Source of the DNA: Pseudolabrys sp.
GTDB taxonomy: Bacteria; Pseudomonadota; Alphaproteobacteria; Rhizobiales; Xanthobacteraceae
DNA: 64,000 bases
NCBI GenBank assembly: GCA_030684935.1
Contig: JAUXXH010000042.1
Coordinates: 1 to 64,000, forward strand
Reading direction: 5' to 3'
The stretch's first letter is position 1, and every line of letters starts with the position of its first letter. Below the pieces are notes generated by a model. That model searched no databases. It saw only the letters and a list, made by a program, of their open reading frames with translations, and was not told the origin of the DNA. Made by a program: the position numbers and the translations under genes. Below, piece after piece: positions 1-64,000 of the stretch.

Positions 1-62
1 CCGTCGGCGCCTTGCTTGAGAATAAAGGCCTTCTGGGCCTCCGAAAACCGCGATGCCTTCAT
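1..62 (-). CDS. IS3-family transposase OrfA, N-terminal fragment
   Basis: Reading leftward from the ATG at 62-60 gives MKASRFSEAQKAFILKQGAD, then the window ends. This start is characteristic of OrfA (helix-turn-helix subunit) of IS3-family elements, which recognises the element ends and is fused to the OrfB integrase by frameshifting. A purine-rich GGGAGGAG stretch lies a few bases upstream of the ATG and would serve as the ribosome binding site. Only about 20 residues are present, so the assignment rests on the distinctive N-terminus and the IS-like end beside it. Whether the rest of the element is intact cannot be seen. Confidence 0.65.
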   Translation of the reverse strand, partial: MKASRFSEAQKAFILKQGAD

Positions 63-140
63 GGCTCTGCGCTCCTCCCAGCCGGGAATCGGCGCCGAAG
101 ACTCTAACCAAAAACGATCCAGTTTGGCGGGGGCAGATCA
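1..140 (-). mobile_element. End of an IS3-family-type insertion sequence (partial, runs off the left edge)
   Basis: The minus strand carries the first 20 codons of a transposase OrfA (separate entry), preceded by about 78 bases of leader. The leader ends outward at position 140 with a terminus that reads TGATCTGCCCCCGCC inward, which resembles the TG...CCCC-rich terminal inverted repeats of IS3-family elements. The other end of the element lies outside the window, so neither the second inverted repeat nor a target duplication can be checked. The exact boundary near 140 is an inference from the terminus. Confidence 0.6.
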
Positions 141-201
141 CGTTTCATAACAATGCGTGAACTGTATCAACGCGGCAGCGTAGCGCGGCTACGAGGGCTA
201 T

Positions 202-471
202 GTGGCTGCATTGCGCGATATGATTGGAGAAATCCCAAGACTGTCCCCCTTCTATCGACTTTTTGATGCCGTCCTAGAGCAGTGCAAGGATGGGTCTTCT
301 TTTGGAGTACGGATAGGGTCATGGGAAATAGTCGAGAGCTGGCTTCGGAATTCGCCTCCCACTAGTTTCGAAGACCTGTGTGGCGGCGATGGTCAACCTC
401 TTCCTCCGCCGCCGAAAGCCATCGTGGAGGCGCTCAAGCCGCAACCTTCAGGCAAGACCTATTCTTCGTGA
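202..471 (+). CDS. Hypothetical small protein or gene remnant
   Basis: An 89-residue open frame starts with GTG, with a stop 21 bases upstream in the same frame. I recognise no domain, signal peptide or membrane segment. The protein ends in a proline-rich tail (LPPPPKAIVEAL). Codon choice differs from the neighbours: many AT-ending codons such as ttt, tct, gta, ata and gga occur where the surrounding genes use G or C. It lies between an IS end and the heparinase gene, so it may be a remnant of acquired DNA or of a larger gene cut by the IS. No good ribosome binding site is evident. Existence as a real gene is uncertain. Confidence 0.3.
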   Translation: MAALRDMIGEIPRLSPFYRLFDAVLEQCKDGSSFGVRIGSWEIVESWLRNSPPTSFEDLCGGDGQPLPPPPKAIVEALKPQPSGKTYSS

Positions 472-505
472 CACCAATTATGGCGGCGCTCTTGGTATCA
501 GAAGG

Positions 506-2260
506 CTATAGCGGCAGTTCCGGCTCGTCCGGCCGTACGGCGCGGGTGCCGGGCGGTGCCGGCGGCGTATGGCGGAAGCTCCAGCGCACTCTGCCGGTTT
601 CGGCGGCACGGCCGTAGATGACGATCTGCATGGCCCGGCGCGGGCCGTCGCTGCCGGACAGAAATACGCTTTCCTCCAGCTCCACCGCGTCGGCCAGCGT
701 CGAGAAGGTCCAGACCTCGCGGTCCGGCAGCAGCAGGATCACGCCGCGGCCTTCCGACAGGCGGCTGGCCTTGACCGACGGATGCAGGTGAAAGCGGATG
801 GCGTATTCGTCGTCGCGCGCCATGGCCTGGCCCGTCGCGGCGGTGAAGCTGTCCTCGCCATCGAGCGCGCGGCCGTCGGCGCTGACGCGGACAATGCGGG
901 TGTGGACCACGCCGAAGGCGTCGGCGTAACCGTCATGCGACGCCCGCAGAAGGGTGCCGTCGGCCGAACTTTCGCGGTCGACCGCGATATTGCGCGGCCC
1001 GCTGACGATGGCGACGCCGCCGAGCAGCCGGCGCAGAAAGCCTGATTCAAGAAAGCGGCAGGAGGATTGATCGTTGAAGGTGACGGTGGAATGCGCCGGC
1101 GTGGCGCGCGCCACCTGACGCCAGGTCTCCCGGTTGACCACCGGCAGGCCGCAATTGACCACCAGCCGGTGCTGCTTCCACGACAGTTCGAAGGACAGGC
1201 AGCCGGCATGCGCTTCCTGGCTTAGCGCCAGCGGCGGCGGCCGGCCGGTATCCATCAGCAGCACGGTGTCGACCGCATCGATGCGCTGATAACCGGAATG
1301 CGGCGCGTTCGACACCGGCGTGCCTCGCGCGTCGTCATAGGCCAGCACGGTGGCGAGCAGATCGACCGGGGTCGGGCCCATGCCGTTGAACTGTGCGAAA
1401 TTGCCGTCCGGATGGCGGAAGAAACGCAGCATCGGCATCATCCGGTCGATGGCGTTGTTGAGCGCCTGGGGCGGCTGCAGGTTTCGCGCGGAAAACAGTT
1501 GCCGCAGCGGCAGCAGATCGACCAGCAGTTCGATCAGCACAGCGGGGTTGCGGCTGACATGGCCGCCATCGGGCAGGATCTGCGCCCGCAGTTCCTCGAT
1601 CAGTTGCCGCGCGGTGCCGCGCAGGTTGCCGCCCTGACCCTGCATGCATAGTGTCGCGTAGGTCAGCGCGATCAAAGCCTGCAAGCGCGGCAGGCCGTCG
1701 CGCGACTGCTTGATCGATCGGCGCAGGTAGCGCACCTGGCGCGACTGGCTGCGAATGAAGCGGCGATAGAACTGCGCGTCGGCGTCCTGCAGCACGAACG
1801 GCGACTGGTTCAGCCAGCACAGCACCCGCCGCGACAGGATGTCGACACGCCAGCCCAGCGGATGCCAGGCGCCTTGCAGGCTAATCCACTCGTCGATCAG
1901 GGCGCGGGCATTGGCGCGCGTGATCGCCGAATCGGCGGCGCGCAGATGGCGTAGCCAGGCGAAGGAGAGCAGCGTCACCGCCCATTCCTCCGACGGCGGC
2001 GTCATCTCGAACGGCGAGCGGCGGTCGCAGATCACCACCTTGCCGGCGAAGGCAAAGCGGCCGGCGTAAATCTCGTTGGCGCGGGTGGCGTCGGCGGTGC
2101 GCAGGTCCTGCGGCGCGATGGTCAGCCGGTCGGTCTTGCCCTGGCTGAAACGCCAGCGCAGCAAGGGATGGGTGTTGATGGCGCCGATCAGGCTACGGAA
2201 AACGCGGCGTCCGATCAGCACGGAGAGCCGGAATCGCTCCGCGATCGAAGCCCGCGTCAT
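506..2260 (-). CDS. Heparinase II/III family protein
   Basis: A 584-residue protein of the heparinase II/III-like polysaccharide lyase superfamily: an N-terminal alpha-helical toroid followed by a C-terminal beta-sandwich domain. The C-terminal domain shows a typical stretch: a histidine motif (AHAGCLSFEL), then LVVNCG, then AHSTVTFND. Start chosen at the internal ATG at 2260 (MTRASIAERF), because the longer frame would overlap rsmB by about 32 bases and adds 44 residues without family character. The gene follows rsmB by 100 bases on the same strand. In related bacteria I recall purH following this gene; here an IS end and a low-GC ORF follow instead. Substrate is unknown; alphaproteobacterial members of this family are usually uncharacterised. 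Confidence 0.82.
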   Translation of the reverse strand: MTRASIAERFRLSVLIGRRVFRSLIGAINTHPLLRWRFSQGKTDRLTIAPQDLRTADATRANEIYAGRFAFAGKVVICDRRSPFEMTPPSEEWAVTLLSFAWLRHLRAADSAITRANARALIDEWISLQGAWHPLGWRVDILSRRVLCWLNQSPFVLQDADAQFYRRFIRSQSRQVRYLRRSIKQSRDGLPRLQALIALTYATLCMQGQGGNLRGTARQLIEELRAQILPDGGHVSRNPAVLIELLVDLLPLRQLFSARNLQPPQALNNAIDRMMPMLRFFRHPDGNFAQFNGMGPTPVDLLATVLAYDDARGTPVSNAPHSGYQRIDAVDTVLLMDTGRPPPLALSQEAHAGCLSFELSWKQHRLVVNCGLPVVNRETWRQVARATPAHSTVTFNDQSSCRFLESGFLRRLLGGVAIVSGPRNIAVDRESSADGTLLRASHDGYADAFGVVHTRIVRVSADGRALDGEDSFTAATGQAMARDDEYAIRFHLHPSVKASRLSEGRGVILLLPDREVWTFSTLADAVELEESVFLSGSDGPRRAMQIVIYGRAAETGRVRWSFRHTPPAPPGTRAVRPDEPELPL

Positions 2261-2360
2261 CAAATTGTCTGCCCCCTGCGGCACGTCCCGATTCGCGGGC
2301 GCGGCCCCGACGATAGCCAAGCGGCCCCGAGGGGCCAATATCCGAAGCCGAGCCCCCGTA

Positions 2361-3728
2361 TTACCCCACATTGCGGGTGAGTCGGGCAGCAAAAAAGCCG
2401 TCGAGGCCGGCCCAGTTCGGGTCGGCGTCGGGCAGGTGCAGCGGCAGGGTGCGCAATTCGCCGTTGGGGGCGACGAAATCGGCTTGGCCGAACACGTCGG
2501 CCACCGTAATCGGCACGCGTGTGACCGTGGAATTGCGGGCCAGCAGGGACGCGATCTGGTTTTCGCCTTCCTCCGGCTCCAGCGAGCAGACGCAATAGAC
2601 CAGCGTGCCGTTCGGCTTGAGCAGCGTTACCGCATGATCGAGCAGGCGCTGCTGCAACGAGATCAACACCGCGAGGTCGGCCTCCGACTTGAGCCAGGGT
2701 ACGTCGGGATGGCGGCGAATGGTGCCGGTCGATGAGCACGGCGCATCGAGGAGCACGGCGTCGAAGCCGCCTTCCGGCTGTTCCGGCCGCCATTCCAGCG
2801 CATCGGCGGCGACAGTTTCGGCGGTGAGCGACAGCCGCGCCAGGTTCTCCGTCAACCGCGCCAGTCGCGCGGCCGAGCGATCGACAGCGGTGACGCGAGC
2901 GCCGGCCGCGGCCAGTTGCGCCGTCTTGCCGCCAGGCGCGGCACAGAGGTCGGCAACATTCAGCCCGCGCACATCGCCGAGGAGATGCGCCGGCAACGCC
3001 GCGGCGGCGTCCTGCACCCACCAGGCGCCTTCCGTAAAGCCCGGCAGCAGCGAAATCGCGCCATGGGCCAGGGTCCGGACGGTGCCTGTCGGCAATACCC
3101 GGCCGCGCAGCCGCTCTGCCCAATGGTCTGCGCCATGCGGGGCGCCTGGTTTGACCGAAATGTCAAGCGCTGGCTCATGGCCATTGGCCTCGGCGATCGC
3201 CTTGGCCGTGTCGGCGCCATAGGTCGCGGTCCAGCGCTTCAGAAGCCAGGGCGGCGTGTCGCGCGTGGCCGGTTCGGCCAGCGCATTGTCCTTGTTCTGC
3301 GCCACGCGGCGCAGCACGGCATTGATCAGCCCGGCATAGCGCGCGGCGCGGCGGTCGCCTTGCGCGAGGCGCACCGACAGATCGACCGCGGCATGATCGG
3401 GCACGTCGAGCCAGAGGATCTGCGCCGCGCCGATCAGCAGGATGGTTTCGGTGCGCGGCGCATCGGCCGGGAACCCCTTGTCGAGAAACCCGCCGACGAC
3501 ATGGCGCAGGGTGCCGAGGCGGCGCAGCACGGTCGCGACCAGCCGCCGCATCAAGGCGCGGTCGCGGTCGGCCAGGTTGGCGAGGCCGGGATGGGCGCCC
3601 TTGCCCGACAAGAGCTCGTCGAGCGGCGTTCTTCGCCGCAACACGCCGTCCAGGATGTCGGCGGCGATTCTGCGGGCGGCAAGGCCGGGGACTTCCGGCT
3701 GGGGGGAGGTGCGCGGTCGCGCCATCAC
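2361..3728 (-). CDS. rsmB: 16S rRNA (cytosine-C5) methyltransferase RsmB
   Basis: A 455-residue SAM-dependent methyltransferase that makes m5C in 16S rRNA (position 967 in E. coli numbering). The N-terminal third resembles a NusB-type RNA-binding domain (LAARRIAADILDGVL, then FLDKGF and ALMRRLV). The C-terminal Rossmann domain shows motif I (DLCAAPGGKTAQLAAAG), motif IV (LLDAPCSSTGTIRRHPD) and motif VI (VYCVCSLEPEEGENQ). The two cysteines typical of m5C RNA methyltransferases, PCSS and CSLE, are both present, and length fits the family. It ends 100 bases before the heparinase-family start. The closely related RsmF/Nop2 family lacks the NusB-like part, which favours RsmB. Confidence 0.9.
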   Translation of the reverse strand: MMARPRTSPQPEVPGLAARRIAADILDGVLRRRTPLDELLSGKGAHPGLANLADRDRALMRRLVATVLRRLGTLRHVVGGFLDKGFPADAPRTETILLIGAAQILWLDVPDHAAVDLSVRLAQGDRRAARYAGLINAVLRRVAQNKDNALAEPATRDTPPWLLKRWTATYGADTAKAIAEANGHEPALDISVKPGAPHGADHWAERLRGRVLPTGTVRTLAHGAISLLPGFTEGAWWVQDAAAALPAHLLGDVRGLNVADLCAAPGGKTAQLAAAGARVTAVDRSAARLARLTENLARLSLTAETVAADALEWRPEQPEGGFDAVLLDAPCSSTGTIRRHPDVPWLKSEADLAVLISLQQRLLDHAVTLLKPNGTLVYCVCSLEPEEGENQIASLLARNSTVTRVPITVADVFGQADFVAPNGELRTLPLHLPDADPNWAGLDGFFAARLTRNVG

Positions 3729-3875
3729 CGATCTATTGCCATGAAATGTGGCGCGGTCGCGAAAATTTTAGAGAAATGACTGTCCGCGCACAGATTTGGC
3801 GGGGGGCAGGGAACATGCCGCCGCCGCTGGCCGGCCCCAATACCCCTGAAGATTGTACCGGGTCGCGCCGCAAAC

Positions 3876-4376
3876 CTAACGCAGCACGATGACCTCGGCC
3901 CCGATCGAGACGCGGCGATAGAGGTCGAGCACGTCGGCGTTGTGCATGCGGATGCAGCCCTGCGAGACGAAACCGCCGATCGAGGCCGGATTGTTGGTGC
4001 CGTGGATGGCGTAATTGCCGCGGTTCAACCCCAACACCGCGGCCCCCATCGGGTTGCGCGGCGAGCCGGGCGGTATGACTTCGGCCCGCGGCCGGTCGGG
4101 ATCGGCCCAGGGCGGGCTCAATCGCTTCAGCGCCACATAGGCGCGGCCGTGCCAGGCCATGCCGGCGCGGCCGACGCCCACCGGATAGCGCAAAGCCCGG
4201 CCGCCGCCTGTCACGAAATAGAGTTGCCGCTGGTGCGTGACGATGACGATGCTGCCGGGAGGGTAGCCGCCGCCGAACGGCACCACATCGCGCGCATGGG
4301 ACGGACGCGGCGCGCCGAAAGCCAGACCGATCCCGGCGAGCGCAGCCTTCAGCCAGTGACGGCGCGTGCGAAACAT
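3876..4376 (-). CDS. L,D-transpeptidase (YkuD domain), first of a tandem pair
   Basis: A 166-residue exported enzyme of the YkuD family, expected to cross-link peptidoglycan stem peptides (3-3 bonds) or attach proteins to them in the periplasm. The N-terminus has a positively charged start with RRHWLKAA and a short hydrophobic stretch ending near SHA, which fits a signal peptide, possibly of Tat type. The catalytic signature is visible: HGTN, then SQGCIRMHN, with the nucleophilic cysteine in GCIRM. There is little beyond the catalytic domain. It lies 15 bases downstream of a paralogue on the same strand, so the two are probably cotranscribed. Confidence 0.88.
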   Translation of the reverse strand: MFRTRRHWLKAALAGIGLAFGAPRPSHARDVVPFGGGYPPGSIVIVTHQRQLYFVTGGGRALRYPVGVGRAGMAWHGRAYVALKRLSPPWADPDRPRAEVIPPGSPRNPMGAAVLGLNRGNYAIHGTNNPASIGGFVSQGCIRMHNADVLDLYRRVSIGAEVIVLR

Positions 4377-4391
4377 CGGTGAATTCCCGGA

Positions 4392-4922
4392 TTACCGTTC
4401 GACAATGACCGGGGTGCCGATATCGACCATGCGATACAGCGTGCGGATGTCGCGGTTGTGCATGCGGATGCAGCCATAGGAGACGAAGCCGCCGATGGAC
4501 TCCGGGCGGTTGGTGCCGTGAATGGCATAGTCGCCGCCGAGCATCGTCAGCGCGGCCGCGCCCATCGGATTGTTGTCGGCGCCGCCGGCAATGACCTTCG
4601 GCAGGTTAGGTTGTTCCCGACGGATGTCATCGGGCGGCGCCCAGGACGGCTTGACGAATTTGCCTTCGATGCGCGCGCGCCCGGTCCAGGTCTTGCCCTT
4701 GCGGCCGACGCCGACCGGAAACCGCACGGCGCGGCGGTGGTCGATGACAAAATAAAGCCGGCGCTCGCTGGTTTTCACCACGATCGTACCGGGGCTGAAG
4801 CCGGAGAAGGCGACAATGTCGTGGTCACGGGTCGATGCGTGCGCGATGGCCGCCGTCAGCAGCACCCACACCAGAAGGAACGCAACGAACAAAGCCGTGC
4901 GCTTGATCACGACCGACGCCAT
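4392..4922 (-). CDS. L,D-transpeptidase (YkuD domain), second of a tandem pair
   Basis: A 176-residue paralogue of the neighbouring enzyme with the same catalytic signature: HGTNRPESIGG, then SYGCIRMHN with the active-site cysteine. The N-terminus (VIKRTALFVAFLLVWVLLTAAIAHA) is a signal peptide or membrane anchor without a twin arginine, unlike the first copy. The pair probably arose by tandem duplication and then diverged in the export signal and in the middle of the domain. The family remodels peptidoglycan in the periplasm. In Hyphomicrobiales such enzymes are numerous and matter for polar growth, but the specific role of this pair cannot be told from sequence. Confidence 0.88.
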   Translation of the reverse strand: MASVVIKRTALFVAFLLVWVLLTAAIAHASTRDHDIVAFSGFSPGTIVVKTSERRLYFVIDHRRAVRFPVGVGRKGKTWTGRARIEGKFVKPSWAPPDDIRREQPNLPKVIAGGADNNPMGAAALTMLGGDYAIHGTNRPESIGGFVSYGCIRMHNRDIRTLYRMVDIGTPVIVER

Positions 4923-5050
4923 TACTCAGCCCCGCATATTTCATTGACGAGAGAGATTTTAATGCGGTCCGTGCAGGGCGCGGCGGAAAGCTCGAAGTAA
5001 CGTAAATTTCGATAAAAGGATTCGAAGTTCCGGCAGGCTGGCCGCGCCGG

Positions 5051-5758
5051 TTATTTGCCTTCGAACACGATACGCATGCGCTGTCGCGCCTCGGTCAGCT
5101 TCTGCCGGTGGCCGTTCAGCTCGCTCATCATCCTGTTCACATCGGCCCGCGCCCGCGCGTTCTTGGCATCGATGTTCGAGCCGCTGACCTTGACCGTGCT
5201 GCGGTTGCTGTCGAGATATTCGGCGAATTTCAGAGACTGCGTCAGGCCATCGATCGCGACCGGCACGGTGGCCAGAAAGGCCAGCGCCGGCGCGGTGACC
5301 GAGCGGTCATAGGCGGCGGTATAAACCGGCCTGAGGTCGTCGGGCTGGCGCAGGGCCTCGCGCCGCATTTGTGTTGCCGAGAGCGTGTTGCGCACCAAGT
5401 CGATCGATTTCGACAGCGAGTCGCGCATGACGGCGACGTCCTGACGGCGTTCCAGCAACTCCTGCAGCGATCGCGGCGCCATCGACTCCGAAAGCCGGTA
5501 CGGACCGGCCATGGCGGCGTCGATTTCCGCGTTGAAGCCGGCGATCACCGCATAATGTTCGGCATAGACGCCGAACGATTTGATCTCTGCCTCGGACGGT
5601 TTCGGGACGCGCGCGCCCTGCTTGTCGAGAATGCGGCTTTGCAGAAAGGCGATGAATGCTTTGCGCTGCTCCGGCTCCTTGTCGCCACAGCCGGCAAGGG
5701 CGACCGCGAACATGGCCAGCGCGGCAATGCCTGCAATGCGCCGGGTGACGGCGACCAT
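5051..5758 (-). CDS. DUF3053-type lipoprotein
   Basis: A 235-residue protein starting with a lipoprotein signal: a charged start, a hydrophobic segment, and the lipobox LAGC with cysteine near residue 24. The first residues after the lipid anchor, GDKEPEQRKAFIAFLQSRI, match the DUF3053 (E. coli YiaF-like) family as I recall it. The rest is predicted to be mainly helical with heptad-like stretches. Function of the family is unknown. It lies 95 bases downstream of the GGDEF/EAL gene on the same strand, so it could be transcribed with it. Confidence is high for a lipoprotein and moderate for the family. Confidence 0.75.
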   Translation of the reverse strand: MVAVTRRIAGIAALAMFAVALAGCGDKEPEQRKAFIAFLQSRILDKQGARVPKPSEAEIKSFGVYAEHYAVIAGFNAEIDAAMAGPYRLSESMAPRSLQELLERRQDVAVMRDSLSKSIDLVRNTLSATQMRREALRQPDDLRPVYTAAYDRSVTAPALAFLATVPVAIDGLTQSLKFAEYLDSNRSTVKVSGSNIDAKNARARADVNRMMSELNGHRQKLTEARQRMRIVFEGK

Positions 5759-5853
5759 GATAAAACCCCTGCGTCCCGCACACGCCAGACAGGGTCACTA
5801 TAAAAGTCGCGCCGGAGGCCGCAACAATGCGCCCCCCACTTGCCGAATCAAGG

Positions 5854-8319
5854 TTAAGCGGCCGCCTCGGCGGCCCAATCCAGGCGGAGCAGGCCGGCGA
5901 CATCGGCGGCCGGTCGGGCGTCGCTGAACAGGAAGCCCTGTACCTCGGTGCATCCCTCCGCACGAATCCGGTTCAGTTGATCGTGGGTCTCGATGCCTTC
6001 GGCGGTGGTTTCCATGCCGATGCTTGCGCTCAGCCCGATTACCGCCCGGATGATCGCCACCGAACTGTCGTCCGTGGTAATGTCGCGGATAAAAGAGGAG
6101 GCGATCTTTATCTTGTCGAAGGGGAAGCTGCGCAGATAGCTGAGGCTCGAATAGCCGGTGCCGAAATCGTCCAGCGCGATGCGCACGCCGAGCGAACGCA
6201 ATTGATACAGCAGCGCCAGCGTCGGCTCGGTTTCCACCAGCAACACGCCCTCGGTAATTTCGAGCACCAGACGGTTGGCCGGCAGCTTGGCAAGCGTCAA
6301 TGCAGTCATCACCATCTCGAGGAGTTTCCTGCCGCGGAACTGAACCGGCGACAGGTTGACCGACACCGCAACATGCGCCGGCCATGCGGCCGCGTCGCGG
6401 CAGGCGCGCTGCATCACCCACTCCCCGAGCGGCACGATCAGACCGGTTTCCTCGGCCAGCGGGATGAATTCTTCGGGCGGAACCATGCCCCGCTGCGGAT
6501 GGCGCCAGCGCAGCAAAGCCTCGAATCCGGTGATCGCGTTCTGCTTCACGTTGATGACAGGCTGGTAGAACACCTCGAACTCGTTCTGCGCCAGCGCGCG
6601 CCGCAAGTCGAATTCGAGTCTGCTGCGAGCCTGCATGCGGGCGTCCATGTCGGGCTCGAAGAACCGGTAGGTGCCGCGGCCATCGCTCTTGGCCCGGTAC
6701 AGCGCCAGATCGCCATTCTTGAGCAGATGATCGGCGTCGGTCCCGTCGGCCGGTGCGATCGCCATTCCGACGCTGGCGCCGATGACGACTTCAAAGCCGT
6801 CGATGAGGTAGGGCTCGCTGAGGACGTTGATCAGACGCTGCGCCAGCGCGGTCGCGGCCTCCGGCTGCTGCGCTTCGGTTTGAACGATGGCAAACTCATC
6901 GCCGCCCAGCCGCGCCACGGTGTCGGATTCCCGAACCGAATTGCGCAAGCGGTCCGCAACCTGACGCAACAGATTGTCGCCGACCGGATGTCCCAATGTA
7001 TCGTTGACGCTCTTGAAGCGGTCGAGGTCGAGGCAAAGGAGGGCGACCGTCGCGCCGCGCGGGATACGCTTGAGCGCCGATTCCAGCCGCTCGTGAAAGC
7101 GCAGACGATTGGGCAGGTCGGTGAGGGCATCGTGGTGGGCCATGTAGGCGATCCGCCGTTCGGCCCGCCGCCGCTCGCTGATGTCCTCGTGCGTCGTGAC
7201 CCAGCCGCCGTTCGCCATCGGCCGGCTGTTGACGACAATCGAGCGGCCGTCGCTGAGTTCATGGTTGGCGGTGGTGGGGGCGGTGACCGGTAGCAGCTGT
7301 TCGGCGCGGTACGCGTCGGCGCTGGCGCCGGCATAGAGGCCGGCCTCGATCCGCTGCTCGACGATATCGCGCAGCGCCGTCCCCGGCTTGTGCCGCTCGG
7401 GCGACAGGCCGTACATCTGCGCGAAACGGTCGTTGCAGACGGTCACGCGCCGGTCGGCGTCAAACATGCACAGCCCCTGCGACAGGCTGTTGAGCGCCGT
7501 ATCCAGTTGCAGGTTCTGCATGTTCAAGCTTTGCCTGAACCCCGAAATTGCCTTGACCATCTGGCCGACCTCGTCGGTGCGGTCCCGGTAGGCGGCCTCG
7601 ATCGCGCTGCTGTCCAGCGAAGGATCGCGCATGGCCTTTGTGATCGCCTGTAACGGTGTCACGATCGAACGGCCGACGATCAGCGTCACGACAATGCTCA
7701 GCAGCACGCCGACGATGGCGCCGATGGCGAGGACCAGCCGATTCCTCTCGGCGCGGCTGACGACCTGCCGGGTGACCTCGCGCGTCTGCGCGTCGACGAG
7801 CGCGGCCAGCAAACGCAGGTCGATGGCGATCTTCTGAAAATCGTCGTCAGTGCCGCCGAGCATCATTGTTGCCATCGGCGCATCGGTGAGGCCGACATTC
7901 AGCGTATCGTCGACGGCGCCGATATACTTCTCCCATTTCGTCATCAGGGTGGCGATGACACCGTGCTCGTTCGTCGAAACGTCAGCGCGCCCGCCCAGCG
8001 ACACGAGCTGCTCGCCGATCAGATGCAGTTCGTCGAAGATCTCCGAACTGAGTCCAGCGAGCAGTCCTGCATTGGCCCCGTTGCTGGCCCAGGTGGCGAA
8101 ACGGGAAACCTTCACCTGGACGGCATTGGCGTTTTCATTCAGCGCGGCAATGGCGTGCTGTTTCGGCAGATTGGTCGACGAGAGGACGCCGAGGTCGTGA
8201 GCTGTCCTGCCCGCGGTCAGGAAGCCGAGCGCGCCCAGCGCCGCCAGAAAGATCAACAGCACGGACGACGCGGCAAAGGCCTTCACGCGGATGGGGGCAT
8301 TCTGCAGCAAACTGTTCAT
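5854..8319 (-). CDS. Membrane sensor with HAMP, PAS, GGDEF and EAL domains (c-di-GMP turnover)
   Basis: An 821-residue bifunctional-type c-di-GMP enzyme. Order: TM1 near residues 15-37, a periplasmic helical sensor, TM2 near 195-217, HAMP, a PAS domain (SLSQGLCMFDADRRVTVCND), GGDEF and EAL. The diguanylate cyclase site is intact (RLGGDEFAIV), with an RxxD inhibitory site (RESD) five residues before it. In the EAL domain I see EALLRW, NLSPVQF, LEITEG, DDFGTGYSSL, the KIK lysine, AEGIET and EVQGF, so the metal and catalytic ligands appear kept. The usual KID aspartate is replaced (KIA). Start taken at 8319, since the longer frame reads back into the upstream Cache gene; the gap to that gene is then 56 bases. 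Confidence 0.9.
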   Translation of the reverse strand: MNSLLQNAPIRVKAFAASSVLLIFLAALGALGFLTAGRTAHDLGVLSSTNLPKQHAIAALNENANAVQVKVSRFATWASNGANAGLLAGLSSEIFDELHLIGEQLVSLGGRADVSTNEHGVIATLMTKWEKYIGAVDDTLNVGLTDAPMATMMLGGTDDDFQKIAIDLRLLAALVDAQTREVTRQVVSRAERNRLVLAIGAIVGVLLSIVVTLIVGRSIVTPLQAITKAMRDPSLDSSAIEAAYRDRTDEVGQMVKAISGFRQSLNMQNLQLDTALNSLSQGLCMFDADRRVTVCNDRFAQMYGLSPERHKPGTALRDIVEQRIEAGLYAGASADAYRAEQLLPVTAPTTANHELSDGRSIVVNSRPMANGGWVTTHEDISERRRAERRIAYMAHHDALTDLPNRLRFHERLESALKRIPRGATVALLCLDLDRFKSVNDTLGHPVGDNLLRQVADRLRNSVRESDTVARLGGDEFAIVQTEAQQPEAATALAQRLINVLSEPYLIDGFEVVIGASVGMAIAPADGTDADHLLKNGDLALYRAKSDGRGTYRFFEPDMDARMQARSRLEFDLRRALAQNEFEVFYQPVINVKQNAITGFEALLRWRHPQRGMVPPEEFIPLAEETGLIVPLGEWVMQRACRDAAAWPAHVAVSVNLSPVQFRGRKLLEMVMTALTLAKLPANRLVLEITEGVLLVETEPTLALLYQLRSLGVRIALDDFGTGYSSLSYLRSFPFDKIKIASSFIRDITTDDSSVAIIRAVIGLSASIGMETTAEGIETHDQLNRIRAEGCTEVQGFLFSDARPAADVAGLLRLDWAAEAAA

Positions 8320-8375
8320 GAGCCTTGCGCCTTGCGCGCGCCGTGAACTGCGAGAACCGCGAACGTTGTGACCAT

Positions 8376-8837
8376 CTATTTGTCGTACCCGACGCCGACG
8401 AAGTACTCGCCCATCTTCTCGATATAGGCGCCGCGGTCGGCGATCCTGTTGGTGATCGGACTTGGCCACTTGTATTCCAGCCAGCCGTGGCCGGGACCGT
8501 ACGCGATCGAAATCATCTCCTGGATCAGGTATTTGCCGTCCTGGTCCTTGATTGAAATCAGGTTCTTGCCGACCAGCGCCGGCCGCGCGCCATTGGCCAG
8601 ACAGACGCCATCCTTGTTGTAGACGAAGACGTAGAGATCGCGGTCGTGAAAATCGGTGTTCGACGGATCATTGGCGGCGGCCACGGCGGCGCCCAGGCCA
8701 TCGCGCGCGAACGTCGCCTGCATGCGCTTGACCATGTCGAAAACCGCCACGCGCTTCGCGCTGAGAACTTCGGCGGCGGCCGGTGTGCCAGGGAGCGCGA
8801 AGGCCGCAAGCAGCAGTAGTGCGATCACGCGACGCAT
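8376..8837 (-). CDS. Secreted single Cache-domain protein
   Basis: A 153-residue protein with a signal peptide (MRRVIALLLLAAFALPGTPAAAE) followed by one Cache-type ligand-binding domain. The Cache features are DLYVFVYNKDGVCLANGARPALVGKN, then LIQEMISIA and GWLEYKWPSP, and a C-terminal KMGEYFVGVGYD. There is no transmembrane segment after the signal, so it should be a free periplasmic binding protein. Start at 8837 is chosen because the signal peptide begins there; the upstream 28 codons are arginine/proline-rich shadow sequence. It directly precedes the GGDEF/EAL sensor on the same strand, so it probably binds a small molecule and modulates that enzyme. The ligand is unknown. Confidence 0.82.
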   Translation of the reverse strand: MRRVIALLLLAAFALPGTPAAAEVLSAKRVAVFDMVKRMQATFARDGLGAAVAAANDPSNTDFHDRDLYVFVYNKDGVCLANGARPALVGKNLISIKDQDGKYLIQEMISIAYGPGHGWLEYKWPSPITNRIADRGAYIEKMGEYFVGVGYDK

Positions 8838-8980
8838 CGATCGGCTTCCCGGTTCTGTGTGTGCAGGCGCCGGCTCTCTGCTCGCTACAGGCGAGCGCAT
8901 GCCGGGCACACCCCGCTGCATAGCCGGGCGCGCTTAAGCGACACTTACCGATTTCGATTAAATGGCTGAATAATCGGCCC

Positions 8981-9006
8981 GGCGCGGACGCTTCAGCGCC
9001 CGCGCC
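8981..9006 (-). terminator. Candidate hairpin terminator after acs
   Basis: Reading on the minus strand, an 11-bp stem with one G-T mismatch (GGCGCGGGCGC / GCGTCCGCGCC) and a TGAA loop lies 16 bases after the acs stop. There is no T-run after it, so it is a weak candidate for intrinsic termination and could be a simple stabilising hairpin. Confidence 0.35.
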
Positions 9007-9021
9007 ACATTCGGATACCGT

Positions 9022-10983
<1,962 letters not shown>

Positions 10984-10999
10984 CGGAAGCTCCTCCCCC

Positions 11000-11022
11000 G
11001 CCCGCCGGGTCAGCCGGCGGGC
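11000..11022 (-). promoter_or_regulatory. Perfect hairpin in the acs leader
   Basis: A perfect 9-bp inverted repeat, GCCCGCCGG and CCGGCGGGC with a 5-base loop, ends about one base before the purine-rich ribosome binding sequence of acs. It may influence translation of acs, or act as a transcription end for the DUF1761 gene upstream. No U-run follows. Confidence 0.45.
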
Positions 11023-11127
11023 ACGCGTCGTTTCGTGGTTGGGCCCATTATGCGCTCCGGCCGCTGGGCCGGACAAGGCGCGGTCTCTGCCACTTTGGTC
11101 AAAGGCCGGCGCAATTTGGACCGGTCG

Positions 11128-11562
11128 CTATTTTGGCCCCATCCAGCCGACAATCCCGCCGATGATGAGCAGCACGCCCAGCCAGTGGGCGCTGTCGATC
11201 ACGGTCAGCATCACCCGGCGGCCGCTATAGGCGTTGTTGATGGCGACGGTCGGCAGCACGAAGCCGACCCAGCAGAACGCGCCGGAGATCACGCCGGCGC
11301 GCAGGCTGAACAGGCCCATATGTGTCAGGATGCCATACATCACGAAGGCCATCAGCAGTTCACCGGCAAACGACAGCGCGAACGGCGCCGTCTTGGCCGC
11401 CGTCGACTTTCCGGCATTCTCGACCTTCAGGGATTCGATGGTCTTGCCCTGGGCGGCGATCCAGGCGCGGCCGAGCAGGCCGTAGTAGGCTGCGCCGAAT
11501 ATCCAGGCGGCGGCGGCGGCGAGCACTGCGCCGAGGTAGTGGACTTCGTCGAGTGCGAACAT
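11128..11562 (-). CDS. DUF1761-type membrane protein
   Basis: A 144-residue membrane protein with about four hydrophobic segments (YLGAVLAAAAAWIFGAAYY, FALSFAGELLMAFVMYGI, GVISGAFCWVGFVLPTVAI, and HWLGVLLIIGGIVGWM). The pattern fits the DUF1761 family, whose function is unknown. The start at 11562 is one base beyond the stop of the EVE-domain gene (TGAcATG arrangement), so the two are likely translationally coupled. The longer frame would merely be the EVE gene read in another frame. Confidence 0.78.
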   Translation of the reverse strand: MFALDEVHYLGAVLAAAAAWIFGAAYYGLLGRAWIAAQGKTIESLKVENAGKSTAAKTAPFALSFAGELLMAFVMYGILTHMGLFSLRAGVISGAFCWVGFVLPTVAINNAYSGRRVMLTVIDSAHWLGVLLIIGGIVGWMGPK

Positions 11563-11563
11563 G

Positions 11564-11992
11564 TCAGCCGCGCTCCTTGAGACCGCCCATTTTGCAGACG
11601 AGTTTCCATTCGGCGTCGGTGATCGACGGCAGCGACAGCCGCGACTGTCGGAGCAGCTGAATTTCGGCAAGCTTCGGCGCGGCCTTGATCGCGGCCAGCG
11701 TCACCGGCTGTGGCACCGCCTCGACCGCTTTGACGTCAACGCAGACCCAGGGCTCGCCGGCTTTTGCCGTCGGATCGGGATAGGCCTCGCGGATCACCTC
11801 GACGATGCCAACGATCTCCTTGCCGACATTGGAATGATAGAAGAAGCCACGATCGCCCTTCTTCATCTTCATCATGTTCAGCTTGGCGGTGTGGTTGCGG
11901 ATGCCGGTCCAGGCCGTGCCCTTGGGCCCGGCCTGGACCATCTGGTCCCATGACCAGGCATCGGGTTCGGACTTCAGAAGCCAGTAGGCCAT
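11564..11992 (-). CDS. EVE domain-containing protein
   Basis: A 142-residue single-domain protein of the EVE family, which belongs to the PUA/YTH-like superfamily and is thought to bind modified nucleic-acid bases. The characteristic opening MAYWLLKSEPDAWSWDQM, then GTAWTGIRNHTAKLNMMKMKKGDRGFFYHS and VGIVEVI, is diagnostic. It lies between gpsA and the DUF1761 gene on the same strand, overlapping or abutting neither except for the 1-base spacing to DUF1761. Stand-alone EVE proteins are common housekeeping genes in Alphaproteobacteria with no firm function, and some EVE domains are linked to sensing modified DNA in defence. Confidence 0.92.
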   Translation of the reverse strand: MAYWLLKSEPDAWSWDQMVQAGPKGTAWTGIRNHTAKLNMMKMKKGDRGFFYHSNVGKEIVGIVEVIREAYPDPTAKAGEPWVCVDVKAVEAVPQPVTLAAIKAAPKLAEIQLLRQSRLSLPSITDAEWKLVCKMGGLKERG

Positions 11993-12037
11993 GCATTGCT
12001 CCGCGCGCTTCTTGCCTCTCCCCGCGTGTGGGGCGAG

Positions 12038-13024
12038 TTACCCTTCCGCCTTGATCGGCCGTGCCAGCAGCGAACCGATCGCGTCGTCGATGCTCATCGT
12101 CTCCGCCAGCACCGCAGCGACGGCGGTGGAAATCGGCATGTCGACATTCCTGTCGCGCGCCATTTCCAGCAGCACCGGTGCGGTGAACACGCCTTCGGCG
12201 AGTTTGCCGTGCGCGGCGCTGTCGGGCTTTTCGCCTTTGCCGAGCGCCATGCCGCAGGAGTAATTGCGCGATTGCGGCGTCGAGCAGGTCAGGATCAGGT
12301 CGCCGAGGCCGGACAGGCCCATCATGGTCTCGGTGCGGGCGCCGAAGGCTTTGCCGAAGCGCACCATCTCGGCGAAGCCGCGGGTGGTCAGCGCCGCCGA
12401 GGCACTGGCGCCCAGGCCGCGCCCGGTGACGATGCCCGACGCGATCGCCAGCACGTTCTTCACCGCGCCGCCGATCTCGACGCCGCGCACATCGTCGGAA
12501 TGATAGGGCCGCAAGGTGCCGGAGTTCATCGCCTGCGCCAGCGCTTCGGCGACCGTTGCGTCCGACGCCGCAATCGTCACCGCGGTCGGCAGGCCGCGCG
12601 CCACGTCGGCGGCAAAGCTCGGGCCCGACAGTATCGCCGGCACCGCCGACGGCGCGCATTCGCCGACGATCTCGGTCATGAATTTGTGGGTGCCGTGCTC
12701 GATGCCCTTGGCGCAGGCGATCAGCGGCGTGCCCGGCTTGATGGTCTGCGCCAGCGACGTCAGGACCGAGCGCATCGCCTGTGCCGGCACCACCAGCAGG
12801 ATGGCATCGGCGCGCGATGCTTCGCCGAGCGCGCGGGTGATCTTGATGCCGTCGTCGAGTTTGACGCCGGGCAGAAAGCGGCTCTCGCGCCGGCTGGCGA
12901 GATGGTCGGCATTGCCGGCGTCGAATTCCCACAGCGTCACGTCGCGGCCGGCGCGGGCGCAGGTCTGCGCCAGCGCCGTTCCCCAGGCGCCGCCGCCGAG
13001 CACGGTGATGCGTTGAATGGTCAT
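12038..13024 (-). CDS. gpsA: NAD(P)-dependent glycerol-3-phosphate dehydrogenase
   Basis: A 328-residue enzyme reducing dihydroxyacetone phosphate to sn-glycerol-3-phosphate for phospholipid synthesis. The N-terminal dinucleotide-binding signature is [12 protein letters not shown]. Other family features are [36 protein letters not shown] with the catalytic lysine, and [18 protein letters not shown]. Length is normal. It lies 13 bases downstream of tsaD on the same strand, so the two probably share a transcript. The linkage of tsaD and gpsA is common in Alphaproteobacteria. Confidence 0.95.
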
Positions 13025-13037
13025 GGGTGCTGCTTGC

Positions 13038-14111
13038 TCACTTATAGGCCGCCGTGCGCTGCAGCTTGCCTTTGGCGGCGGCGATCTCGTCGAGCGGCCA
13101 GCGGGCGCGCGGCGCGACGTCGAGCGTGTCGGTCATGCCCAGCGCCAGCCGTTCGGCGCCGGCCCAGGCGATCATGGCGCCGTTGTCGGTGCACAGCTCC
13201 AAGGGCGGCGCCACCAGCACGCTGCCGACCTCGAAGGCGAGGCGGTGCAGCACCTTGCGGATCGCCAAATTGGCGGCGACGCCGCCGGCGGCGACCAGTG
13301 CGGTCGGCGCGCCGTAGCGGGCGCGAAACAGCCGCAATCCGGCGCGCAGCCGGTCGAGCACCACGTCCACCACCGCCTGCTGGAATGAGGCGCACAGATC
13401 GGCGACGTCCTGATCGCTCAGCGGCGCGATCTTTTCCGCCTCCAGCCGCAACGCGGTCTTGAGGCCCGACAGTGAGAAATCGGCGTCCTTGCGGCCCTGC
13501 ATCGGCCGTGGCAGCGCAAAGCGCGCCGGATTGCCGCGTAGCGCCTCCCTCTCAACCTGCGGCCCGCCCGGATAGCCGAGGCCGAGCAGCTTGGCGGTCT
13601 TGTCGAAAGCCTCGCCGATGGCGTCGTCCATGGTGGTGCCGAGCCGCACATAGTCGCCGATGCCGCGCACGGCGACGATCTGGGTGTGGCCGCCGGAGGC
13701 CAGAAACAGGCAATAGGGAAACGGCGTCGCGTCGGTCAGCCGCGCCGTCAGTGCATGCGCCTCGAGATGATTGATGGCGATCAACGGCTTGCGCTTGACC
13801 ATGGCGATGGCCTTGGCGGTGGTCAGGCCGACAATGACGCCGCCGATCAGGCCGGGGCCGGCAGCGGCGGCAATGCCGTCAAGATCGTCGAAGTCCTGGC
13901 CGGCCTCGCGCATGGCCCGGCCGATAATCAGGTCGAGCGCCTCGACATGGGCGCGGGCGGCGATTTCCGGCACCACGCCGCCAAAAGCGGCGTGCTCGTT
14001 GACCTGGCTGAGGATGATATTGGACAGGATCTTGCCGCGGCCGTCCTCGGAACGTTCCACCACCGCCGCAGCGGTCTCGTCACAGGTGGTTTCAATGCCA
14101 AGGACGATCAT
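13038..14111 (-). CDS. tsaD: tRNA N6-threonylcarbamoyladenosine synthase subunit TsaD
   Basis: A 357-residue ASKHA-fold protein that transfers the threonylcarbamoyl group to A37 of ANN-decoding tRNAs, working with TsaB, TsaE and TsaC-type partners. Diagnostic pieces are [18 protein letters not shown], the metal-binding NHLEAHALT (HxxxH), [29 protein letters not shown] and [11 protein letters not shown]. The gene is divergent from hemC with only 54 bases between the starts, so the promoters must be compact or overlapping. TsaE, a partner in the same pathway, is encoded at 40229-41797 as part of a fusion. Confidence 0.95.
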
Positions 14112-14165
14112 TGCTTCCTCCGATCCTCCCTTTTACAGAAAGGTGGCCTAGCATCGAGAGGTCCC

Positions 14166-15092
14166 GTGACGCAATCCACCGCCCCCCTGCGCATCGGTTC
14201 ACGCGGCAGTCCGCTGGCACTGGTGCAGGCGCGCACCGTCCGCGCCCGCCTGGCCGCCGTCCTCAAGGTCGACGAGGACGATATCGAGATCGTCGTCATC
14301 CGCACCACCGGCGACATGATCCAGGACCGGCCGCTGTCGGAAGCCGGCGGCAAGGGCCTGTTCACTAAAGAGATCGAAGAAGCGCTGCTGGACGGCCGCA
14401 TCGATCTGGCGGTGCACTCATCCAAGGACATGCCGACCTTCTCGCAGCCCGGCCTGATGCTGACGGCCTGCCTGGAGCGGGAGGATCCGCGCGATGCCTT
14501 CATCTGCCGCAAGGCGAAGACGCTGGCCGAGCTGCCGCACGGCGCCACGCTCGGCACGGTGTCGCAGCGCCGCCAGGCCATCGCCATGCGGGCGCGGCCT
14601 GACCTGAAAGTCGTGCCGATCCGCGGCAATGTCGACACGCGTCTGCGCAAGGTCGACAGCGGCGAGGTCGACGCCACCATTCTGGCGCTGGCCGGTCTGA
14701 AGCGGCTCGGTCTCGCCGACCGCGCCATCTCGGTGATGAGCGCCGACGATTTTCTCCCGGCGGTTGGCCAGGGCGCAATCGGCCTTGAGACGCGCGTCTA
14801 CGACGAGCGCACGCGCAACCTGCTGGCCCGCATCGACCACGCCGACACCTCGGTGGCGCTGGCCGCCGAACGCGCCTTCCTCGCCGAGCTGGACGGCTCG
14901 TGCAAAACGCCGATAGCCGGCCACGCCACCCTCTCGGGCGACACGCTGCATTTCCGCGGCCTGATCGCACGGCCCGACGGCGCCGCCGCGCACGATATCG
15001 CCGGCAACGGTCACCGCAGCGATGCGATAAAGATCGGCACCGAAGCCGGACGGGAACTCAAGCGTCTCGCCGGACCGGGATTTTTCGACTAG
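14166..15092 (+). CDS. hemC: Hydroxymethylbilane synthase
   Basis: A 308-residue porphobilinogen deaminase that polymerises four porphobilinogens into hydroxymethylbilane. Visible signatures are IGSRGSPLALVQA, GGKGLFTKEIEEALLDGRIDLAVHSSKDMP, GTVSQRRQA, IRGNVDTRL and LDGSCKTPIAGH, whose cysteine carries the dipyrromethane cofactor. Start is the GTG at 14166 (MTQSTAPLRIGSRG); upstream codons in the same frame belong to the shadow of tsaD. It is the first gene of hemC-hemD-mic60-hemY and is separated from hemD by 3 bases. Confidence 0.95.
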   Translation: MTQSTAPLRIGSRGSPLALVQARTVRARLAAVLKVDEDDIEIVVIRTTGDMIQDRPLSEAGGKGLFTKEIEEALLDGRIDLAVHSSKDMPTFSQPGLMLTACLEREDPRDAFICRKAKTLAELPHGATLGTVSQRRQAIAMRARPDLKVVPIRGNVDTRLRKVDSGEVDATILALAGLKRLGLADRAISVMSADDFLPAVGQGAIGLETRVYDERTRNLLARIDHADTSVALAAERAFLAELDGSCKTPIAGHATLSGDTLHFRGLIARPDGAAAHDIAGNGHRSDAIKIGTEAGRELKRLAGPGFFD

Positions 15093-15095
15093 TTC

Positions 15096-15809
15096 ATGCA
15101 CATCGCCATCACCCGCCCGCGCGAGGACAGCGAACGCACCGCGGCGCTGCTGCGCGCGCAAGGCCATCGGGTGCTGCTGGCGCCGCTGCTGCGCGTCGAG
15201 CCGGTCACGACCGCGCTGCGCGCCAACTGGGGTGCGGTCATCATCACCAGCGCGCATGCCGCCGCCGCGATGGCGTCACATCCGGCGCTTAAGGAGTTGA
15301 CTAGGTTGCCGCTGTTCGCGGTCGGCCAGCGCAGCGCCGAGGCGGCGCGCGCCATCGGCTTCACGCAAGTAACGGCGGCCGGCGGCGATCTGCGCGATCT
15401 GACGCGCACCATCGCCGCCGCGCGGTCCGATGCGAAGGCGCCGCTGTTGTATCTGGCCGGCGAGGATCGCGCCGGCGATCTGATCGGCGATCTGGCGGTG
15501 CACGGCATCGCCGCCGAACTGGCGGTGGTCTATCGTGCCGTTGTGGCGCCGTTCGCGCCGGCGCTGACGGAGGCGCTCAGGGCCGGTGAGATCGACGCGG
15601 TGCTGCATTACTCGAAGCGCAGCGCCGAAAGCTTCCTGTCCGGCGCCGCAGATGCCGGCGTTGCCGGACAGGCGCTGGCGGCAAAGCATCTGTGCCTGTC
15701 GGCGCAGGTGGCCGAGCCGCTGATCGCGGCCGGTGCCAGGCGCGTCGATGTGGCTGCGCGGCCGGATGAAGCGGCCCTGATTGAACTTCTGCCGCCCCGG
15801 GAACGTTGA
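15096..15809 (+). CDS. hemD: Uroporphyrinogen-III synthase
   Basis: A 237-residue enzyme that cyclises hydroxymethylbilane with inversion of ring D. HemD is poorly conserved, but the N-terminus HIAITRPREDSERTAALLRAQGHRVLLAPLL, the GAVIITSAHAA motif, the FAVGQRSAEAARAIGF segment and the LYLAGEDRAGDL stretch are typical, and the position directly after hemC settles the assignment. Length is normal. It is followed after 70 bases by the Mic60 homologue. Confidence 0.9.
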   Translation: MHIAITRPREDSERTAALLRAQGHRVLLAPLLRVEPVTTALRANWGAVIITSAHAAAAMASHPALKELTRLPLFAVGQRSAEAARAIGFTQVTAAGGDLRDLTRTIAAARSDAKAPLLYLAGEDRAGDLIGDLAVHGIAAELAVVYRAVVAPFAPALTEALRAGEIDAVLHYSKRSAESFLSGAADAGVAGQALAAKHLCLSAQVAEPLIAAGARRVDVAARPDEAALIELLPPRER

Positions 15810-15879
15810 TTGGCGTGGCGGGGCCAATTGCGTTATTTCCTGACCGTGGTGGGCGCGCGCGTCGATTCGAGGGTGTGTA

Positions 15880-17334
15880 ATGGCCGATAAACGCAAAACG
15901 CCGGATGCTGCCGAGGCCGCCCGCCGCGCCAAGCGTGCTGCGACCATCGATCTCACCGCCACCGAGGTCAAACCGGCGAACGGGCCGGAATCGAAGGCCG
16001 CGCCCAAACCCGCGCCAAAACCGGACGGCGATCCGCCGATCTGGCAGCCGCCAGCGGACGAGCCCAAGCCAGAGCCGATCCAGGAGCCGCCATCCGATTT
16101 GCCGCCGGCGGCGCCACCGCCGGTCGACGATCCGCCGCCGGCCATCGATGAGCCGCCACCCTCGGAGAAAATGGCAGGCCCAGGCCCGGCAGACGACACA
16201 CCGGCCAGGGCTGCAGAGCCGGCACGCCGCCCGATCCTGCCGGTCATCGCCGCCGGTTGTGCCGGCGGCGCCGTGATGGCCATCATCCTGTCCACGTTCT
16301 GGTTCGCCGGCCTGTTGCCTGTGCCTCAATCGTCGGCACCGTCGGCCCCGAACGGTACGCAGGTGGCGTCGCAAGTGGCGGCGCTGGAGAAACAGGTCAT
16401 CGACCTCCAAAGCCGTCCGGCACCGGCCATCGACAACAGTGCCATCGATGCGCTCGGCCAGCGTTTGGCCAAGATCGAAAGCGCGGTGGCGACGCTGCCC
16501 GCCGGAGACAGCGGCGCGGCCGAGAAGCTCGCTGCCGCCGACAATGCCGTGAAGTCGCTCGGTGTGGCGCTCGCCGCGCTGACCAAGCGCAGCGAGGATA
16601 CTGCCGCGAACGTCGCCGCCGCGCGGCAGCGCGCCGAAGCGGCCGAGAAGGCGGTGAGCGATCTGCGCGCCGGCCTCACCGATGTCGCCAAGACCGCAGA
16701 AGCCAGTGTGCCGTCCGCCGATGTCGATGCCTTGCAAAAGCGCATCGACACGCTGGAGCAGGCGGTCAAGGAATCGCGCAGCCAGGTCGCCAGTCTGGCG
16801 ACCACGTCGGCGGCGGCCGATACGTCGGCGCGTTTGGCGTTGAGCGCAACCGCGCTGCACAGCGCCGTGGTCAGCGGCGCGCCATTTGCACCGGCGCTCG
16901 CGCAGGTGAAAGCGCTCGGCGCCGATCCCAAAGCTGTCGCGCCGCTGGAGCCGTTCGCCGCCACCGGCATTCCCAGTCCTGCGGCGCTGACCGCCGACTT
17001 GCGCGCGGCCTTGCCGGCGATGGCGAAGGCGTCCAGCCCGCCGCCTGCGACCGGCGGGTTTCTGGAAAAGCTCGAGGCCAATGCCAGCCGGCTGGTGCGC
17101 ATCCGCCCGGTCGATGCGCCGTCCGGCGACGATAGCAGCGCGGTGCTGGCCCGCATCGAGACGGCGGCGGCCAAGGCGGACATCGCCGCGGCGCTGACCG
17201 AACTCGGCAAACTCGACGCCGCCGCGCGTGCGCCGGCGCAATCGTTCATCGACAAGGCCAACGCAAGGCAGGCTGCGCTCGCCGCCGCGCGCCAACTCGT
17301 TGCCGACAGCTCACTCGCGCTCGGCCAGAAGTGA
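15880..17334 (+). CDS. Alphaproteobacterial mitofilin/Mic60 homologue (COG4223 type)
   Basis: A 484-residue inner-membrane protein. The first 115 residues are cytoplasmic and proline/acid-rich (runs such as PPAAPPPVDDPPPAIDEPPP). One transmembrane segment spans about 119-145, followed by a long periplasmic coiled coil (about 155-310) and a C-terminal mitofilin-like helical domain. This layout and the position inside the heme operon match the alphaproteobacterial Mic60 described in studies of the origin of mitochondrial cristae, where it shapes intracytoplasmic membranes. It lies between hemD and hemY, 7 bases before the latter. Function here is inferred from family and context. Confidence 0.82.
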   Translation: MADKRKTPDAAEAARRAKRAATIDLTATEVKPANGPESKAAPKPAPKPDGDPPIWQPPADEPKPEPIQEPPSDLPPAAPPPVDDPPPAIDEPPPSEKMAGPGPADDTPARAAEPARRPILPVIAAGCAGGAVMAIILSTFWFAGLLPVPQSSAPSAPNGTQVASQVAALEKQVIDLQSRPAPAIDNSAIDALGQRLAKIESAVATLPAGDSGAAEKLAAADNAVKSLGVALAALTKRSEDTAANVAAARQRAEAAEKAVSDLRAGLTDVAKTAEASVPSADVDALQKRIDTLEQAVKESRSQVASLATTSAAADTSARLALSATALHSAVVSGAPFAPALAQVKALGADPKAVAPLEPFAATGIPSPAALTADLRAALPAMAKASSPPPATGGFLEKLEANASRLVRIRPVDAPSGDDSSAVLARIETAAAKADIAAALTELGKLDAAARAPAQSFIDKANARQAALAAARQLVADSSLALGQK

Positions 17335-17341
17335 GGGCGTC

Positions 17342-18985
17342 ATGATCCGCGTCGTCCTGTTCCTCCTGGCCGTTCTGGCCATCACTGCCGGCTTCGCCTG
17401 GGTTGCCGATCGTCCTGGCGACGTTTCCGTCGTCTGGATGGGCTATCGCGTCGAGACCTCGTTGATGGTCGCCGCGCTGGCCGTCGGCGCGCTGGTGGTG
17501 ATCGCGATATTTCTCTGGTCGGTGCTGCGCGGTTTGATGCGTTCGCCCGAGCAGGTGTCGCTGTTCTTCCGTCATCGCCGCGCGATGAAAGGCTATCTCG
17601 CGATTTCGCGCGGGCTGGTGGCGATCGGCGCCGGCGATCTGAAGCAGGCGCGCAAATCGGCCGCGGAAGCGGCGCGGCTGTCGCCGGGCGATCCTTTGAC
17701 CTTGCTGCTCACGGCGCAATCGGCGCAAATGTCCGGCGATCGCCATGCTGCCGAGCGCGCCTTCCGCGCCATGGCTTCGCGCGACGACACGAAATTGCTG
17801 GGCCTGCGTGGTCTCTATGTCGAAGCGCAGCGCCGCGACGATCCGAACGCCGCGCGCCAGGTGGCCGAGCAGGCGGTGAAGGCTGATCCGGCACTCACCT
17901 GGGCCGGACAGGCCGTGCTCGACGATCGCTGTGCCGCGGGCGACTGGGCCGGTGCGCTGACGGCGCTGGAGCATACCAAAGGCACGCAGGATAAAACCGA
18001 CTACCAGCGCAAGCGGGCCGTGCTGTTGACGGCACGGGCGATTGAACTTGAAGACAGCGATCGCGATGCCTCGCGCGCCGCGGTGCTTGAGGCGGTCAAG
18101 CTAGCCCCCGATCTGGTACCGGCCGCGGCGCTGGCCGGGCGGCGGCTGACGGAATCGAACGAGCAGCGCAAGGCGCGTCGCATTCTGGACAAGGCGTGGG
18201 CGCTCAATCCGCATCCCGATATCGCCGAGGCTTACGCGAATTTGCGGCTCGGCGATTCGGCGCGCGAGCGTCTGATACGCATGCAGGTGCTGGCCGACCG
18301 GGCGCCCGGTCATATCGAAGGCGCGCTGGCGGTGGCGCGCGCGGCGCTTGACGCACGTGAGTTCGGCGCCGCGCGCGAAGCGCTTTCGCCGTATGTTTCG
18401 TCGCCGACGCGGCGCGTCGCCGAACTGATGGCGGCGATCGAGCACACCGAGCACGGTGACGAAGGCCGTGTGCGCGAATGGATGAGCCGCGCGATGCGCG
18501 CGGCCGGCGATCCGGCCTGGACCGCCGATGGCGTGGTGTCGGATCAATGGCGGCCGGTATCACCGGCCGGCCGGCTCGACGGTTACCAGTGGCGTGTGCC
18601 GCTGGCGGAGATCGGTGTGATACGGCCGGTAATCGAACTGGACGTGCCGCCGCCTCCGCCCGAGGAGCCGCCAGCCGCGACCGAGATCGTATCTTCTGCG
18701 CCGGAGTTGACACCCTCGGAGCCGGTCGCGGCGAGTGAGCCGGAAGCAAAGCCAGAGCCAGAGGTGGCGCCCGAGCCCAAGCCTGAGCCGCAACCGGCTT
18801 CGCCTGAGCCGATAAAGCCCGCGCCGCGCGTCCGTGCGGCCGAGCCGGTCATCCCGCTGGTGCATGCGCCCGACGATCCCGGACCGGATGCGGGACCCGA
18901 TGTCGACCCGGTGTCGGCACCGCGGCCGCAGGCGCGCGAGTCATGGCAGCAGTTTTTCGGTTTTGGCCAAGGTTCGCGGCGCTAA
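17342..18985 (+). CDS. hemY: HemY-like membrane protein with TPR-type repeats
   Basis: A 547-residue protein with two N-terminal transmembrane segments (about 3-20 and 40-63), the layout of the HemY N-terminal family linked to heme synthesis in bacteria. This is not the protoporphyrinogen oxidase that shares the name in Bacillus. The middle is alpha-helical and repeat-like, with TPR-type helices such as AIGAGDLKQARKSAAEAARL. The last 115 or so residues form a low-complexity tail rich in proline and glutamate, longer than in E. coli HemY. Start at the ATG 17342, 7 bases after the Mic60 stop. Likely acts at the inner membrane in the heme pathway. Confidence 0.82.
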   Translation: MIRVVLFLLAVLAITAGFAWVADRPGDVSVVWMGYRVETSLMVAALAVGALVVIAIFLWSVLRGLMRSPEQVSLFFRHRRAMKGYLAISRGLVAIGAGDLKQARKSAAEAARLSPGDPLTLLLTAQSAQMSGDRHAAERAFRAMASRDDTKLLGLRGLYVEAQRRDDPNAARQVAEQAVKADPALTWAGQAVLDDRCAAGDWAGALTALEHTKGTQDKTDYQRKRAVLLTARAIELEDSDRDASRAAVLEAVKLAPDLVPAAALAGRRLTESNEQRKARRILDKAWALNPHPDIAEAYANLRLGDSARERLIRMQVLADRAPGHIEGALAVARAALDAREFGAAREALSPYVSSPTRRVAELMAAIEHTEHGDEGRVREWMSRAMRAAGDPAWTADGVVSDQWRPVSPAGRLDGYQWRVPLAEIGVIRPVIELDVPPPPPEEPPAATEIVSSAPELTPSEPVAASEPEAKPEPEVAPEPKPEPQPASPEPIKPAPRVRAAEPVIPLVHAPDDPGPDAGPDVDPVSAPRPQARESWQQFFGFGQGSRR

Positions 18986-18990
18986 CGGCA

Positions 18991-19025
18991 CGGCCATGGT
19001 TAAGGTCATCGCGGCCATGGTTAAG
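18991..19025 (+). promoter_or_regulatory. Direct repeat upstream of the SleB-type hydrolase
   Basis: Two identical 14-base copies of CGGCCATGGTTAAG begin at 18991 and 19012, exactly 21 bases apart, which is two turns of the DNA helix. They lie in the 161-base gap between hemY and the hydrolase gene. The spacing is what one expects for a dimeric regulator bound to one face, but no regulator can be named and the repeat may be a simple local duplication. Confidence 0.35.
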
Positions 19026-19146
19026 TTAATTATGTGTGTTTGCCTTGTCTGGTAAAAAGAGTCTTAAGAAACGGCGCGACCGCAACTTCCCCCGCTAAGG
19101 TATTCGCTGCCCGACAACAATAATCCGGGCAAGCGGGGAGCTGACA

Positions 19147-20265
19147 TTGCTGACACGTAGCATTGACCCTAGCGGTCCGACGATCGAGGAAAAAATACTG
19201 CTCGGCGCCAAGCGCCTTTGCATATTCTTTGCAGGCGGTGCCATTACGCTCAGCGCGCTCGACCTGATGAATATCCGCTCGGTCGAATCCGCAAGCCAGT
19301 TCTTCAACGACAACAGCATCAGCGTCAGCGCAATTCCCGATCTGATCAGCACGGTTTCGCTGCCGCAGTCGTCGGCATCGGTCATCGTGCAGATTCCGCG
19401 CGATCGCGTTGCCGCAGTGACGCGGCCCAGTGCCGTGACGCGTCCGAGCGCCGTGTCGCCGCCGTCCGCCGCCGCGGTCAAACGCAAAGTCTCACCGGTG
19501 GCCGAGCTTGCTTCGCTCAGTCACGAAGACGCTGTCGAATTGGCGATGGTGTCTCCGCCCGTATTCTCAAGATCGTCCCCGGCTTTTCTTGAACGGGCGC
19601 CTGCATCCGCGCCGGAAGCCAAGGTGACGCTCGCCAGCATCGGCGGTGACATGAGCTCAATGTCGCCGATCGAGGCGCGGCCGCAACCGCTGTCGCTGCC
19701 GATGGCGCAGCCGATTCCGCTTCACCTCGTGCCGCTGCCGCGTGAAGCGCCCGGCGTGCCGCCGCCGTCGCCGGCGCAGCGGCTCAATCTCGAGGGCAAG
19801 GAATACGCCCGGGCGGAGAAGTGCCTCGCCAACGCGATCTATTTCGAGGCGCGCAGCGAACCGATCCGCGGCCAGATGGCGGTGGCGCAAGTGGTGCTCA
19901 ATCGGGTCTTCTCGCCGTTCTATCCGGACGACGTCTGCGCGGTGATCTATCAGAATGCGCACCGCCGGCTTTCTTGTCAGTTCACGTTCGCCTGCGACGG
20001 CAAGAGCAAGGCGATCAACGAACGCGGCGCCTGGGCACGTGCGCACCGCATCGCGCGCGAGACGCTCAACGGCAACATCTATCTGCCCGAAGTGGCCAAA
20101 TCGACGCACTACCATGCGTCCTATGTGTCGCCGTACTGGACACGCGAGATGCGCAAGATGGTGCGCCACGGCATCCATACATTCTATCGGCCGATCGCCT
20201 GGGGCAACGGCGCCGACGCCCCGGTCTGGGGCAGCAGCGCGATGGCGAGCAGCAAGAAAAACTAG
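19147..20265 (+). CDS. Cell wall hydrolase (SleB / Hydrolase_2 domain)
   Basis: A 372-residue protein with a C-terminal SleB-type domain, related to the spore cortex-lytic enzyme but found in many non-sporulating Alphaproteobacteria. The domain begins at about residue 220 with AEKCLANAIYFEARSEP, followed by GQMAVAQVVLNRV, FTFACDG and KSTHYHA. The N-terminal part has one hydrophobic segment (LCIFFAGGAITLSAL) and a long serine/proline-rich linker. The start is tentatively TTG at 19147, with GGGGAG 6-8 bases upstream. The role is likely peptidoglycan remodelling in the periplasm. The adjacent heme genes do not suggest a shared pathway. Confidence 0.82.
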   Translation: MLTRSIDPSGPTIEEKILLGAKRLCIFFAGGAITLSALDLMNIRSVESASQFFNDNSISVSAIPDLISTVSLPQSSASVIVQIPRDRVAAVTRPSAVTRPSAVSPPSAAAVKRKVSPVAELASLSHEDAVELAMVSPPVFSRSSPAFLERAPASAPEAKVTLASIGGDMSSMSPIEARPQPLSLPMAQPIPLHLVPLPREAPGVPPPSPAQRLNLEGKEYARAEKCLANAIYFEARSEPIRGQMAVAQVVLNRVFSPFYPDDVCAVIYQNAHRRLSCQFTFACDGKSKAINERGAWARAHRIARETLNGNIYLPEVAKSTHYHASYVSPYWTREMRKMVRHGIHTFYRPIAWGNGADAPVWGSSAMASSKKN

Positions 20266-20345
20266 CTGTGGCTGACGGTGGGCGGATTTAATCTGGCCGC
20301 GCGTCAGAAGCGGAATACCGACCATATCCAAAGCGGCGGAGGGGG

Positions 20346-20421
20346 TGGTGGAGCCAGGCGGGATCGAACCGCCGACCTCCTGCATGCCATGCAGGCGCTC
20401 TCCCAGCTGAGCTATGGCCCC
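20346..20421 (-). tRNA. tRNA-Ala (anticodon GGC)
   Basis: The minus strand folds as a 76-base tRNA including an encoded CCA. The acceptor stem pairs GGGGCCA with TGGCTCC (one G-T pair), the anticodon stem is CCTGC/GCAGG with loop ATGGCAT, giving anticodon GGC, and the T arm contains GGTTCGATCC. It decodes GCC and GCU alanine codons. It lies between the SleB-type hydrolase and the FYDLN-type gene. Confidence 0.96.
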
Positions 20422-20461
20422 AATCCGCTGGAACGCCCGCGATACTAGCGGGCGTTGAAAC

Positions 20462-20878
20462 TCAAGTCTCGTCTTCTTTCTCGATGCCGTCGCCGATGAT
20501 GTCGGTGACGTCAGGATTGTCTTCGTCCTGCTCCTCGATGAAGGCGGCGTCGTCGAGGCTCTCATCGGCCTCCACTTCGTCTTCCTCACCTTCGACGCCC
20601 TTGCCGGACTTCTTGCCCTGCTGCTCGGCCTCGGCATCCTCCAGCGACACGAATTCGGCGTCCGCGGTCTCCGGCACGATCGATTCGGCTTCCGCCACCG
20701 GGGCGGCACGCGCCGCCGCTGCCGCCGCCGACTCCGGCCGCGAACGCGACTGCGGCAGAGCAATGATCGGGACGACCTTGCCGGTGTAGGGAGAGATCAC
20801 AGGCGATTTGCCCAGGTCGTAAAACTTACGACCGGTCTCAGGGCAGATACGCTTGGTGCCGAGCTCGGATTTGGCCAC
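20462..20878 (-). CDS. FYDLN-acid / TIGR02300 family protein
   Basis: A 138-residue protein of the alphaproteobacterial TIGR02300 family. A short N-terminal conserved part ([28 protein letters not shown]) is followed by an alanine-rich linker and a very acidic tail. The name-giving motif FYDLN reads FYDLG here. Start is a GTG at 20878. The function is unknown, though the N-terminus with its single cysteine pair remnant looks like a degenerate zinc-ribbon. The gene lies divergent from aroA, as in relatives. Confidence 0.88.
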
Positions 20879-21042
20879 AGGTCGCGGTTCCTCGGGAAAG
20901 GTCGGTAATTCGGAGCTTCACTTGGCTAGTTGCGGCGCACCTGTCAATAGCCGAGCGCAACCGCCGGTCTGCGCGTTACCGGGATGACGGGCCGCGCGGC
21001 TGCATGGTAGGAGGGCGCGACCTCGCAAGGACAGGCCTCCCC

Positions 21043-22377
21043 GTGACCGATTCCAAATCGACGCCGCTCACCGCCAGCCGAGGCGGCCCTCTTCAGGGCC
21101 GCATCCGGGTACCCGGCGACAAGTCGATCTCCCACCGCGCCCTGATTTTGGCGGCCATGACAGTGGGTGAAAGCACCGTCAGCGGCCTGCTGGAAGGCGC
21201 CGACGTCATTCACACCGCCGACGCCATGCGCGCGCTCGGCGCCCGGGTGGAACGCACCGGCGACGGCGTCTGGCGGATTCACGGCGTCGGCGTCGGCGGT
21301 TTCGCCCAGCCCGACGCTGCGCTCGATTTCGGTAATTCCGGCACCGGCTGCCGGCTGGTGCTCGGCGCGGTGGCCGGCTGCCCGATCACCGCGACCTTCG
21401 ACGGCGATGCGTCCTTGCGCAAACGGCCGATGCGCCGCGTGCTCGATCCGCTGGAAAAAATGGGGGCGCGGGCGATCGACGCCGCCGAAGGCGGCCGGCT
21501 GCCGCTGACGCTCCAGGGCGCCGCCGATCCGATGCCGATTATCTACGAATCGCCGGTGCCGTCGGCGCAACTCAAGTCGGCGGTGCTGCTGGCCGGCCTC
21601 GCCGCCGCCGGCGAGACCACGGTGATCGAGGCGGAGGCGACTCGCGACCATACCGAGCGGATGCTGAAGCATTTCGGCGCCAAGGTGGTGAGCAAGCCCC
21701 ACGGCGACCACGGCCGCCGCATCACATTGCAAGGCCAGCCGGAACTGGCGGCGGCCAGTGTGGTGGTGCCGGCCGATCCGTCATCGGCGTCATTTCCGCT
21801 GGTCGGGGCGCTGATCACGCCGGGTTCGGATCTTATCCTCGAGGCGGTGATGACCAATCCGCTGCGCACCGGGTTGTTCAAGACGCTGCTCGAGATGGGC
21901 GCCAACATTGAAACTTTGGCGACGCGCGACGATGGCGGCGAGGAAGTGGCCGATCTGCGCGTGCGCACCTCGATCCTGCGCGGCGTCGAGGTTCCGCCGG
22001 AACGCGCGCCGTCGATGATCGACGAGTATCTGATCCTGGCGGTCGCCGCCGCCTTCGCCGAGGGCACCACGCGGATGCGCGGCCTCAAGGAACTCCGGGT
22101 CAAGGAATCCGACCGGCTCGACGCCACCGCCGACATGCTGCGGGTCAACGGCGTCGCGGTCGAGATCGACGGCGACGACCTGATCGTGCACGGCAAGGGC
22201 CGTCCACCCGGCGGCGGGCTGGTCGCCACCCACATGGATCACCGCATCGCCATGTCGGCGCTGATGATGGGCCTCAACAGCGACAACCCGATCCGCATCG
22301 ACGACAGCGCCTTTATCGCCACGAGCTTTCCCGGCTTCACCGAAACGATGCGCAGCCTGGGCGCCGACCTCTCATGA
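21043..22377 (+). CDS. aroA: 3-phosphoshikimate 1-carboxyvinyltransferase (EPSP synthase)
   Basis: A 444-residue EPSP synthase, the sixth step of the shikimate pathway. It resembles the class II (Agrobacterium CP4-like) type: [18 protein letters not shown] near the N-terminus, [15 protein letters not shown], and [11 protein letters not shown]-like [14 protein letters not shown] towards the C-terminus. At the glyphosate-critical position the sequence reads NSGT, with glycine where the insensitive CP4 enzyme has alanine. Start is taken at the GTG 21043 (MTDSKSTPL), but an in-frame ATG at 21004 adds 13 residues and cannot be excluded. It overlaps cmk by 4 bases (ATGA), so the two are translationally coupled. 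Confidence 0.94.
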
Positions 22378-23012
22378 TCATCGCCATCGACGGACCGGCC
22401 GCGTCGGGCAAAGGGACACTCGGCAAGCGGCTGGCGGCCCATTACGGCCTGCGGCATCTGGATACCGGGCTGCTCTACCGGGCCGTGGCCAAGGCGGTTC
22501 TCGACGCCGGCCGCAGCCCCGACGACAGCGCCGCGGCGATGGCGGCGACCTTCGGGCTCGATCCGGCGCGTTTTGACGAGACAACGCTGAAAACGGCGGC
22601 GGTGGGGGCGGCCGCCTCGGTGGTGTCGGCTTTTCCGCAGGTTCGCGATGCTTTGCTGGCGTTTCAGCGCGATTTCGCCGCCCATCCGGCCGGCGCGGTG
22701 CTGGACGGGCGCGATATCGGCACCGTGATCTGCCCGGACGCCGAGGTGAAGATCTTCGTCACCGCCACGCCGGAGGTCCGCGCCGGCCGCCGGGCGGCCG
22801 AGTACCGGGGGCAGGGCCAGGACGTCGACGATGCGACGGTGCTGGCCGATATCCGCGCCCGCGACGAGCGCGACACAAGCCGGGCCGCGGCGCCCCTGAA
22901 ACAAGCGGCGGATGCGCACTTGCTCGATACCACCGATTTGGATATAGACGCGGCAATACGGGCCGCCATCGACATCGTCGAGGCCACCCGAGCGGGCCGA
23001 GGGCGTGGCTAA
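22374..23012 (+). CDS. cmk: Cytidylate kinase
   Basis: A 212-residue nucleoside monophosphate kinase phosphorylating CMP and dCMP. The P-loop is [19 protein letters not shown], followed by the substrate part [38 protein letters not shown] and [13 protein letters not shown]. Length is normal. It shares a 4-base overlap with aroA, and rpsA follows after 193 bases, the usual alphaproteobacterial order aroA-cmk-rpsA. Confidence 0.95.
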
Positions 23013-23205
23013 CACCCCTCGCTGTTGGAGGACAAAAGCCCCGCTCGAGCTTCTGCGTTAGGCGCCCTATCGACCCATCGTTCCGACCGTACGGTTTTAG
23101 CGCCGGCCATCCGTTTTCCGGAGGTCGTCGAAGGTCTGCGGGACTTTCGTCCCGTACGTCCGGAACATCATTCAAACCCGCCGGCGCACCGCTACAGGAG
23201 ATTAC
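23013..23205 (+). other. rpsA leader region
   Basis: A 193-base gap between cmk and rpsA. It contains short hairpins (for example ACCGTACGGT near 23086 and GGAC-TTTC-GTCC near 23140) and ends in an AGGAG ribosome binding site seven bases before the rpsA ATG. A long leader is typical for a ribosomal protein gene that is feedback-regulated, but I recognise no known leader motif. Confidence 0.4.
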
Positions 23206-24951
23206 ATGTCCACTGCTACCGCACCCTCGCGTGAAGATTTCGCCGCTATGCTCGACGAGTCCTTCCACACCGGCAATTTGCAGGAAGGCGCCGTCATCAA
23301 GGGCAAGGTCGTCGGCATTGAAAAAGACATGGCCGTCATCGACGTCGGCCTGAAGACCGAAGGCCGCGTTGCGATTCGCGAATTCCAGGGACCGGGCCGT
23401 CAGAACGAACTCAATATCGGCGACGAGGTCGAGGTCTATCTGGAGCGCGTCGAGAACGCGCTCGGCGAAGCAGTGCTGTCACGCGACAAGGCGCGGCGCG
23501 AGGAAAGCTGGGGCAAGCTCGAGAAGGGCTTCACCAACAATGAAAAGGTCACCGGCGTCATCTTCAATCAGGTCAAGGGTGGTTTCACCGTCGATCTCGA
23601 CGGCGCCGTGGCCTTCCTGCCGCGCTCGCAGGTCGACATCCGCCCGATCCGCGACGTCACCCCGCTTATGAACGTGCCGCAGCAGTTCCAGATCCTGAAG
23701 ATGGATCGCCGCCGCGGCAACATCGTCGTGTCGCGTCGTACCGTGCTCGAAGAGACTCGCGCCGAGCAGCGCCAGGAGCTGGTGCAGAATCTCGAAGAAG
23801 GCCAGGTCATCGACGGCGTGGTCAAGAACATCACCGACTACGGCGCCTTCGTGGACCTCGGCGGCATCGACGGCCTGCTGCATGTCACCGACATCGCCTG
23901 GCGTCGCGTCAATCACCCGACCGAAGTGCTCAATATCGGCCAGTCGGTAAAGGTCAAGATCATCAAGATCAACCACGAAACCCACCGCATTTCGCTCGGC
24001 ATGAAGCAGCTGCTGGACGATCCGTGGCAGGGCATCGAGGCCAAGTATCCGGTCGGCACCAAGTTCAAGGGCCGCGTTACCAACATCACCGACTACGGCG
24101 CCTTCGTCGAACTGGAGCCGGGCATCGAAGGCCTGATCCACGTCTCCGAAATGTCGTGGACCAAAAAGAACGTGCACCCCGGCAAGATCGTCTCGACCTC
24201 GCAGGAAGTCGAAGTGCAGATCCTCGAAGTCGATCCGGTCAAGCGCCGCATTTCGCTCGGCCTCAAGCAGACCATGCGCAATCCGTGGGAAGTGTTCGTC
24301 GAAACCCACCCGCCGGGATCGACCGTCGAAGGCGAAGTCAAGAACAAGACCGAATTCGGCCTGTTTCTCGGCCTCGATGGCGACGTCGACGGCATGGTCC
24401 ATCTTTCCGATCTCGACTGGAAGCGTCCGGGCGAGCAGGTGATCGACGACTACAAGAAGGGCGACATGGTCACCGCGCAGGTGCTGGACGTCGATGTCGA
24501 GAAGGAGCGCATCTCGCTCGGCATCAAGCAGCTGGCCGGCGATCCGATGTCGCAGGGCACGGCCGGCGAGTTGAAGAAGAACTCGGTGGTCACCTGTGAA
24601 GTCACGGAAGTGAAGGAAGGCGGCCTCGAGGTTACCATCGTCGGCACCGAGCTGAACGCCTTCATCAAGCGCGCCGACCTGGCGCGCGAGCGTGGCGATC
24701 AGCGTCCTGAGCGTTTCGCCGTCGGTCAGAAGGTGGACGCCCGCGTCACCCAGTTCGACCGCAAGACCCACAAGGTCGGCGTCTCGATCAAAGCGCTCGA
24801 GGTGTTCGAGGAGAAGGAAGCCCTGGCGCAATACGGCTCCGCCGACTCCGGCGCGTCGCTCGGCGATATCCTGGGCGCTGCGCTCAAGCAGCGCGCCGGC
24901 GACAAGGCCGAGGCGGATGACGCCGACGAGAAGGAAAAGGCCGGGGAATAA
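23206..24951 (+). CDS. rpsA: 30S ribosomal protein S1
   Basis: A 581-residue S1 protein, which helps the ribosome bind and unfold mRNA. Repeated S1 (OB-fold) domains are seen: GAVIKGKVVGIEKDMAVIDVG; NEKVTGVIFNQVKGGFTVDL; GQVIDGVVKNITDYGAFVDLGG; GTKFKGRVTNITDYGAFVELE; GSTVEGEVKNKTEFGLFLGL; and KKNSVVTCEVTEVKEGG. Six domains fit the length for the class. ATG at 23206 has AGGAG upstream. A strong intrinsic terminator follows at 24991. Confidence 0.97.
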   Translation: MSTATAPSREDFAAMLDESFHTGNLQEGAVIKGKVVGIEKDMAVIDVGLKTEGRVAIREFQGPGRQNELNIGDEVEVYLERVENALGEAVLSRDKARREESWGKLEKGFTNNEKVTGVIFNQVKGGFTVDLDGAVAFLPRSQVDIRPIRDVTPLMNVPQQFQILKMDRRRGNIVVSRRTVLEETRAEQRQELVQNLEEGQVIDGVVKNITDYGAFVDLGGIDGLLHVTDIAWRRVNHPTEVLNIGQSVKVKIIKINHETHRISLGMKQLLDDPWQGIEAKYPVGTKFKGRVTNITDYGAFVELEPGIEGLIHVSEMSWTKKNVHPGKIVSTSQEVEVQILEVDPVKRRISLGLKQTMRNPWEVFVETHPPGSTVEGEVKNKTEFGLFLGLDGDVDGMVHLSDLDWKRPGEQVIDDYKKGDMVTAQVLDVDVEKERISLGIKQLAGDPMSQGTAGELKKNSVVTCEVTEVKEGGLEVTIVGTELNAFIKRADLARERGDQRPERFAVGQKVDARVTQFDRKTHKVGVSIKALEVFEEKEALAQYGSADSGASLGDILGAALKQRAGDKAEADDADEKEKAGE

Positions 24952-24990
24952 GGCTAAGAAGCTCTTACCCGGTTACAGCAAAAAATCAGA

Positions 24991-25017
24991 CCCCCGGGCA
25001 TGTCCCGGGGGTTTTTT
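24991..25017 (+). terminator. Intrinsic terminator after rpsA
   Basis: A perfect 8-bp GC stem (CCCCCGGG / CCCGGGGG, loop CATGT) is followed directly by six T residues, 40 bases after the rpsA stop. This is the clearest rho-independent terminator in the window. Confidence 0.93.
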
Positions 25018-25091
25018 GTTTCTGCCATCAGGGTGCCAAAAGCCTGCCGGATCACTAGTATCCGGAATTCGATTCACCTGAAGGAGCCGTC

Positions 25092-26066
25092 ATGTCGTTC
25101 GATGCCGATGCCATCGTCGATCGCCGCCGGATGCGGCGCAAGCTGACTTTCTGGCGCGCCGGCGCAATACTGATCGCGCTGATCGCCGTCATCGGCACCG
25201 CCATCGTTCTGGCGCCCGGCAGTGGCCTGGTGCCGTCCGGCGATTATATCGCCCGCATCAAGATCCAGGGCCTGATCCGAGGCAACCAGGACCGGGTCGA
25301 GGCCCTGGAGCGGCTCGGCAAGTCGCGCGCCAAAGCGGTGATCGTCCATGTCGACAGCCCCGGCGGCACCACCGCCGGCTCCGAGCAGCTGTTCGAGTCG
25401 CTTCGCCTGCTGCAGACGCAGAAGCCGATGGTGGTGGTGGTCGACGGGCTTGCCGCCTCGGGCGCCTATATCGCTGCGCTCTCGGCCGACCACATCATTG
25501 CGCAGGATACCTCGCTGATCGGCTCGATCGGCGTGCTGTTCCAGTATCCGAACTTCACCGATGTGCTCAAGACCATCGGCATCAAGGTCGAAGAGGTCAA
25601 ATCCTCGCCGTTGAAGGCGGCGCCGAGCGGCTTCGAGCCGACCAGCCCGGAGGCGCGCGCGGCGATCGAGGCCATCGTGCTCGATTCCTACGCCTGGTTT
25701 AAGGGCCTGGTGAAGGATCGCCGGAACCTTGACGACGCGCAGTTGAACCTGATCGCCGATGGCCGTGTGTTCACCGGCCGGCAGGCGGTGCCGCTCAGGC
25801 TGATCGACCAGCTCGGCAACGAAAAGACCGCGCTGGCCTGGCTGGAAAAGGAAAAGAAGGTGCCCGCCTCGACGCCGGTCCGGAACTACTCGCTGCAGCC
25901 GCGTCTCCGCGAGCTTTCTTTCCTGCATGTCGCCGCCTGGGGCTTCGAGGCGATGGGCCTGAGCGTGTTCGCGCAGCGGATCGAGACCTGGGGTGCGTCG
26001 CAGGCGATCGAGCGGCTGAACCTTGACGGTCTCTTGGCGCTTTGGCACCCTCCGACCTCAAACTGA
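25092..26066 (+). CDS. sppA: Signal peptide peptidase SppA (S49 serine protease)
   Basis: A 324-residue inner-membrane protease of the S49 family, short type, that degrades cleaved signal peptides. One transmembrane segment lies near residues 22-40. The Ser/Lys dyad is visible: the serine in DGLAASGAYIAA and the lysine in EEVKSSPLKAAPSG. Further family features are HVDSPGGTTAGSE and DTSLIGSIGVL. It has GAAGGAG before the ATG and follows the rpsA terminator, so it should have its own promoter. ihfB begins 18 bases downstream, hence these two are probably cotranscribed. Confidence 0.93.
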   Translation: MSFDADAIVDRRRMRRKLTFWRAGAILIALIAVIGTAIVLAPGSGLVPSGDYIARIKIQGLIRGNQDRVEALERLGKSRAKAVIVHVDSPGGTTAGSEQLFESLRLLQTQKPMVVVVDGLAASGAYIAALSADHIIAQDTSLIGSIGVLFQYPNFTDVLKTIGIKVEEVKSSPLKAAPSGFEPTSPEARAAIEAIVLDSYAWFKGLVKDRRNLDDAQLNLIADGRVFTGRQAVPLRLIDQLGNEKTALAWLEKEKKVPASTPVRNYSLQPRLRELSFLHVAAWGFEAMGLSVFAQRIETWGASQAIERLNLDGLLALWHPPTSN

Positions 26067-26084
26067 AGGAGTGGGGCGGTGCCA

Positions 26085-26393
26085 ATGATCAAGTCCGAAC
26101 TTGTGCAACGAATCGCCGCCCAGAACCCCCATCTTTATCAGCGTGACGTCGAGAATATAATCAACGCCATCCTCGGCGAGATCACGACCGCCATGGCGCA
26201 GGGCGACCGGGTCGAGTTGCGCGGCTTTGGCGCCTTTTCGGTCAAGCACCGGCCGGCCCGCACCGGCCGCAATCCGCGCACCGGCGCGCATGTGTCGGTC
26301 GAGCAGAAGTCGGTTCCGTTTTTCAAGACCGGCAAGGAAATGCGCGAGCGCCTGAACAAGGCCGATGGCGCGGCGCCGCCGCAGGGCGACTGA
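26085..26393 (+). CDS. ihfB: Integration host factor subunit beta
   Basis: A 102-residue DNA-bending protein that pairs with IHF-alpha. It matches the family closely: [30 protein letters not shown], then [28 protein letters not shown] with the DNA-intercalating proline in the RNPRTG arm, then [17 protein letters not shown]. The start at 26085 is chosen to fit the family (MIKSEL). An in-frame GTG at 26079 is better placed relative to the AAGGAG at 26066, so translation might begin two codons earlier. Confidence 0.96.
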
Positions 26394-26396
26394 CGT

Positions 26397-26531
26397 GTCC
26401 CGGACGAACGAGCGCTAGCGCGCTCCGATCCGGGACCCAGAACAAAAGTGGCGTAGCGCCGTTACTCTTTTGTCTGCAGCCCCAGGCCGCGGGTCTGCAA
26501 CGCGGTGCTGCGCACCGCACTGCGCCCGGGA
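26397..26531. repeat. Composite palindromic intergenic repeat
   Basis: Three consecutive inverted repeats fill the gap between ihfB and lapA. The first (26397-26436) has an outer stem GTCCCGGA/TCCGGGAC and an inner stem GAGCGC/GCGCTC. The second (about 26441-26472) has ACAAAAG/CTTTTGT around GGCG-TAGC-GCC. The third (to about 26531) contains GCGGTG/CACCGC. The GTCCCGG...CCGGGAC layout recurs at 54411-54538, so this is a member of a dispersed intergenic palindrome family, probably transcribed and possibly attenuating or stabilising the operon message. Confidence 0.7.
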
Positions 26532-26545
26532 AACGAGATAGCACC

Positions 26546-26929
26546 ATGTTCCACAAGATCGTCACGACCTTCATCGTCGTACCGCTGGCCGCGATCATCA
26601 TCGCCTTCGCGATTGCCAACCGGCAGTTGGTGACGGTGTCTTTCGATCCGTTCTCGACGGTCAACCCGGCCTATGCCGCGACGCTGCCGCTCTTCATCAT
26701 GATTTTCGTGCTGGTGATCCTTGGTGTGATCGTCGGCGGCGCCGCCGCCTGGCTGCGTCAGAGCAAGTGGCGGCGCACCGCCCGCAAGCTGGATGCCGAG
26801 GTGCGCATGTTGCACCAGGAACTCGACGTTCTGCGGCAGCGCGCCGCCGCCAGCCCGCCGCCGCCGGAGCCGATCTATTTCGATCCGACGGCTCCGGCGC
26901 GGCCGGCCATTGCGCCGCCGGTTCGCTGA
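26546..26929 (+). CDS. LapA domain-containing membrane protein
   Basis: A 127-residue protein with two hydrophobic segments (VTTFIVVPLAAIIIAFAIAN and LPLFIMIFVLVILGVIVGGAAAWL) separated by a short loop, then a cytoplasmic coiled coil (RKLDAEVRMLHQELDVLRQRAA) and a proline-rich tail. This is the LapA (DUF1049, lipopolysaccharide assembly protein A) layout. Its place between ihfB and trpF is the conserved alphaproteobacterial order. Confidence 0.85.
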   Translation: MFHKIVTTFIVVPLAAIIIAFAIANRQLVTVSFDPFSTVNPAYAATLPLFIMIFVLVILGVIVGGAAAWLRQSKWRRTARKLDAEVRMLHQELDVLRQRAAASPPPPEPIYFDPTAPARPAIAPPVR

Positions 26930-26985
26930 CGAACAAGAATGCGTGCTTTGCCGTAGGGCGAATTAGGCGGTAGAACCCGCCTGCC

Positions 26986-27663
26986 ATGGCTTTTTCGGTC
27001 AAAATCTGCGGTCTCAAGACCCCGGAAGCACTTGATGCGGCGCTGGAATCCGGCGCCGATCAGGTCGGCTTCGTGTTTTTTGCGCCGAGCCCGCGTCATG
27101 TCGGGCTGGAGGCGGCCCGTGCGCTCGGGCAACGCGTCCTTGGCCGCGCCGCCAAGGTGGCGCTGACGGTCGATGCCAATGACGAGACGCTGGCCGGTAT
27201 TGTTGCGGCGCTGAAGCCGGACATGTTGCAGCTGCATGGCAAGGAAACGCCCGAACGGGTGGTCGCGGTCCGCACCCGCTTCGGCCTGCCGGTGATGAAG
27301 GCGCTGGCGATCGCCGAGCGCGCCGATCTCGCCCCCATTCGTATCTATGCCAAGGTGGTGGACCGCCTGCTGTTCGATGCCCGGCCGCCTAAGGATGCGA
27401 CCCGGCCCGGCGGTCTCGGCAAACCGTTCGACTGGACGCTGCTCCAGGGCATCGACGCCGGCGTGCCCTTCATGCTGTCGGGCGGCCTCGATGCCGGCAA
27501 TGTCGCCGAGGCCTTGCGGATCACCAGCGCCAGCGGCGTCGATGTCTCGTCCGGCGTCGAGCGCGCGCCCGGCGAGAAAGACCCTGACAAGATTCGTACC
27601 TTCATCCGCACCGTGCGGATGCTCGAAGAACCCCTCGATCTCTCCAAGGCGGCTATCGTATGA
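26986..27663 (+). CDS. trpF: Phosphoribosylanthranilate isomerase
   Basis: A 225-residue TIM barrel catalysing the Amadori rearrangement in tryptophan synthesis. The catalytic cysteine lies in [10 protein letters not shown] and the general acid aspartate in [21 protein letters not shown] and [15 protein letters not shown] (phosphate site) and [17 protein letters not shown] are typical. It overlaps trpB by 4 bases (ATGA). Confidence 0.95.
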
Positions 27664-28880
27664 ACGTGCTCCAGCCCAACTCATTCCGCACCGGTCCCGA
27701 CGAACGCGGGCATTTCGGCATCTATGGCGGCCGTTTTGTCGCCGAGACGCTGATGCCGCTCATCCTCGATCTGGAAAAGGCCTATGCCGCGGCCAAGGCC
27801 GATCCGAAATACCGCGAGGAAATGGACGGTCATCTGGCCAACTATGTCGGCCGGCCGTCATCGCTTTATTATGCCGAGCGGCTGACCAAGAAGTTCGGCG
27901 GCGCCAAGATCTATTTCAAGCGCGAGGACCTGAACCACACCGGCGCGCACAAGGTGAACAATGTGCTCGGCCAGATCATGCTGGCGCTGCGCATGGGCAA
28001 GACCCGCATCATCGCCGAAACCGGCGCCGGCATGCACGGCGTCGCCACCGCCACCCTGTGCGCCAAGTTCGGTCTGCCGTGCATCGTCTACATGGGCGCG
28101 GTCGACGTCGAGCGGCAGCAGCCGAACGTGCTGCGCATGAAGATCCTTGGCGCCGAGGTGCGCGCCGTCGAGTCCGGCTCACGGACGCTGAAGGACGCCA
28201 TGAACGAGGCGCTGCGCGACTGGGTCACCAATGTCAGCGACACATTCTACTGCATCGGCACGGTGGCGGGCCCGCACCCCTATCCGGCCATGGTTCGCGA
28301 CTTCCAGTGCGTGATCGGCAACGAGACCCGCGATCAGATGATGGCGCTGGAAGGCCGGCTGCCGGATTCGCTGATCGCCTGCATCGGCGGCGGCTCCAAT
28401 GCGATGGGGCTTTTTCACCCCTTCCTCGACGACAGGTCGGTCGAAATCTACGGCGTCGAAGCGGCCGGCCATGGCGTCGCCACCGGCCAGCACGCGGCCT
28501 CGATCGCGGGCGGCAAGCCGGGCGTGCTGCACGGCAACCGCACTTATCTCCTGATGGATGCCGACGGCCAGATCGAGGAGGCGCATTCGATCTCCGCCGG
28601 GCTGGATTATCCCGGCATCGGCCCCGAGCATTCCTGGCTCAAGGACATGGGACGCGTGCAGTTCCTGTCGGCGACCGACGATGAAGCGGTGGCGGCGTTC
28701 CAGTTGTGCAGCCAGCTCGAAGGCATCATCCCGGCGCTGGAGCCCGCGCATGCGCTGGCGCGGGTGTTCGACCTCGCGCCGCAGAAGCCGAAGGATCACC
28801 TGATGGTGGTCAACCTGTCCGGCCGCGGCGACAAGGACCTGGCCTCGGTCGAGGCCTATCTCGAAGGCAAGAAGACATGA
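27660..28880 (+). CDS. trpB: Tryptophan synthase beta subunit
   Basis: A 406-residue PLP enzyme that condenses indole and serine to tryptophan. The PLP lysine is in the motif HTGAHKVNN, with [11 protein letters not shown] and FKREDLN before it, [14 protein letters not shown] and the phosphate-binding IGGGSNAMG later. The usual trpB-trpA adjacency is interrupted: an antisense DUF559 gene and its flanking repeats (28895-29349) lie before trpA, leaving 490 bases between the two genes. TrpA and TrpB form a channelled complex, so coupled expression would be expected to matter. Confidence 0.96.
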
Positions 28881-28894
28881 GCACGTTCTTCCTT

Positions 28895-28945
28895 CACCTC
28901 TCCCCGCTGGGGAGAGGTCGCGAGCGAAGCGAGCGGGTGAGGGGG
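28895..28945 (+). repeat. Two-hairpin GCGAAGC repeat, copy A (left flank of the DUF559 gene)
   Basis: A 51-base unit. Hairpin one is CCTCTCCCC/GGGGAGAGG with a short loop; hairpin two surrounds the core GCGAAGC; the unit ends GGGTGAGGGGG. It begins 14 bases after the trpB stop. Copy B (29299-29349) is the same sequence in inverted orientation, and a related inverted pair lies at 56955-57090. Confidence 0.85.
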
Positions 28946-28953
28946 TGCGACGT

Positions 28954-29298
28954 TCAAGATGGGCGTAGCGTTCGATCAATCATCTCCAGGACACCGTCCA
29001 AATTCTCGTACACGTCGATGTTGGATACTCGCACGACATGGAAGCCGAAGGCTTCGAGGAATTCAGTTCGTGCGGCGTCGCGGGAAATTTCCGTCGGTGC
29101 GGCGTGTGTCACGCCGTCGACTTCGACAACCAGCTTGCCCTCAATCGTGATAAAGTCCACCACGTACCGGCCGATGGGATGCTGCCGCCGAAACTTCCAG
29201 CGCGCGAGACGGCGCGCCCTAAGCGCTTGCCAAAGCCGGGCTTCGGCGCTGGTCTGGGACACGCGGAGTTTGCGGGCCCTATTTCTGAATCGCTCCAT
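28954..29298 (-). CDS. DUF559 domain protein (Vsr/restriction-endonuclease-like fold)
   Basis: A 114-residue protein, antisense to the trp genes, sitting between trpB and trpA. The DUF559 features are SQTSAEARLWQALRARRL, then FRRQHPIGRYVVDFI, then KLVVEVDGVTHA, then EAFGFHVVRVSN. The D...ExD pattern (VVDF with EVDG) is the catalytic core expected of the PD-(D/E)XK superfamily to which DUF559 belongs, so it looks intact and could be a nuclease. The start codon abuts repeat copy B, so the ribosome binding GAGGGGG is supplied by the repeat, and the stop lies 8 bases from repeat copy A. The coding sequence therefore fills the space between the two repeats. Confidence 0.85.
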   Translation of the reverse strand: MERFRNRARKLRVSQTSAEARLWQALRARRLARWKFRRQHPIGRYVVDFITIEGKLVVEVDGVTHAAPTEISRDAARTEFLEAFGFHVVRVSNIDVYENLDGVLEMIDRTLRPS

Positions 29299-29349
29299 CC
29301 CCCTCACCCGGCTGCTTCGCAGCCGACCTCTCCCCACAGGGGAGAGGTA
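29299..29349 (-). repeat. Two-hairpin GCGAAGC repeat, copy B (right flank of the DUF559 gene)
   Basis: A 51-base unit, the inverted counterpart of copy A at 28895-28945. On the minus strand it reads ACCTCTCCCC, GGGGAGAGGT, TCGGCTGCGAAGCAGCCG and GGTGAGGGGG. The second hairpin is a perfect 7-bp stem around GAA (CGGCTGC-GAA-GCAGCCG). It starts immediately next to the DUF559 start codon and ends 21 bases before the trpA ATG. Confidence 0.85.
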
Positions 29350-29370
29350 TAGCAGAGCCTGACGCCCCGC

Positions 29371-30207
29371 ATGAGCACAACACGCATCGACCGCCGATTC
29401 GCCGCGTTGAAGGACGAAGGCCGCGCCGCGCTGGTGACCTTCACCATGGCCGGCGATCCCGATTACGCGACCTCGTTGGCGGTCGCCAAGGCGCTGCCGA
29501 AAGCCGGCGCCGATGTGATCGAACTCGGCATGCCTTTCACCGATCCGATGGCCGACGGCCCCGCGATCCAGGCGGCCGGCGTGCGCGCCTTGCGCGGCGG
29601 CCAGACCATGATCAAGACGCTCGAGCTGGTGCGCGAATTCCGCAAGGACGACGACGCCACGCCGATCGTGCTGATGGGCTACTACAATCCGATCTACATC
29701 TACGGCGTCGACCGCTTTCTGGTCGACGCCAAGGCGGCAGGTGTCGACGGCCTGATCGTCGTCGATCTGCCGCCGGAGGAAGACGAGGAATTGTGCCTGC
29801 CGGCGCTGAAGGCGGGGCTGAACTTCATCCGGCTGGCGACGCCGACTACCGACGACAAGCGGCTGCCGGCGGTGCTGAACAACACCTCGGGCTTTGTCTA
29901 TTACGTGTCGATCACCGGCATCACCGGCTCGGCTGCGCCTGACGCCGGCAAGGTCGGCGCCGCCGTGGCGCGCATCAAGCGGCACACCAAATTGCCGGTG
30001 GCGGTCGGCTTCGGGGTGCGCAGCGCCGAACAGGCGCGCGGCATTGCCGCGGGCGCCGACGGCGTCGTGGTCGGTTCGGCGCTGGTGGATACAATGCACC
30101 GCTGCTTCGAGAGTCAAGGCAAAGAAGGTGCGGTCAAGGCCGTGACCGACATGGTGTCCGCGATCGCCGAAGGCGTCCGCAGCGCCCGGCAGGTGCCGGC
30201 CGAGTAA
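29371..30207 (+). CDS. trpA: Tryptophan synthase alpha subunit
   Basis: A 278-residue TIM barrel cleaving indole-3-glycerol phosphate to indole. Catalytic glutamate and aspartate are in [32 protein letters not shown] and [10 protein letters not shown] and [11 protein letters not shown] are also typical. The start is preceded by no strong Shine-Dalgarno sequence because the repeat cassette ends 21 bases upstream, so the native upstream sequence, including any coupling to trpB, has been replaced. Confidence 0.96.
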
Positions 30208-30263
30208 CCATCCAGGCGGCGGGCGGTTATAATTCCGTCGGATTGAACCTATATAGGCGGACC

Positions 30264-31154
30264 ATGAACTGGATCAACAACGTCGTCCGGCCGAAGATTC
30301 GCAGCTTCCTGCGTCGCGAGACGCCGGAGAACCTGTGGATCAAGTGTCCGGAGTCCGGCCAGCTCGTCTTCTACAAGGACGTCGAGGCCAACCAGTTCGT
30401 CATTCCGAGTTCCAACTATCACATGCGCATCAGCGGCCCGATGCGGCTGAAGACCATGTTCGACAACGGCGAGTTCGAGGACATTGCGGTGCCGGAGGTC
30501 CAGCTCGATCCGCTCAAGTTTCGCGACGAGCGCCGCTATGCCGACCGGCTGAAGGACGCGCGCATCAAGACCGGCCAGCCCGACGCCATCAAGCTCGGCA
30601 TCGGCCGGCTTGAAGGGCAGATGGTGACCATCGCCGCGCAGGATTTCGATTTCATGGGCGGTTCGCTCGGCATGGCGGCCGGCGAAGCCGTGATTGCCGG
30701 GCTGGAAACGGCGGTGCGGCGCGAGACGCCTTTCGTGATGTTCGCCGCGTCTGGCGGCGCCCGCATGCAGGAAGGCATCCTGTCGCTGATGCAATTGCCG
30801 CGCACCACCGTGGCAATTCAGATGCTGCGCGAGGCCGGCAAGCCCTACATCGTGGTGCTGACCAATCCGACCACCGGCGGCGTCACCGCGTCCTATGCGA
30901 TGCTGGGCGACGTGCACATCGCCGAGCCGGGCGCGCTGATCGGCTTTGCCGGGCCGCGCGTGATCGAGCAGACCATCCGCGAGAAATTGCCGGAAGGCTT
31001 CCAGCGTGCCGAGTACCTCGCCGAACACGGCATGGTCGACATGGTGGTGCACCGGCACAAGTTGCGGGCGACCATCGCCGAACTGTGCCGGCTCTTGACC
31101 AAGACGCCGATGCCGGAAGCGCCGGCGCAACTGCCGGTGCCGGCGCACGCCTAG
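30264..31154 (+). CDS. accD: Acetyl-CoA carboxylase carboxyltransferase subunit beta
   Basis: A 296-residue subunit that transfers the carboxyl group to acetyl-CoA to make malonyl-CoA in fatty acid synthesis. The crotonase-fold core is clear: [70 protein letters not shown]. The N-terminal zinc ribbon expected of AccD (CxxC...CxxC) is degenerate: only Cys28 remains, the second cysteine reads Ser31 and the second pair is absent (FVIPSSN). I recall related Bradyrhizobium proteins with the same change. ATG at 30264 is preferred over the upstream TTG at 30243. Confidence 0.95.
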
Positions 31155-31158
31155 TTAA

Positions 31159-32478
31159 ATGACCTATATCGACTCCATCGTCGCGCGGCTGACCGCGCTG
31201 CATCCCAAGCGTATCGACCTGTCGCTCGATCGCCTGCAGCGGCTGCTCGCCGCGCTCGATCATCCCGAGCGCAAGCTGCCGCCGGTGATTCACGTCGCCG
31301 GCACCAACGGCAAGGGTTCGACCATCGCCTTTCTGCGCGCGATCCTGGAAGCCGCCGGCCAGCGCGTCCACGTCTATACTTCGCCGCATCTGGTGCGCTT
31401 CAACGAGCGCTTTCGGCTCGGCGCTTTCGGCGAGGGCCGTCTTGCCGGCGACGATGAGTTGATGGCGGCGCTGGAGCAGTGCGAACGCGCCAATGCCGGC
31501 GCGCCGATCACCGTCTTTGAAATCACCACCGCCGCGGGCTTCCTGCTGTTCGCGCAGTATCCGGCCGACGTGCTGCTGCTGGAAGTCGGTCTCGGCGGCC
31601 GGCTTGACGCGACCAATGTGATCGACGATCCGCTCGCCACCATCATCACCCGCATCTCGATCGACCACACCGACTTTCTCGGCGACTCGCTGGAGAAGAT
31701 CGCGGCCGAGAAGGCCGGTATCCTCAAGCGCGGCGTGCCGGCCATTGTCGCGTCGCAGCCGCGCGATGCGCTGGCGGTCATCGAGCGTCAGGCGGCGCGA
31801 CTCAACGCGCCGCTCACGATCGCCGGCGAGGACTGGACTGCGACCGAAGAACGCGGCCGGCTGGTGTACCAGGACGAGGCCGGTCTGCTCGACCTGCCGG
31901 CGCCGAAGCTGTACGGCCGCCACCAGTTCGAAAACGCGGGCCTGGCCATTTCCGCGCTGCGTGCGCTGCCGCTGTTCCGCATTCCTCCGGCGGCGTTCGA
32001 AGCCGGCATGGTCAAGGCTGACTGGCCGGCGCGGCTGCACCGGCTCGCCGCCGGCGCGCTGGTCGATCTGGTGCCGGAGGGCAGTGAGCTTTGGCTCGAC
32101 GGCGGCCACAATCCCGACGGCGGCCGCGCCATCGCCGCCGCGCTGGCCGATCTGGAGGAGCGCGTATCGCGCCCGCTGGTGCTGATCGTCGGCATGATCG
32201 CCAGCAAGGATGTCGACGGCTTCTTGCGCAATTTCACCGGGCTGGCGCGGCGGCTGATCGCCGTGCCAGTGCCCAGCGCCGACAAGGGCGTACCGGCCGA
32301 GGCGGTGGCGGAAGCTGCACGGGCGCTCGATCTGCCGGCGGTGGCGCGCGGCAATCTCACCGAGGCGCTCGACGCGGTGCGCAAGCTCGATCTCGATCCG
32401 CCGCCACGCATCCTGATCACGGGGTCGCTGTATCTCGCCGGCGATGTGCTGCGCGAGAACGGCACGCTGCCGCAATAA
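31159..32478 (+). CDS. folC: Bifunctional folylpolyglutamate synthase/dihydrofolate synthase
   Basis: A 439-residue ATP-dependent ligase adding glutamate to dihydropteroate and to folates. The nucleotide-binding loop is HVAGTNGKGSTIAFL, followed by YTSPHLVRFNERF and EVGLGGRLDATNV (Mg2+ region), SIDHTDFLGDSLEKIAAEKAGI, and LWLDGGHNPDGGRA. Length is normal. It starts 4 bases after accD and ends in a bidirectional hairpin facing trxA. Confidence 0.95.
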   Translation: MTYIDSIVARLTALHPKRIDLSLDRLQRLLAALDHPERKLPPVIHVAGTNGKGSTIAFLRAILEAAGQRVHVYTSPHLVRFNERFRLGAFGEGRLAGDDELMAALEQCERANAGAPITVFEITTAAGFLLFAQYPADVLLLEVGLGGRLDATNVIDDPLATIITRISIDHTDFLGDSLEKIAAEKAGILKRGVPAIVASQPRDALAVIERQAARLNAPLTIAGEDWTATEERGRLVYQDEAGLLDLPAPKLYGRHQFENAGLAISALRALPLFRIPPAAFEAGMVKADWPARLHRLAAGALVDLVPEGSELWLDGGHNPDGGRAIAAALADLEERVSRPLVLIVGMIASKDVDGFLRNFTGLARRLIAVPVPSADKGVPAEAVAEAARALDLPAVARGNLTEALDAVRKLDLDPPPRILITGSLYLAGDVLRENGTLPQ

Positions 32479-32505
32479 AAATGGCCGGGAAAACCCGGCC
32501 ATTTT
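32478..32505. terminator. Bidirectional terminator between folC and trxA
   Basis: A perfect 12-bp stem, AAAATGGCCGGG / CCCGGCCATTTT with an AAAA loop, begins within the folC stop codon. On each strand the stem starts with an A/T run, so it can stop transcription of folC (plus) and of trxA (minus, stop at 32525). Confidence 0.85.
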
Positions 32506-32524
32506 CTGAAAATATCAAGCCGGC

Positions 32525-32845
32525 TCAGACCGCGCCGCTGATCCACTGATGCAGCTTCTGCTTCGGCGCGGCGCCGACCTGGCGCGAGGCGATCTCGCCG
32601 TTCTTGAACATCAGCAGCGTCGGGATCGACATGATGCCGTATTTGGCGGCGGTGGCCGGGTTCTCGTCGACGTTCAGCTTGACGATCTTGACCTTGTCGC
32701 CGACCTGGCCGGAGATTTCATCCAGCGCCGGCGCGATCATGCGGCACGGGCCGCACCATTCCGCCCAGAAGTCCACCACCACCGGTTCGGACGACTTGAG
32801 AACGTCCGCTTCGAAGCTTGCGTCCGAGGTTTTGCCGACGGCCAT
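32525..32845 (-). CDS. trxA: Thioredoxin
   Basis: A 106-residue thioredoxin with active site [14 protein letters not shown], the cis-proline in [11 protein letters not shown], and the full fold. It reduces disulfides in the cytoplasm. A GGAACTCCCC stretch precedes the ATG. It lies 93 bases downstream of addA on the same strand, as in related genomes. Confidence 0.97.
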
Positions 32846-32938
32846 GGGGAGTTCCTCGCCTTGAGTTGGCGGCGCGACAGGGCGCCACAGTGGAAGGCTG
32901 CGAACCTATGAATGCCGTCCGGCAGCGTCAAGCTGAAC

Positions 32939-35900
32939 TCACGCGGAGGTGACCCGCGCCAGCGCCTGGTCCAGCAGCTCGGCGGAAAGCTCCATGAGAT
33001 CAGGGACTTCAGTCCAGATCAGCGCGGCGCGAATGGGCCGGTCCGGATACAAGTTGGCCAGCACCGCGCGGTACAGCGCGAGCTGCCGCACATACGGGCG
33101 CGGAATGTTTTCGATTCGCCGCGGCGGTGGCCGGTTGGTCTTGAAGTCGCCGATCAGCACGGCGCCGGGCGTGATGACCAGACGGTCGATCTGGCCGGAC
33201 ACGCGCACGGTCCGGCCGCCGATCGTGACACGGCCGACCAGCGGCACCTCGGCCCGGCTGCCGGGCGCAAACAGTTCGCTAAAGCGCGCATCGGCCAGCA
33301 CACCCATCACCTGTGAAGTCAAGGTCTCGCGCTCGCCGGCGTCGAGTTTGTCGCCGGCCCGGGCGAGGTAGTCCGCTGCCGCTTGCGCGCGGCGCTCGGC
33401 CGGCACGTCCGGCAGCGACTGCAGCAGCCGGTGCACCAGCGACCCGCGCAGCCGCGCTTGTTCGTCGCCGGTCGCGGGATGCCGCGAGTCGTCATCGTCG
33501 TCGCCGCCCGACGGCGTGACGGAGCGCAAGGCTTGCGCGCCGGATGTCACATTGGCGGTCAGCCAAGGCGGCAGCGCGATCGCGACGGGCGGCGGCGGCG
33601 TAACCGGGATTCTGTCTTCTGCTGCCGGCCCGGGATTCTTGCGATAGCGCCGCACCTCGCCGCTGCCGTCGTCGGCGGCTTCCGTCACGCAGAGATCGCC
33701 CAGCGCGACGTCGACCAGTTGGTACCAGCAGCCGTCCGGAATTTTCTTGTCGCCCTGCGTGCCGCAGATCGCCAGCCGCTCGGCCGCACGGGTCATCGCC
33801 ACGTACAGCAGCCGCCGGTATTCGTCGCGCGCCTCCGTTTGCGTCGCCGCGCGGGCATCGGCCATGGCGGCGACATCTTCCGTACGTGCAACGCCCCACA
33901 CCAGGGCGCCTTCGGCCAGCGGCAGCAGCCGCGGATCCTTCGGCCCGGCCGGCTTGGTGGTGGTGTCGGCGAGAATGACGGTGTTGGCTTCCAGCCCCTT
34001 GGCGCCGTGCACGGTCATCACGCGCACTTCGTCGCGCCCCATCTCCATGTCGCGTTTCACATCGCGCGATGATGTCCGCAGCCAGGCCATGAAGCCTTGC
34101 AGCGACGGCGTCTCGCCCGCCTCGTAGGTCAGCGCCACGTTGAGGAATTCGTCGATCGCGTCGTTGGCCTCCGGTCCCAGCCGCGCCAGCATCTTCTGCC
34201 GGCCGCGCAAGGCGCCGAGCACATGGGCAAAGAACGCGAACGGCGTCAGTTGCCGTGCCGCATGCGCCATATGCTCAAGCGCCCGTTCAGTGTCCGCGAA
34301 CGCCGCGTCGGGTTTGCTCTTGGCGCGCAGGCTGTCGCGCAAAGACATTGTGCCGCGATCCCAGGCGAGCGCGAACAACTGTTCCTCGCTCAGGCCGAAC
34401 AGCGGGCTCTTGAGAACGCTGGCCAGTGCCAGGTCGTCGTCTGGCAGCAACAGCGCGTCGGCCAGCGCCATCAGGTCCATCACGGCGATATGCTGGGTCA
34501 GCACCAGCCGGTCGGCGCCGGCCACCGGCACGCCGGCGGTCTTGAGCGCGCGAATGATCGCCTCGAACAGCGGGCCGCGCTGGCGCACCAGCACCAGCAC
34601 GTCGCCGGGCCGCAGCCCCTTGGACATCCAGATTTTCACGTGCGCGGCGATCTTGCGCGCCAGCAGCACCCGCGGACTTTCCTCGCTCTCGGTGTCGAAC
34701 GGCGCGTCCCAGCCTTCCATCTCGCGGCGTGGTTCCGGCGCGATCAGCGGCCACAGCTCGACCAGACCCGGCGCCGCGCCGGGCAACGAAATATGCGGCG
34801 GAATGCCGCCAGCGTCGGTGGTGATGCTGCTGAAATTCTCCGGCGCGCGGAACACCTGATCGACCGAGCCGAGCACGCTCTCGCCGGACCGGAACGAGTG
34901 GTGGAATTTCAGCTCGCGCCAGCCCTGCTCCGGCGTGTTGAATTGCCGGGCAAAGACGCGGCGGTTGTCGTCGAAGGCCTTCGGCGCCGCGCCCTGAAAC
35001 GAGAAGATCGATTGTTTTTCGTCGCCGACCGCAAACACCGTGCGCTTTGTATTGGCGCGCGCGCCGCCGGGCGTGAATTCGGAAACAATCGTGCCGATCA
35101 CCGACCACTGTTTCGGGCTGGTGTCCTGCGCCTCGTCGATCAGCACGTGGTCGATGCCGAGATCGAGTTTGTACAGCACCCAGGCGGCCGACGACCGCGA
35201 AAACAGATCGAGCGTCTTGTCGATCAGGTCTTCGTAATCGAGCAGGGCGCGGCGGTCCTTCTCCGACTGATAGCGCGCGATCACCTCGGCGGCGATGGTG
35301 ACCAGGGCAGATGTGCGGTCACGGGCGCGCACCGCGCGCTCGCGCGCCAGCAACTGGCAGACGCGGTCCTGTTCGGCCAGCAGCCGCGCCAGCCAGTCGG
35401 GGTGCCGCTGCGCCAGCGCCTTGGTGATCAGGTTTTTGCGTGGCGCCAGTTCGGTGGTGCAGAACACTTTCAGATAATTGTCGACCCGCTCCCGGCCGGC
35501 CGCGTCACGCGCGGCCTCAAGCGCCATGCTGTGCTTCTGGTCCGACACCGTGCCGGCATCCAGAATTTCGATCAGGCCGGGCCACTCGGCGACCGGGATC
35601 AGCGACCGGGAGAAGAATTCCTGCTCGACCGATTCGATCGTGTCATCGGGGGAAAGGCCGAACGTGGCCGACAGTTCGGCCATGGCGGCGTCGACGCTGC
35701 CGGCGCGCGCAATCCAGGCATTGATGACATCACGCTTCTTGATGGCGTCGCCGACGACGGCCATGAAGGTGGTGTCGGCAGCGACGATGATGGCGCTCGC
35801 CAGCGCGCGGCCGAGCGCGCTGTCCGGCTTCGCGGAGGCTTCCAGCAGCACGTCCAGCGTCAATTTGTTGAGAAGTTGGGCCGTCGTGGCCTCGTCCAGC

Positions 35901-36349
35901 ACGGTGAAGCGGGCGGCGACATTGGCCTCGAAGGGAAACTGGTGCAGCAGCCGCGTGCAGAAGGCGTGAATGGTCTGCACCTTCAGCCCGCCGGGCGTCT
36001 CCAGCGCCGAGGCGAACAGCCGCCGCGCCCGCGCCCGCAGCGCGGCACTGGGCGCGGCGCCGGTCGACCCCCGGATCTTCTCATCCAGCGCCGCGTCGTC
36101 GAGCGTGGTCCATTCCGCCAGCGTGCCGAACACGCGGTTGGCCATGTTGGCGGCGGCGGCCTTGGTGAAGGTGATGCAGAGAATCTTGGCCGGGTCGCAG
36201 CCGCGCAGCAGCAGGTTTATCACGCGCTGCGCCAGCACGTGGGTCTTGCCGGCGCCGGCATTGGCGGACACGAAGGCGGAGATATCCGGATCGGCGGCGC
36301 TGATCTGAACGTCGAGGACTTCGGGGGGGATGATGCGGGAGGAGGTCAT
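32939..36349 (-). CDS. addA: ATP-dependent helicase/nuclease subunit AddA
   Basis: A 1136-residue UvrD-like helicase-nuclease that, with AddB, processes double-strand DNA breaks for RecA loading. Walker A is SANAGAGKTHVLAQRVI, motif II is VLIDEAQDTSPKQW, motif III is DEKQSIFSFQGA, motif V includes MTVHGAKGLEANTV, motif VI is YVAMTRAAERL. The C-terminal nuclease core is VLIGDFKTNRPP, the PD-(D/E)XK metal and lysine pattern. Start at 36349 overlaps the addB stop by 4 bases (ATGA); the longer frame is addB read in another frame. The alphaproteobacterial AddA is somewhat shorter than that of Firmicutes. Confidence 0.94.
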   Translation of the reverse strand: MTSSRIIPPEVLDVQISAADPDISAFVSANAGAGKTHVLAQRVINLLLRGCDPAKILCITFTKAAAANMANRVFGTLAEWTTLDDAALDEKIRGSTGAAPSAALRARARRLFASALETPGGLKVQTIHAFCTRLLHQFPFEANVAARFTVLDEATTAQLLNKLTLDVLLEASAKPDSALGRALASAIIVAADTTFMAVVGDAIKKRDVINAWIARAGSVDAAMAELSATFGLSPDDTIESVEQEFFSRSLIPVAEWPGLIEILDAGTVSDQKHSMALEAARDAAGRERVDNYLKVFCTTELAPRKNLITKALAQRHPDWLARLLAEQDRVCQLLARERAVRARDRTSALVTIAAEVIARYQSEKDRRALLDYEDLIDKTLDLFSRSSAAWVLYKLDLGIDHVLIDEAQDTSPKQWSVIGTIVSEFTPGGARANTKRTVFAVGDEKQSIFSFQGAAPKAFDDNRRVFARQFNTPEQGWRELKFHHSFRSGESVLGSVDQVFRAPENFSSITTDAGGIPPHISLPGAAPGLVELWPLIAPEPRREMEGWDAPFDTESEESPRVLLARKIAAHVKIWMSKGLRPGDVLVLVRQRGPLFEAIIRALKTAGVPVAGADRLVLTQHIAVMDLMALADALLLPDDDLALASVLKSPLFGLSEEQLFALAWDRGTMSLRDSLRAKSKPDAAFADTERALEHMAHAARQLTPFAFFAHVLGALRGRQKMLARLGPEANDAIDEFLNVALTYEAGETPSLQGFMAWLRTSSRDVKRDMEMGRDEVRVMTVHGAKGLEANTVILADTTTKPAGPKDPRLLPLAEGALVWGVARTEDVAAMADARAATQTEARDEYRRLLYVAMTRAAERLAICGTQGDKKIPDGCWYQLVDVALGDLCVTEAADDGSGEVRRYRKNPGPAAEDRIPVTPPPPVAIALPPWLTANVTSGAQALRSVTPSGGDDDDDSRHPATGDEQARLRGSLVHRLLQSLPDVPAERRAQAAADYLARAGDKLDAGERETLTSQVMGVLADARFSELFAPGSRAEVPLVGRVTIGGRTVRVSGQIDRLVITPGAVLIGDFKTNRPPPRRIENIPRPYVRQLALYRAVLANLYPDRPIRAALIWTEVPDLMELSAELLDQALARVTSA

Positions 36350-39300
36350 TCTTCGCCCTCCTCCTCGCCGCCGCTCAGCGACCATTCCTTCACCCGCGCC
36401 AGGTGGTCGTAGTCGCCGTAGTGGTTCTTCCACATCGGATGGATCAGCGACAGATACGGCGTTGCTTCGTCCTCGAACGTGGCCGCAAGCTGCTTCAGCC
36501 GCGTCAACGCATGCTCGCCTTGCGTATCGGGCGTGCCCTCCTTGAACTCGATCTCTATCGGCTTGCCGGCCGGGTTGCCGCCTTTCAGCGTGACATAGGT
36601 GATCTCGACCACCGGTCCGGCGGCGAGGTTCTTGAACGCCCCGGCGCGCAGCATCGCCGCCTCCAGCGTCAATTGCGGCGCCAGTCCGGTGCGGACCTGC
36701 TTTTCCGTGCGCGCCGCGCCGGTCTTGTAGTCGATGATGGCGTAGCGGTTGTTGCGCCGGCGCTCGATCCGATCGGCGATGCCGGACAGGGTGAATTCGC
36801 GCGTCCCGGCGGGGAATGTCAGCTCGCCGCGGATCTCGGCGTGCAGGGTCGCGACGTCAGCGCGGCGCGCCATGTCCCAGCTTGCGAACCACTGCGCGAT
36901 GCGCAGATAGCGCGGCCACCAGAACGCGCGCGCTTCCGGATAATCGTGCAGTGTCGCGAAATGCTTTTCGCCCAGTGCCAGCAGTTCCTTCATTGGATCG
37001 GCCGGGGCCTTGTCGGCGAACAGTTTTGTATAGTCGCCGATGGCGCCGTGGATAACGTTGCCGCGGTCGCGCGCGCCCGGCAGCGTGTCGACCGCATCGA
37101 GCGGCTGCAGGCGCAGGATGTGCTTGGCGTAGATGGTGTAGGGATCGCGCAGCCAGTCCTCGATGGCGGTGACCGACAGTTTCAAGGGCCGTGCCGCGAC
37201 CGGTGGTGTCGGCGCCGGCCGCTCCGCGGCCTTCACCTGCGCCGGATGATCGAGCGCGCGGGCCCACTCCACATAGGCGTTGCCGCGCGCCAGCACGCTC
37301 TTCCAGCGCGCATCGCCCGCGAGCGCGGCGATGCGCTGCACGAAGCGCGAGGTGACCGTCGGCGCGCCGGCGAGTTTGGCCGCGCGGCTGAGGATCACCT
37401 CCGGTGCGCCCAAAGCCTGGGCAAAGTCGTGCGCGGAAAGCCCGATGCGCCGCTCCGGCGGATCGAGGCCAAGGTCTCGCCGCATCGGCCGGCTCAGCCA
37501 CGGCTCGCTGCGCGTCTCCGGCGGCCATGTCGCTTCATTGAGACCGCCGAGGATGACGCGGTCGATCGCCTGCAGACGCGCCTCGAGCGGACCGTAGATG
37601 TGCACGCGCACGTCGCGCGTTTCCGGGCGGCGCACGGTGCCGTCGCCGACAGCGGTGCGAAACACTTCCGGATAATCGCTGCGGGCCACCGACAGGCTGT
37701 TGGCAGTTGGACTTGTCTGCAGATCGTCGAAGGCGCGCGCCAGCGCCGCGCCGTCATGGCCGGCGAGGGCCGCGATTTCGCCGGTCTCATCCTTGCTCAG
37801 CGTGGCGATCGTGTCCGCATGCGCCTTCGCCAGCGCTGCCAGCTTGTGGTCGTGCGGCCGCAGTGTTTCCAGCGGCGCCAGCGCCGCGCCGAGCCGGGCG
37901 ACCAGTTCGGCGGCGACGTCGAATTCGTCGTCGGCGATCAGCCAGCGCGGATCGCTGCGGTGCAGCTGGTCGCGGTTGTTGCGGAAGCTCGACAGCGCGG
38001 CGGCGAGGGCGTCGGAGCCGGGGCGCGGCCGCGGCCCGCGCAGCAGCGCGCGCTCCAGCGCCGCGATGGCGGCATTATGTGCGCCCGGCGGACGGCCGAG
38101 CCGCAGCAGCGGATGCTTCAGCAGCGCCAGCAGCGTCACCGGCTCCAGTCCTTTCAGCGCCGTCTCCGCCGCCAGCCGCGCGAACACGCCGGCCGGCGTG
38201 TCGGCGAGCGCGTCGCCGCCGGAATCGTCCACCGGCACCTGCCAGCGTTGCAGTGCCGCGACCACGCGGCGCGCCAGCGCGCGGTCGGGCGTCACCAGCG
38301 CTGCGGTCTTGCCCGGCGTCTCGACCGCCTCCCGCAGCGCCACGGCGATCGCCAGCGCTTCTTCCTCGGCGTTGGCGGCTTCGATCATGCCGAGGGTGGC
38401 GACGGCGTTGGCGGCAGCATCGGCAAAGCCGGCAGATGCGCGGCGCTGCTGCCAGCGTTCGGTGGTGGCGGCGGGGCGGAGCGCCTCCGACACCAGCCGC
38501 TCGCGGCTGTGCGATGCCGGATCACCCAGCGTCATGACCTCGCTCCGGCCGATGCCGATACGCTCCAGCAGCGCATGCATGGCGAACTGGGCGTGTCCGG
38601 CACAGGCGGCGCCGTCATGGGTCGGATCATCGGCGCTGCCGCCGATGGTCCGCCACGAATCGTCGTCCAGATCCGTATCAAGCCCGGGCAGCACGACCGC
38701 GCCATGCGGCAGTGTCGCGATGGTGGCGAGCAGCCGCGCGGTGGCCGGCATCGAGCCGGTGGAGCCGGCGGCGATCACCGGCGCGTTGCTGCCGGCCATG
38801 CGCCGGGCTTCAGCCTCGATCAGCCGGTCGCGCCGTTCCGCCTGCTCGATACGGCCCAGTTCGGCGAGCTGGGCGGGCCAGAAATCGCGGGCAATCTTGA
38901 GAAAACGCAGCGATTTCTGCCAGAACTCGTCGAGATCGTCCGGCACCAGCGTGTCGAGCCGGTCCCAGCCGATCTGCCGCGTCGTCATGTCGTCCATCAG
39001 CCGGGCCAAGTCGTCGGCGAGGCCCAGTGCCGCCGACGGCGTGTTGGCGATCAGCGGCGAGCCGGCCGCGCCGCGCACTTCGGCGGTGTTGGCCCATTGC
39101 AGGATCAGTTGCGCCAGCAACAGGCGGCGCTCCAGCGATTCGATGCCGCGCGGCAGCGCCAGCGACGACTCGGCAATATCGCCGGTCGCCGCCTGGGCAA
39201 AGATGATCTCGTCCTCGTCGATATCGCCGAGCGGCACGATGCGCGGCAGAATTGCCGCGTTGCCGTCGAGCGCGTCGAGAAAGGCGTCGCGCGCCAGCCG

Positions 39301-39468
39301 GCAGGCGCGCCGGGTCGGCAGGTAGAGCGTGGCGCGGGCGAATGCGAGCGGCTCACGCGAGTCCGGAAAGCCGGCAACCAGTTTGCCGCGGCGCAGCGCA
39401 TCGATCAGCGCCGGCAGAAACGGCACTGATGCGGGGATGGTGAAGACGCGGGGGGGCACAACCGGCAT
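36346..39468 (-). CDS. addB: Double-strand break repair protein AddB
   Basis: A 1040-residue partner of AddA with an inactivated helicase-like N-terminal part and a C-terminal nuclease domain. Recognisable features are the N-terminal VFTIPASVPFLPALIDALRRG, the mid-protein VHIYGPLEARLQAIDRVILGGLNEATWP typical of alphaproteobacterial AddB, and the nuclease motif YAIIDYKTGAARTEKQV. It overlaps addA by 4 bases, so expression is coupled. It starts 26 bases from the stop of the MurU-like gene on the same strand. Confidence 0.93.
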   Translation of the reverse strand: MPVVPPRVFTIPASVPFLPALIDALRRGKLVAGFPDSREPLAFARATLYLPTRRACRLARDAFLDALDGNAAILPRIVPLGDIDEDEIIFAQAATGDIAESSLALPRGIESLERRLLLAQLILQWANTAEVRGAAGSPLIANTPSAALGLADDLARLMDDMTTRQIGWDRLDTLVPDDLDEFWQKSLRFLKIARDFWPAQLAELGRIEQAERRDRLIEAEARRMAGSNAPVIAAGSTGSMPATARLLATIATLPHGAVVLPGLDTDLDDDSWRTIGGSADDPTHDGAACAGHAQFAMHALLERIGIGRSEVMTLGDPASHSRERLVSEALRPAATTERWQQRRASAGFADAAANAVATLGMIEAANAEEEALAIAVALREAVETPGKTAALVTPDRALARRVVAALQRWQVPVDDSGGDALADTPAGVFARLAAETALKGLEPVTLLALLKHPLLRLGRPPGAHNAAIAALERALLRGPRPRPGSDALAAALSSFRNNRDQLHRSDPRWLIADDEFDVAAELVARLGAALAPLETLRPHDHKLAALAKAHADTIATLSKDETGEIAALAGHDGAALARAFDDLQTSPTANSLSVARSDYPEVFRTAVGDGTVRRPETRDVRVHIYGPLEARLQAIDRVILGGLNEATWPPETRSEPWLSRPMRRDLGLDPPERRIGLSAHDFAQALGAPEVILSRAAKLAGAPTVTSRFVQRIAALAGDARWKSVLARGNAYVEWARALDHPAQVKAAERPAPTPPVAARPLKLSVTAIEDWLRDPYTIYAKHILRLQPLDAVDTLPGARDRGNVIHGAIGDYTKLFADKAPADPMKELLALGEKHFATLHDYPEARAFWWPRYLRIAQWFASWDMARRADVATLHAEIRGELTFPAGTREFTLSGIADRIERRRNNRYAIIDYKTGAARTEKQVRTGLAPQLTLEAAMLRAGAFKNLAAGPVVEITYVTLKGGNPAGKPIEIEFKEGTPDTQGEHALTRLKQLAATFEDEATPYLSLIHPMWKNHYGDYDHLARVKEWSLSGGEEEGEE

Positions 39469-39494
39469 CCGCGAATCATAGCACGGTTAGCGGC

Positions 39495-40232
39495 TTAGCC
39501 CGCGCTGGCGCCGATCGCGCGTTCGGCCTCGGTGATCGAACCGGGTGTGCCGACATGCATCCACAGCCCTTCGAGCCGCAGGCCGGCGAGGCGGCCTGAT
39601 TCGGCAGCGCGGTCGAACAATTTCGTGAGAGAGAACGCGCCCTGCGGCGCGCCATCAAACAGCTTCGGCGACAGGATCGCCGCGCCGGCATAGACGAAGG
39701 GCGCCACCGCGCGCTCGGCGCGCCGTTGCAAGCGTCCGTCCGGCGCCATGGTGAAATCGCCGCGGCCGTCATAGCCGACGCTGCCGGTGGTCGATGCCAG
39801 CAACAGCAATGCATCCATCGTTGTCGGATCGAAGCCTTGCGCCAGCCGCGTGAGGTTGGGCTTCACGCCGTCGATCCAGATGGTGTCGGAGTTGATGTGG
39901 AAGAACGGCGCGTCACCCAGCTCGGGGAGCGCCTTGACCACGCCGCCGCCGGTGTCGAGCAGCAGGCCGCGCTCGTCGGAAATGACGACCTGCGGTTTGC
40001 TGCGCGCGCCGGTGTGGGCGATGATCTGATCGGCGAGATAATGCACGTTGATCACGGCGCGCTCGACGCCGGCGTCAACGAGCCGGTCGAGGACGTGATC
40101 GAGCAGCGCGCGGCCGTCAACGCGCACCAACGGCTTCGGCAGCGTATCGGTCAGCGGACGCATCCGCGTGCCTAAACCTGCGGCCAGCACCATGGCGCGG
40201 CGCGGCGCGTGTTCGGTCGGCGAAAAGGTCAT
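39495..40232 (-). CDS. murU: Nucleotidyltransferase, MurU-like (NDP-hexose-type)
   Basis: A 245-residue sugar-1-phosphate nucleotidyltransferase. The signature is MVLAAGLGTRMRPLTDTLPKPLVRVDG, followed by HYLADQI, LDTGGGVVKALPELG and HINSDTIWIDG. It overlaps the upstream TsaE-AmgK fusion by 4 bases (ATGA). In Pseudomonas, AmgK phosphorylates N-acetylmuramic acid at C1 and MurU converts the product to UDP-MurNAc, bypassing de novo synthesis. The direct coupling to an AmgK-like kinase argues for that role. Start at 40232 is set by the overlap; the longer frame belongs to the fusion gene. The substrate is inferred, not proved, by sequence. Confidence 0.82.
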   Translation of the reverse strand: MTFSPTEHAPRRAMVLAAGLGTRMRPLTDTLPKPLVRVDGRALLDHVLDRLVDAGVERAVINVHYLADQIIAHTGARSKPQVVISDERGLLLDTGGGVVKALPELGDAPFFHINSDTIWIDGVKPNLTRLAQGFDPTTMDALLLLASTTGSVGYDGRGDFTMAPDGRLQRRAERAVAPFVYAGAAILSPKLFDGAPQGAFSLTKLFDRAAESGRLAGLRLEGLWMHVGTPGSITEAERAIGASAG

Positions 40233-41797
40233 TTCAGCGCCTTCAGCGGGGGGACGTTGGCGCGATACCACGCCTGCAACGGCGCCAGCGAGGGATGCGC
40301 CAGCGATCGCTGCAGATAGCCCCATACGCGCGGCAGATGACGTAAATATTGCGGTTTGCCGTCGCGCATGTCGAGCCGGGCGAAGATACCGAGAATCTTC
40401 GAGGCACGCTGCGCCGCCAGCGTCGCATAAAGCCTCACGAAAGCGGGCGCGTCGAAGTGAGGGTTGGCCTTCAGCCGGGCGCGGGTATACCGCGACAGCA
40501 GCGCGATCTCGGTCAGTTCGGGAACGTCGACGCGGGCGTCCTGCAGCAGCGATGCGACGTCATAGGCGCAAGGCCCCATCACAGCATCCTGAAAATCGAG
40601 CAGGCCGACGCGCGCGACGCCCTCGCGGTCCGGTAGCCACATCAGATTGGGCGAATGAAAATCGCGCAGCACCCAGGTCGGTTCGGCGTCAAGCACAGGC
40701 TGCAGCGCGTCGCGCCACAACACCAGATACGATTGGCGCTTGGCGTCGGACAATTTCGCCTCGAGCTTTGGCAGATACCAGTCGAGCAGCAATTCGACCT
40801 CGATCATCAGCGCATCGATGTCGTAGCGCGGCACCTGGTAGTCGATGCCCGGCTCGACGGCGAGCAGATCGGGCACGGGCACGCTGTGCAGTTCGGCCAG
40901 CAGGTCGACGGCCGCTTCGTAACGCGGCTCGATCGGCGCCGGCGGCTTGCCCTCCACGACGGTCTCCTCGCCGAGGTCTTCCAGCAGCAACAGGCCGTTG
41001 TCGCGGTCGGCGGAGACAATCGCCGGCGCTGAAAAGCCGCGCTCGCGCAGCGCCCGCGCCATGGCGATGAAGGGCGTCACGTCCTCGGCGAGATGGGCGA
41101 TGGCGCTGTAGGGCTTGCCGTCGCGCACCGCCGGTCCGTCCGGACGGCGCGGCGAATTCATCAACACATAATGGGCGCGGTCGATCGACAGCCGCTCATA
41201 GGCGCGGGTTGAGGCGTCGCCTTGCATGTGGCGGCGTTCGGCCTGGCCGAATCCGGCGCGGGCCAGGAAGCGGCGGATCATGGCGATGCGTTCGGCGCGC
41301 GGCGCGAAGGCGCCATAGCCGGTGACGCGGGCGTGTCGAAACGTCTCGCCCTGCTGCGGCACCAGGGTCAGCGCCACGTCGAGACGGTCGGGCGGCAGGA
41401 ATCCGGCGGCACGGTCGGGCCATTCCAGCAGCGTCACCGCGCCCTCGGAGACGTCCTCGAATCCGAGTTCGGCCAGTTCCGACGGCCCGCTCAGCCGGTA
41501 CAGGTCGGCATGGACCAGCGGGAAGCGCGGCAGGTCGTAGACCTGCATCAGGGTGAAGGTCGGGCTTGGCACCTCGATGGTGTCGTCGCCGCCGAGATGA
41601 CGAATCAATGCACGGGCGAAGGTGCTCTTGCCGGCGCCGAGATCGCCGGACAGCGTCACCAGGTCGCCGGGGCCAAGGACCGCGGCGATATCGACCACCA
41701 GACGGCGCGTGGCCTGTTCGTCGGCCAGCGCCACCGTAAAACTGTAGCCGCCGGTAGTGGTGGGAAACATCGAATCATCCGTTCTTTCGGTAACCAT
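40229..41797 (-). CDS. TsaE-AmgK fusion: tRNA t6A ATPase subunit joined to a sugar kinase
   Basis: A 522-residue two-domain protein. Residues 1 to about 150 are TsaE, the ATPase partner of TsaD in tRNA t6A synthesis: Walker A TLSGDLGAGKSTFARALI, then VPSPTFTLMQVY and HADLYRL and LEWPDR. The rest (from about 170) is an aminoglycoside phosphotransferase-like kinase related to AmgK (anomeric MurNAc/GlcNAc kinase): GDASTRAYERL, LLLLEDLGEE, VLRDFHSPNLMWL as the catalytic loop, and VGLLDFQDAVMGPCAYD as the metal loop. The stop overlaps murU by 4 bases. A second ATG at 41770 is possible as the start. The fusion occurs in related bacteria. It links tRNA modification with cell-wall recycling in one polypeptide. 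Confidence 0.85.
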   Translation of the reverse strand: MVTERTDDSMFPTTTGGYSFTVALADEQATRRLVVDIAAVLGPGDLVTLSGDLGAGKSTFARALIRHLGGDDTIEVPSPTFTLMQVYDLPRFPLVHADLYRLSGPSELAELGFEDVSEGAVTLLEWPDRAAGFLPPDRLDVALTLVPQQGETFRHARVTGYGAFAPRAERIAMIRRFLARAGFGQAERRHMQGDASTRAYERLSIDRAHYVLMNSPRRPDGPAVRDGKPYSAIAHLAEDVTPFIAMARALRERGFSAPAIVSADRDNGLLLLEDLGEETVVEGKPPAPIEPRYEAAVDLLAELHSVPVPDLLAVEPGIDYQVPRYDIDALMIEVELLLDWYLPKLEAKLSDAKRQSYLVLWRDALQPVLDAEPTWVLRDFHSPNLMWLPDREGVARVGLLDFQDAVMGPCAYDVASLLQDARVDVPELTEIALLSRYTRARLKANPHFDAPAFVRLYATLAAQRASKILGIFARLDMRDGKPQYLRHLPRVWGYLQRSLAHPSLAPLQAWYRANVPPLKALK

Positions 41798-42009
41798 CTT
41801 ATAGACGTGGAAGCCCGGGATGGAACATAGAGTTCAGCGGCCCCTGTATCGCCACGGTATCACCCTTGTCCCGTCGCGATTTTGCTGGTCATGCCACACC
41901 GATGACACGATGGAATGTGGTGTGTCGTTTTACATGGCAGCGTTTGGAACGCATGCCGAGCATTGGCGTTTGCCCTCCAATGGGGCATCCGAATAAAGGA
42001 ACTTCGACT

Positions 42010-42405
42010 ATGCGTAATCTTCTCAAGGGTTTTTGTGTTGCCGCCGCGATCGCGGCCGTTTCGACGCCGGCGTTGGCCCAGCAGATGGTGGACGAACGTT
42101 ACCCGCACACGTACCGCTACGCGGCACCGGTTGCCGGCGCTGTTGTCGGTACTGCGGTCGGCGTCGGCCTTTATAATGGCTGGTACGGCAGCGGTTCGTT
42201 CGTCTCCGCATTTCCTGTCTCCGCAGCAGGCGCTGCGGTCGTCGGTGGCGTTGCCGGTGTCGGCACCGTCGTGCTGATCGATGCCTTCACGCAGAAATGC
42301 GCCGGCTTCCAGGCGATCCTCGGCATGAACAAGGCGCACTGCGTCAACGGCGAATACATGCCCCACGGTGCGCCGCGTCATCATCGCCGCGTTGCACGTC
42401 GCTAG
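42010..42405 (+). CDS. Small secreted glycine-rich protein, unknown function
   Basis: A 131-residue protein with a clear signal peptide (MRNLLKGFCVAAAIAAVSTPALA, cleaved before QQ). The mature part has two short hydrophobic, Gly/Ala-rich segments (APVAGAVVGTAVGVGLY and AAGAAVVGGVAGVGTVVLIDAF) and ends in a basic, histidine-rich tail (APRHHRRVARR), with two cysteines near residues 98 and 112. I do not recognise a family. It faces away from the murU operon, has its own terminator 15 bases downstream, and so is a free-standing gene. The 212-base region upstream should hold its promoter. Confidence 0.75.
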   Translation: MRNLLKGFCVAAAIAAVSTPALAQQMVDERYPHTYRYAAPVAGAVVGTAVGVGLYNGWYGSGSFVSAFPVSAAGAAVVGGVAGVGTVVLIDAFTQKCAGFQAILGMNKAHCVNGEYMPHGAPRHHRRVARR

Positions 42406-42420
42406 TAGAAACTGAAATCA

Positions 42421-42452
42421 GGCCTCCGCGGTTCGCCGCGGAGGCCTTTTTT
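42421..42452 (+). terminator. Intrinsic terminator after the small secreted protein
   Basis: A perfect 11-bp stem GGCCTCCGCGG / CCGCGGAGGCC with a TTCG loop is followed by six T residues. It begins 15 bases after the stop codon of the small secreted protein gene. Confidence 0.92.
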
Positions 42453-42575
42453 GTGGCCATGTGAAACAGCCGTCATGAGCGGTTGGCTGACATTCGGCCT
42501 GACGTCTTGCTCTGGCCTTCGGACCGTGGTTGATCGGCAATCTGATTCAAATGGGATCAGTGCCGGGGAATGCCG

Positions 42576-43436
42576 ATGACCGAATTGTGCCAAGGGCCCG
42601 ACCTTTCGCCGCGGGTACCACGTTTGAAAGCCCCGCCGGGTACGACCGACACACATTTTCACTTGTTCGGACCGGCCGAAAAATATCCCTACGACCCCGA
42701 TCGCGAATACACGCCGCCCGATGCGACGCCGCAGATGGCGCGCCGGCATTTCGACGCGCTCGGCGTCGAGCGGATCGTTGCGGTTCAAGCCAGCGTCTAC
42801 AAGCTCGACAATCGCTGCCAGCTCGATGGCGTCGCCGAGATAGGCCTGCCGTTTCGCGCCGTCGTCACCGTCCCCAAGGAGACCACCGACGCAGAGCTGG
42901 ACGCGCTGGAAGAGCGCGGCGCCTGCGGCGTGCGCTTCATCATGGCGCATGCCGGCGGCCTGCCGCCTGAGGACCTCGAGTTCTACGCCGACCGCATGAA
43001 GGAGCTGGGCTGGCATCTTCAGTTGATGGTCAAGCCGGGGCACCTCATCCAACTGGCGCCGCGTCTGTCCAAGCTGAGCTGTCCGTTCGTCATCGATCAC
43101 ATGGCGATGGTGAAGCCGGCCGATGGTTTGCAGCAGCCGGCGTTCCAGGCGCTGCTGCGTCTGGTCAAGCTCGGTCATTGCTGGGTCAAGATCACGGGCG
43201 CCTACCGCCTGTCGGAGCAGGGCCCGATCTATGGCGATCTGGCGCCTTTCGCCCGCGCGCTCGCCGAGGCCGCGCCGCGGCGGCTGGTCTGGGGCAGCGA
43301 CTGGCCGCATCCCGCGCACAAGGGCGTCATGCCGAATGACGCCGATTTGCTCGATCTGTTGCAGGAGTGGATCCCGGACGCTGCCGTGCGCAAGCAGATC
43401 CTGGTCGACAATCCGGCGGCGCTGTACGGGTTCTAG
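42576..43436 (+). CDS. Amidohydrolase-2 family protein, LigI-like
   Basis: A 286-residue TIM-barrel metal-dependent hydrolase. The metal-binding opening TTDTHFHLFGP and the late WGSDWPHP (aspartate and histidines) place it in the amidohydrolase-2 family, near 2-pyrone-4,6-dicarboxylate hydrolases. VQASVYKLDN, GVRFIMAHAGG and HMAMVKP are also typical. The start is set at the second ATG (42576) because GGGGA lies six bases before it; an ATG at 42570 is only one base from that sequence. No aromatic-degradation gene lies nearby, so the substrate is open. The gene sits convergent with divL, with stops one base apart (43436 and 43437). Confidence 0.85.
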   Translation: MTELCQGPDLSPRVPRLKAPPGTTDTHFHLFGPAEKYPYDPDREYTPPDATPQMARRHFDALGVERIVAVQASVYKLDNRCQLDGVAEIGLPFRAVVTVPKETTDAELDALEERGACGVRFIMAHAGGLPPEDLEFYADRMKELGWHLQLMVKPGHLIQLAPRLSKLSCPFVIDHMAMVKPADGLQQPAFQALLRLVKLGHCWVKITGAYRLSEQGPIYGDLAPFARALAEAAPRRLVWGSDWPHPAHKGVMPNDADLLDLLQEWIPDAAVRKQILVDNPAALYGF

Positions 43437-45986
43437 TTACGCCGCGCTTTGCTTGGCCGCGTGTGCGACCGGGAATACGCAGGTCACCGTGGTGCCCTCG
43501 CCCAGCGTCGAGTCGATCGCCACCGTGCCGCCGTGCAGTTCGACGAAGGAGCGCACCAGCGACAGACCGAGTCCGGTGCCGCGATGCTGCGAGCCGCGCG
43601 AGTCGGTTTCAAACCAGTCGAACACCTTGTCGGCCGATTCCGGCGGAATCCCGTGCCCGTGGTCGATTACGGTGAACGTAACCGCGTCGGCATGCCGCTC
43701 CGCGGTCAGGGTGACGGTGCCGCCCGGTGACGAGAAGCCGACGGCGTTGGACAGAAGATTGAACAAAATCTGCCGCAGCCGGCGTTCGTCGGCCGGGAAG
43801 CTGCCGATGCGGGCGGCGGCCTGGATATCGAGCGTGATGTTGCTCTTGATCAGCCGGTCCTGCACGCCTTCGGCGGCGGCATTCATGCTGGCGCGAATGT
43901 CGACGTCGCTCAGATTGAGCGTCATGGCGCCGGCATCGATGGTGGCCAGATCGAGGATGTTGTTGATCAGCGCCAGCAGCGCGTTGGTCGAGGTGGTGAT
44001 GTAGCCGAGATATTCGTGCTGCTTGTCGTTGAGCGCGCCGAATGCCGGGTCGCCGAGCAGATTGGCAAAGCCGATGATGTTGGTGAGCGGCGAGCGCAGT
44101 TCGTAGCTCACGTGATGCACGAAATCGATCTTGATGCCGTCGGCGGCCACCAGCGCCTCGTTGCGCTCGCGTAGCGCGCGTTCGACGTTCACGGTATCGG
44201 TGACGTCCTGGAAGGTCACCAGCGTGGCGCCGTCCGGCAGCGGCATGGTGGTCATGTCGATCATGACGCCGTCGCGCCGCTCGATCCGGCCGATCACCGG
44301 CTCGCGGCCGTCGATCGCGGTCACCGCGCCGCGCAGGTCGCGCCACACCGTGTTGTCGTCGTGAAGCGCCTGGCACCATGCGGTCACCGCCTCGACGTGC
44401 GGATGGGCGTCGAGCGCCTCGATGCCAAGCTTCCACATGCGCTGGAACGCCGAGTTGTGCAGCCGCACGCGGCCGTCGCTGCCGAACACCGCGACGGCTT
44501 CGGCCAGATGATCGAGCGTCTCGCCCTGCACCTTGATCAGCGCCGCGTAGCGCCGGTGCATGTCCAGCCGCTCGGTCACGTCATCATAGAGATAGGTCAC
44601 GCCGCCTTCCGGGTTGGGCGTGGTGACGACGCGCAGCGTGCGCCCGTCCGGAAGGTGCCACATCTGCTCCTTCGGCTCGACCGACCGGTAGGCTTCGTAC
44701 AGCTGCTGCTTCCACTGCCGGAAGTCTTGCTGCTCCGGCAGTTTGCGGTTGCTGCGCAACGTGTCGAGCACCGCCGAATCGGTCGGCGTCTGGTCGAGCA
44801 TGCCTTCGTTGAGGTCGAACAGCGAACGGAAGGCCGTGTTGTAGAACGTCAGCTTGCGATCGACGTTGAAGACGGCGACCCCGGTGGCGAGCTGGTCGAG
44901 GACGCGGCGATGCGCCTCCGCCATGCGCGTGAGCTCGGTGCGCATCGCCTCAAGTTCGGTGCGGTCGATGGCCATGCCGGCGCTGCCGGCGCCGCTCGGG
45001 GCGTCGATGACGTCGAAGATGCGGCGCTGGCCGGCGGCGATGGCCGGCAGCCGCCCGGCGTAGGGCTCGCCGGCGGTGCGGGCACGCGCCAGTTCGTCGC
45101 GCCCGGCGCGGTCGAGCAGTTCGAGCTCGCGCTTGACGGCGCCGGCGGCGTCTTCGGCTTCGACGGCGCTGGCATAGGCCTGGTTGACGAATATCAGCCG
45201 GCCGCTGGCGTCGCGCGCCCAGACCGGCGCTGGCAGCGAATCGAGCAGCGCCTTCATGGTCTCGACGTCGCTGTTGAGTTTGTCGTGGCGGGCTGCGAGG
45301 TCGACCAGTTCGCGCTCGATACCGCTGACATCGCGCAGTCGCAGCACCGCGCGGCCGCCGATGGCGCGGCCTTCGGCCTCGACCGGCCGTCCGGCGCGTG
45401 TGGTCAGCGTCATGACGAAGCCGCGGCCCTGGCTGCGCAAGGTCTCGACCGCATGCTCCATGCGCTGGGCGGCGGCGGGCTCGAGCCAGTTGCCGAAGGC
45501 AAGCACGCGCTCGATCACGCTGCCGGGCGCGATCAGGCCGGAATCGCCGAGGATTTCCGGCTCGTCCTTGCCGGCGGCCCAGGCCACCAGCACTTGCGGC
45601 TCCGACATCAGCAGCGCCTTGAGCCGGTCGACTTCGGCATGCAGTTCCACCACCTGGTCGCGCGCGACGACATCGCTGCGCGCGGCGTCACGGCGCGCCC
45701 GCAGCAGCACGATGGCGGCGAGCAAAGCGAAGAAGATCATGCCCAGCGTCAGCGCGAGCACGGTGACGTCCTGATGGCCGAGGGTGGCGCTGGCGCCGTC
45801 GATCGCCTCGGCAAAGACCGAGCCGCCCTCGGTTTCTGTTTCGGTCTGAGCTTGCGCCGGCGTGACAAAGTCGATGCCGGGAAGAGGCGCGGCGCACAGC
45901 ATTGCGATCGCGCAGACGGCCAGGAATCCGTTTCGCTGCGGACGAGAACGACATCTCTCGTTCGCCGTCCGGATGGTCTCCGGCAT
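43437..45986 (-). CDS. divL: DivL-type atypical histidine kinase (tyrosine in the H-box)
   Basis: An 849-residue membrane protein. N-terminal signal-like segment, one transmembrane helix near 74-96, then a coiled coil, several PAS-type domains (about 250-600), a DHp domain and a HATPase. The H-box reads FVHHVSYELRSPLTNIIGF with Tyr628 where kinases have histidine, the hallmark of DivL, which in Caulobacter controls the CckA-CtrA cell-cycle pathway. The ATP-binding part keeps the N-box LFNLLSNAVGFSS, G1 DHGHGIP and G2 GTGLGLSLV. In relatives divL also lies near tsaE and the murU-type gene. Identity is inferred from the Tyr substitution, domain layout and context. Confidence 0.87.
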   Translation of the reverse strand: MPETIRTANERCRSRPQRNGFLAVCAIAMLCAAPLPGIDFVTPAQAQTETETEGGSVFAEAIDGASATLGHQDVTVLALTLGMIFFALLAAIVLLRARRDAARSDVVARDQVVELHAEVDRLKALLMSEPQVLVAWAAGKDEPEILGDSGLIAPGSVIERVLAFGNWLEPAAAQRMEHAVETLRSQGRGFVMTLTTRAGRPVEAEGRAIGGRAVLRLRDVSGIERELVDLAARHDKLNSDVETMKALLDSLPAPVWARDASGRLIFVNQAYASAVEAEDAAGAVKRELELLDRAGRDELARARTAGEPYAGRLPAIAAGQRRIFDVIDAPSGAGSAGMAIDRTELEAMRTELTRMAEAHRRVLDQLATGVAVFNVDRKLTFYNTAFRSLFDLNEGMLDQTPTDSAVLDTLRSNRKLPEQQDFRQWKQQLYEAYRSVEPKEQMWHLPDGRTLRVVTTPNPEGGVTYLYDDVTERLDMHRRYAALIKVQGETLDHLAEAVAVFGSDGRVRLHNSAFQRMWKLGIEALDAHPHVEAVTAWCQALHDDNTVWRDLRGAVTAIDGREPVIGRIERRDGVMIDMTTMPLPDGATLVTFQDVTDTVNVERALRERNEALVAADGIKIDFVHHVSYELRSPLTNIIGFANLLGDPAFGALNDKQHEYLGYITTSTNALLALINNILDLATIDAGAMTLNLSDVDIRASMNAAAEGVQDRLIKSNITLDIQAAARIGSFPADERRLRQILFNLLSNAVGFSSPGGTVTLTAERHADAVTFTVIDHGHGIPPESADKVFDWFETDSRGSQHRGTGLGLSLVRSFVELHGGTVAIDSTLGEGTTVTCVFPVAHAAKQSAA

Positions 45987-46008
45987 TCAGTGCTGCCCCA
46001 GGGATGCG

Positions 46009-46079
46009 AACGGTGTCCGCCACACCGTTTCGAATCGCTGGACTTTACTCCTGCGGGGACTCGCCCCGAAAGAGTCCAG
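46009..46079. promoter_or_regulatory. Two palindromes between rrf2 and divL
   Basis: An inverted repeat AACGGTGT-CCGCC-ACACCGTT (46009-46029) is followed by a larger nested one (46038-46079): outer CTGGACT/AGTCCAG and inner CGGGG/CCCCG. They lie 22-93 bases upstream of the divL ATG. They could be operators for the Rrf2-type regulator encoded next door, a terminator for its message, or leader structures of divL. Confidence 0.5.
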
Positions 46080-46125
46080 ATCGTGAACGTCGAATTGTCG
46101 TTTCGCCGCGGCGAAATCCTGCCGG

Positions 46126-46557
46126 TTACGCGGGTTCGGCGGGCGGGCCGGTGAGTGTGCCGGCGCGCATGATCATGTCTTCGACATTGATCCGGCCGAG
46201 CGCTGCCGAGAACGTGCGCTCGGCTTCGACCAGCGCCGGGCGCACCACGTCTGTCACCAGCATCGAGGCCGGCAGCGGCACCTCGTCGGCCTCCTCGGCG
46301 CTGCCGGCGGAGCGTAGGATGTCCTCGGCGGTGATGAGTTTCTGTTCGCGCGCCAGCTCGTAGCCGCCATGCGGGCCGCGGATCCCTTTCAGGATACCGT
46401 CGCGCACCAGCGCCTGCAGCACCGGCTCAAGATGCCGCGGCGGGAGCTCATGGCGGGCAGCAAGCGTTTTGGCCGACACCGGCCGGCCGCGCGCGTACAG
46501 GGCGATATCGATAACGGCGGCAATGGCAAGGATGCCTTTGCGGGACACCAGGGGCAT
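46126..46557 (-). CDS. Rrf2 family transcriptional regulator without cysteines
   Basis: A 143-residue winged-helix protein of the Rrf2/IscR type: KGILAIAAVIDIALYARGRPVSAKTLAARHELPPRHLEPVLQALVRDGILKGIRGPHGGYELAR (DNA-binding part, shown here across two segments) then ITAEDILRS. The region that holds the three Fe-S cysteines in IscR has none, so it should not bind an iron-sulfur cluster in that way. It lies 139 bases upstream of divL and 81 bases downstream of dut, all on the minus strand. The palindromes on both sides of this gene make it a candidate autoregulator and a regulator of divL. Confidence 0.85.
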   Translation of the reverse strand: MPLVSRKGILAIAAVIDIALYARGRPVSAKTLAARHELPPRHLEPVLQALVRDGILKGIRGPHGGYELAREQKLITAEDILRSAGSAEEADEVPLPASMLVTDVVRPALVEAERTFSAALGRINVEDMIMRAGTLTGPPAEPA

Positions 46558-46562
46558 GAGGC

Positions 46563-46586
46563 ACCACTCGCGACAAGTTGAGTGGT
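46563..46586. promoter_or_regulatory. Inverted repeat before the rrf2 start (candidate operator)
   Basis: A perfect 7-bp inverted repeat, ACCACTC and GAGTGGT with a 10-base spacer, ends five bases upstream of the Rrf2-type start codon. Rrf2 proteins often repress their own genes by binding short dyad sites near the start, which makes this a plausible autoregulatory operator. Confidence 0.5.
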
Positions 46587-46638
46587 AATAGGCTACAGTC
46601 GTCCATCCGTCTACCTGAAAACAAAGAAATCTCGAGTC

Positions 46639-47091
46639 TCAACCCCCGGTGGAGCCGAATCCGCCGGTTCCACGCTGGGTTCCATCGAGCGACGCGACCT
46701 CGCGCAACAGTGCCCGGGTGACAGGCGCGATCACCATTTGCGCGATGCGGGTGCCGCGCGCGATTTCGACCGGATCGCCGCCATGGTTGATCAGCAGCAC
46801 CTGCACCTCGCCGCGATAGTCGGCGTCGATGGTGCCGGGCGCATTCAGCACGGTGAGCCCCTGCTTGGCGGCCAGCCCCGAGCGCGGCCGCACCTGCGCT
46901 TCGTATCCCTCCGGCAAAGCGATGGCGATGCCGGTCGGCACCAGCATGCGCGCGCCGGGCGCGATCGACAGCGGCTTGCCGGCCGGCACAGCGGCGATGA
47001 GGTCGAGCCCGGCGGCCAGCGCGCTCTGATAGGACGGCAAAGGCAGATCATGGCCGTGGGCGAGGCGCATGATGCGGACGTCGGTGGTCAT
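46639..47091 (-). CDS. dut: dUTP diphosphatase
   Basis: A 150-residue trimeric dUTPase hydrolysing dUTP to dUMP. All five motifs are visible: AGLDLIAAV (I), [10 protein letters not shown] (II), [11 protein letters not shown] (III), [10 protein letters not shown] (IV) and [10 protein letters not shown] (V). It follows coaBC by 22 bases on the same strand, the conserved alphaproteobacterial order coaBC-dut. Confidence 0.96.
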
Positions 47092-47113
47092 GGATCGATT
47101 TGCTTTCTTTTTT

Positions 47114-48514
47114 CTACGCTTTAGGCGCTTTCATCGCCGCGGCAATGCGCGCGATCAGCATGCGGGCGACGTCGTCCTTGCTCTGCGGCGGCCAGGCCTC
47201 AATGCCGTCCGCTGTTACCAGCTTGATGGTGTTGCTGTCGCCGCCCATGATGCCGGTCTGCGGCGACACGTCGTTGGCGAGGATCCAGTCGCAGCCTTTC
47301 CGCGCCAGCTTGGCCTTGGCATTGGCTTCGACATTTTCGGTCTCGGCGGCAAAGCCGATCACCAGCGCCGGCCGTTGATCAATGTGGTGCGCGATGGCCG
47401 ACAGAATGTCGGGATTCTCAACCAGCAACAGGTCCGGTATGGACTCGCCGGCCTTCTTCTTGATCTTCTGCTCGCCGGCATTTGCCACCCGCCAGTCGGC
47501 TACCGCGGCGGCAAAGATCGCGACGTCCACCGGCAACGCCTGCTCGGTCGCGCGCAACATGTCGCGCGCACTTTCGACCTTTATTAGTTTGACGCCCGGC
47601 GGATCCGGCAGCGTCACCGGGCCGCTGATGAGCGTGACGTCAGCGCCGGCCTGAGCGGCGGCGGTGGCGATGGCGTGGCCCTGCTTGCCGGACGAGCGAT
47701 TGGCGATATAGCGCACCGGATCGATCGGCTCATGGGTCGGCCCCGACGTGACCAGCACGCGCTGGCCTGCCAGCGGGCGCTCGCCCTGCGCTGCGAACAG
47801 CCGGTCCACCGCGCCGGCGATTTCCATCGGTTCGGCCATTCGCCCGGTGCCGCGTTCGCCGGATTCGGCCATCTCGCCGGCATTGGGGCCGGTCATCGTC
47901 ACGCCGTCCGCTTTGAGCTGCGCCAGATTGCGCTGCGTGGCCTGGTTCGCCCACATCTGCGGGTTCATCGCCGGCGCCAGCAGCACCTTCGCCGTCGTCG
48001 CCAGCAGCACCGCGGTGGCGAGATCATTGGCGTGGCCGTTGGCCATCTTGGCCATCAGGTCGGCGGTCGCCGGCGCCACCACCACCAGGTCGGTGTCGCG
48101 GGCCAGGCGAATATGCCCGACATCGAATTCGCTCGCGGGATCGAACAGATCGGTGAAGACCCGCTCGCCGGTCAGCGCGCCGGCTGCCAGCGGCGTGATG
48201 AACTGCGTCGCCGCGGCGGTGAGAATGCAGCGCACGGCGAAGCCGCGCTCCTTGAGCCGCCGGATCAAGTCGAGCGACTTGTAGGCGGCGATGCCGCCGC
48301 CGATGATCAGCAGCACGCGTTTGTTGGCCACCTTTGTGGCGGGGGCAGGGCCCGGCGCCGCCTTCGCCACCGGCGCCGGCGCTTCCGATTCCTCCGCCGC
48401 CGCTTTCAAAATCGTGCGGACCTCGTCCTCGACCGACCGCCCGCTGCGCGCCGCGCGCAGGCGGAGCTGCTGCTTGAGCGTCTCGTCGAGCTGCCGGACG
48501 GTCAGAGAAGCCAC
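47114..48514 (-). CDS. coaBC: CoaBC with an N-terminal ribbon-helix-helix domain
   Basis: A 466-residue bifunctional enzyme making 4'-phosphopantetheine: phosphopantothenoylcysteine decarboxylase ([67 protein letters not shown]) then the ligase domain ([42 protein letters not shown]). The first 42 or so residues are an added FitA-like ribbon-helix-helix domain ([16 protein letters not shown], then [19 protein letters not shown]), joined by an Ala/Pro linker. Start is the GTG at 48514 with AGAGG upstream. A perfect palindrome lies 24-42 bases upstream, so the enzyme might bind its own promoter. I recall similar fusions in Bradyrhizobium relatives. Confidence 0.9.
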
Positions 48515-48537
48515 GGTTGCCTCTCGATTTGATAGCG

Positions 48538-48556
48538 TTGATTGCAATGCAATCAA
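48538..48556. promoter_or_regulatory. Perfect 19-bp palindrome upstream of coaBC
   Basis: TTGATTGCAATGCAATCAA, two 9-bp arms around a single A, centred 33 bases upstream of the coaBC start. The arm size and position fit an operator for a ribbon-helix-helix protein, such as the domain fused to CoaBC itself. Confidence 0.65.
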
Positions 48557-48573
48557 ATGCCTGTCTGGGCAGG

Positions 48574-48595
48574 CTGTCAACATGCGCGTTGACAG
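48574..48595. promoter_or_regulatory. Second inverted repeat in the coaBC/arsR intergenic region
   Basis: CTGTCAAC and GTTGACAG, a perfect 8-bp inverted repeat with a 6-base spacer. It lies between the coaBC palindrome and the ArsR-type site, in a 140-base divergent region. It could be a further operator or a part of the -35 region on the minus strand (TTGACA within it). Confidence 0.5.
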
Positions 48596-48623
48596 TCTGC
48601 CGCGCTGTTGTTATTAACCCATC

Positions 48624-48648
48624 GGTTATATAACCATATGGATAAATA
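48624..48648. promoter_or_regulatory. Candidate ArsR-type operator
   Basis: A 12-base perfect palindrome GGTTATATAACC is followed by a near-palindrome TAACCATATGGATA. Both lie within 31 bases upstream of the arsR start. Overlapping AT-rich dyads of this kind are where ArsR-family autorepressors bind. Confidence 0.55.
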
Positions 48649-48654
48649 CGAACG

Positions 48655-49056
48655 ATGAGCCTCCAGCCGGCCGACCCCCTGAGCGCCACGTTTGCCGCGC
48701 TGGCCGATCCGACCCGGCGCGCCATCCTGGCGCGGCTGGCGGGCGGCGAGACCTCGGTGTCGAAGCTCGCTGAACCGTTTTCCATGTCGCTGCCGGCGGT
48801 GTCCAAGCATCTCAAGGTGCTGGAGCGGGCCGGCCTGATCACGCGCAGCCGCGATGCGCAGATGCGCCCCTGCAAGATCGATCCCGTCGCGCTCAAGGGC
48901 GTGGACGATTGGCTGGAGGAATACCGCCAGCTCTGGGAGCAGCGGCTCGACCGTCTCGAGGACTACCTCAAGACTTTGCAGGCGGCCGATCCGGAAGCAC
49001 CCGCGCCGGTCCAAAGGAAGCGCAGCACGGAGCGGAAGCGTGACCCAGGGAAGTAG
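48655..49056 (+). CDS. ArsR family transcriptional regulator
   Basis: A 133-residue winged-helix regulator. ALADPTRRAILARLAGGETSVSKLAEPFSMSLPAVSKHLKVLERAGLI is typical, here given in family order. It has no metal-binding cysteine motif in the recognition helix, so a metal role is unlikely. It overlaps the following SRPBCC gene by 17 bases; the ArsR-AHSA1 pair is a common operon in which the regulator controls itself. This gene opens the accessory block between coaBC and ubiB. Confidence 0.9.
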   Translation: MSLQPADPLSATFAALADPTRRAILARLAGGETSVSKLAEPFSMSLPAVSKHLKVLERAGLITRSRDAQMRPCKIDPVALKGVDDWLEEYRQLWEQRLDRLEDYLKTLQAADPEAPAPVQRKRSTERKRDPGK

Positions 49057-49528
49057 CCTCGATCTCAGCAAGCCGGAGGCGATCGTCGGCAGCCGCGTCA
49101 TCGATGCGCCGCGCGATCTGGTGTTTTCGGTCTGGAGCGATCCGGATCACATTTCAAAATGGTGGGGCCCGAACGGCTTCACCACCACGACCAGTGTCTT
49201 CGAGTTTCGCCCCGGCGGCACCTGGCGATTCGTCATGCACGGGCCGGACGGCACCGACTATCAGAACCGCATCACATTCGATGACATCGTGGCGCCCGAG
49301 CGTATCGCCTATCACCACGGCGGCGGCGACGATGTCGAGCCGGTGCAGTTCCGCACCACCGTGACTTTCGAGGCGCTCGGCCGCCGGACCCGTGTCACCT
49401 TGCGCATGGTGTTCGCGTCGGCCGCCGAGCGCGACCGCGTCATTCGAGATTACGGCGCCGACAAGGGGCTGGCGGAGACGCTGGCGCGCTTCGCGGATCA
49501 CGTCGCAACGATCGCGAACAAGGCGTGA
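49040..49528 (+). CDS. SRPBCC (AHSA1-type) domain protein
   Basis: A 162-residue START/SRPBCC-fold protein: VIDAPRDLVFSVWSDPDHISKWWGPNGFTTTT, then FRPGGTWRFVMHGPDGTDY and FDDIVAPERIAYHHG are typical of the AHSA1-like group with a hydrophobic ligand pocket. Start is the GTG at 49040, which overlaps the ArsR gene by 17 bases, so the two are coupled. The ligand is unknown. Three more SRPBCC genes lie in the same block. Confidence 0.88.
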   Translation: MTQGSSLDLSKPEAIVGSRVIDAPRDLVFSVWSDPDHISKWWGPNGFTTTTSVFEFRPGGTWRFVMHGPDGTDYQNRITFDDIVAPERIAYHHGGGDDVEPVQFRTTVTFEALGRRTRVTLRMVFASAAERDRVIRDYGADKGLAETLARFADHVATIANKA

Positions 49529-49565
49529 CGCCATGCCATCGCGCACCTGTCTTGCCGCGAAACAG

Positions 49566-50012
49566 TCAGGACAGCGTCCGCAGCGCGGCGCGCAAATCGT
49601 CGGGGCTGCTGTGCTTGATCATGAACTCGGCCTCGACGTGGCCCTGCTGCCAGACCGGGAAAGCCCTGACCAGCAAGGCGCGCCCGGCCGCGGTGATGCC
49701 GAGACGGCGGCTGCGCTTGTCTTCCGCGTCGACCGTAATGGTCAGCAGGCCGCGCCGCTCCAGCGGTTTGAGATTGGCGGTGAGCGTGGTGCGGTCCATC
49801 GCCAGCAACGCGGCGACGCTGCCGATGGTCGGCGGCTCGGGACGGTTGAGCGACATCAGCAGCGAGAACTGACCGTGAGTCAGGTCGAACGGCCGCAACG
49901 CCTCGTCGAAGCGCCGCGCCAGCGACCGCGCCGCCCGCTGCACATGCAGACACAGGCAGTTGTCGCGCACGAAATGCACGTTTTCACGCGAAAGCTGGGC
50001 GGCAGTTGACAT
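49566..50012 (-). CDS. MarR family transcriptional regulator
   Basis: A 148-residue winged-helix protein: SLARRFDEALRPFDLTHGQFSLLMSL, then TIGSVAALLAMDRTTLTANLKPLERRGLLTI and the wing DAEDKRSRRLGITAAGRALL are typical. It is divergent from the VOC gene at 50075 and has a 12-bp palindrome 13 bases before its start, fitting autoregulation. Members often respond to small phenolic or oxidative signals; here the neighbours suggest a general stress or detoxification role. Confidence 0.9.
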   Translation of the reverse strand: MSTAAQLSRENVHFVRDNCLCLHVQRAARSLARRFDEALRPFDLTHGQFSLLMSLNRPEPPTIGSVAALLAMDRTTLTANLKPLERRGLLTITVDAEDKRSRRLGITAAGRALLVRAFPVWQQGHVEAEFMIKHSSPDDLRAALRTLS

Positions 50013-50024
50013 CTCTCTATATAT

Positions 50025-50036
50025 GTTGATATCAAC
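50025..50036. promoter_or_regulatory. MarR-type operator candidate
   Basis: GTTGATATCAAC, a perfect 12-base palindrome embedded in an AT-rich stretch, lies in the 62-base gap between the divergent MarR and VOC genes. The size and position suit a MarR dimer repressing both genes. Confidence 0.6.
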
Positions 50037-50074
50037 CTAATAGTCAATGGCGACCAGCGATATCCGGAGGAAAA

Positions 50075-50476
50075 ATGAAGGTCCAAACGTATTTGATGTT
50101 CGATGGCCGCTGCGAAGAGGCGCTCGACTTCTACAAGAAGGCGCTCGGCGTCTCGGTCGGCATGGTGATGCGCTTCAAGGACAGCCCCGATCCGGAGTCA
50201 TGCCCGCCGGGAGCCGAAAACAAGATCATGCATGCCGCCTTCGACATCGGCGACACCACTGTGATGGCGTCCGATGGCTATTGCCGCGGGCAGACGAATT
50301 TCCAGGGCTTCTCGCTGGCGCTCAGCGTCAAGGACGAGTCGGAAGCCGACAAGGCCTTCGCGGCGCTGGGCGACGGCGGCAAGGTCGAGATGCCATTGGC
50401 GCAGACATTCTTTTCGAAGCGTTTCGGCATCGTCTCCGACCGTTTCGGCGTGAGCTGGATGGTGCTGGTCGAATAG
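50075..50476 (+). CDS. VOC family protein (PhnB-like)
   Basis: A 133-residue glyoxalase/vicinal-oxygen-chelate protein. MKVQTYLMFDGRCEEALDFYKKALG, then KIMHAAFDIGDTTVMASDG and the end FGIVSDRFGVSWMVLVE match the PhnB-like group. GGAGG precedes the ATG closely. The catalysed reaction is not known for this group. It is the first gene of the plus-strand run to 54433 and divergent from MarR. Confidence 0.9.
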   Translation: MKVQTYLMFDGRCEEALDFYKKALGVSVGMVMRFKDSPDPESCPPGAENKIMHAAFDIGDTTVMASDGYCRGQTNFQGFSLALSVKDESEADKAFAALGDGGKVEMPLAQTFFSKRFGIVSDRFGVSWMVLVE

Positions 50477-50529
50477 CCCTGCTTTCAAATCCACGGCCGA
50501 TCCCCAACCGCAATCAGGAGGAGACTGCA

Positions 50530-51240
50530 ATGCTCCAGAACAAAAGCATTCTCGCGTCCGCAACCGAACTGGCGGCCAATTGCAAGGTGCGCATTCTCAA
50601 CGAAAGCGACGACTACCGGCGCGCGCGCACCGCGCTGCTGGCCGAGGAGATCGAGCTGCGGCGGCACATCGAACGCGTCGCCGAACTGCGCCGCGCGCTG
50701 CCGACGGGCGGCGGCGTGAAGGACTACCAGTTCGTCGGCGAGACCGGTCCGGTCGATTTCGCCGGTCTGTTCGGCGACAAGCAGACGCTGGTGATCTACA
50801 CCTACATGTACGGCCCGCAACGCGAGCGGCCGTGCCCGATGTGCACATCGCTCTTGAGCGCCTGGGACGGCGAGGCGCGGGACATGATGCAGAAGATCGC
50901 GCTGGCGGTGGTGGCCCGCTCGCCCATCGAACGTCTGACGGCCTTCAAGCAGCAGCGCGGCTGGCGCGACCTCAGGCTCTATTCCGACCCGAGCGGCGAC
51001 TTCAGCCGCGACTATCACGCGGTCGGCGCCGACGGCAGTGACGACGCCGGTCTGCACGTGTTCACCCGCCGCGACGGCACGATCCGGCACTTCTGGAGCG
51101 CCGAGATGGACTTCGGCACCGCCGACCCCGGGCAGGACCCGCGCGGAGCGCCCGACCTGATGCCGATGTGGACGGTGTTCGACTGCACGCCGGAAGGGCG
51201 CGACCCGCACTGGTACCCGAAGCTCGATTACGGGCGGTAG
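50530..51240 (+). CDS. DUF899 thioredoxin-like family protein
   Basis: A 236-residue protein of the DUF899 family, which has a thioredoxin-like fold. YQFVGETGPVDFAGLFGDKQTLVIYTYMYGP, then RPCPMCTSLL (CxxC), YHAVGADGSDDAGLHVFTRRDG, and MPMWTVFDCTPEGR are characteristic. Start at 50530 has AGGAGG upstream; the longer reading frame is the VOC gene in another frame. Function is unproved, though the CxxC motif suggests redox chemistry. Confidence 0.9.
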   Translation: MLQNKSILASATELAANCKVRILNESDDYRRARTALLAEEIELRRHIERVAELRRALPTGGGVKDYQFVGETGPVDFAGLFGDKQTLVIYTYMYGPQRERPCPMCTSLLSAWDGEARDMMQKIALAVVARSPIERLTAFKQQRGWRDLRLYSDPSGDFSRDYHAVGADGSDDAGLHVFTRRDGTIRHFWSAEMDFGTADPGQDPRGAPDLMPMWTVFDCTPEGRDPHWYPKLDYGR

Positions 51241-51268
51241 GCGAGATTATCCGGCGAAGGTCACACGC

Positions 51269-51949
51269 ATGGCACCCAAGCTCTATTACCATCCGCTCTC
51301 GTCGTTCTGCCAGAAGGCGCTGATCGCCTTCTATGAGAGCGGGGTCTCCTTCGACCCGGTCTTTCTCAACCTCGGAGACGACGAGGCGGCGGCAACGTTG
51401 CGCGCGCTCTGGCCGGTCGCGCGCTTCCCGGTGCTGCGCGACGAGGAGCGCGGTCATACCGTCGCCGAAGCGACCGTGATCATCGAGTACATTGATACGG
51501 TTCTCTCCGCCGACAGGCGGCTGTTGCCGTCCGATCCTGCGATCGCGTGGAAGGCCAGAATGTGGGACCGCTTCTTCGACCTCTATATCCATGTGCCGAT
51601 GCAGCAAATCGTCGGCGACGCGCTGCGTCCCGCCGGTGCCAAAGACCCGGCCGGTGTCGCGCAGGCCGAAGCCCAGATCACGCAAGCCTTCGGCATGATC
51701 GAGCATGAGATGGCCGGCAGGACCTGGTGGATGGGTGACGACTACGGCCTCGTCGATTGCACCGCCTCGCCGCCGCTGTTCTACGCCAACACCGTGATGC
51801 CGATCGACCGGTCGATGAAAAACCTGGCCGGCTATTTCGACCGCCTGATGGCGCGGCCTTCCTACGCGCGCGTGCTCAGGGAAGCGCAGCCCCATTTTGA
51901 CCTGTTCCCCCTGGCCCCCAAGCCGCAACTGCCAAAAGAGGCCGCGTAA
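51269..51949 (+). CDS. Glutathione S-transferase family protein
   Basis: A 226-residue protein with an N-terminal thioredoxin-like GST domain (KLYYHPLSSFCQKALIAFYESG, then the cis-proline ARFPVLRDEE and VAEATVIIEYID) and a helical C-terminal domain. A cysteine rather than serine/tyrosine lies near the usual active-site position (SSFCQK). It probably conjugates or reduces a small electrophile. The stop overlaps the next ATG by one base (TAATG). Confidence 0.88.
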   Translation: MAPKLYYHPLSSFCQKALIAFYESGVSFDPVFLNLGDDEAAATLRALWPVARFPVLRDEERGHTVAEATVIIEYIDTVLSADRRLLPSDPAIAWKARMWDRFFDLYIHVPMQQIVGDALRPAGAKDPAGVAQAEAQITQAFGMIEHEMAGRTWWMGDDYGLVDCTASPPLFYANTVMPIDRSMKNLAGYFDRLMARPSYARVLREAQPHFDLFPLAPKPQLPKEAA

Positions 51950-52467
51950 TGTCGAGCGCAGATACCAAACTGTCGTCAAAGCCTTTCATCATCTCGCGCG
52001 TCTTCAATGCGTCGCGCGACCTGGTGTGGAAATGCTTCACCGATGCGCAGCACATGCAGCAGTGGTGGGGCCCGAAGGGCGTCACGATCGCCCACTCAAA
52101 GATGGATCTGAGGGTCGGCGGCATGTACCTCTATGCGATGAAGCCCGCCGAGGGTCCCTTGATGTGGGGCCGGATGGTCTACCGCGAGATCTCGCCGCAG
52201 GACCGCATTGTCTTCGTCAATTCGTTTTCCGATGAAGCGGGCGGCCTGACGCGGCATCCGATGGCGCCGAGCTGGCCGATCGAGATGCTGTCTGTTTTCA
52301 CATTCGAGGATCAGCCCGGCGGCAAGACGAAGTTCACCGTGCACTGGACGCCGCTCGATCCGACAGAGGAAGAGCGCAACACGTTCGATGGCGGGCACGA
52401 CATCATGACCATGGGCTGGACCGGCACGCTGGACAAGCTCGACATCTTCCTGCCGAAAGCGAAATAG
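51949..52467 (+). CDS. SRPBCC domain protein
   Basis: A 172-residue AHSA1-type protein: ISRVFNASRDLVWKCFTDAQHMQQWWGPKGVT, then MYLYAMKPAEGPLMWGRMVYREI and a C-terminal GWTGTLDKLDIFLP helix. It overlaps the GST gene by one base. It is one of the repeated SRPBCC genes in this block and looks related to the 53945 and 49040 proteins by the WWGP motif. Confidence 0.88.
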   Translation: MSSADTKLSSKPFIISRVFNASRDLVWKCFTDAQHMQQWWGPKGVTIAHSKMDLRVGGMYLYAMKPAEGPLMWGRMVYREISPQDRIVFVNSFSDEAGGLTRHPMAPSWPIEMLSVFTFEDQPGGKTKFTVHWTPLDPTEEERNTFDGGHDIMTMGWTGTLDKLDIFLPKAK

Positions 52468-52476
52468 GCAGCCCCC

Positions 52477-52977
52477 ATGCCGATCGCCAGACACAAGATC
52501 ACGCCCTGCCTGTGGTTCGACAAAGAGGCCGAAGATGCGGCCCGGTTCTACGTGTCGGTCTTCAAGAATTCCAGAATTGGACGCATCAGCCGGTATTCGG
52601 AAGTCGGGCACGAGATTCACGGCGGCACACCCGGCGCCGTGCTGGCCATCGAATTCGAACTGGACGGTCAGCCATTTTCCGGTCTCAATGGCGGGCCAAT
52701 TTTCAAGTTCAGCGAGGCGGTTTCGTTTCAGGTGCCCTGCGATACCCAGGAGGAGATCGACTACCACTGGACCCGGTTGCAGGAAGGCGGCGGCAGCGGG
52801 GGCAACTGCGGCTGGCTGACGGACAGGTTCGGCCTGTCGTGGCAGGTTTTCCCGGCCGCTCTTCTCGATATGCTGATCGATGCGGATCGGCAGAAAGCGG
52901 ATCGGGCGATGGCGGCCATGCTGAAGATGAACAAGCTGGATCTGGCGGCGCTGCAACGCGCTTTCGACGGCAAGTGA
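52477..52977 (+). CDS. VOC family protein (3-demethylubiquinone methyltransferase-like)
   Basis: A 166-residue VOC protein: ITPCLWFDKEAEDAARFYVSVF, GGPIFKFSEAVSFQVPCDTQEEIDYHWTRL and GWLTDRFGLSWQVFP are typical of the PhnB/3-dmu-9_3-mt group. That name is historical and there is no methyltransferase domain. It follows the SRPBCC gene by 9 bases. Confidence 0.9.
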   Translation: MPIARHKITPCLWFDKEAEDAARFYVSVFKNSRIGRISRYSEVGHEIHGGTPGAVLAIEFELDGQPFSGLNGGPIFKFSEAVSFQVPCDTQEEIDYHWTRLQEGGGSGGNCGWLTDRFGLSWQVFPAALLDMLIDADRQKADRAMAAMLKMNKLDLAALQRAFDGK

Positions 52978-53017
52978 AAATGCTACCAAACGAAACGGGA
53001 AAGAGAGGAAACGTTCA

Positions 53018-53377
53018 ATGCCCTACGTCGACGGATTTATCGTTCCGGTGCCGAAGAAGAACGTCGCCGCCTATCGCAAGATTGCCACCAAGGCCGGCAA
53101 GATCTGGATGGAATATGGCGCGCTGTCCTACGTTGAATGCGTCGCCGACGACGTGAAAATCGGCAAGCGCACCTCGTTTCCGCGCAGCGTCAAGCGCAAG
53201 CCGAACGAGACGGTCGTGTTCTCATGGATCACCTACAAGTCGCGAAAGCAGCGCGACCGGATCAACGCCAAAATTATGAAAGACCCCCGATTGGCGTCCA
53301 TGATGGGACCCGGCGCCATGCCGTTTGATACCAAGCGCATGATCTACGGCGGCTTCAAGTCGATCGTCGATCTGTAG
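53018..53377 (+). CDS. DUF1428 family protein
   Basis: A 119-residue protein of the DUF1428 family: MPYVDGFIVPVPKKNVAAYRKIATKAG, then YGALSYVECVADD, then FSWITYKSRKQRDRINAKIMKDPRL and GGFKSIVDL. The fold resembles the ferredoxin-like dimeric barrel group. Function is unknown. It has GAGAGGAAA upstream of the ATG. Confidence 0.9.
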   Translation: MPYVDGFIVPVPKKNVAAYRKIATKAGKIWMEYGALSYVECVADDVKIGKRTSFPRSVKRKPNETVVFSWITYKSRKQRDRINAKIMKDPRLASMMGPGAMPFDTKRMIYGGFKSIVDL

Positions 53378-53396
53378 CGCTCAACGGGAGAGTGGT

Positions 53397-53936
53397 TTGC
53401 TCAAGATCGTCATTATCGTTCTCGGAGCCATCCTGATCGCGATCGGCGTGGTTCTGATCCTGGCAGCGTTTAAGCCGGATACGTTCCGGGTGCAACGCTC
53501 CACGCTGATCTACGCATCGCCGGAGAAGGTCTATCCGCTGATCGCCGACTTCCGGCAGTGGACGGCATGGTCGCCCTACGAGCGCAAAGACCCGGCGATG
53601 AAGCGGACCTATAGCGGTGCGCCGAGCGGGGTCGGGGCCATGTATGCCTGGGACGGCAACAAGGAGATCGGTGCCGGCAGCATGGAGATCGTCCAGGCGA
53701 ACGCGCCCGCCAATGTCGGCCTCAAGCTCGATTTCAGCCGGCCCTTCGAGGCGCACAACAATGTGGTGTTCTCGCTGACGCCGCAGGCGGACGGCACCGT
53801 TGTGACCTGGGATATGCAGGGGCCGAGTCCGTTCATCGGCAAGATCATGCACGTGTTCTTCAACATGGACCGTATGGTCGGCAGCGATTTCGAGGTTGGC
53901 CTTGCCAACCTGAAAGCCGAGGCCGAGAAAAAGTAG
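53397..53936 (+). CDS. SRPBCC family protein with an N-terminal membrane anchor
   Basis: A 179-residue protein with an N-terminal hydrophobic helix (LKIVIIVLGAILIAIGVVLILAAF) and a polyketide cyclase-type SRPBCC domain (STLIYASPEKVYPLIADFRQWTAWSPYERKDP, then YAWDGNKEIGAGSMEIV). The start is TTG at 53397 with GGGAGAG upstream, so the assignment of the first residue is tentative. It differs from the WWGP-type neighbours and belongs to another SRPBCC subgroup. Confidence 0.82.
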   Translation: MLKIVIIVLGAILIAIGVVLILAAFKPDTFRVQRSTLIYASPEKVYPLIADFRQWTAWSPYERKDPAMKRTYSGAPSGVGAMYAWDGNKEIGAGSMEIVQANAPANVGLKLDFSRPFEAHNNVVFSLTPQADGTVVTWDMQGPSPFIGKIMHVFFNMDRMVGSDFEVGLANLKAEAEKK

Positions 53937-53944
53937 GATCGTGC

Positions 53945-54433
53945 ATGACCGCAGCCGCCGCCGTTGATCAGAAACTCGAACTTGTCGTCACCCGCGTTCT
54001 CAACGCGCCGCGCGAGATGGTGTTCAAGGCGTGGACCGATCCCGAACAACTGATCCGGTGGTGGGGCCCGGCGCATCATCCGGCGGCGCATATCGATATG
54101 GATATTCGCCCCGGCGGCCAATGGCGGAACTGTCTGCGCTCGGTCGAGGACGGCAGCGACCTGTGGCATCACGGCGTATTCCGCGAAATTGTGCCGCCCT
54201 CGCTTCTGGTCTTTACCTTCGTCTGGGAGGAGGACGGCGAGCGCGGCGTCGAAAACCTGGTGACGGTGACCTTCGAGGACCTCGGCGGCAAGACCAGGCT
54301 GACGCTGCGTCAGGTGCCGTTCGTCTCGGCCGCCGAGCGCGATGGCCATGGCGAAGGCTGGTCGAGCACGCTCGATAGGCTGGAGCAGGTTGTGGGGGAG
54401 AGGCTGACCTGTCCCGGTCGCAGTGCAGCGTGA
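53945..54433 (+). CDS. SRPBCC (AHSA1-type) domain protein, 3' end inside a repeat
   Basis: A 162-residue AHSA1-type protein (VTRVLNAPREMVFKAWTDPEQLIRWWGPAHHPA, then RPGGQWRNCL and GHGEGWSSTLDRLEQVV). The domain reaches its natural end at about residue 155. The last seven or so codons (CPGRSAA) and the stop are supplied by the palindromic repeat that begins at 54411, so the original C-terminus has been replaced or extended by the repeat. Confidence 0.85.
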   Translation: MTAAAAVDQKLELVVTRVLNAPREMVFKAWTDPEQLIRWWGPAHHPAAHIDMDIRPGGQWRNCLRSVEDGSDLWHHGVFREIVPPSLLVFTFVWEEDGERGVENLVTVTFEDLGGKTRLTLRQVPFVSAAERDGHGEGWSSTLDRLEQVVGERLTCPGRSAA

Positions 54434-54538
54434 AACGCTGCGCTGCAGAACCGGGACCTTTCCAAAGTCAGCGTCGGGAACGGCCCCGGCTCTGCGTCGC
54501 AGCACGTCGCTCCGCTCGTGCTGCGCCGCGTCCGGGGC
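54411..54538. repeat. Composite palindromic repeat between the SRPBCC gene and ubiB
   Basis: Two inverted repeats. The first (54411-54457) has outer arms GTCCCGGT/ACCGGGAC and inner GCAGCGT/ACGCTGC with a GAA loop. The second (54483-54538) has outer GCCCCGG/CCGGGGC and inner GCAGCAC/GTGCTGC. Layout and outer arms match the repeat at 26397-26531. It lies between convergent genes and may stop transcription in both directions; it also marks one edge of the accessory block. Confidence 0.72.
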
Positions 54539-54550
54539 ACGTGGCAGAAT

Positions 54551-56122
54551 TCAAATAATCAGCCAGGCGATCCAGCCGAGCATCAGCGCGATCGCCCACA
54601 ATCCGCCGGCCAGCCAGCGGTTGCTGTGGGCTTCGGCGCGGCCGATGGCGGCGACCGTTTCCGGCGCCAGCACCAGGCCGTTGCGGGTGATGTCGTCGAC
54701 CTGATCCAGCAGCGTCCCGGCGCGCGTCAGCAGCGACGGCACCTGGCCGATGAAACGGCCTAGCTCGCCGGTTCCCTCGGCGATGTCTTCGAGCTTGCCG
54801 ACGGGGCCGAGATTGCGCTCGATCCATTCGCGCACCACGGGGTCGGCGACTTTCCACATGTCGAGCTTCGGATCGAGCGTGCGGGCGACGCCCTCGACCA
54901 CCACCATGGTCTTCTGCAGCAGCAGCAGTTCGGGCCGCGTCCGCATGTCAAACAGACCGGTCACCTCGAACAGCAGCATCAGGAGCTTGGCCATCGAGAT
55001 GTCTTCGGCGGTGCGGTTGTGGATCGGCTCGCCGATGGCCCGGATCGCCTGCGCGAAGTCGTCGACCGAGTGATGCCGCGGCACATAGCCGGCATCGAAA
55101 TGCACCTGCGCGGTGCGGCGATAGTCGCGGGTGATGAAGCCGTAGAGGATTTCGGCGAGGAAGCGGCGCTCCTTGGGCCCGAGCCGTCCCATGATGCCGA
55201 AGTCGACCGCGACCAGCCGGCTGTCGGTATCGACGAACAGATTGCCGGGATGCATGTCGGCATGGAAGAAGCCGTCGCGCAGTGCGTGGCGCAGAAACGA
55301 CTGGATCACCTTGTGGCCGAGCGCCGGCAGGTCGATGCCGCGCGCTTCCAGTGCGGCGCGGTCGTTGAGCGGCGTGCCGTCGATCCACTCCATGGTCAGC
55401 ACTTCGCGCGCGGTGCGGTCCCAGTCGACCGCTGGCACGCGGAAGTCGACGTCGTCGCGGGTGTTCTCCGCCATTTCCGACAGCGCCGCGGCTTCCAGCC
55501 GGAAATCCATCTCCATCGACACCGAGCGCGCCAGTGTCGCCACCGCCTCGACCGGCCGCAGCCGCTGCGCTTCCAGCGACATGGCCTCGGCGCGGCGGGC
55601 GGCGAACATGAAGGCGCCGAGATCGACGGCAAAGCGATGGCCGACGCCGGGGCGCAGGATCTTCACCGCGACGGCGCTGCGGACGCCGGCGGTCTCGGTC
55701 TCGGCTTTGTGCACCTGGGCGATCGAGGCGGCCGCGACCGACGGCCCGAAGCTGGCGTAGATCGACGCGATGGGCTTGTCGAAGGCGGCGGCGACGACGG
55801 CTTCCGCCTGCGCCTGCGGGAACGGCGCCATCTTGTCCTGCAGCGCTTCGAGATCGTGGGCGATGCTCTGGCCGACGACGTCGGGCCGGGTCGCCATGAA
55901 CTGGCCGAGCTTGACGTAAGTCGGCCCGAGCCGGGTCAGCGCCTTGCCGAGACGGCTCGAGCCGTCCTTGGCGGTCGGGCGCTCGATCAGCCGCGCGGCG
56001 GCGATGGCGGTGCGGGCCGGCAGCGGCAGCGGCCTGGTGTCGACCAGCGCCAGCACGCCCTCGCGGGCGAAGACATAGCCGGCGCGCGACAGGCGGGTCA
56101 GGTGAGAGAAGGCTGCGATCAC
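54551..56122 (-). CDS. ubiB: Ubiquinone biosynthesis protein UbiB (ABC1/ADCK family)
   Basis: A 523-residue atypical kinase-like ATPase of the UbiB family, needed for ubiquinone synthesis. The KxGQ motif lies in [29 protein letters not shown] and VAVKILRPG follow, with [12 protein letters not shown] and [14 protein letters not shown] in the catalytic region. Two C-terminal hydrophobic helices ([20 protein letters not shown] at the end) fit membrane attachment. Start is the GTG at 56122, overlapping the ubiE stop by 4 bases (GTGA). The longer frame is ubiE read in another frame. Confidence 0.94.
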
Positions 56123-56895
56123 AGTTTCCAGCCCGAATGCATCGCCACCACGCCGCCGGTCATCGGCGTGAAGCTGACGCGGCGGAAGCCGGCCGCCTCG
56201 ATCATCTGCGCGAAGGCCTTCGGCTTGGGAAACTGCCGGATCGATTCGACCAGATACTGGTAGGCCTCGCGGTCGCCGGTGACCGCGGCGCCGACGCGCG
56301 GGATCACCTGAAACGAATAGAGTTCGTACAGCGCCTGCAGGCCCGGCACGTCGACCGACGAAAACTCCAGGCACAGAAAGCGGCCGCCGATCTTGAGCAC
56401 GCGATGCGCCTCGGCCAGCGCGCGGTCGATGCGCGGCACGTTGCGGATGCCGAAGGCGATGGTGACGCAATCGAAGCTGCGGTCGGGATAGGGCAGCTCC
56501 TCGGCATTGCCCTGCTCGAAGGCCACCGCATGATCGAGACCGCGCTTGGCGGCGCGTTCGCGGCCGACGGCGAGCATTTCGGCGTTTATGTCGCAGACCG
56601 TGACGCGGGTGCCGTCGCCGCCGGCCTCGACCACGCGGAAGGCAACGTCGCCGGTGCCGCCGGCGAGGTCGAGCAGCGCGAACGGCCGGTCGCTGTGGCG
56701 CGGCGGTGGATTGACGGCGGTGACGAGGGCCGACTTCCACGGCCGGTGCAGCCCGCCCGACATCAGGTCGTTCATCAGGTCGTAGCGCCTGGCCACCGAA
56801 TGGAACACGTCGTCGACGCGGGCCTGCTTGTCGCGAAGCGGCACGCTCTGGTAGCCGAAATGCGTCTCTTTGCCGTCGTCGGGGCGTGCTGCCAT
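56119..56895 (-). CDS. ubiE: Ubiquinone/menaquinone methyltransferase UbiE
   Basis: A 258-residue class I SAM methyltransferase for a C-methylation step of ubiquinone (and menaquinone). [28 protein letters not shown], the SAM motif [41 protein letters not shown], and the end [22 protein letters not shown] identify UbiE. Start is taken at 56895 ([15 protein letters not shown]), fitting the family and an AAGGA upstream; an in-frame ATG at 56925 would add 10 residues. It overlaps ubiB by 4 bases. Confidence 0.95.
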
Positions 56896-56954
56896 GAGCC
56901 AATAGTCCTTTTCCGGCAGGACCATAGCGCGCGAGGGCGCGGGGCGCTATGTGT

Positions 56955-57022
56955 GTTCACCCTCCCCTGGAGGGGGAGGGTCGGCCGCCGCAGCGAAGCG
57001 AAGGCGGCCGGGGTGGGGTGAA
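56955..57022 (+). repeat. Two-hairpin GCGAAGC repeat, copy A' (ubiE/mutM gap)
   Basis: Outer arms GTTCACCC and GGGTGAAC enclose a first hairpin of C-rich/G-rich arms (CCCTCCCC, GGGGGAGGG) and a second that contains the core GCGAAGC within CCGCAGCGAAGCGAAGGCGG. The design matches copies A and B around the DUF559 gene at 28895-29349 but the arms differ in sequence, which suggests independent members of one family. Confidence 0.8.
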
Positions 57023-57034
57023 CTTCGTCGAACA

Positions 57035-57090
57035 TTCGCCCCCACCCGGTCTGCTTCGCAGACCGACCTCCCCCTCCAGGGGGAGGCGAA
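57035..57090 (-). repeat. Two-hairpin GCGAAGC repeat, copy B' (ubiE/mutM gap)
   Basis: The inverted partner of copy A', 12 bases away. Outer arms TTCGCC and GGCGAA; on the minus strand it contains CCTCCCCCTGGAGGGGGAGG and GGTCTGC-GAA-GCAGACC, a perfect 7-bp stem. No gene lies between A' and B', so this is a cargo-free pair. It ends 11 bases before the mutM ATG. Confidence 0.8.
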
Positions 57091-57101
57091 GGAAGCAGGC
57101 C

Positions 57102-57965
57102 ATGCCCGAACTGCCCGAGGTCGAAACCGTCCGCCGCGGCCTGGCGCCGGCGATGGAAGGCGCGCGCATCGCCAAGGTCGAGGTGCGCCACCGCGGCCTG
57201 CGCTGGCCGATCGTCAAGGATTTCGAACAACGGCTGGAGGGCCAGACCGTCGAGGGTCTCGGCCGGCGCGCCAAATATCTGCTGGCCGACCTGTCGTCCG
57301 GCGAGGTGCTGGTGATGCATCTCGGCATGTCCGGCTCGTTCCGCGTCGACGCGGGCCAGATCGCCAAGTACCATCACGAGAAATCCAAGAGCACGGCGCA
57401 CGACCATGTGGTGTTTCACATGTCGAACGGCGCGACGGTGACGTTCAACGATCCGCGCCGCTTCGGCTCGATGAAGATCGTGCCGCGCGGCAAGATGGAC
57501 TCCGAGCCGCTGCTGGCGTCGATCGGCCCGGAGCCGCTCGGCAATGCCTTCGATGCAGCGATGCTGGCCGCAGCCTGCGCCGGGCGAAAGACGTCGCTGA
57601 AGGCGGCGCTGCTCGACCAGCGCGTCGTCGCGGGGCTCGGCAACATCTATGTCTGCGAGGCGCTGTTCCGCGCCCGGCTGTCGCCGAAACGGCGGGCCTC
57701 GACGATTGCCGGTCGCAAGGGCGAGCCGAATGCCCGCGCCATCGTGCTGGTCGAGGCCATCAAGGCGGTGCTCGACGACGCCATCAAGGCCGGCGGCTCG
57801 TCGCTGCGCGATCACCGCCGCGCCGACGGTTCGCTCGGCGACTTCCAGCACAACTTCCAGGTCTATGACCGCGAGGGCGCGCCGTGCCCGGGATGCAAAG
57901 GCATCGTCAAGCGCCTCGTCCAGAATGGCCGTTCGACCTTCTATTGCCCGAGCTGCCAGAAGTAG
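57102..57965 (+). CDS. mutM: Formamidopyrimidine-DNA glycosylase
   Basis: A 287-residue base-excision repair glycosylase/AP lyase for oxidised purines such as 8-oxoguanine. The N-terminal [13 protein letters not shown] (Pro2 nucleophile and Glu3), [18 protein letters not shown], the helix-two-turn-helix region [19 protein letters not shown], and the zinc finger [13 protein letters not shown] ... FYCPSCQK are complete. Start at 57102 has GAAGGAAG upstream, 11 bases after the repeat pair. It is divergent from ubiE, in the usual alphaproteobacterial order. Confidence 0.96.
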
Positions 57966-58041
57966 AGCACCCCGGGTGACAGGCCGCGCGACCTGTGTCA
58001 CCGTCGAGTCAACAAATCAAAACAAACGACAGGGAAACGCC

Positions 58042-59001
58042 ATGCGCCGATTTGCTCTCGCTGCCTTGATGATGGCTGTCACGCTGTCCGCCGCTGCGGC
58101 GGATTATCCTGACCGTCCGATTCGTCTGATCGTGCCGCAGGCCGCCGGCAGCGCCACAGACAACGCCGCGCGCCTGCTCGCCGCGGTTCTCAGCCAGGAA
58201 ATCGGACAGCAGGTCATCGTCGACAACCGGCCCGGCGGCGCGCTCACCATCGGCCTCGATCTGGTCGCGAAGTCGGCGCCGGATGGATACACCCTCGGCA
58301 TGGGCCCGATCGGGGCGCTGGCGATCACACGTCACATGGTGGCGAAGCTGCCCTACGATATCGAGCGCGATTTCCAGCCGATCGCCCTGGTCACCCGCGG
58401 CCATCTGCTGCTGGCGGTGTCGCCGTCGCTGCCGGTCAACTCGGTCAAGGAATTGATTGCCTACGCGAAGGCCAATCCGGGCAAGCTGTCCAATGCCTCG
58501 TCGAGCAACGGTTCGCCCGGCCATGTCGGCGGCGAGATGTTCAAGGTCGCGACCGACACCAAGATCGTGCACGTTCCCTATCGCGGCGGCGCCGCGGCGA
58601 TCCAGGATCTGATCACCGGCCGCGTCGAGGTGATGTTCGAGAGTTTGCAATCGATCGCGCCGACCGCGCAGGCGGGTACGGTCAAGGCGCTGGCGGTCAG
58701 CGGCGACAAGCGGTCGGCGGCGTTTCCCGATTTGCCGACCATCGCCGAGGCCGGCGTTCCGGGCTACTCCGCGCCGACCTGGACCGGCGTGATTGCGCCC
58801 GCCGGCGTGCCCCGTCCGATCGTCGACAAGCTCAATGCCGCGATCAACCGTTCGCTGGAATCGGCGCCGTTCAAGGAAAAGTTTGCCAAGATGGGCGACG
58901 AGCCCGGCGGCGGCACGCCGGAAGACTTTGCCGCGACCATCAAGGCCGACAGCGCGAAATGGGGCGACGTGATCAAGCGTTCCGGTATAACGATGAACTG
59001 A
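58042..59001 (+). CDS. Tripartite tricarboxylate transporter substrate-binding protein (Bug/TctC)
   Basis: A 319-residue periplasmic binding protein with a signal peptide ([20 protein letters not shown]). It starts after cleavage with [27 protein letters not shown], followed by [29 protein letters not shown], then [13 protein letters not shown] and [20 protein letters not shown], all typical of the Bug family. No TctA/TctB membrane genes lie in the window, as is common for these orphan genes. Its insertion between mutM and the enoyl-CoA hydratase is unusual as far as I know. Ligand unknown, probably a small organic acid. Confidence 0.93.
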
Positions 59002-59024
59002 AGCCGGTTCGCGCGGAGATCGTG

Positions 59025-59798
59025 ATGGCCTACGAAACCATTCTCGTCGACACCAAAGGCCGCGTTGGCATCATCACGCTGAACCGGCCGCAGGCGCTCA
59101 ATGCGCTCAACCGTGCGCTGATCGGCGAGCTTAGCCAGGCGGTCGACGCCTTCGAGGCCGACGACAAGATCGGCTGCATCCTGATCGCCGGCAGCGAGAA
59201 GGCCTTCGCCGCCGGCGCCGACATCAAGGAAATGGCCGACAAGACCTTCATCGAGGCCTATCTCGGCAACTTCACCGCTGGCTGGGACCGCGTCGCGCAG
59301 GCGCGCAAGCCGGTCGTCGCGGCGGTGGCGGGCTTTGCGCTCGGCGGCGGCTGCGAACTGGCGATGCAGTGCGACATCATCATTGCCGCCGACAATGCCA
59401 AGTTCGGCCAGCCGGAGATCAAGCTCGGCGTCATCCCCGGCATCGGCGGCACACAGCGGCTGACGCATGCGCTCGGCAAGGCCAAGGCGATGGACATGAT
59501 CCTGACCGGCCGCATGATGGACGCCGCCGAGGCGGAACGCGCCGGCCTGGTGGCACGCGTGGTGCCGGCGGCGCAGCTGATGGACGAGGCGATGAAGGTC
59601 GCCGACACCATCGCCACCATGTCGCTGCCGTCGGTGCTGGCGGGCAAGGAGGCGGTCAACCGCGCCTTCGAGTCGGGGCTGGCGGAAGGCGTGGTGTTCG
59701 AGCGGCGGATTTTCCATTCGCTGTTCGCCACCGACGACCAGAAGGAAGGCATGAAGGCCTTCGTCGAGAAGCGCAAGGCTGAGTGGAAGAACCGGTAG
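59025..59798 (+). CDS. Enoyl-CoA hydratase (crotonase family)
   Basis: A 257-residue crotonase with both catalytic glutamates in context: [14 protein letters not shown] and [31 protein letters not shown] forms the oxyanion hole region. It resembles mitochondrial short-chain enoyl-CoA hydratase. Start at 59025 follows the Bug gene stop by 23 bases. In relatives this gene follows mutM directly and precedes rpsT and dnaA; here those do not follow. Confidence 0.94.
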
Positions 59799-59804
59799 CC
59801 GCCG

Positions 59805-61253
59805 CTAATTCCTCACGCAGATGATCCGTACGATCGATGCCTTGGCGTCGCCGGCGGCGGCAGGCTCGGGCGCCACATTTTGCGCTGACAGGAATTCGCG
59901 GATGGTCGCGGCATCGATCAGCCGCACCGGTGGCAGCACCGGTTCGGCGCTGGCCAAAACGACGCTGCGCAACTTCATCATGCCGAGGAAGCGGCCGTCG
60001 GCGCCGAGCGCGGCGGCGCCGGAAAAGCCCGCCATCGGTACCGGCTGGCGCAATTCAATGCGGCTGCCGTCAACGAGGCGCGCCTTGATTTCGGTCAGCG
60101 AGCGGCGGCCTTCATGCTGCTTCGGATCGGGAATGCCGGTCAGCGTCAGGTCGCCCGGCTTCGGCGCGTCAACGTCCAGCCTCATCGGCGTCATCTGCCG
60201 CGCGCCATAGAAGCGCAGCAGCGCCAGCCCGCTGTCTCTGTCGTCGGCGATCCGCGCCGTATCGCCGAGGCCTGCGGCGACGATGACCTGGCAGCCTTCG
60301 GTCAGTTTGCGGTCGGTGACGATATGGCCCTGCGCGCTCACGACCAGGCCGTTGCCGTACTCGACCGAGCGGGCGAGTGCGGCGAACGGCGCGCCGCGCT
60401 CCGGAAACGGCGAGAACGCACTGACCATCGCCTCGCTCACCTGCGCGACGATGCCCTCCATCGCCTGGTCGAACATAAGGGTGAAGCCGCGTATCTCGCC
60501 ATTACGAATGGTGGCGCGTACCGAGAACTTCTTCAGGCCCTGCAGTCCGCGGATGTAGAAACTGTCGCTTCGCAGCACGCTGTACTCGACCCGGCGCGCG
60601 GCCGGCTCGCTCTTCTCTTTCTCGAACAGCGCCGCGAGCTTCAAATTGGGGTCGTTGATGCGAAAGGTTTCGACCAGCATCTCGCCGCGGCGGGAGGCCC
60701 AGCGCGTGCCGCGCGGGGCTTCGCGGACATGCGGCATCATCCTGGTCGGCAGGCCCAGACGCACGCCGGTGGCCGGATCGACCATGACGGTCCAGCCGTA
60801 TTCGGGAATGCCGGCGAATACGTCGGCGCCAGGCAGCGGGTCTTTCGCGGCGTCCGTTTTGGGCACGTCACCTTTCGCAGTTTCCTGCCTGGCGACGGGC
60901 GCCTTTTCCAGCTCCGGTTTGGCGGGCGCGACGGCCGGCCCGGCAATGGCCGCCGGGCGAGCGAGCGGGAGCCGGACGGTTTCCGCTTCTGCCGCCTCTG
61001 GCTTGGCTGTGTCAGGTTTGGTTTCAGTTTTGGCAGGCTCGGCGGCAATGACCGCCGGCCGGGCCGGAGGCAGTTGCGGAGCCTCAGGTTTTTTGGCGGC
61101 GGGCTTTTTTGCTTCGAGCTTCTTCTTCTTCTCAGGAGCGGTTGTGGCGGTGACCGTGTCCGCCTCAAACGGATACGGCGCCTCGTTCTGCGCCGCCGCC
61201 GGAACGGCGACCAGCGCACACGCCGAAAACGCTATCAACGCAGCAAAACGCAT
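59805..61253 (-). CDS. Trypsin-fold protein, probable pseudoprotease, with a Lys/Pro-rich linker
   Basis: A 482-residue secreted protein. A signal peptide (MRFAALIAFSACALVAVPAAA) is followed by a low-complexity Ala/Lys/Pro/Glu linker to about residue 140, then a domain of unknown type (about 150-290) and a trypsin-like fold (about 295-460). In that fold the usual NHHV-type histidine is replaced: the segment GHIVTDRKLTEGC has Lys316 at the histidine position, while the serine context MAGFSGAAAL (Ser411) remains. It is thus unlikely to be an active serine protease and more likely a scaffold or binding protein. Convergent with the enoyl-CoA hydratase gene (6 bases apart). Confidence 0.75.
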   Translation of the reverse strand: MRFAALIAFSACALVAVPAAAQNEAPYPFEADTVTATTAPEKKKKLEAKKPAAKKPEAPQLPPARPAVIAAEPAKTETKPDTAKPEAAEAETVRLPLARPAAIAGPAVAPAKPELEKAPVARQETAKGDVPKTDAAKDPLPGADVFAGIPEYGWTVMVDPATGVRLGLPTRMMPHVREAPRGTRWASRRGEMLVETFRINDPNLKLAALFEKEKSEPAARRVEYSVLRSDSFYIRGLQGLKKFSVRATIRNGEIRGFTLMFDQAMEGIVAQVSEAMVSAFSPFPERGAPFAALARSVEYGNGLVVSAQGHIVTDRKLTEGCQVIVAAGLGDTARIADDRDSGLALLRFYGARQMTPMRLDVDAPKPGDLTLTGIPDPKQHEGRRSLTEIKARLVDGSRIELRQPVPMAGFSGAAALGADGRFLGMMKLRSVVLASAEPVLPPVRLIDAATIREFLSAQNVAPEPAAAGDAKASIVRIICVRN

Positions 61254-61421
61254 TGCCTTTACGCGATCCTAACCATGCAGCCGCGTCACCTTAGCCCATC
61301 GCGGAGGGCGCGCAAGACACCGCCGCCGCGACGAAAATGCCGGCAAAGCCTTTGTTTTTTCACGCTATCTCTGGCCGAAAACCGGTTCCCCCGGTTCGCT
61401 TTCCTGCGCTAGGGTAAATGC

Positions 61422-62222
61422 ATGCTCGATGCCGCCGAACTCGAACGCTATGCGCGCCACATCGTCCTGCGCGAGGTCGGCGGCCCCGGCCAGACCAAGC
61501 TCAAGGCTGCGCGCGTGTTGGTGATCGGCGCCGGCGGGCTGGGCGCTCCGGTGCTTTTGTACCTGGCCGCCGCCGGCGTCGGCACGCTCGGCGTCGTCGA
61601 CGACGACACAGTCTCACTCTCGAATTTGCAGCGGCAGGTGATCTTCACCACGGACGACATCGGCAGCCGCAAGGTCGACGGCGCCGAGACCGCAATTGGG
61701 CGGCTCAATCCGCACGTGACGGTCGAGACCCACATGGCGCGGCTTGGGGCCGGCAACGCGCTCGATCTTTTTGCGCAATATGACATCGTCGCCGACGGCT
61801 CGGATAACTTCGCCACGCGCTATCTGGTGTCGGATGCCTGTTATCTGGCGAAGAAGCCGCTGGTCACCGCGGCCGTCGGCACCTTCGACGGCACGCTGAC
61901 GACATTGCGGGCGCACGAGACGCGCGCCGACGGCATGCGCAATCCGACCTACCGCTGTCTGTTTCCCGAACCGCCGCCGCCGGGCACGGTGCCGGCCTGC
62001 GCCGAAGCCGGCATTCTCGGGGCGCTGCCCGGCATTCTCGGATCGATGATGGCGCTGGAAGTGATCCGCGAAATCGTCGGCTTCGGCGAGGGACTGGTCG
62101 GGCGGTTGCTGATGGTCGACACGCGCTCGATGCGGTTCGAGACGCTGGATTATGCCTGGGACAAGGACAATCCGCTCAGCGGCGAGCGGCCCACGATCAC
62201 GGACCTGAGCGGCCAGCGCTAG
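61422..62222 (+). CDS. ThiF/MoeB-type E1-like adenylyltransferase
   Basis: A 266-residue protein that activates the C-terminus of a ubiquitin-like sulfur carrier (ThiS or MoaD type). VLVIGAGGLGAPVLLYLAAAGVGTLGVVDDDTVSLSNLQRQ, DGSDNFATRYLVSDAC and the cysteine region PACAEAGILGALPGILG are typical. The CxxC zinc pairs of E. coli MoeB are not obvious: only single cysteines lie at YRCLF and PACAE. No thi or moa gene lies close by, so whether it serves thiamine, molybdopterin or another pathway is open. Its last 26 bases overlap the convergent N-formylglutamate amidohydrolase gene. Confidence 0.9.
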   Translation: MLDAAELERYARHIVLREVGGPGQTKLKAARVLVIGAGGLGAPVLLYLAAAGVGTLGVVDDDTVSLSNLQRQVIFTTDDIGSRKVDGAETAIGRLNPHVTVETHMARLGAGNALDLFAQYDIVADGSDNFATRYLVSDACYLAKKPLVTAAVGTFDGTLTTLRAHETRADGMRNPTYRCLFPEPPPPGTVPACAEAGILGALPGILGSMMALEVIREIVGFGEGLVGRLLMVDTRSMRFETLDYAWDKDNPLSGERPTITDLSGQR

Positions 62223-63003
62223 CCTTGCGCGCGTCCGCCTCGAGCAACTGCGCATAGGCGATCGGCAGCAGGCGGGCCATGATCGCACCCCACATTTGCT
62301 GGCCCTTCTCGTCCGCAATCAGGTCCTGCCGGATTTCCACCGCGGTGTGATGCAGGCCGCGCCGTTCGCCATGCACCGGGATGGTGTAGTCGGAATCGTC
62401 GGTGACGCTGTAGGGCTCGTTGTCGCCGACGGTGAGACCGGCCTCACCCTTGAGCAGCGCCATCAGCAGATGCGCAAAGCGCGGATCGCGGTTGTACAGC
62501 ACGCCCGCCTGCCATGGCCGCGTGACGCCCTTGTAGACCGGCGTGAAGCTGTGCATCGCGATCAGCGCGGCCGGACGCTGCGCCTGCTTGCGGCGTTCCA
62601 ACTCGGCTTCGATGGCGTCGTGATAGGGCCGAAAGATGCTCTGGATCCGCGCCTGCCTGTCGGCGTCGGACAGACCGATATTGCCCGGCACCGGCGTCAG
62701 TTCGCTGATCTCGGGCATCGATGTTGCTGACACCGGCGGACGATTGCAGTCGATCACCAGACGCGAATAATTCTGCTGGATCAAAGTCGCGTCGAGCGCA
62801 TCGGCCATGGCGCGGCAGACGCCGGCAATGCCGATGTCCCAGCCGATGTGGCGCTGCCGCTCGGCCTCGGAGACCCCGAGGTCATGCAGCGCACGTGGCA
62901 CCCTGTTACCCGCGTGGTCGGCGACAATCAGGAAAAGCGAGCGGCCGCTTGCATTGAGAACCGTAACGGGGTGGGGCTCATCGGCCGCCAGAAGCGTATT
63001 CAT
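62197..63003 (-). CDS. N-formylglutamate amidohydrolase family protein
   Basis: A 268-residue enzyme of the N-formylglutamate amidohydrolase family, which removes the formyl group at the end of one histidine degradation route. LIVADHAGNRVPRALHDLG, then RHIGWDIGIAGVCRAMADAL, then NYSRLVIDCNRPP, then IAMHSFTPVYKG and HHTAVEIRQDLIADEKG are typical. There are no hut genes beside it, so its substrate may differ. It converges with the ThiF/MoeB-like gene with a 26-base overlap of coding sequence and is divergent from the transglutaminase gene. Confidence 0.9.
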   Translation of the reverse strand: MNTLLAADEPHPVTVLNASGRSLFLIVADHAGNRVPRALHDLGVSEAERQRHIGWDIGIAGVCRAMADALDATLIQQNYSRLVIDCNRPPVSATSMPEISELTPVPGNIGLSDADRQARIQSIFRPYHDAIEAELERRKQAQRPAALIAMHSFTPVYKGVTRPWQAGVLYNRDPRFAHLLMALLKGEAGLTVGDNEPYSVTDDSDYTIPVHGERRGLHHTAVEIRQDLIADEKGQQMWGAIMARLLPIAYAQLLEADARKASAGRSGP

Positions 63004-63113
63004 CGGATCCTTCGGTCGGATTCATGCGTGAAACAGCGGTATAACACCACTAACTACTGTTTATGGCGCATAAAATGCATATTAGTAGGGGTTGTCGCTA
63101 TCCTGGATACAGA

Positions 63114-63995
63114 ATGCCGATTCTGACCGTCAAGCACGTCACCACCTACCACTACAAGCAACCGGTCGCCTTCGGCGAGCACCGCATGATGCTGCGGCCG
63201 CGCGACGACAAGGATCAGACGGTGCTGGAGTCGGACATCCGGATCACGCCCGAGCCGACCCAGTTGTCGTGGGAGCGCGACGGCTTCGGCAATCACGTGG
63301 CCACCGCCTGCTTTTCCGGCCGGGCGCGCGAATTGCGGTTCGAAAGCACCATTCGCCTCGATCACGCGCCGGCTGAATTCAGCGCCGACGATATCGAGAG
63401 TTTTGCCGGCACCTATCCGTTTGCCTATGCCACCGAAGACCGGGCCGGTCTGGCGCAATACCTTGCGCCGGTATCGCAAGACCCGGCCATCGCCGGCTGG
63501 GCGGCCGGCTTTCTGGGCGATCGCGGTACGGCAAGGACCAGCGATCTGCTCGTCCACATGACCCAGTCGATCAAGCGGGAGTTCAAGCATGCGGCCCGGC
63601 ACGAGAAGGGCATCCAGGACCCGGTCGAAACGCTGACCCTGGAAAGCGGCAGTTGCCGCGACGTCGCGATGCTGATGATCGCCGGTCTGCGCTCGCTCGG
63701 CATCGCCGCGCGGTTTGTATCCGGGTATCTGCACCTGGCCAACGACGACGATGAGGACCTCACCGGCGGCAATACCCACGCCTGGGGGCAGGCCTATATC
63801 CCGGGGCCCGGCTGGATTGACTTCGATGCGTCGAGCGGACGGGTCGGCAGCCAGAATCTCGTGCGCGTGGCCGTGGTGCACGATCCGCGCGAGGCGATCC
63901 CGCTGCAAGGCAGCTGGATTGGCAAGGCGTCAGACCATCTGGCCATGAAGGTGGCGGTAAAGGTCCGCGCCGTCGACGCGGCGGCTACCGATTAG
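63114..63995 (+). CDS. Transglutaminase-like protein with N-terminal bacterial transglutaminase domain
   Basis: A 293-residue protein. Residues 1-80 form a bacterial transglutaminase-like N-terminal domain (MPILTVKHVTTYHYKQPVAFGEHRMMLRPRD). The catalytic domain has the cysteine in LESGSCRDVAMLM, the histidine in GGNTHAWGQAYIPG and the aspartate in WIDFDASSG, so a papain-like triad is complete. Start at 63114 matches the family; the longer frame has a doubtful extra 17 residues. Such proteins are mostly uncharacterised peptidases or amidases. The stop lies 5 bases from the window end. Confidence 0.9.
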   Translation: MPILTVKHVTTYHYKQPVAFGEHRMMLRPRDDKDQTVLESDIRITPEPTQLSWERDGFGNHVATACFSGRARELRFESTIRLDHAPAEFSADDIESFAGTYPFAYATEDRAGLAQYLAPVSQDPAIAGWAAGFLGDRGTARTSDLLVHMTQSIKREFKHAARHEKGIQDPVETLTLESGSCRDVAMLMIAGLRSLGIAARFVSGYLHLANDDDEDLTGGNTHAWGQAYIPGPGWIDFDASSGRVGSQNLVRVAVVHDPREAIPLQGSWIGKASDHLAMKVAVKVRAVDAAATD

Positions 63996-64000
63996 GCAGC

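Follow-up and report, generated by a model that had tools for sequence, protein, structure and literature searches.

A DUF559 gene bracketed by two inverted repeat units was found in the trpB-trpA junction of the window, the whole 64,000-nt stretch of Pseudolabrys sp. DNA analysed here. We read this cassette, with a probability of about 0.7, as a REPIN-like mobile element in its gene-bearing version, partnered by a PD-(D/E)XK-type nuclease. DUF559 genes are associated with such units, the two ends of a cassette match, the ends are co-inherited with the protein, gene-less copies exist, sites are polymorphic between relatives, and the copy number of the units is linked to that of the gene.

The inverted arms of the cassette (28896-28945 and 29299-29348) are 50 nt each and 84% complementary. 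They lie between trpB (27660-28880) and trpA (29371-30207), both named from reading their protein sequences alone, and enclose the DUF559 ORF, which runs antisense on the reverse strand (28954-29298, 345 nt, 114 aa). Unit 1, on the forward strand at the 3' side of the gene, consists of a hairpin (28896-28918, ACCTCTCCCC-GCT-GGGGAGAGGT), a second hairpin that holds GCGAAGC (28919-28935) and a third purine strand (28936-28945, GGTGAGGGGG). Unit 2, at the 5' side of the gene, is inverted relative to unit 1 and lies on the reverse strand, with its third strand at 29299-29308, its second hairpin at 29309-29325 and its outer hairpin at 29326-29348. The ATG adjoins unit 2, whose third strand yields GAGGGGG ahead of it, and the stop codon lies 8 nt from unit 1. 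The repeat-gene-repeat layout, the antisense placement and the unit-derived GAGGGGG, start and stop positions had all been described in the first-pass annotation, and each was confirmed. Folded as single-stranded DNA, the start-side unit gave z = -6.0 and -7.0 for its two strands, and the unit on the 3' side of the gene gave z = -2.0 and -2.9.

A second inverted pair of units occurs in the window at 56960-57086 (no strand assigned). It is of the GGGGTGGGG class, gene-less, 127 nt long and MITE/REPIN-like, and it sits just upstream of another ORF, the start of which we take to resemble mutM/fpg. GCGAAGC, which had been put forward as the core of every unit, is present in both cassette units and in both units of this pair. 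The motif was found 22 times in the window against 34.5 expected, which is no enrichment, and in only 13 of the 82 second hairpins from the own genome and its relatives, so its presence in the cassette units stands and its role as defining core was rejected. Rfam returned one sub-threshold snoRNA match in the window, and a whalefall-1 (RF01762) match at 29300-29350 with 22.4 bits, under the gathering score of 37.

In each unit, a pyrimidine arm pairs across a short loop with a purine arm to give a perfect hairpin, and there follows a third purine stretch that begins 1-5 nt after the hairpin or after the second hairpin and lies on the gene side in this genus. The reversed orientation, with the hairpin on the gene side and the third strand outside, was observed in several distant taxa (L310, L234, L306, L238). 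The third stretch mirrors the purine arm, with A answered by A or T. Among 126 asymmetric arms, a mirror fitted better than a direct copy in 77, equally well in 48 and worse in 1; the mirror was perfect in 88 and the direct copy in 21. When third strands were taken from other units as a control, the mirror was better in 706 comparisons, tied in 1364 and worse in 266. At the named loci, scored by a looser rule, the preference was weaker than in the genus (79 mirror to 19 direct, with 56 ties). Such mirror symmetry is no product of ordinary duplication. The code of the antiparallel purine-motif triplex is G.GC, A.AT and T.AT. As read from the sequences, the mirror rule is this code in intrastrand form, and the window unit can probably fold into a triple helix.

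The triloops of the second hairpins (own genome and relatives) were GNA in 42 of 52 cases, with 38 closed by C-G. The available text of PMC4686876 describes the GNA-triloop class as extraordinarily stable DNA mini-hairpins. The second hairpin appears adapted to DNA. In 53 of 59 cassettes, an in-frame start codon (ATG, GTG or TTG) lay no more than 25 nt from the third strand, and the unit therefore supplies a purine-rich leader. At the downstream end, the DUF559 frames of L145, L148, L155 and L158 were seen to read into the unit, with tails such as NPLPQAGEG.

The window protein matched DUF559 (PF04480) with E = 1e-35 and 122.4 bits, against a gathering score of 20.6. Alignment of E. coli YcjD with DUF559 by hhalign gave 100%, and the PDB entry 3hrl, 'Endonuclease-Like Protein', matched with E = 2.9e-21. 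Similarity of DUF559 to the Vsr profile was weak (hhalign probability 15%, E 0.0018). In 70 DUF559 proteins, D48, D61, H65 and D74 were invariant and E59 was conserved in at least 90%; the invariant columns comprise D48, D61, H65 and ten others. The catalytic role presumably falls among these conserved D, E and H residues, an assignment made from the family. In Caulobacter, according to the accessible part of PMC12907096, the DUF559 protein VsrA has been put forward as a Vsr-like repair nuclease, and a DNA damage response depends on it when a methylase is missing. That proposal fits a DNA nuclease.

Eight DUF559 hits were obtained in the own genome. By inspection, seven of them are bracketed by inverted units, whose subfamily varies between genes. 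In the flank test, the 160 nt upstream of each gene were scored against the reverse complement of the 160 nt downstream, and 658 positions elsewhere in the same loci served as controls. A total of 113 DUF559 places were listed, 77 of them with at least 80 bits; 75 were examined, best scores first (8 from the own genome, 67 from others), with L110 (the L038 place once more) and the fragment L046 omitted, and 74 were scored because L088 lay too close to a contig end. Across the own genome and 39 others, 62 of the 74 loci scored above the 99th percentile of the controls and 60 above every control. The median score was 28, versus a control mean of 8.9 and a value of 11.5 when upstream and downstream sequences came from different loci. 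The 12 failures came mainly from the low-scoring subgroup with long ORFs, from contig ends and from a few other loci; they include L001, whose score of 12.5 falls on the threshold and whose units are plain by eye. Strong loci passed in 61 of 68 cases, and the long-ORF subgroup in 1 of 6 (L044, at the control maximum). This subgroup (L008 and L041-L045) forms a distinct clade with ORFs of about 400-520 aa and scores of about 58-73 bits, and L044 apart it is without unit flanks both by eye and by the flank test.

Wider samples gave lower pass rates. In a phylum-wide sample, 13 of 29 loci passed and 16 failed, the 29 being among the matches listed from a longer list. Six of 13 plasmid or E. coli loci exceeded all of their own controls and seven failed, the latter including ycjD and loci of Streptomyces, Photobacterium and Azospirillum. 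Of 80 named DUF559 loci, 61 passed by inverted repeat and 19 failed; only 2 scored above the highest control, because some control windows hold repeats themselves. When strict units were counted, they occurred on both sides at 41 of these 80 loci, on one side at 28 and on neither at 11, as against 4, 23 and 1071 of 1098 control windows. According to their record titles, the passing named loci come from Alpha-, Beta- and Gammaproteobacteria, Deltaproteobacteria, Nitrospirales, Planctomycetota, Chloroflexi, Gastranaerophilales and FCPU426. The association of DUF559 with the units is general and reaches far beyond the window, and the expectation that units would flank DUF559 genes more often than controls was borne out. 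DUF559 hits were found in 28 and 44 plasmid records and one phage record, and a unit of L136 matched three plasmid records; given these counts, plasmids and phages as the source of recent insertions were dropped. The cassettes of L003, L089 and L091 occupy one shared site before an apparent ureC start, and a ureB antisense RNA match (RF02514, 127.6 bits in Rfam) lies beside L003.

Unit class follows the protein across separate sites. With one locus kept per site, and the left label of L085 set by hand, the left and right classes agreed in 28 of 30 dereplicated loci, compared with 7.9 expected and a maximum of 16 in 1000 shuffles. On the protein tree, the class changed 9 times for left units and 10 times for right units; in 300 shuffles it changed 15.8 and 17.3 times on average and never fewer than 12 and 13 times, respectively. 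A Mantel test of protein against unit similarity showed a small effect (0.266, permuted maximum 0.236, 0 of 999 permutations reaching the observed value), and the count of changes on the tree is the better test of co-inheritance.

Gene-less copies were surveyed in 464-487 kb of the own genome, a non-random sample with several stretches on contigs already known for DUF559 or units. Both strands of 464 kb contained 92 purine hairpins, of which 43 had a mirror third strand; a single Markov-3 replicate, made for 400 kb of the 464, gave none. In 486.6 kb there were 20 inverted pairs and 6 solo units, and 16 of the pairs measured 98-133 nt. All three pairs longer than 400 nt hold DUF559, and the interiors of the other 17 pairs in this sample showed no DUF559 similarity. 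Among the latter, a 259-nt pair (L172, 6708-6966) has unexplained content. The density of hairpins per Mb rose with that of DUF559 genes, counted at 80 bits or more with broken copies included (rho 0.82 across 24 genomes of the genus and 0.61 across 16 from other families, both uncorrected for phylogeny). Hairpins were present in all 23 congeners (1 to 188 each), and genus members without a strong DUF559 hit still carry 1 to 30.

These data bear on whether DUF559 is instead a Vsr-like repair or passenger gene that sits between units mobilised by another enzyme and travels with them by linkage only. The proposal of VsrA as a Vsr-like repair nuclease, in the part of PMC12907096 at hand, is in keeping with a passenger, as are the DUF559 loci that fail the flank test, and the search for candidate enzymes covered Y1 transposases only. 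A mere passenger is nevertheless hard to square with the finding that every pair over 400 nt holds DUF559 and that no other gene family was seen in the pairs of this sample, the 259-nt pair apart, and it sits poorly with a unit class that tracks the protein across separate sites and a hairpin density that tracks DUF559 density. We consider it unlikely, while giving it some weight.

A Y1 HUH transposase of the RAYT kind might likewise mobilise the units, as inverted pairs of short palindromes resemble REPINs. The own genome has one weak Y1 match (29 bits), on a different contig from the cassette, and PF01797 was found in 0 of 23 congeners, though all 23 have hairpins. A RAYT as the driver was accordingly rejected for this genus, unless an ancestral RAYT acted long ago, and we regard the chance of it as negligible. 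The analogy with REP and RAYT that had been drawn for the cassette is apt as a way of working.

The trpB-trpA site itself was surveyed in relatives: 60 genomes matched, 30 loci were taken and 29 junctions were readable, and the trp tree has 27 rows. Nineteen of the 29 junctions are empty, among them that of the closest relative, G017; they show an ATGA overlap or, in two cases, TAATGA. The empty sites foreseen for relatives do exist. Three junctions carry a DUF559 cassette, in the own genome (G000), G043 and G019; G013 has a gene-less pair, four have other elements and two have an extra ORF. Other palindromic elements, of GTCATTCCGG or GTCATCCCCGC type, were observed at the junctions L058, L059 and L066 of three relatives, so this site takes insertions often. 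In the trp tree, where G000 and G017 are sisters (100/100), the three cassette hosts interleave with empty ones. The DUF559 proteins of the three hosts group together in a single clade (SH-aLRT 99), and the G043 copy is broken by a stop. Interleaved hosts together with a single protein clade imply that the cassette either was inserted once, long ago, and then cleanly lost several times, or was transferred.

Seven unit pairs of G000 had a readable junction in G017, where one was shared, two were reduced to a single hairpin and four were empty or otherwise filled. At site M4, G000 has the pair, G017 a solo hairpin, and four other genomes junctions of 19-22 nt, a pattern that reads as a gain and a later partial loss. 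Between genomes that share more than about 90% identity, no gain was observed. Grouped by the similarity of their flanks, the 60 loci with units in the genus make up 32 sites; many cassettes share one site across species, and hence the gene form moves rarely.

The window cassette is flanked by a direct repeat, ATGAGCAC, on the forward strand, with one copy at the trpB stop (28877-28884) and the other at the trpA start (29371-29378); once the preceding C is counted, the repeat is CATGAGCAC (9 nt). It is possibly a target duplication or, by constraint, a conserved start-codon context. Repeats of at least 8 nt flanked 10 of 66 cassettes, a weak excess over the 5.7% of 600 control pairings that gives no consistent signal of target duplication, and the 9-nt repeat of the window lies over a start codon. 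Taken as a whole, the interpretation in the first-pass annotation held for the unit association, the empty sites and the likeness to RAYT, whereas GCGAAGC as the core and an exact duplication of the target were not supported.

Homing enzymes occur among the Vsr-like nucleases (the EDxHD group), and several DUF559 clades keep one site across species, as would a homing endonuclease gene that copies itself into one fixed target. The spread of 60 loci over 32 different site clusters and the existence of gene-less copies with the same kind of ends both speak against such a gene, which we think highly improbable.

The repeats might also be immobile, unstable triplex sites that replication errors delete or change, with loss only, following the instability view of Holder et al. 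(2015). Alleles in E. coli bear on this. At hrpB-mrcB, full, solo-hairpin, empty and inverted alleles were found in one or two strains each, and at alx-sstT a solo-hairpin allele was found; an 818-base allele at alx-sstT contains no unit and has an annotated ORF without a Pfam match. In strain F9792 (L400, hrpB-mrcB) the unit pair is reversed relative to K-12, with the two unit types exchanged. The junctions of the solo hairpins fall within shared 9-nt arms, as in slippage, so solo hairpins require no enzyme. They are consistent with deletion between short direct repeats, and a 'palindrome effect' of this deletion type is reported for E. coli in the available part of PMC4666352. Loss alone is at odds with site M4, where the pattern reads as gain and then partial loss, and matched-end gene cassettes at 32 separate sites need dispersal. 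An immobile origin is in our judgement improbable.

We therefore return to the REPIN-like element with a nuclease partner. Its two inverted ends, when single-stranded, would fold into an intrastrand purine-motif triplex, often by way of a second DNA mini-hairpin, and the enclosed gene would encode DUF559, a small PD-(D/E)XK-type nuclease; units of this kind minus the gene would make up the gene-less copies of 98-133 nt. DUF559 may recognise its own unit class when this is extruded as a single strand, for example behind a replication fork, and may nick or cut beside it. Host repair or replication would then copy or remove the element, and recombination or slippage between the two outer palindromes would leave a solo hairpin. 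From the folding of the window unit through recognition and cleavage to the route of insertion and movement by DUF559, these steps are ones that we infer. If DUF559 does act on the units, DNA triplex biology would gain a natural substrate and several phyla a source of genome variation, and to our knowledge the cassette would be the first mobile element to rely on a lone PD-(D/E)XK nuclease and triple-helix ends.

Judged by sequence, the cassette units belong to the known intrastrand triplex repeats BoxC/PIT/TM. They share with BoxC/PIT/TM_ECO the pyrimidine arm, loop, purine arm, 3-nt loop and mirror third strand, as well as the inverted pairs; they differ in being tied to a gene, in having many subfamilies that follow the mirror rule, and in that a second hairpin often replaces the 3-nt loop. 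In the portion of Holder et al. (2015, PMC4666352) available to us, CD and NMR show that the E. coli motif adopts a triplex fold in vitro, the consensus is CCCTCNCCCN3-6GGGNGAGGGN3GGGNGAGGG, and K-12 has 23 copies that include five inverted pairs, with more variation around them than at control sites. The same portion, which cites earlier work on these repeats by Hoyne et al., reports that clear protection was not seen in an in vivo footprint, finds the motif not to be associated with mobile elements and calls its origin unclear; 'DUF' is absent from the main text as available. E. coli TM no. 9 (1,351,204-1,351,239, a motif taken from that portion of PMC4666352) lies 168 bp from ycjD, the K-12 DUF559 gene, which has a unit on one side only; the chance of this proximity is below 1% by rough estimate. 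The cassette and its units could explain the origin of an old orphan repeat family in bacteria. No publication linking DUF559 to palindromes or triplex repeats was found in a search of mainly open-licence literature, and the combination is, as far as searched, undescribed.

Whalefall-1 (RF01762) has the same order of parts, with a CUCUCC/GGAGAG hairpin, a second variable hairpin and a GGGUGAGG tail. Among 19 further loci, one matched it (L007 1803-1861, 22.6 bits, under the gathering score of 37) and 18 gave no match. The accessible text of PMC2864571 describes it as a non-coding RNA of whale-fall sequences only. We put at even odds the broader reading that these elements form a new class of transposable element in several phyla, in which a DUF559 nuclease would move triplex-ended DNA and would have made the BoxC/PIT/TM repeats of E. 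coli and its kin, with ycjD as a surviving enzyme gene and the whalefall-1 'RNA' as a DNA end.

As far as tested, the cassette is neither a REP/RAYT system nor a homing gene nor a classical IS. With the DUF559/YcjD/Vsr-like endonucleases the window protein has membership of PF04480 in common; elsewhere such proteins are called proteins of unknown function or repair nucleases. MITEs of classical IS are similar in that a gene-bearing form is accompanied by short copies that have inverted ends and no gene, and different in that the cassette encloses DUF559 and no known transposase and that no consistent target duplication was found. REP/REPIN-RAYT systems likewise have short palindromes in inverted pairs, a gene between the same palindromes, a unit class matched to the protein and non-coding copies that outnumber genes. 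The GTAG/CGTC tag at the hairpin foot, a REP trait, was not obvious by eye, and the cassette differs from these systems in its triplex-type ends and in a DUF559 protein of PD-(D/E)XK type in place of the HUH Y1 transposase.
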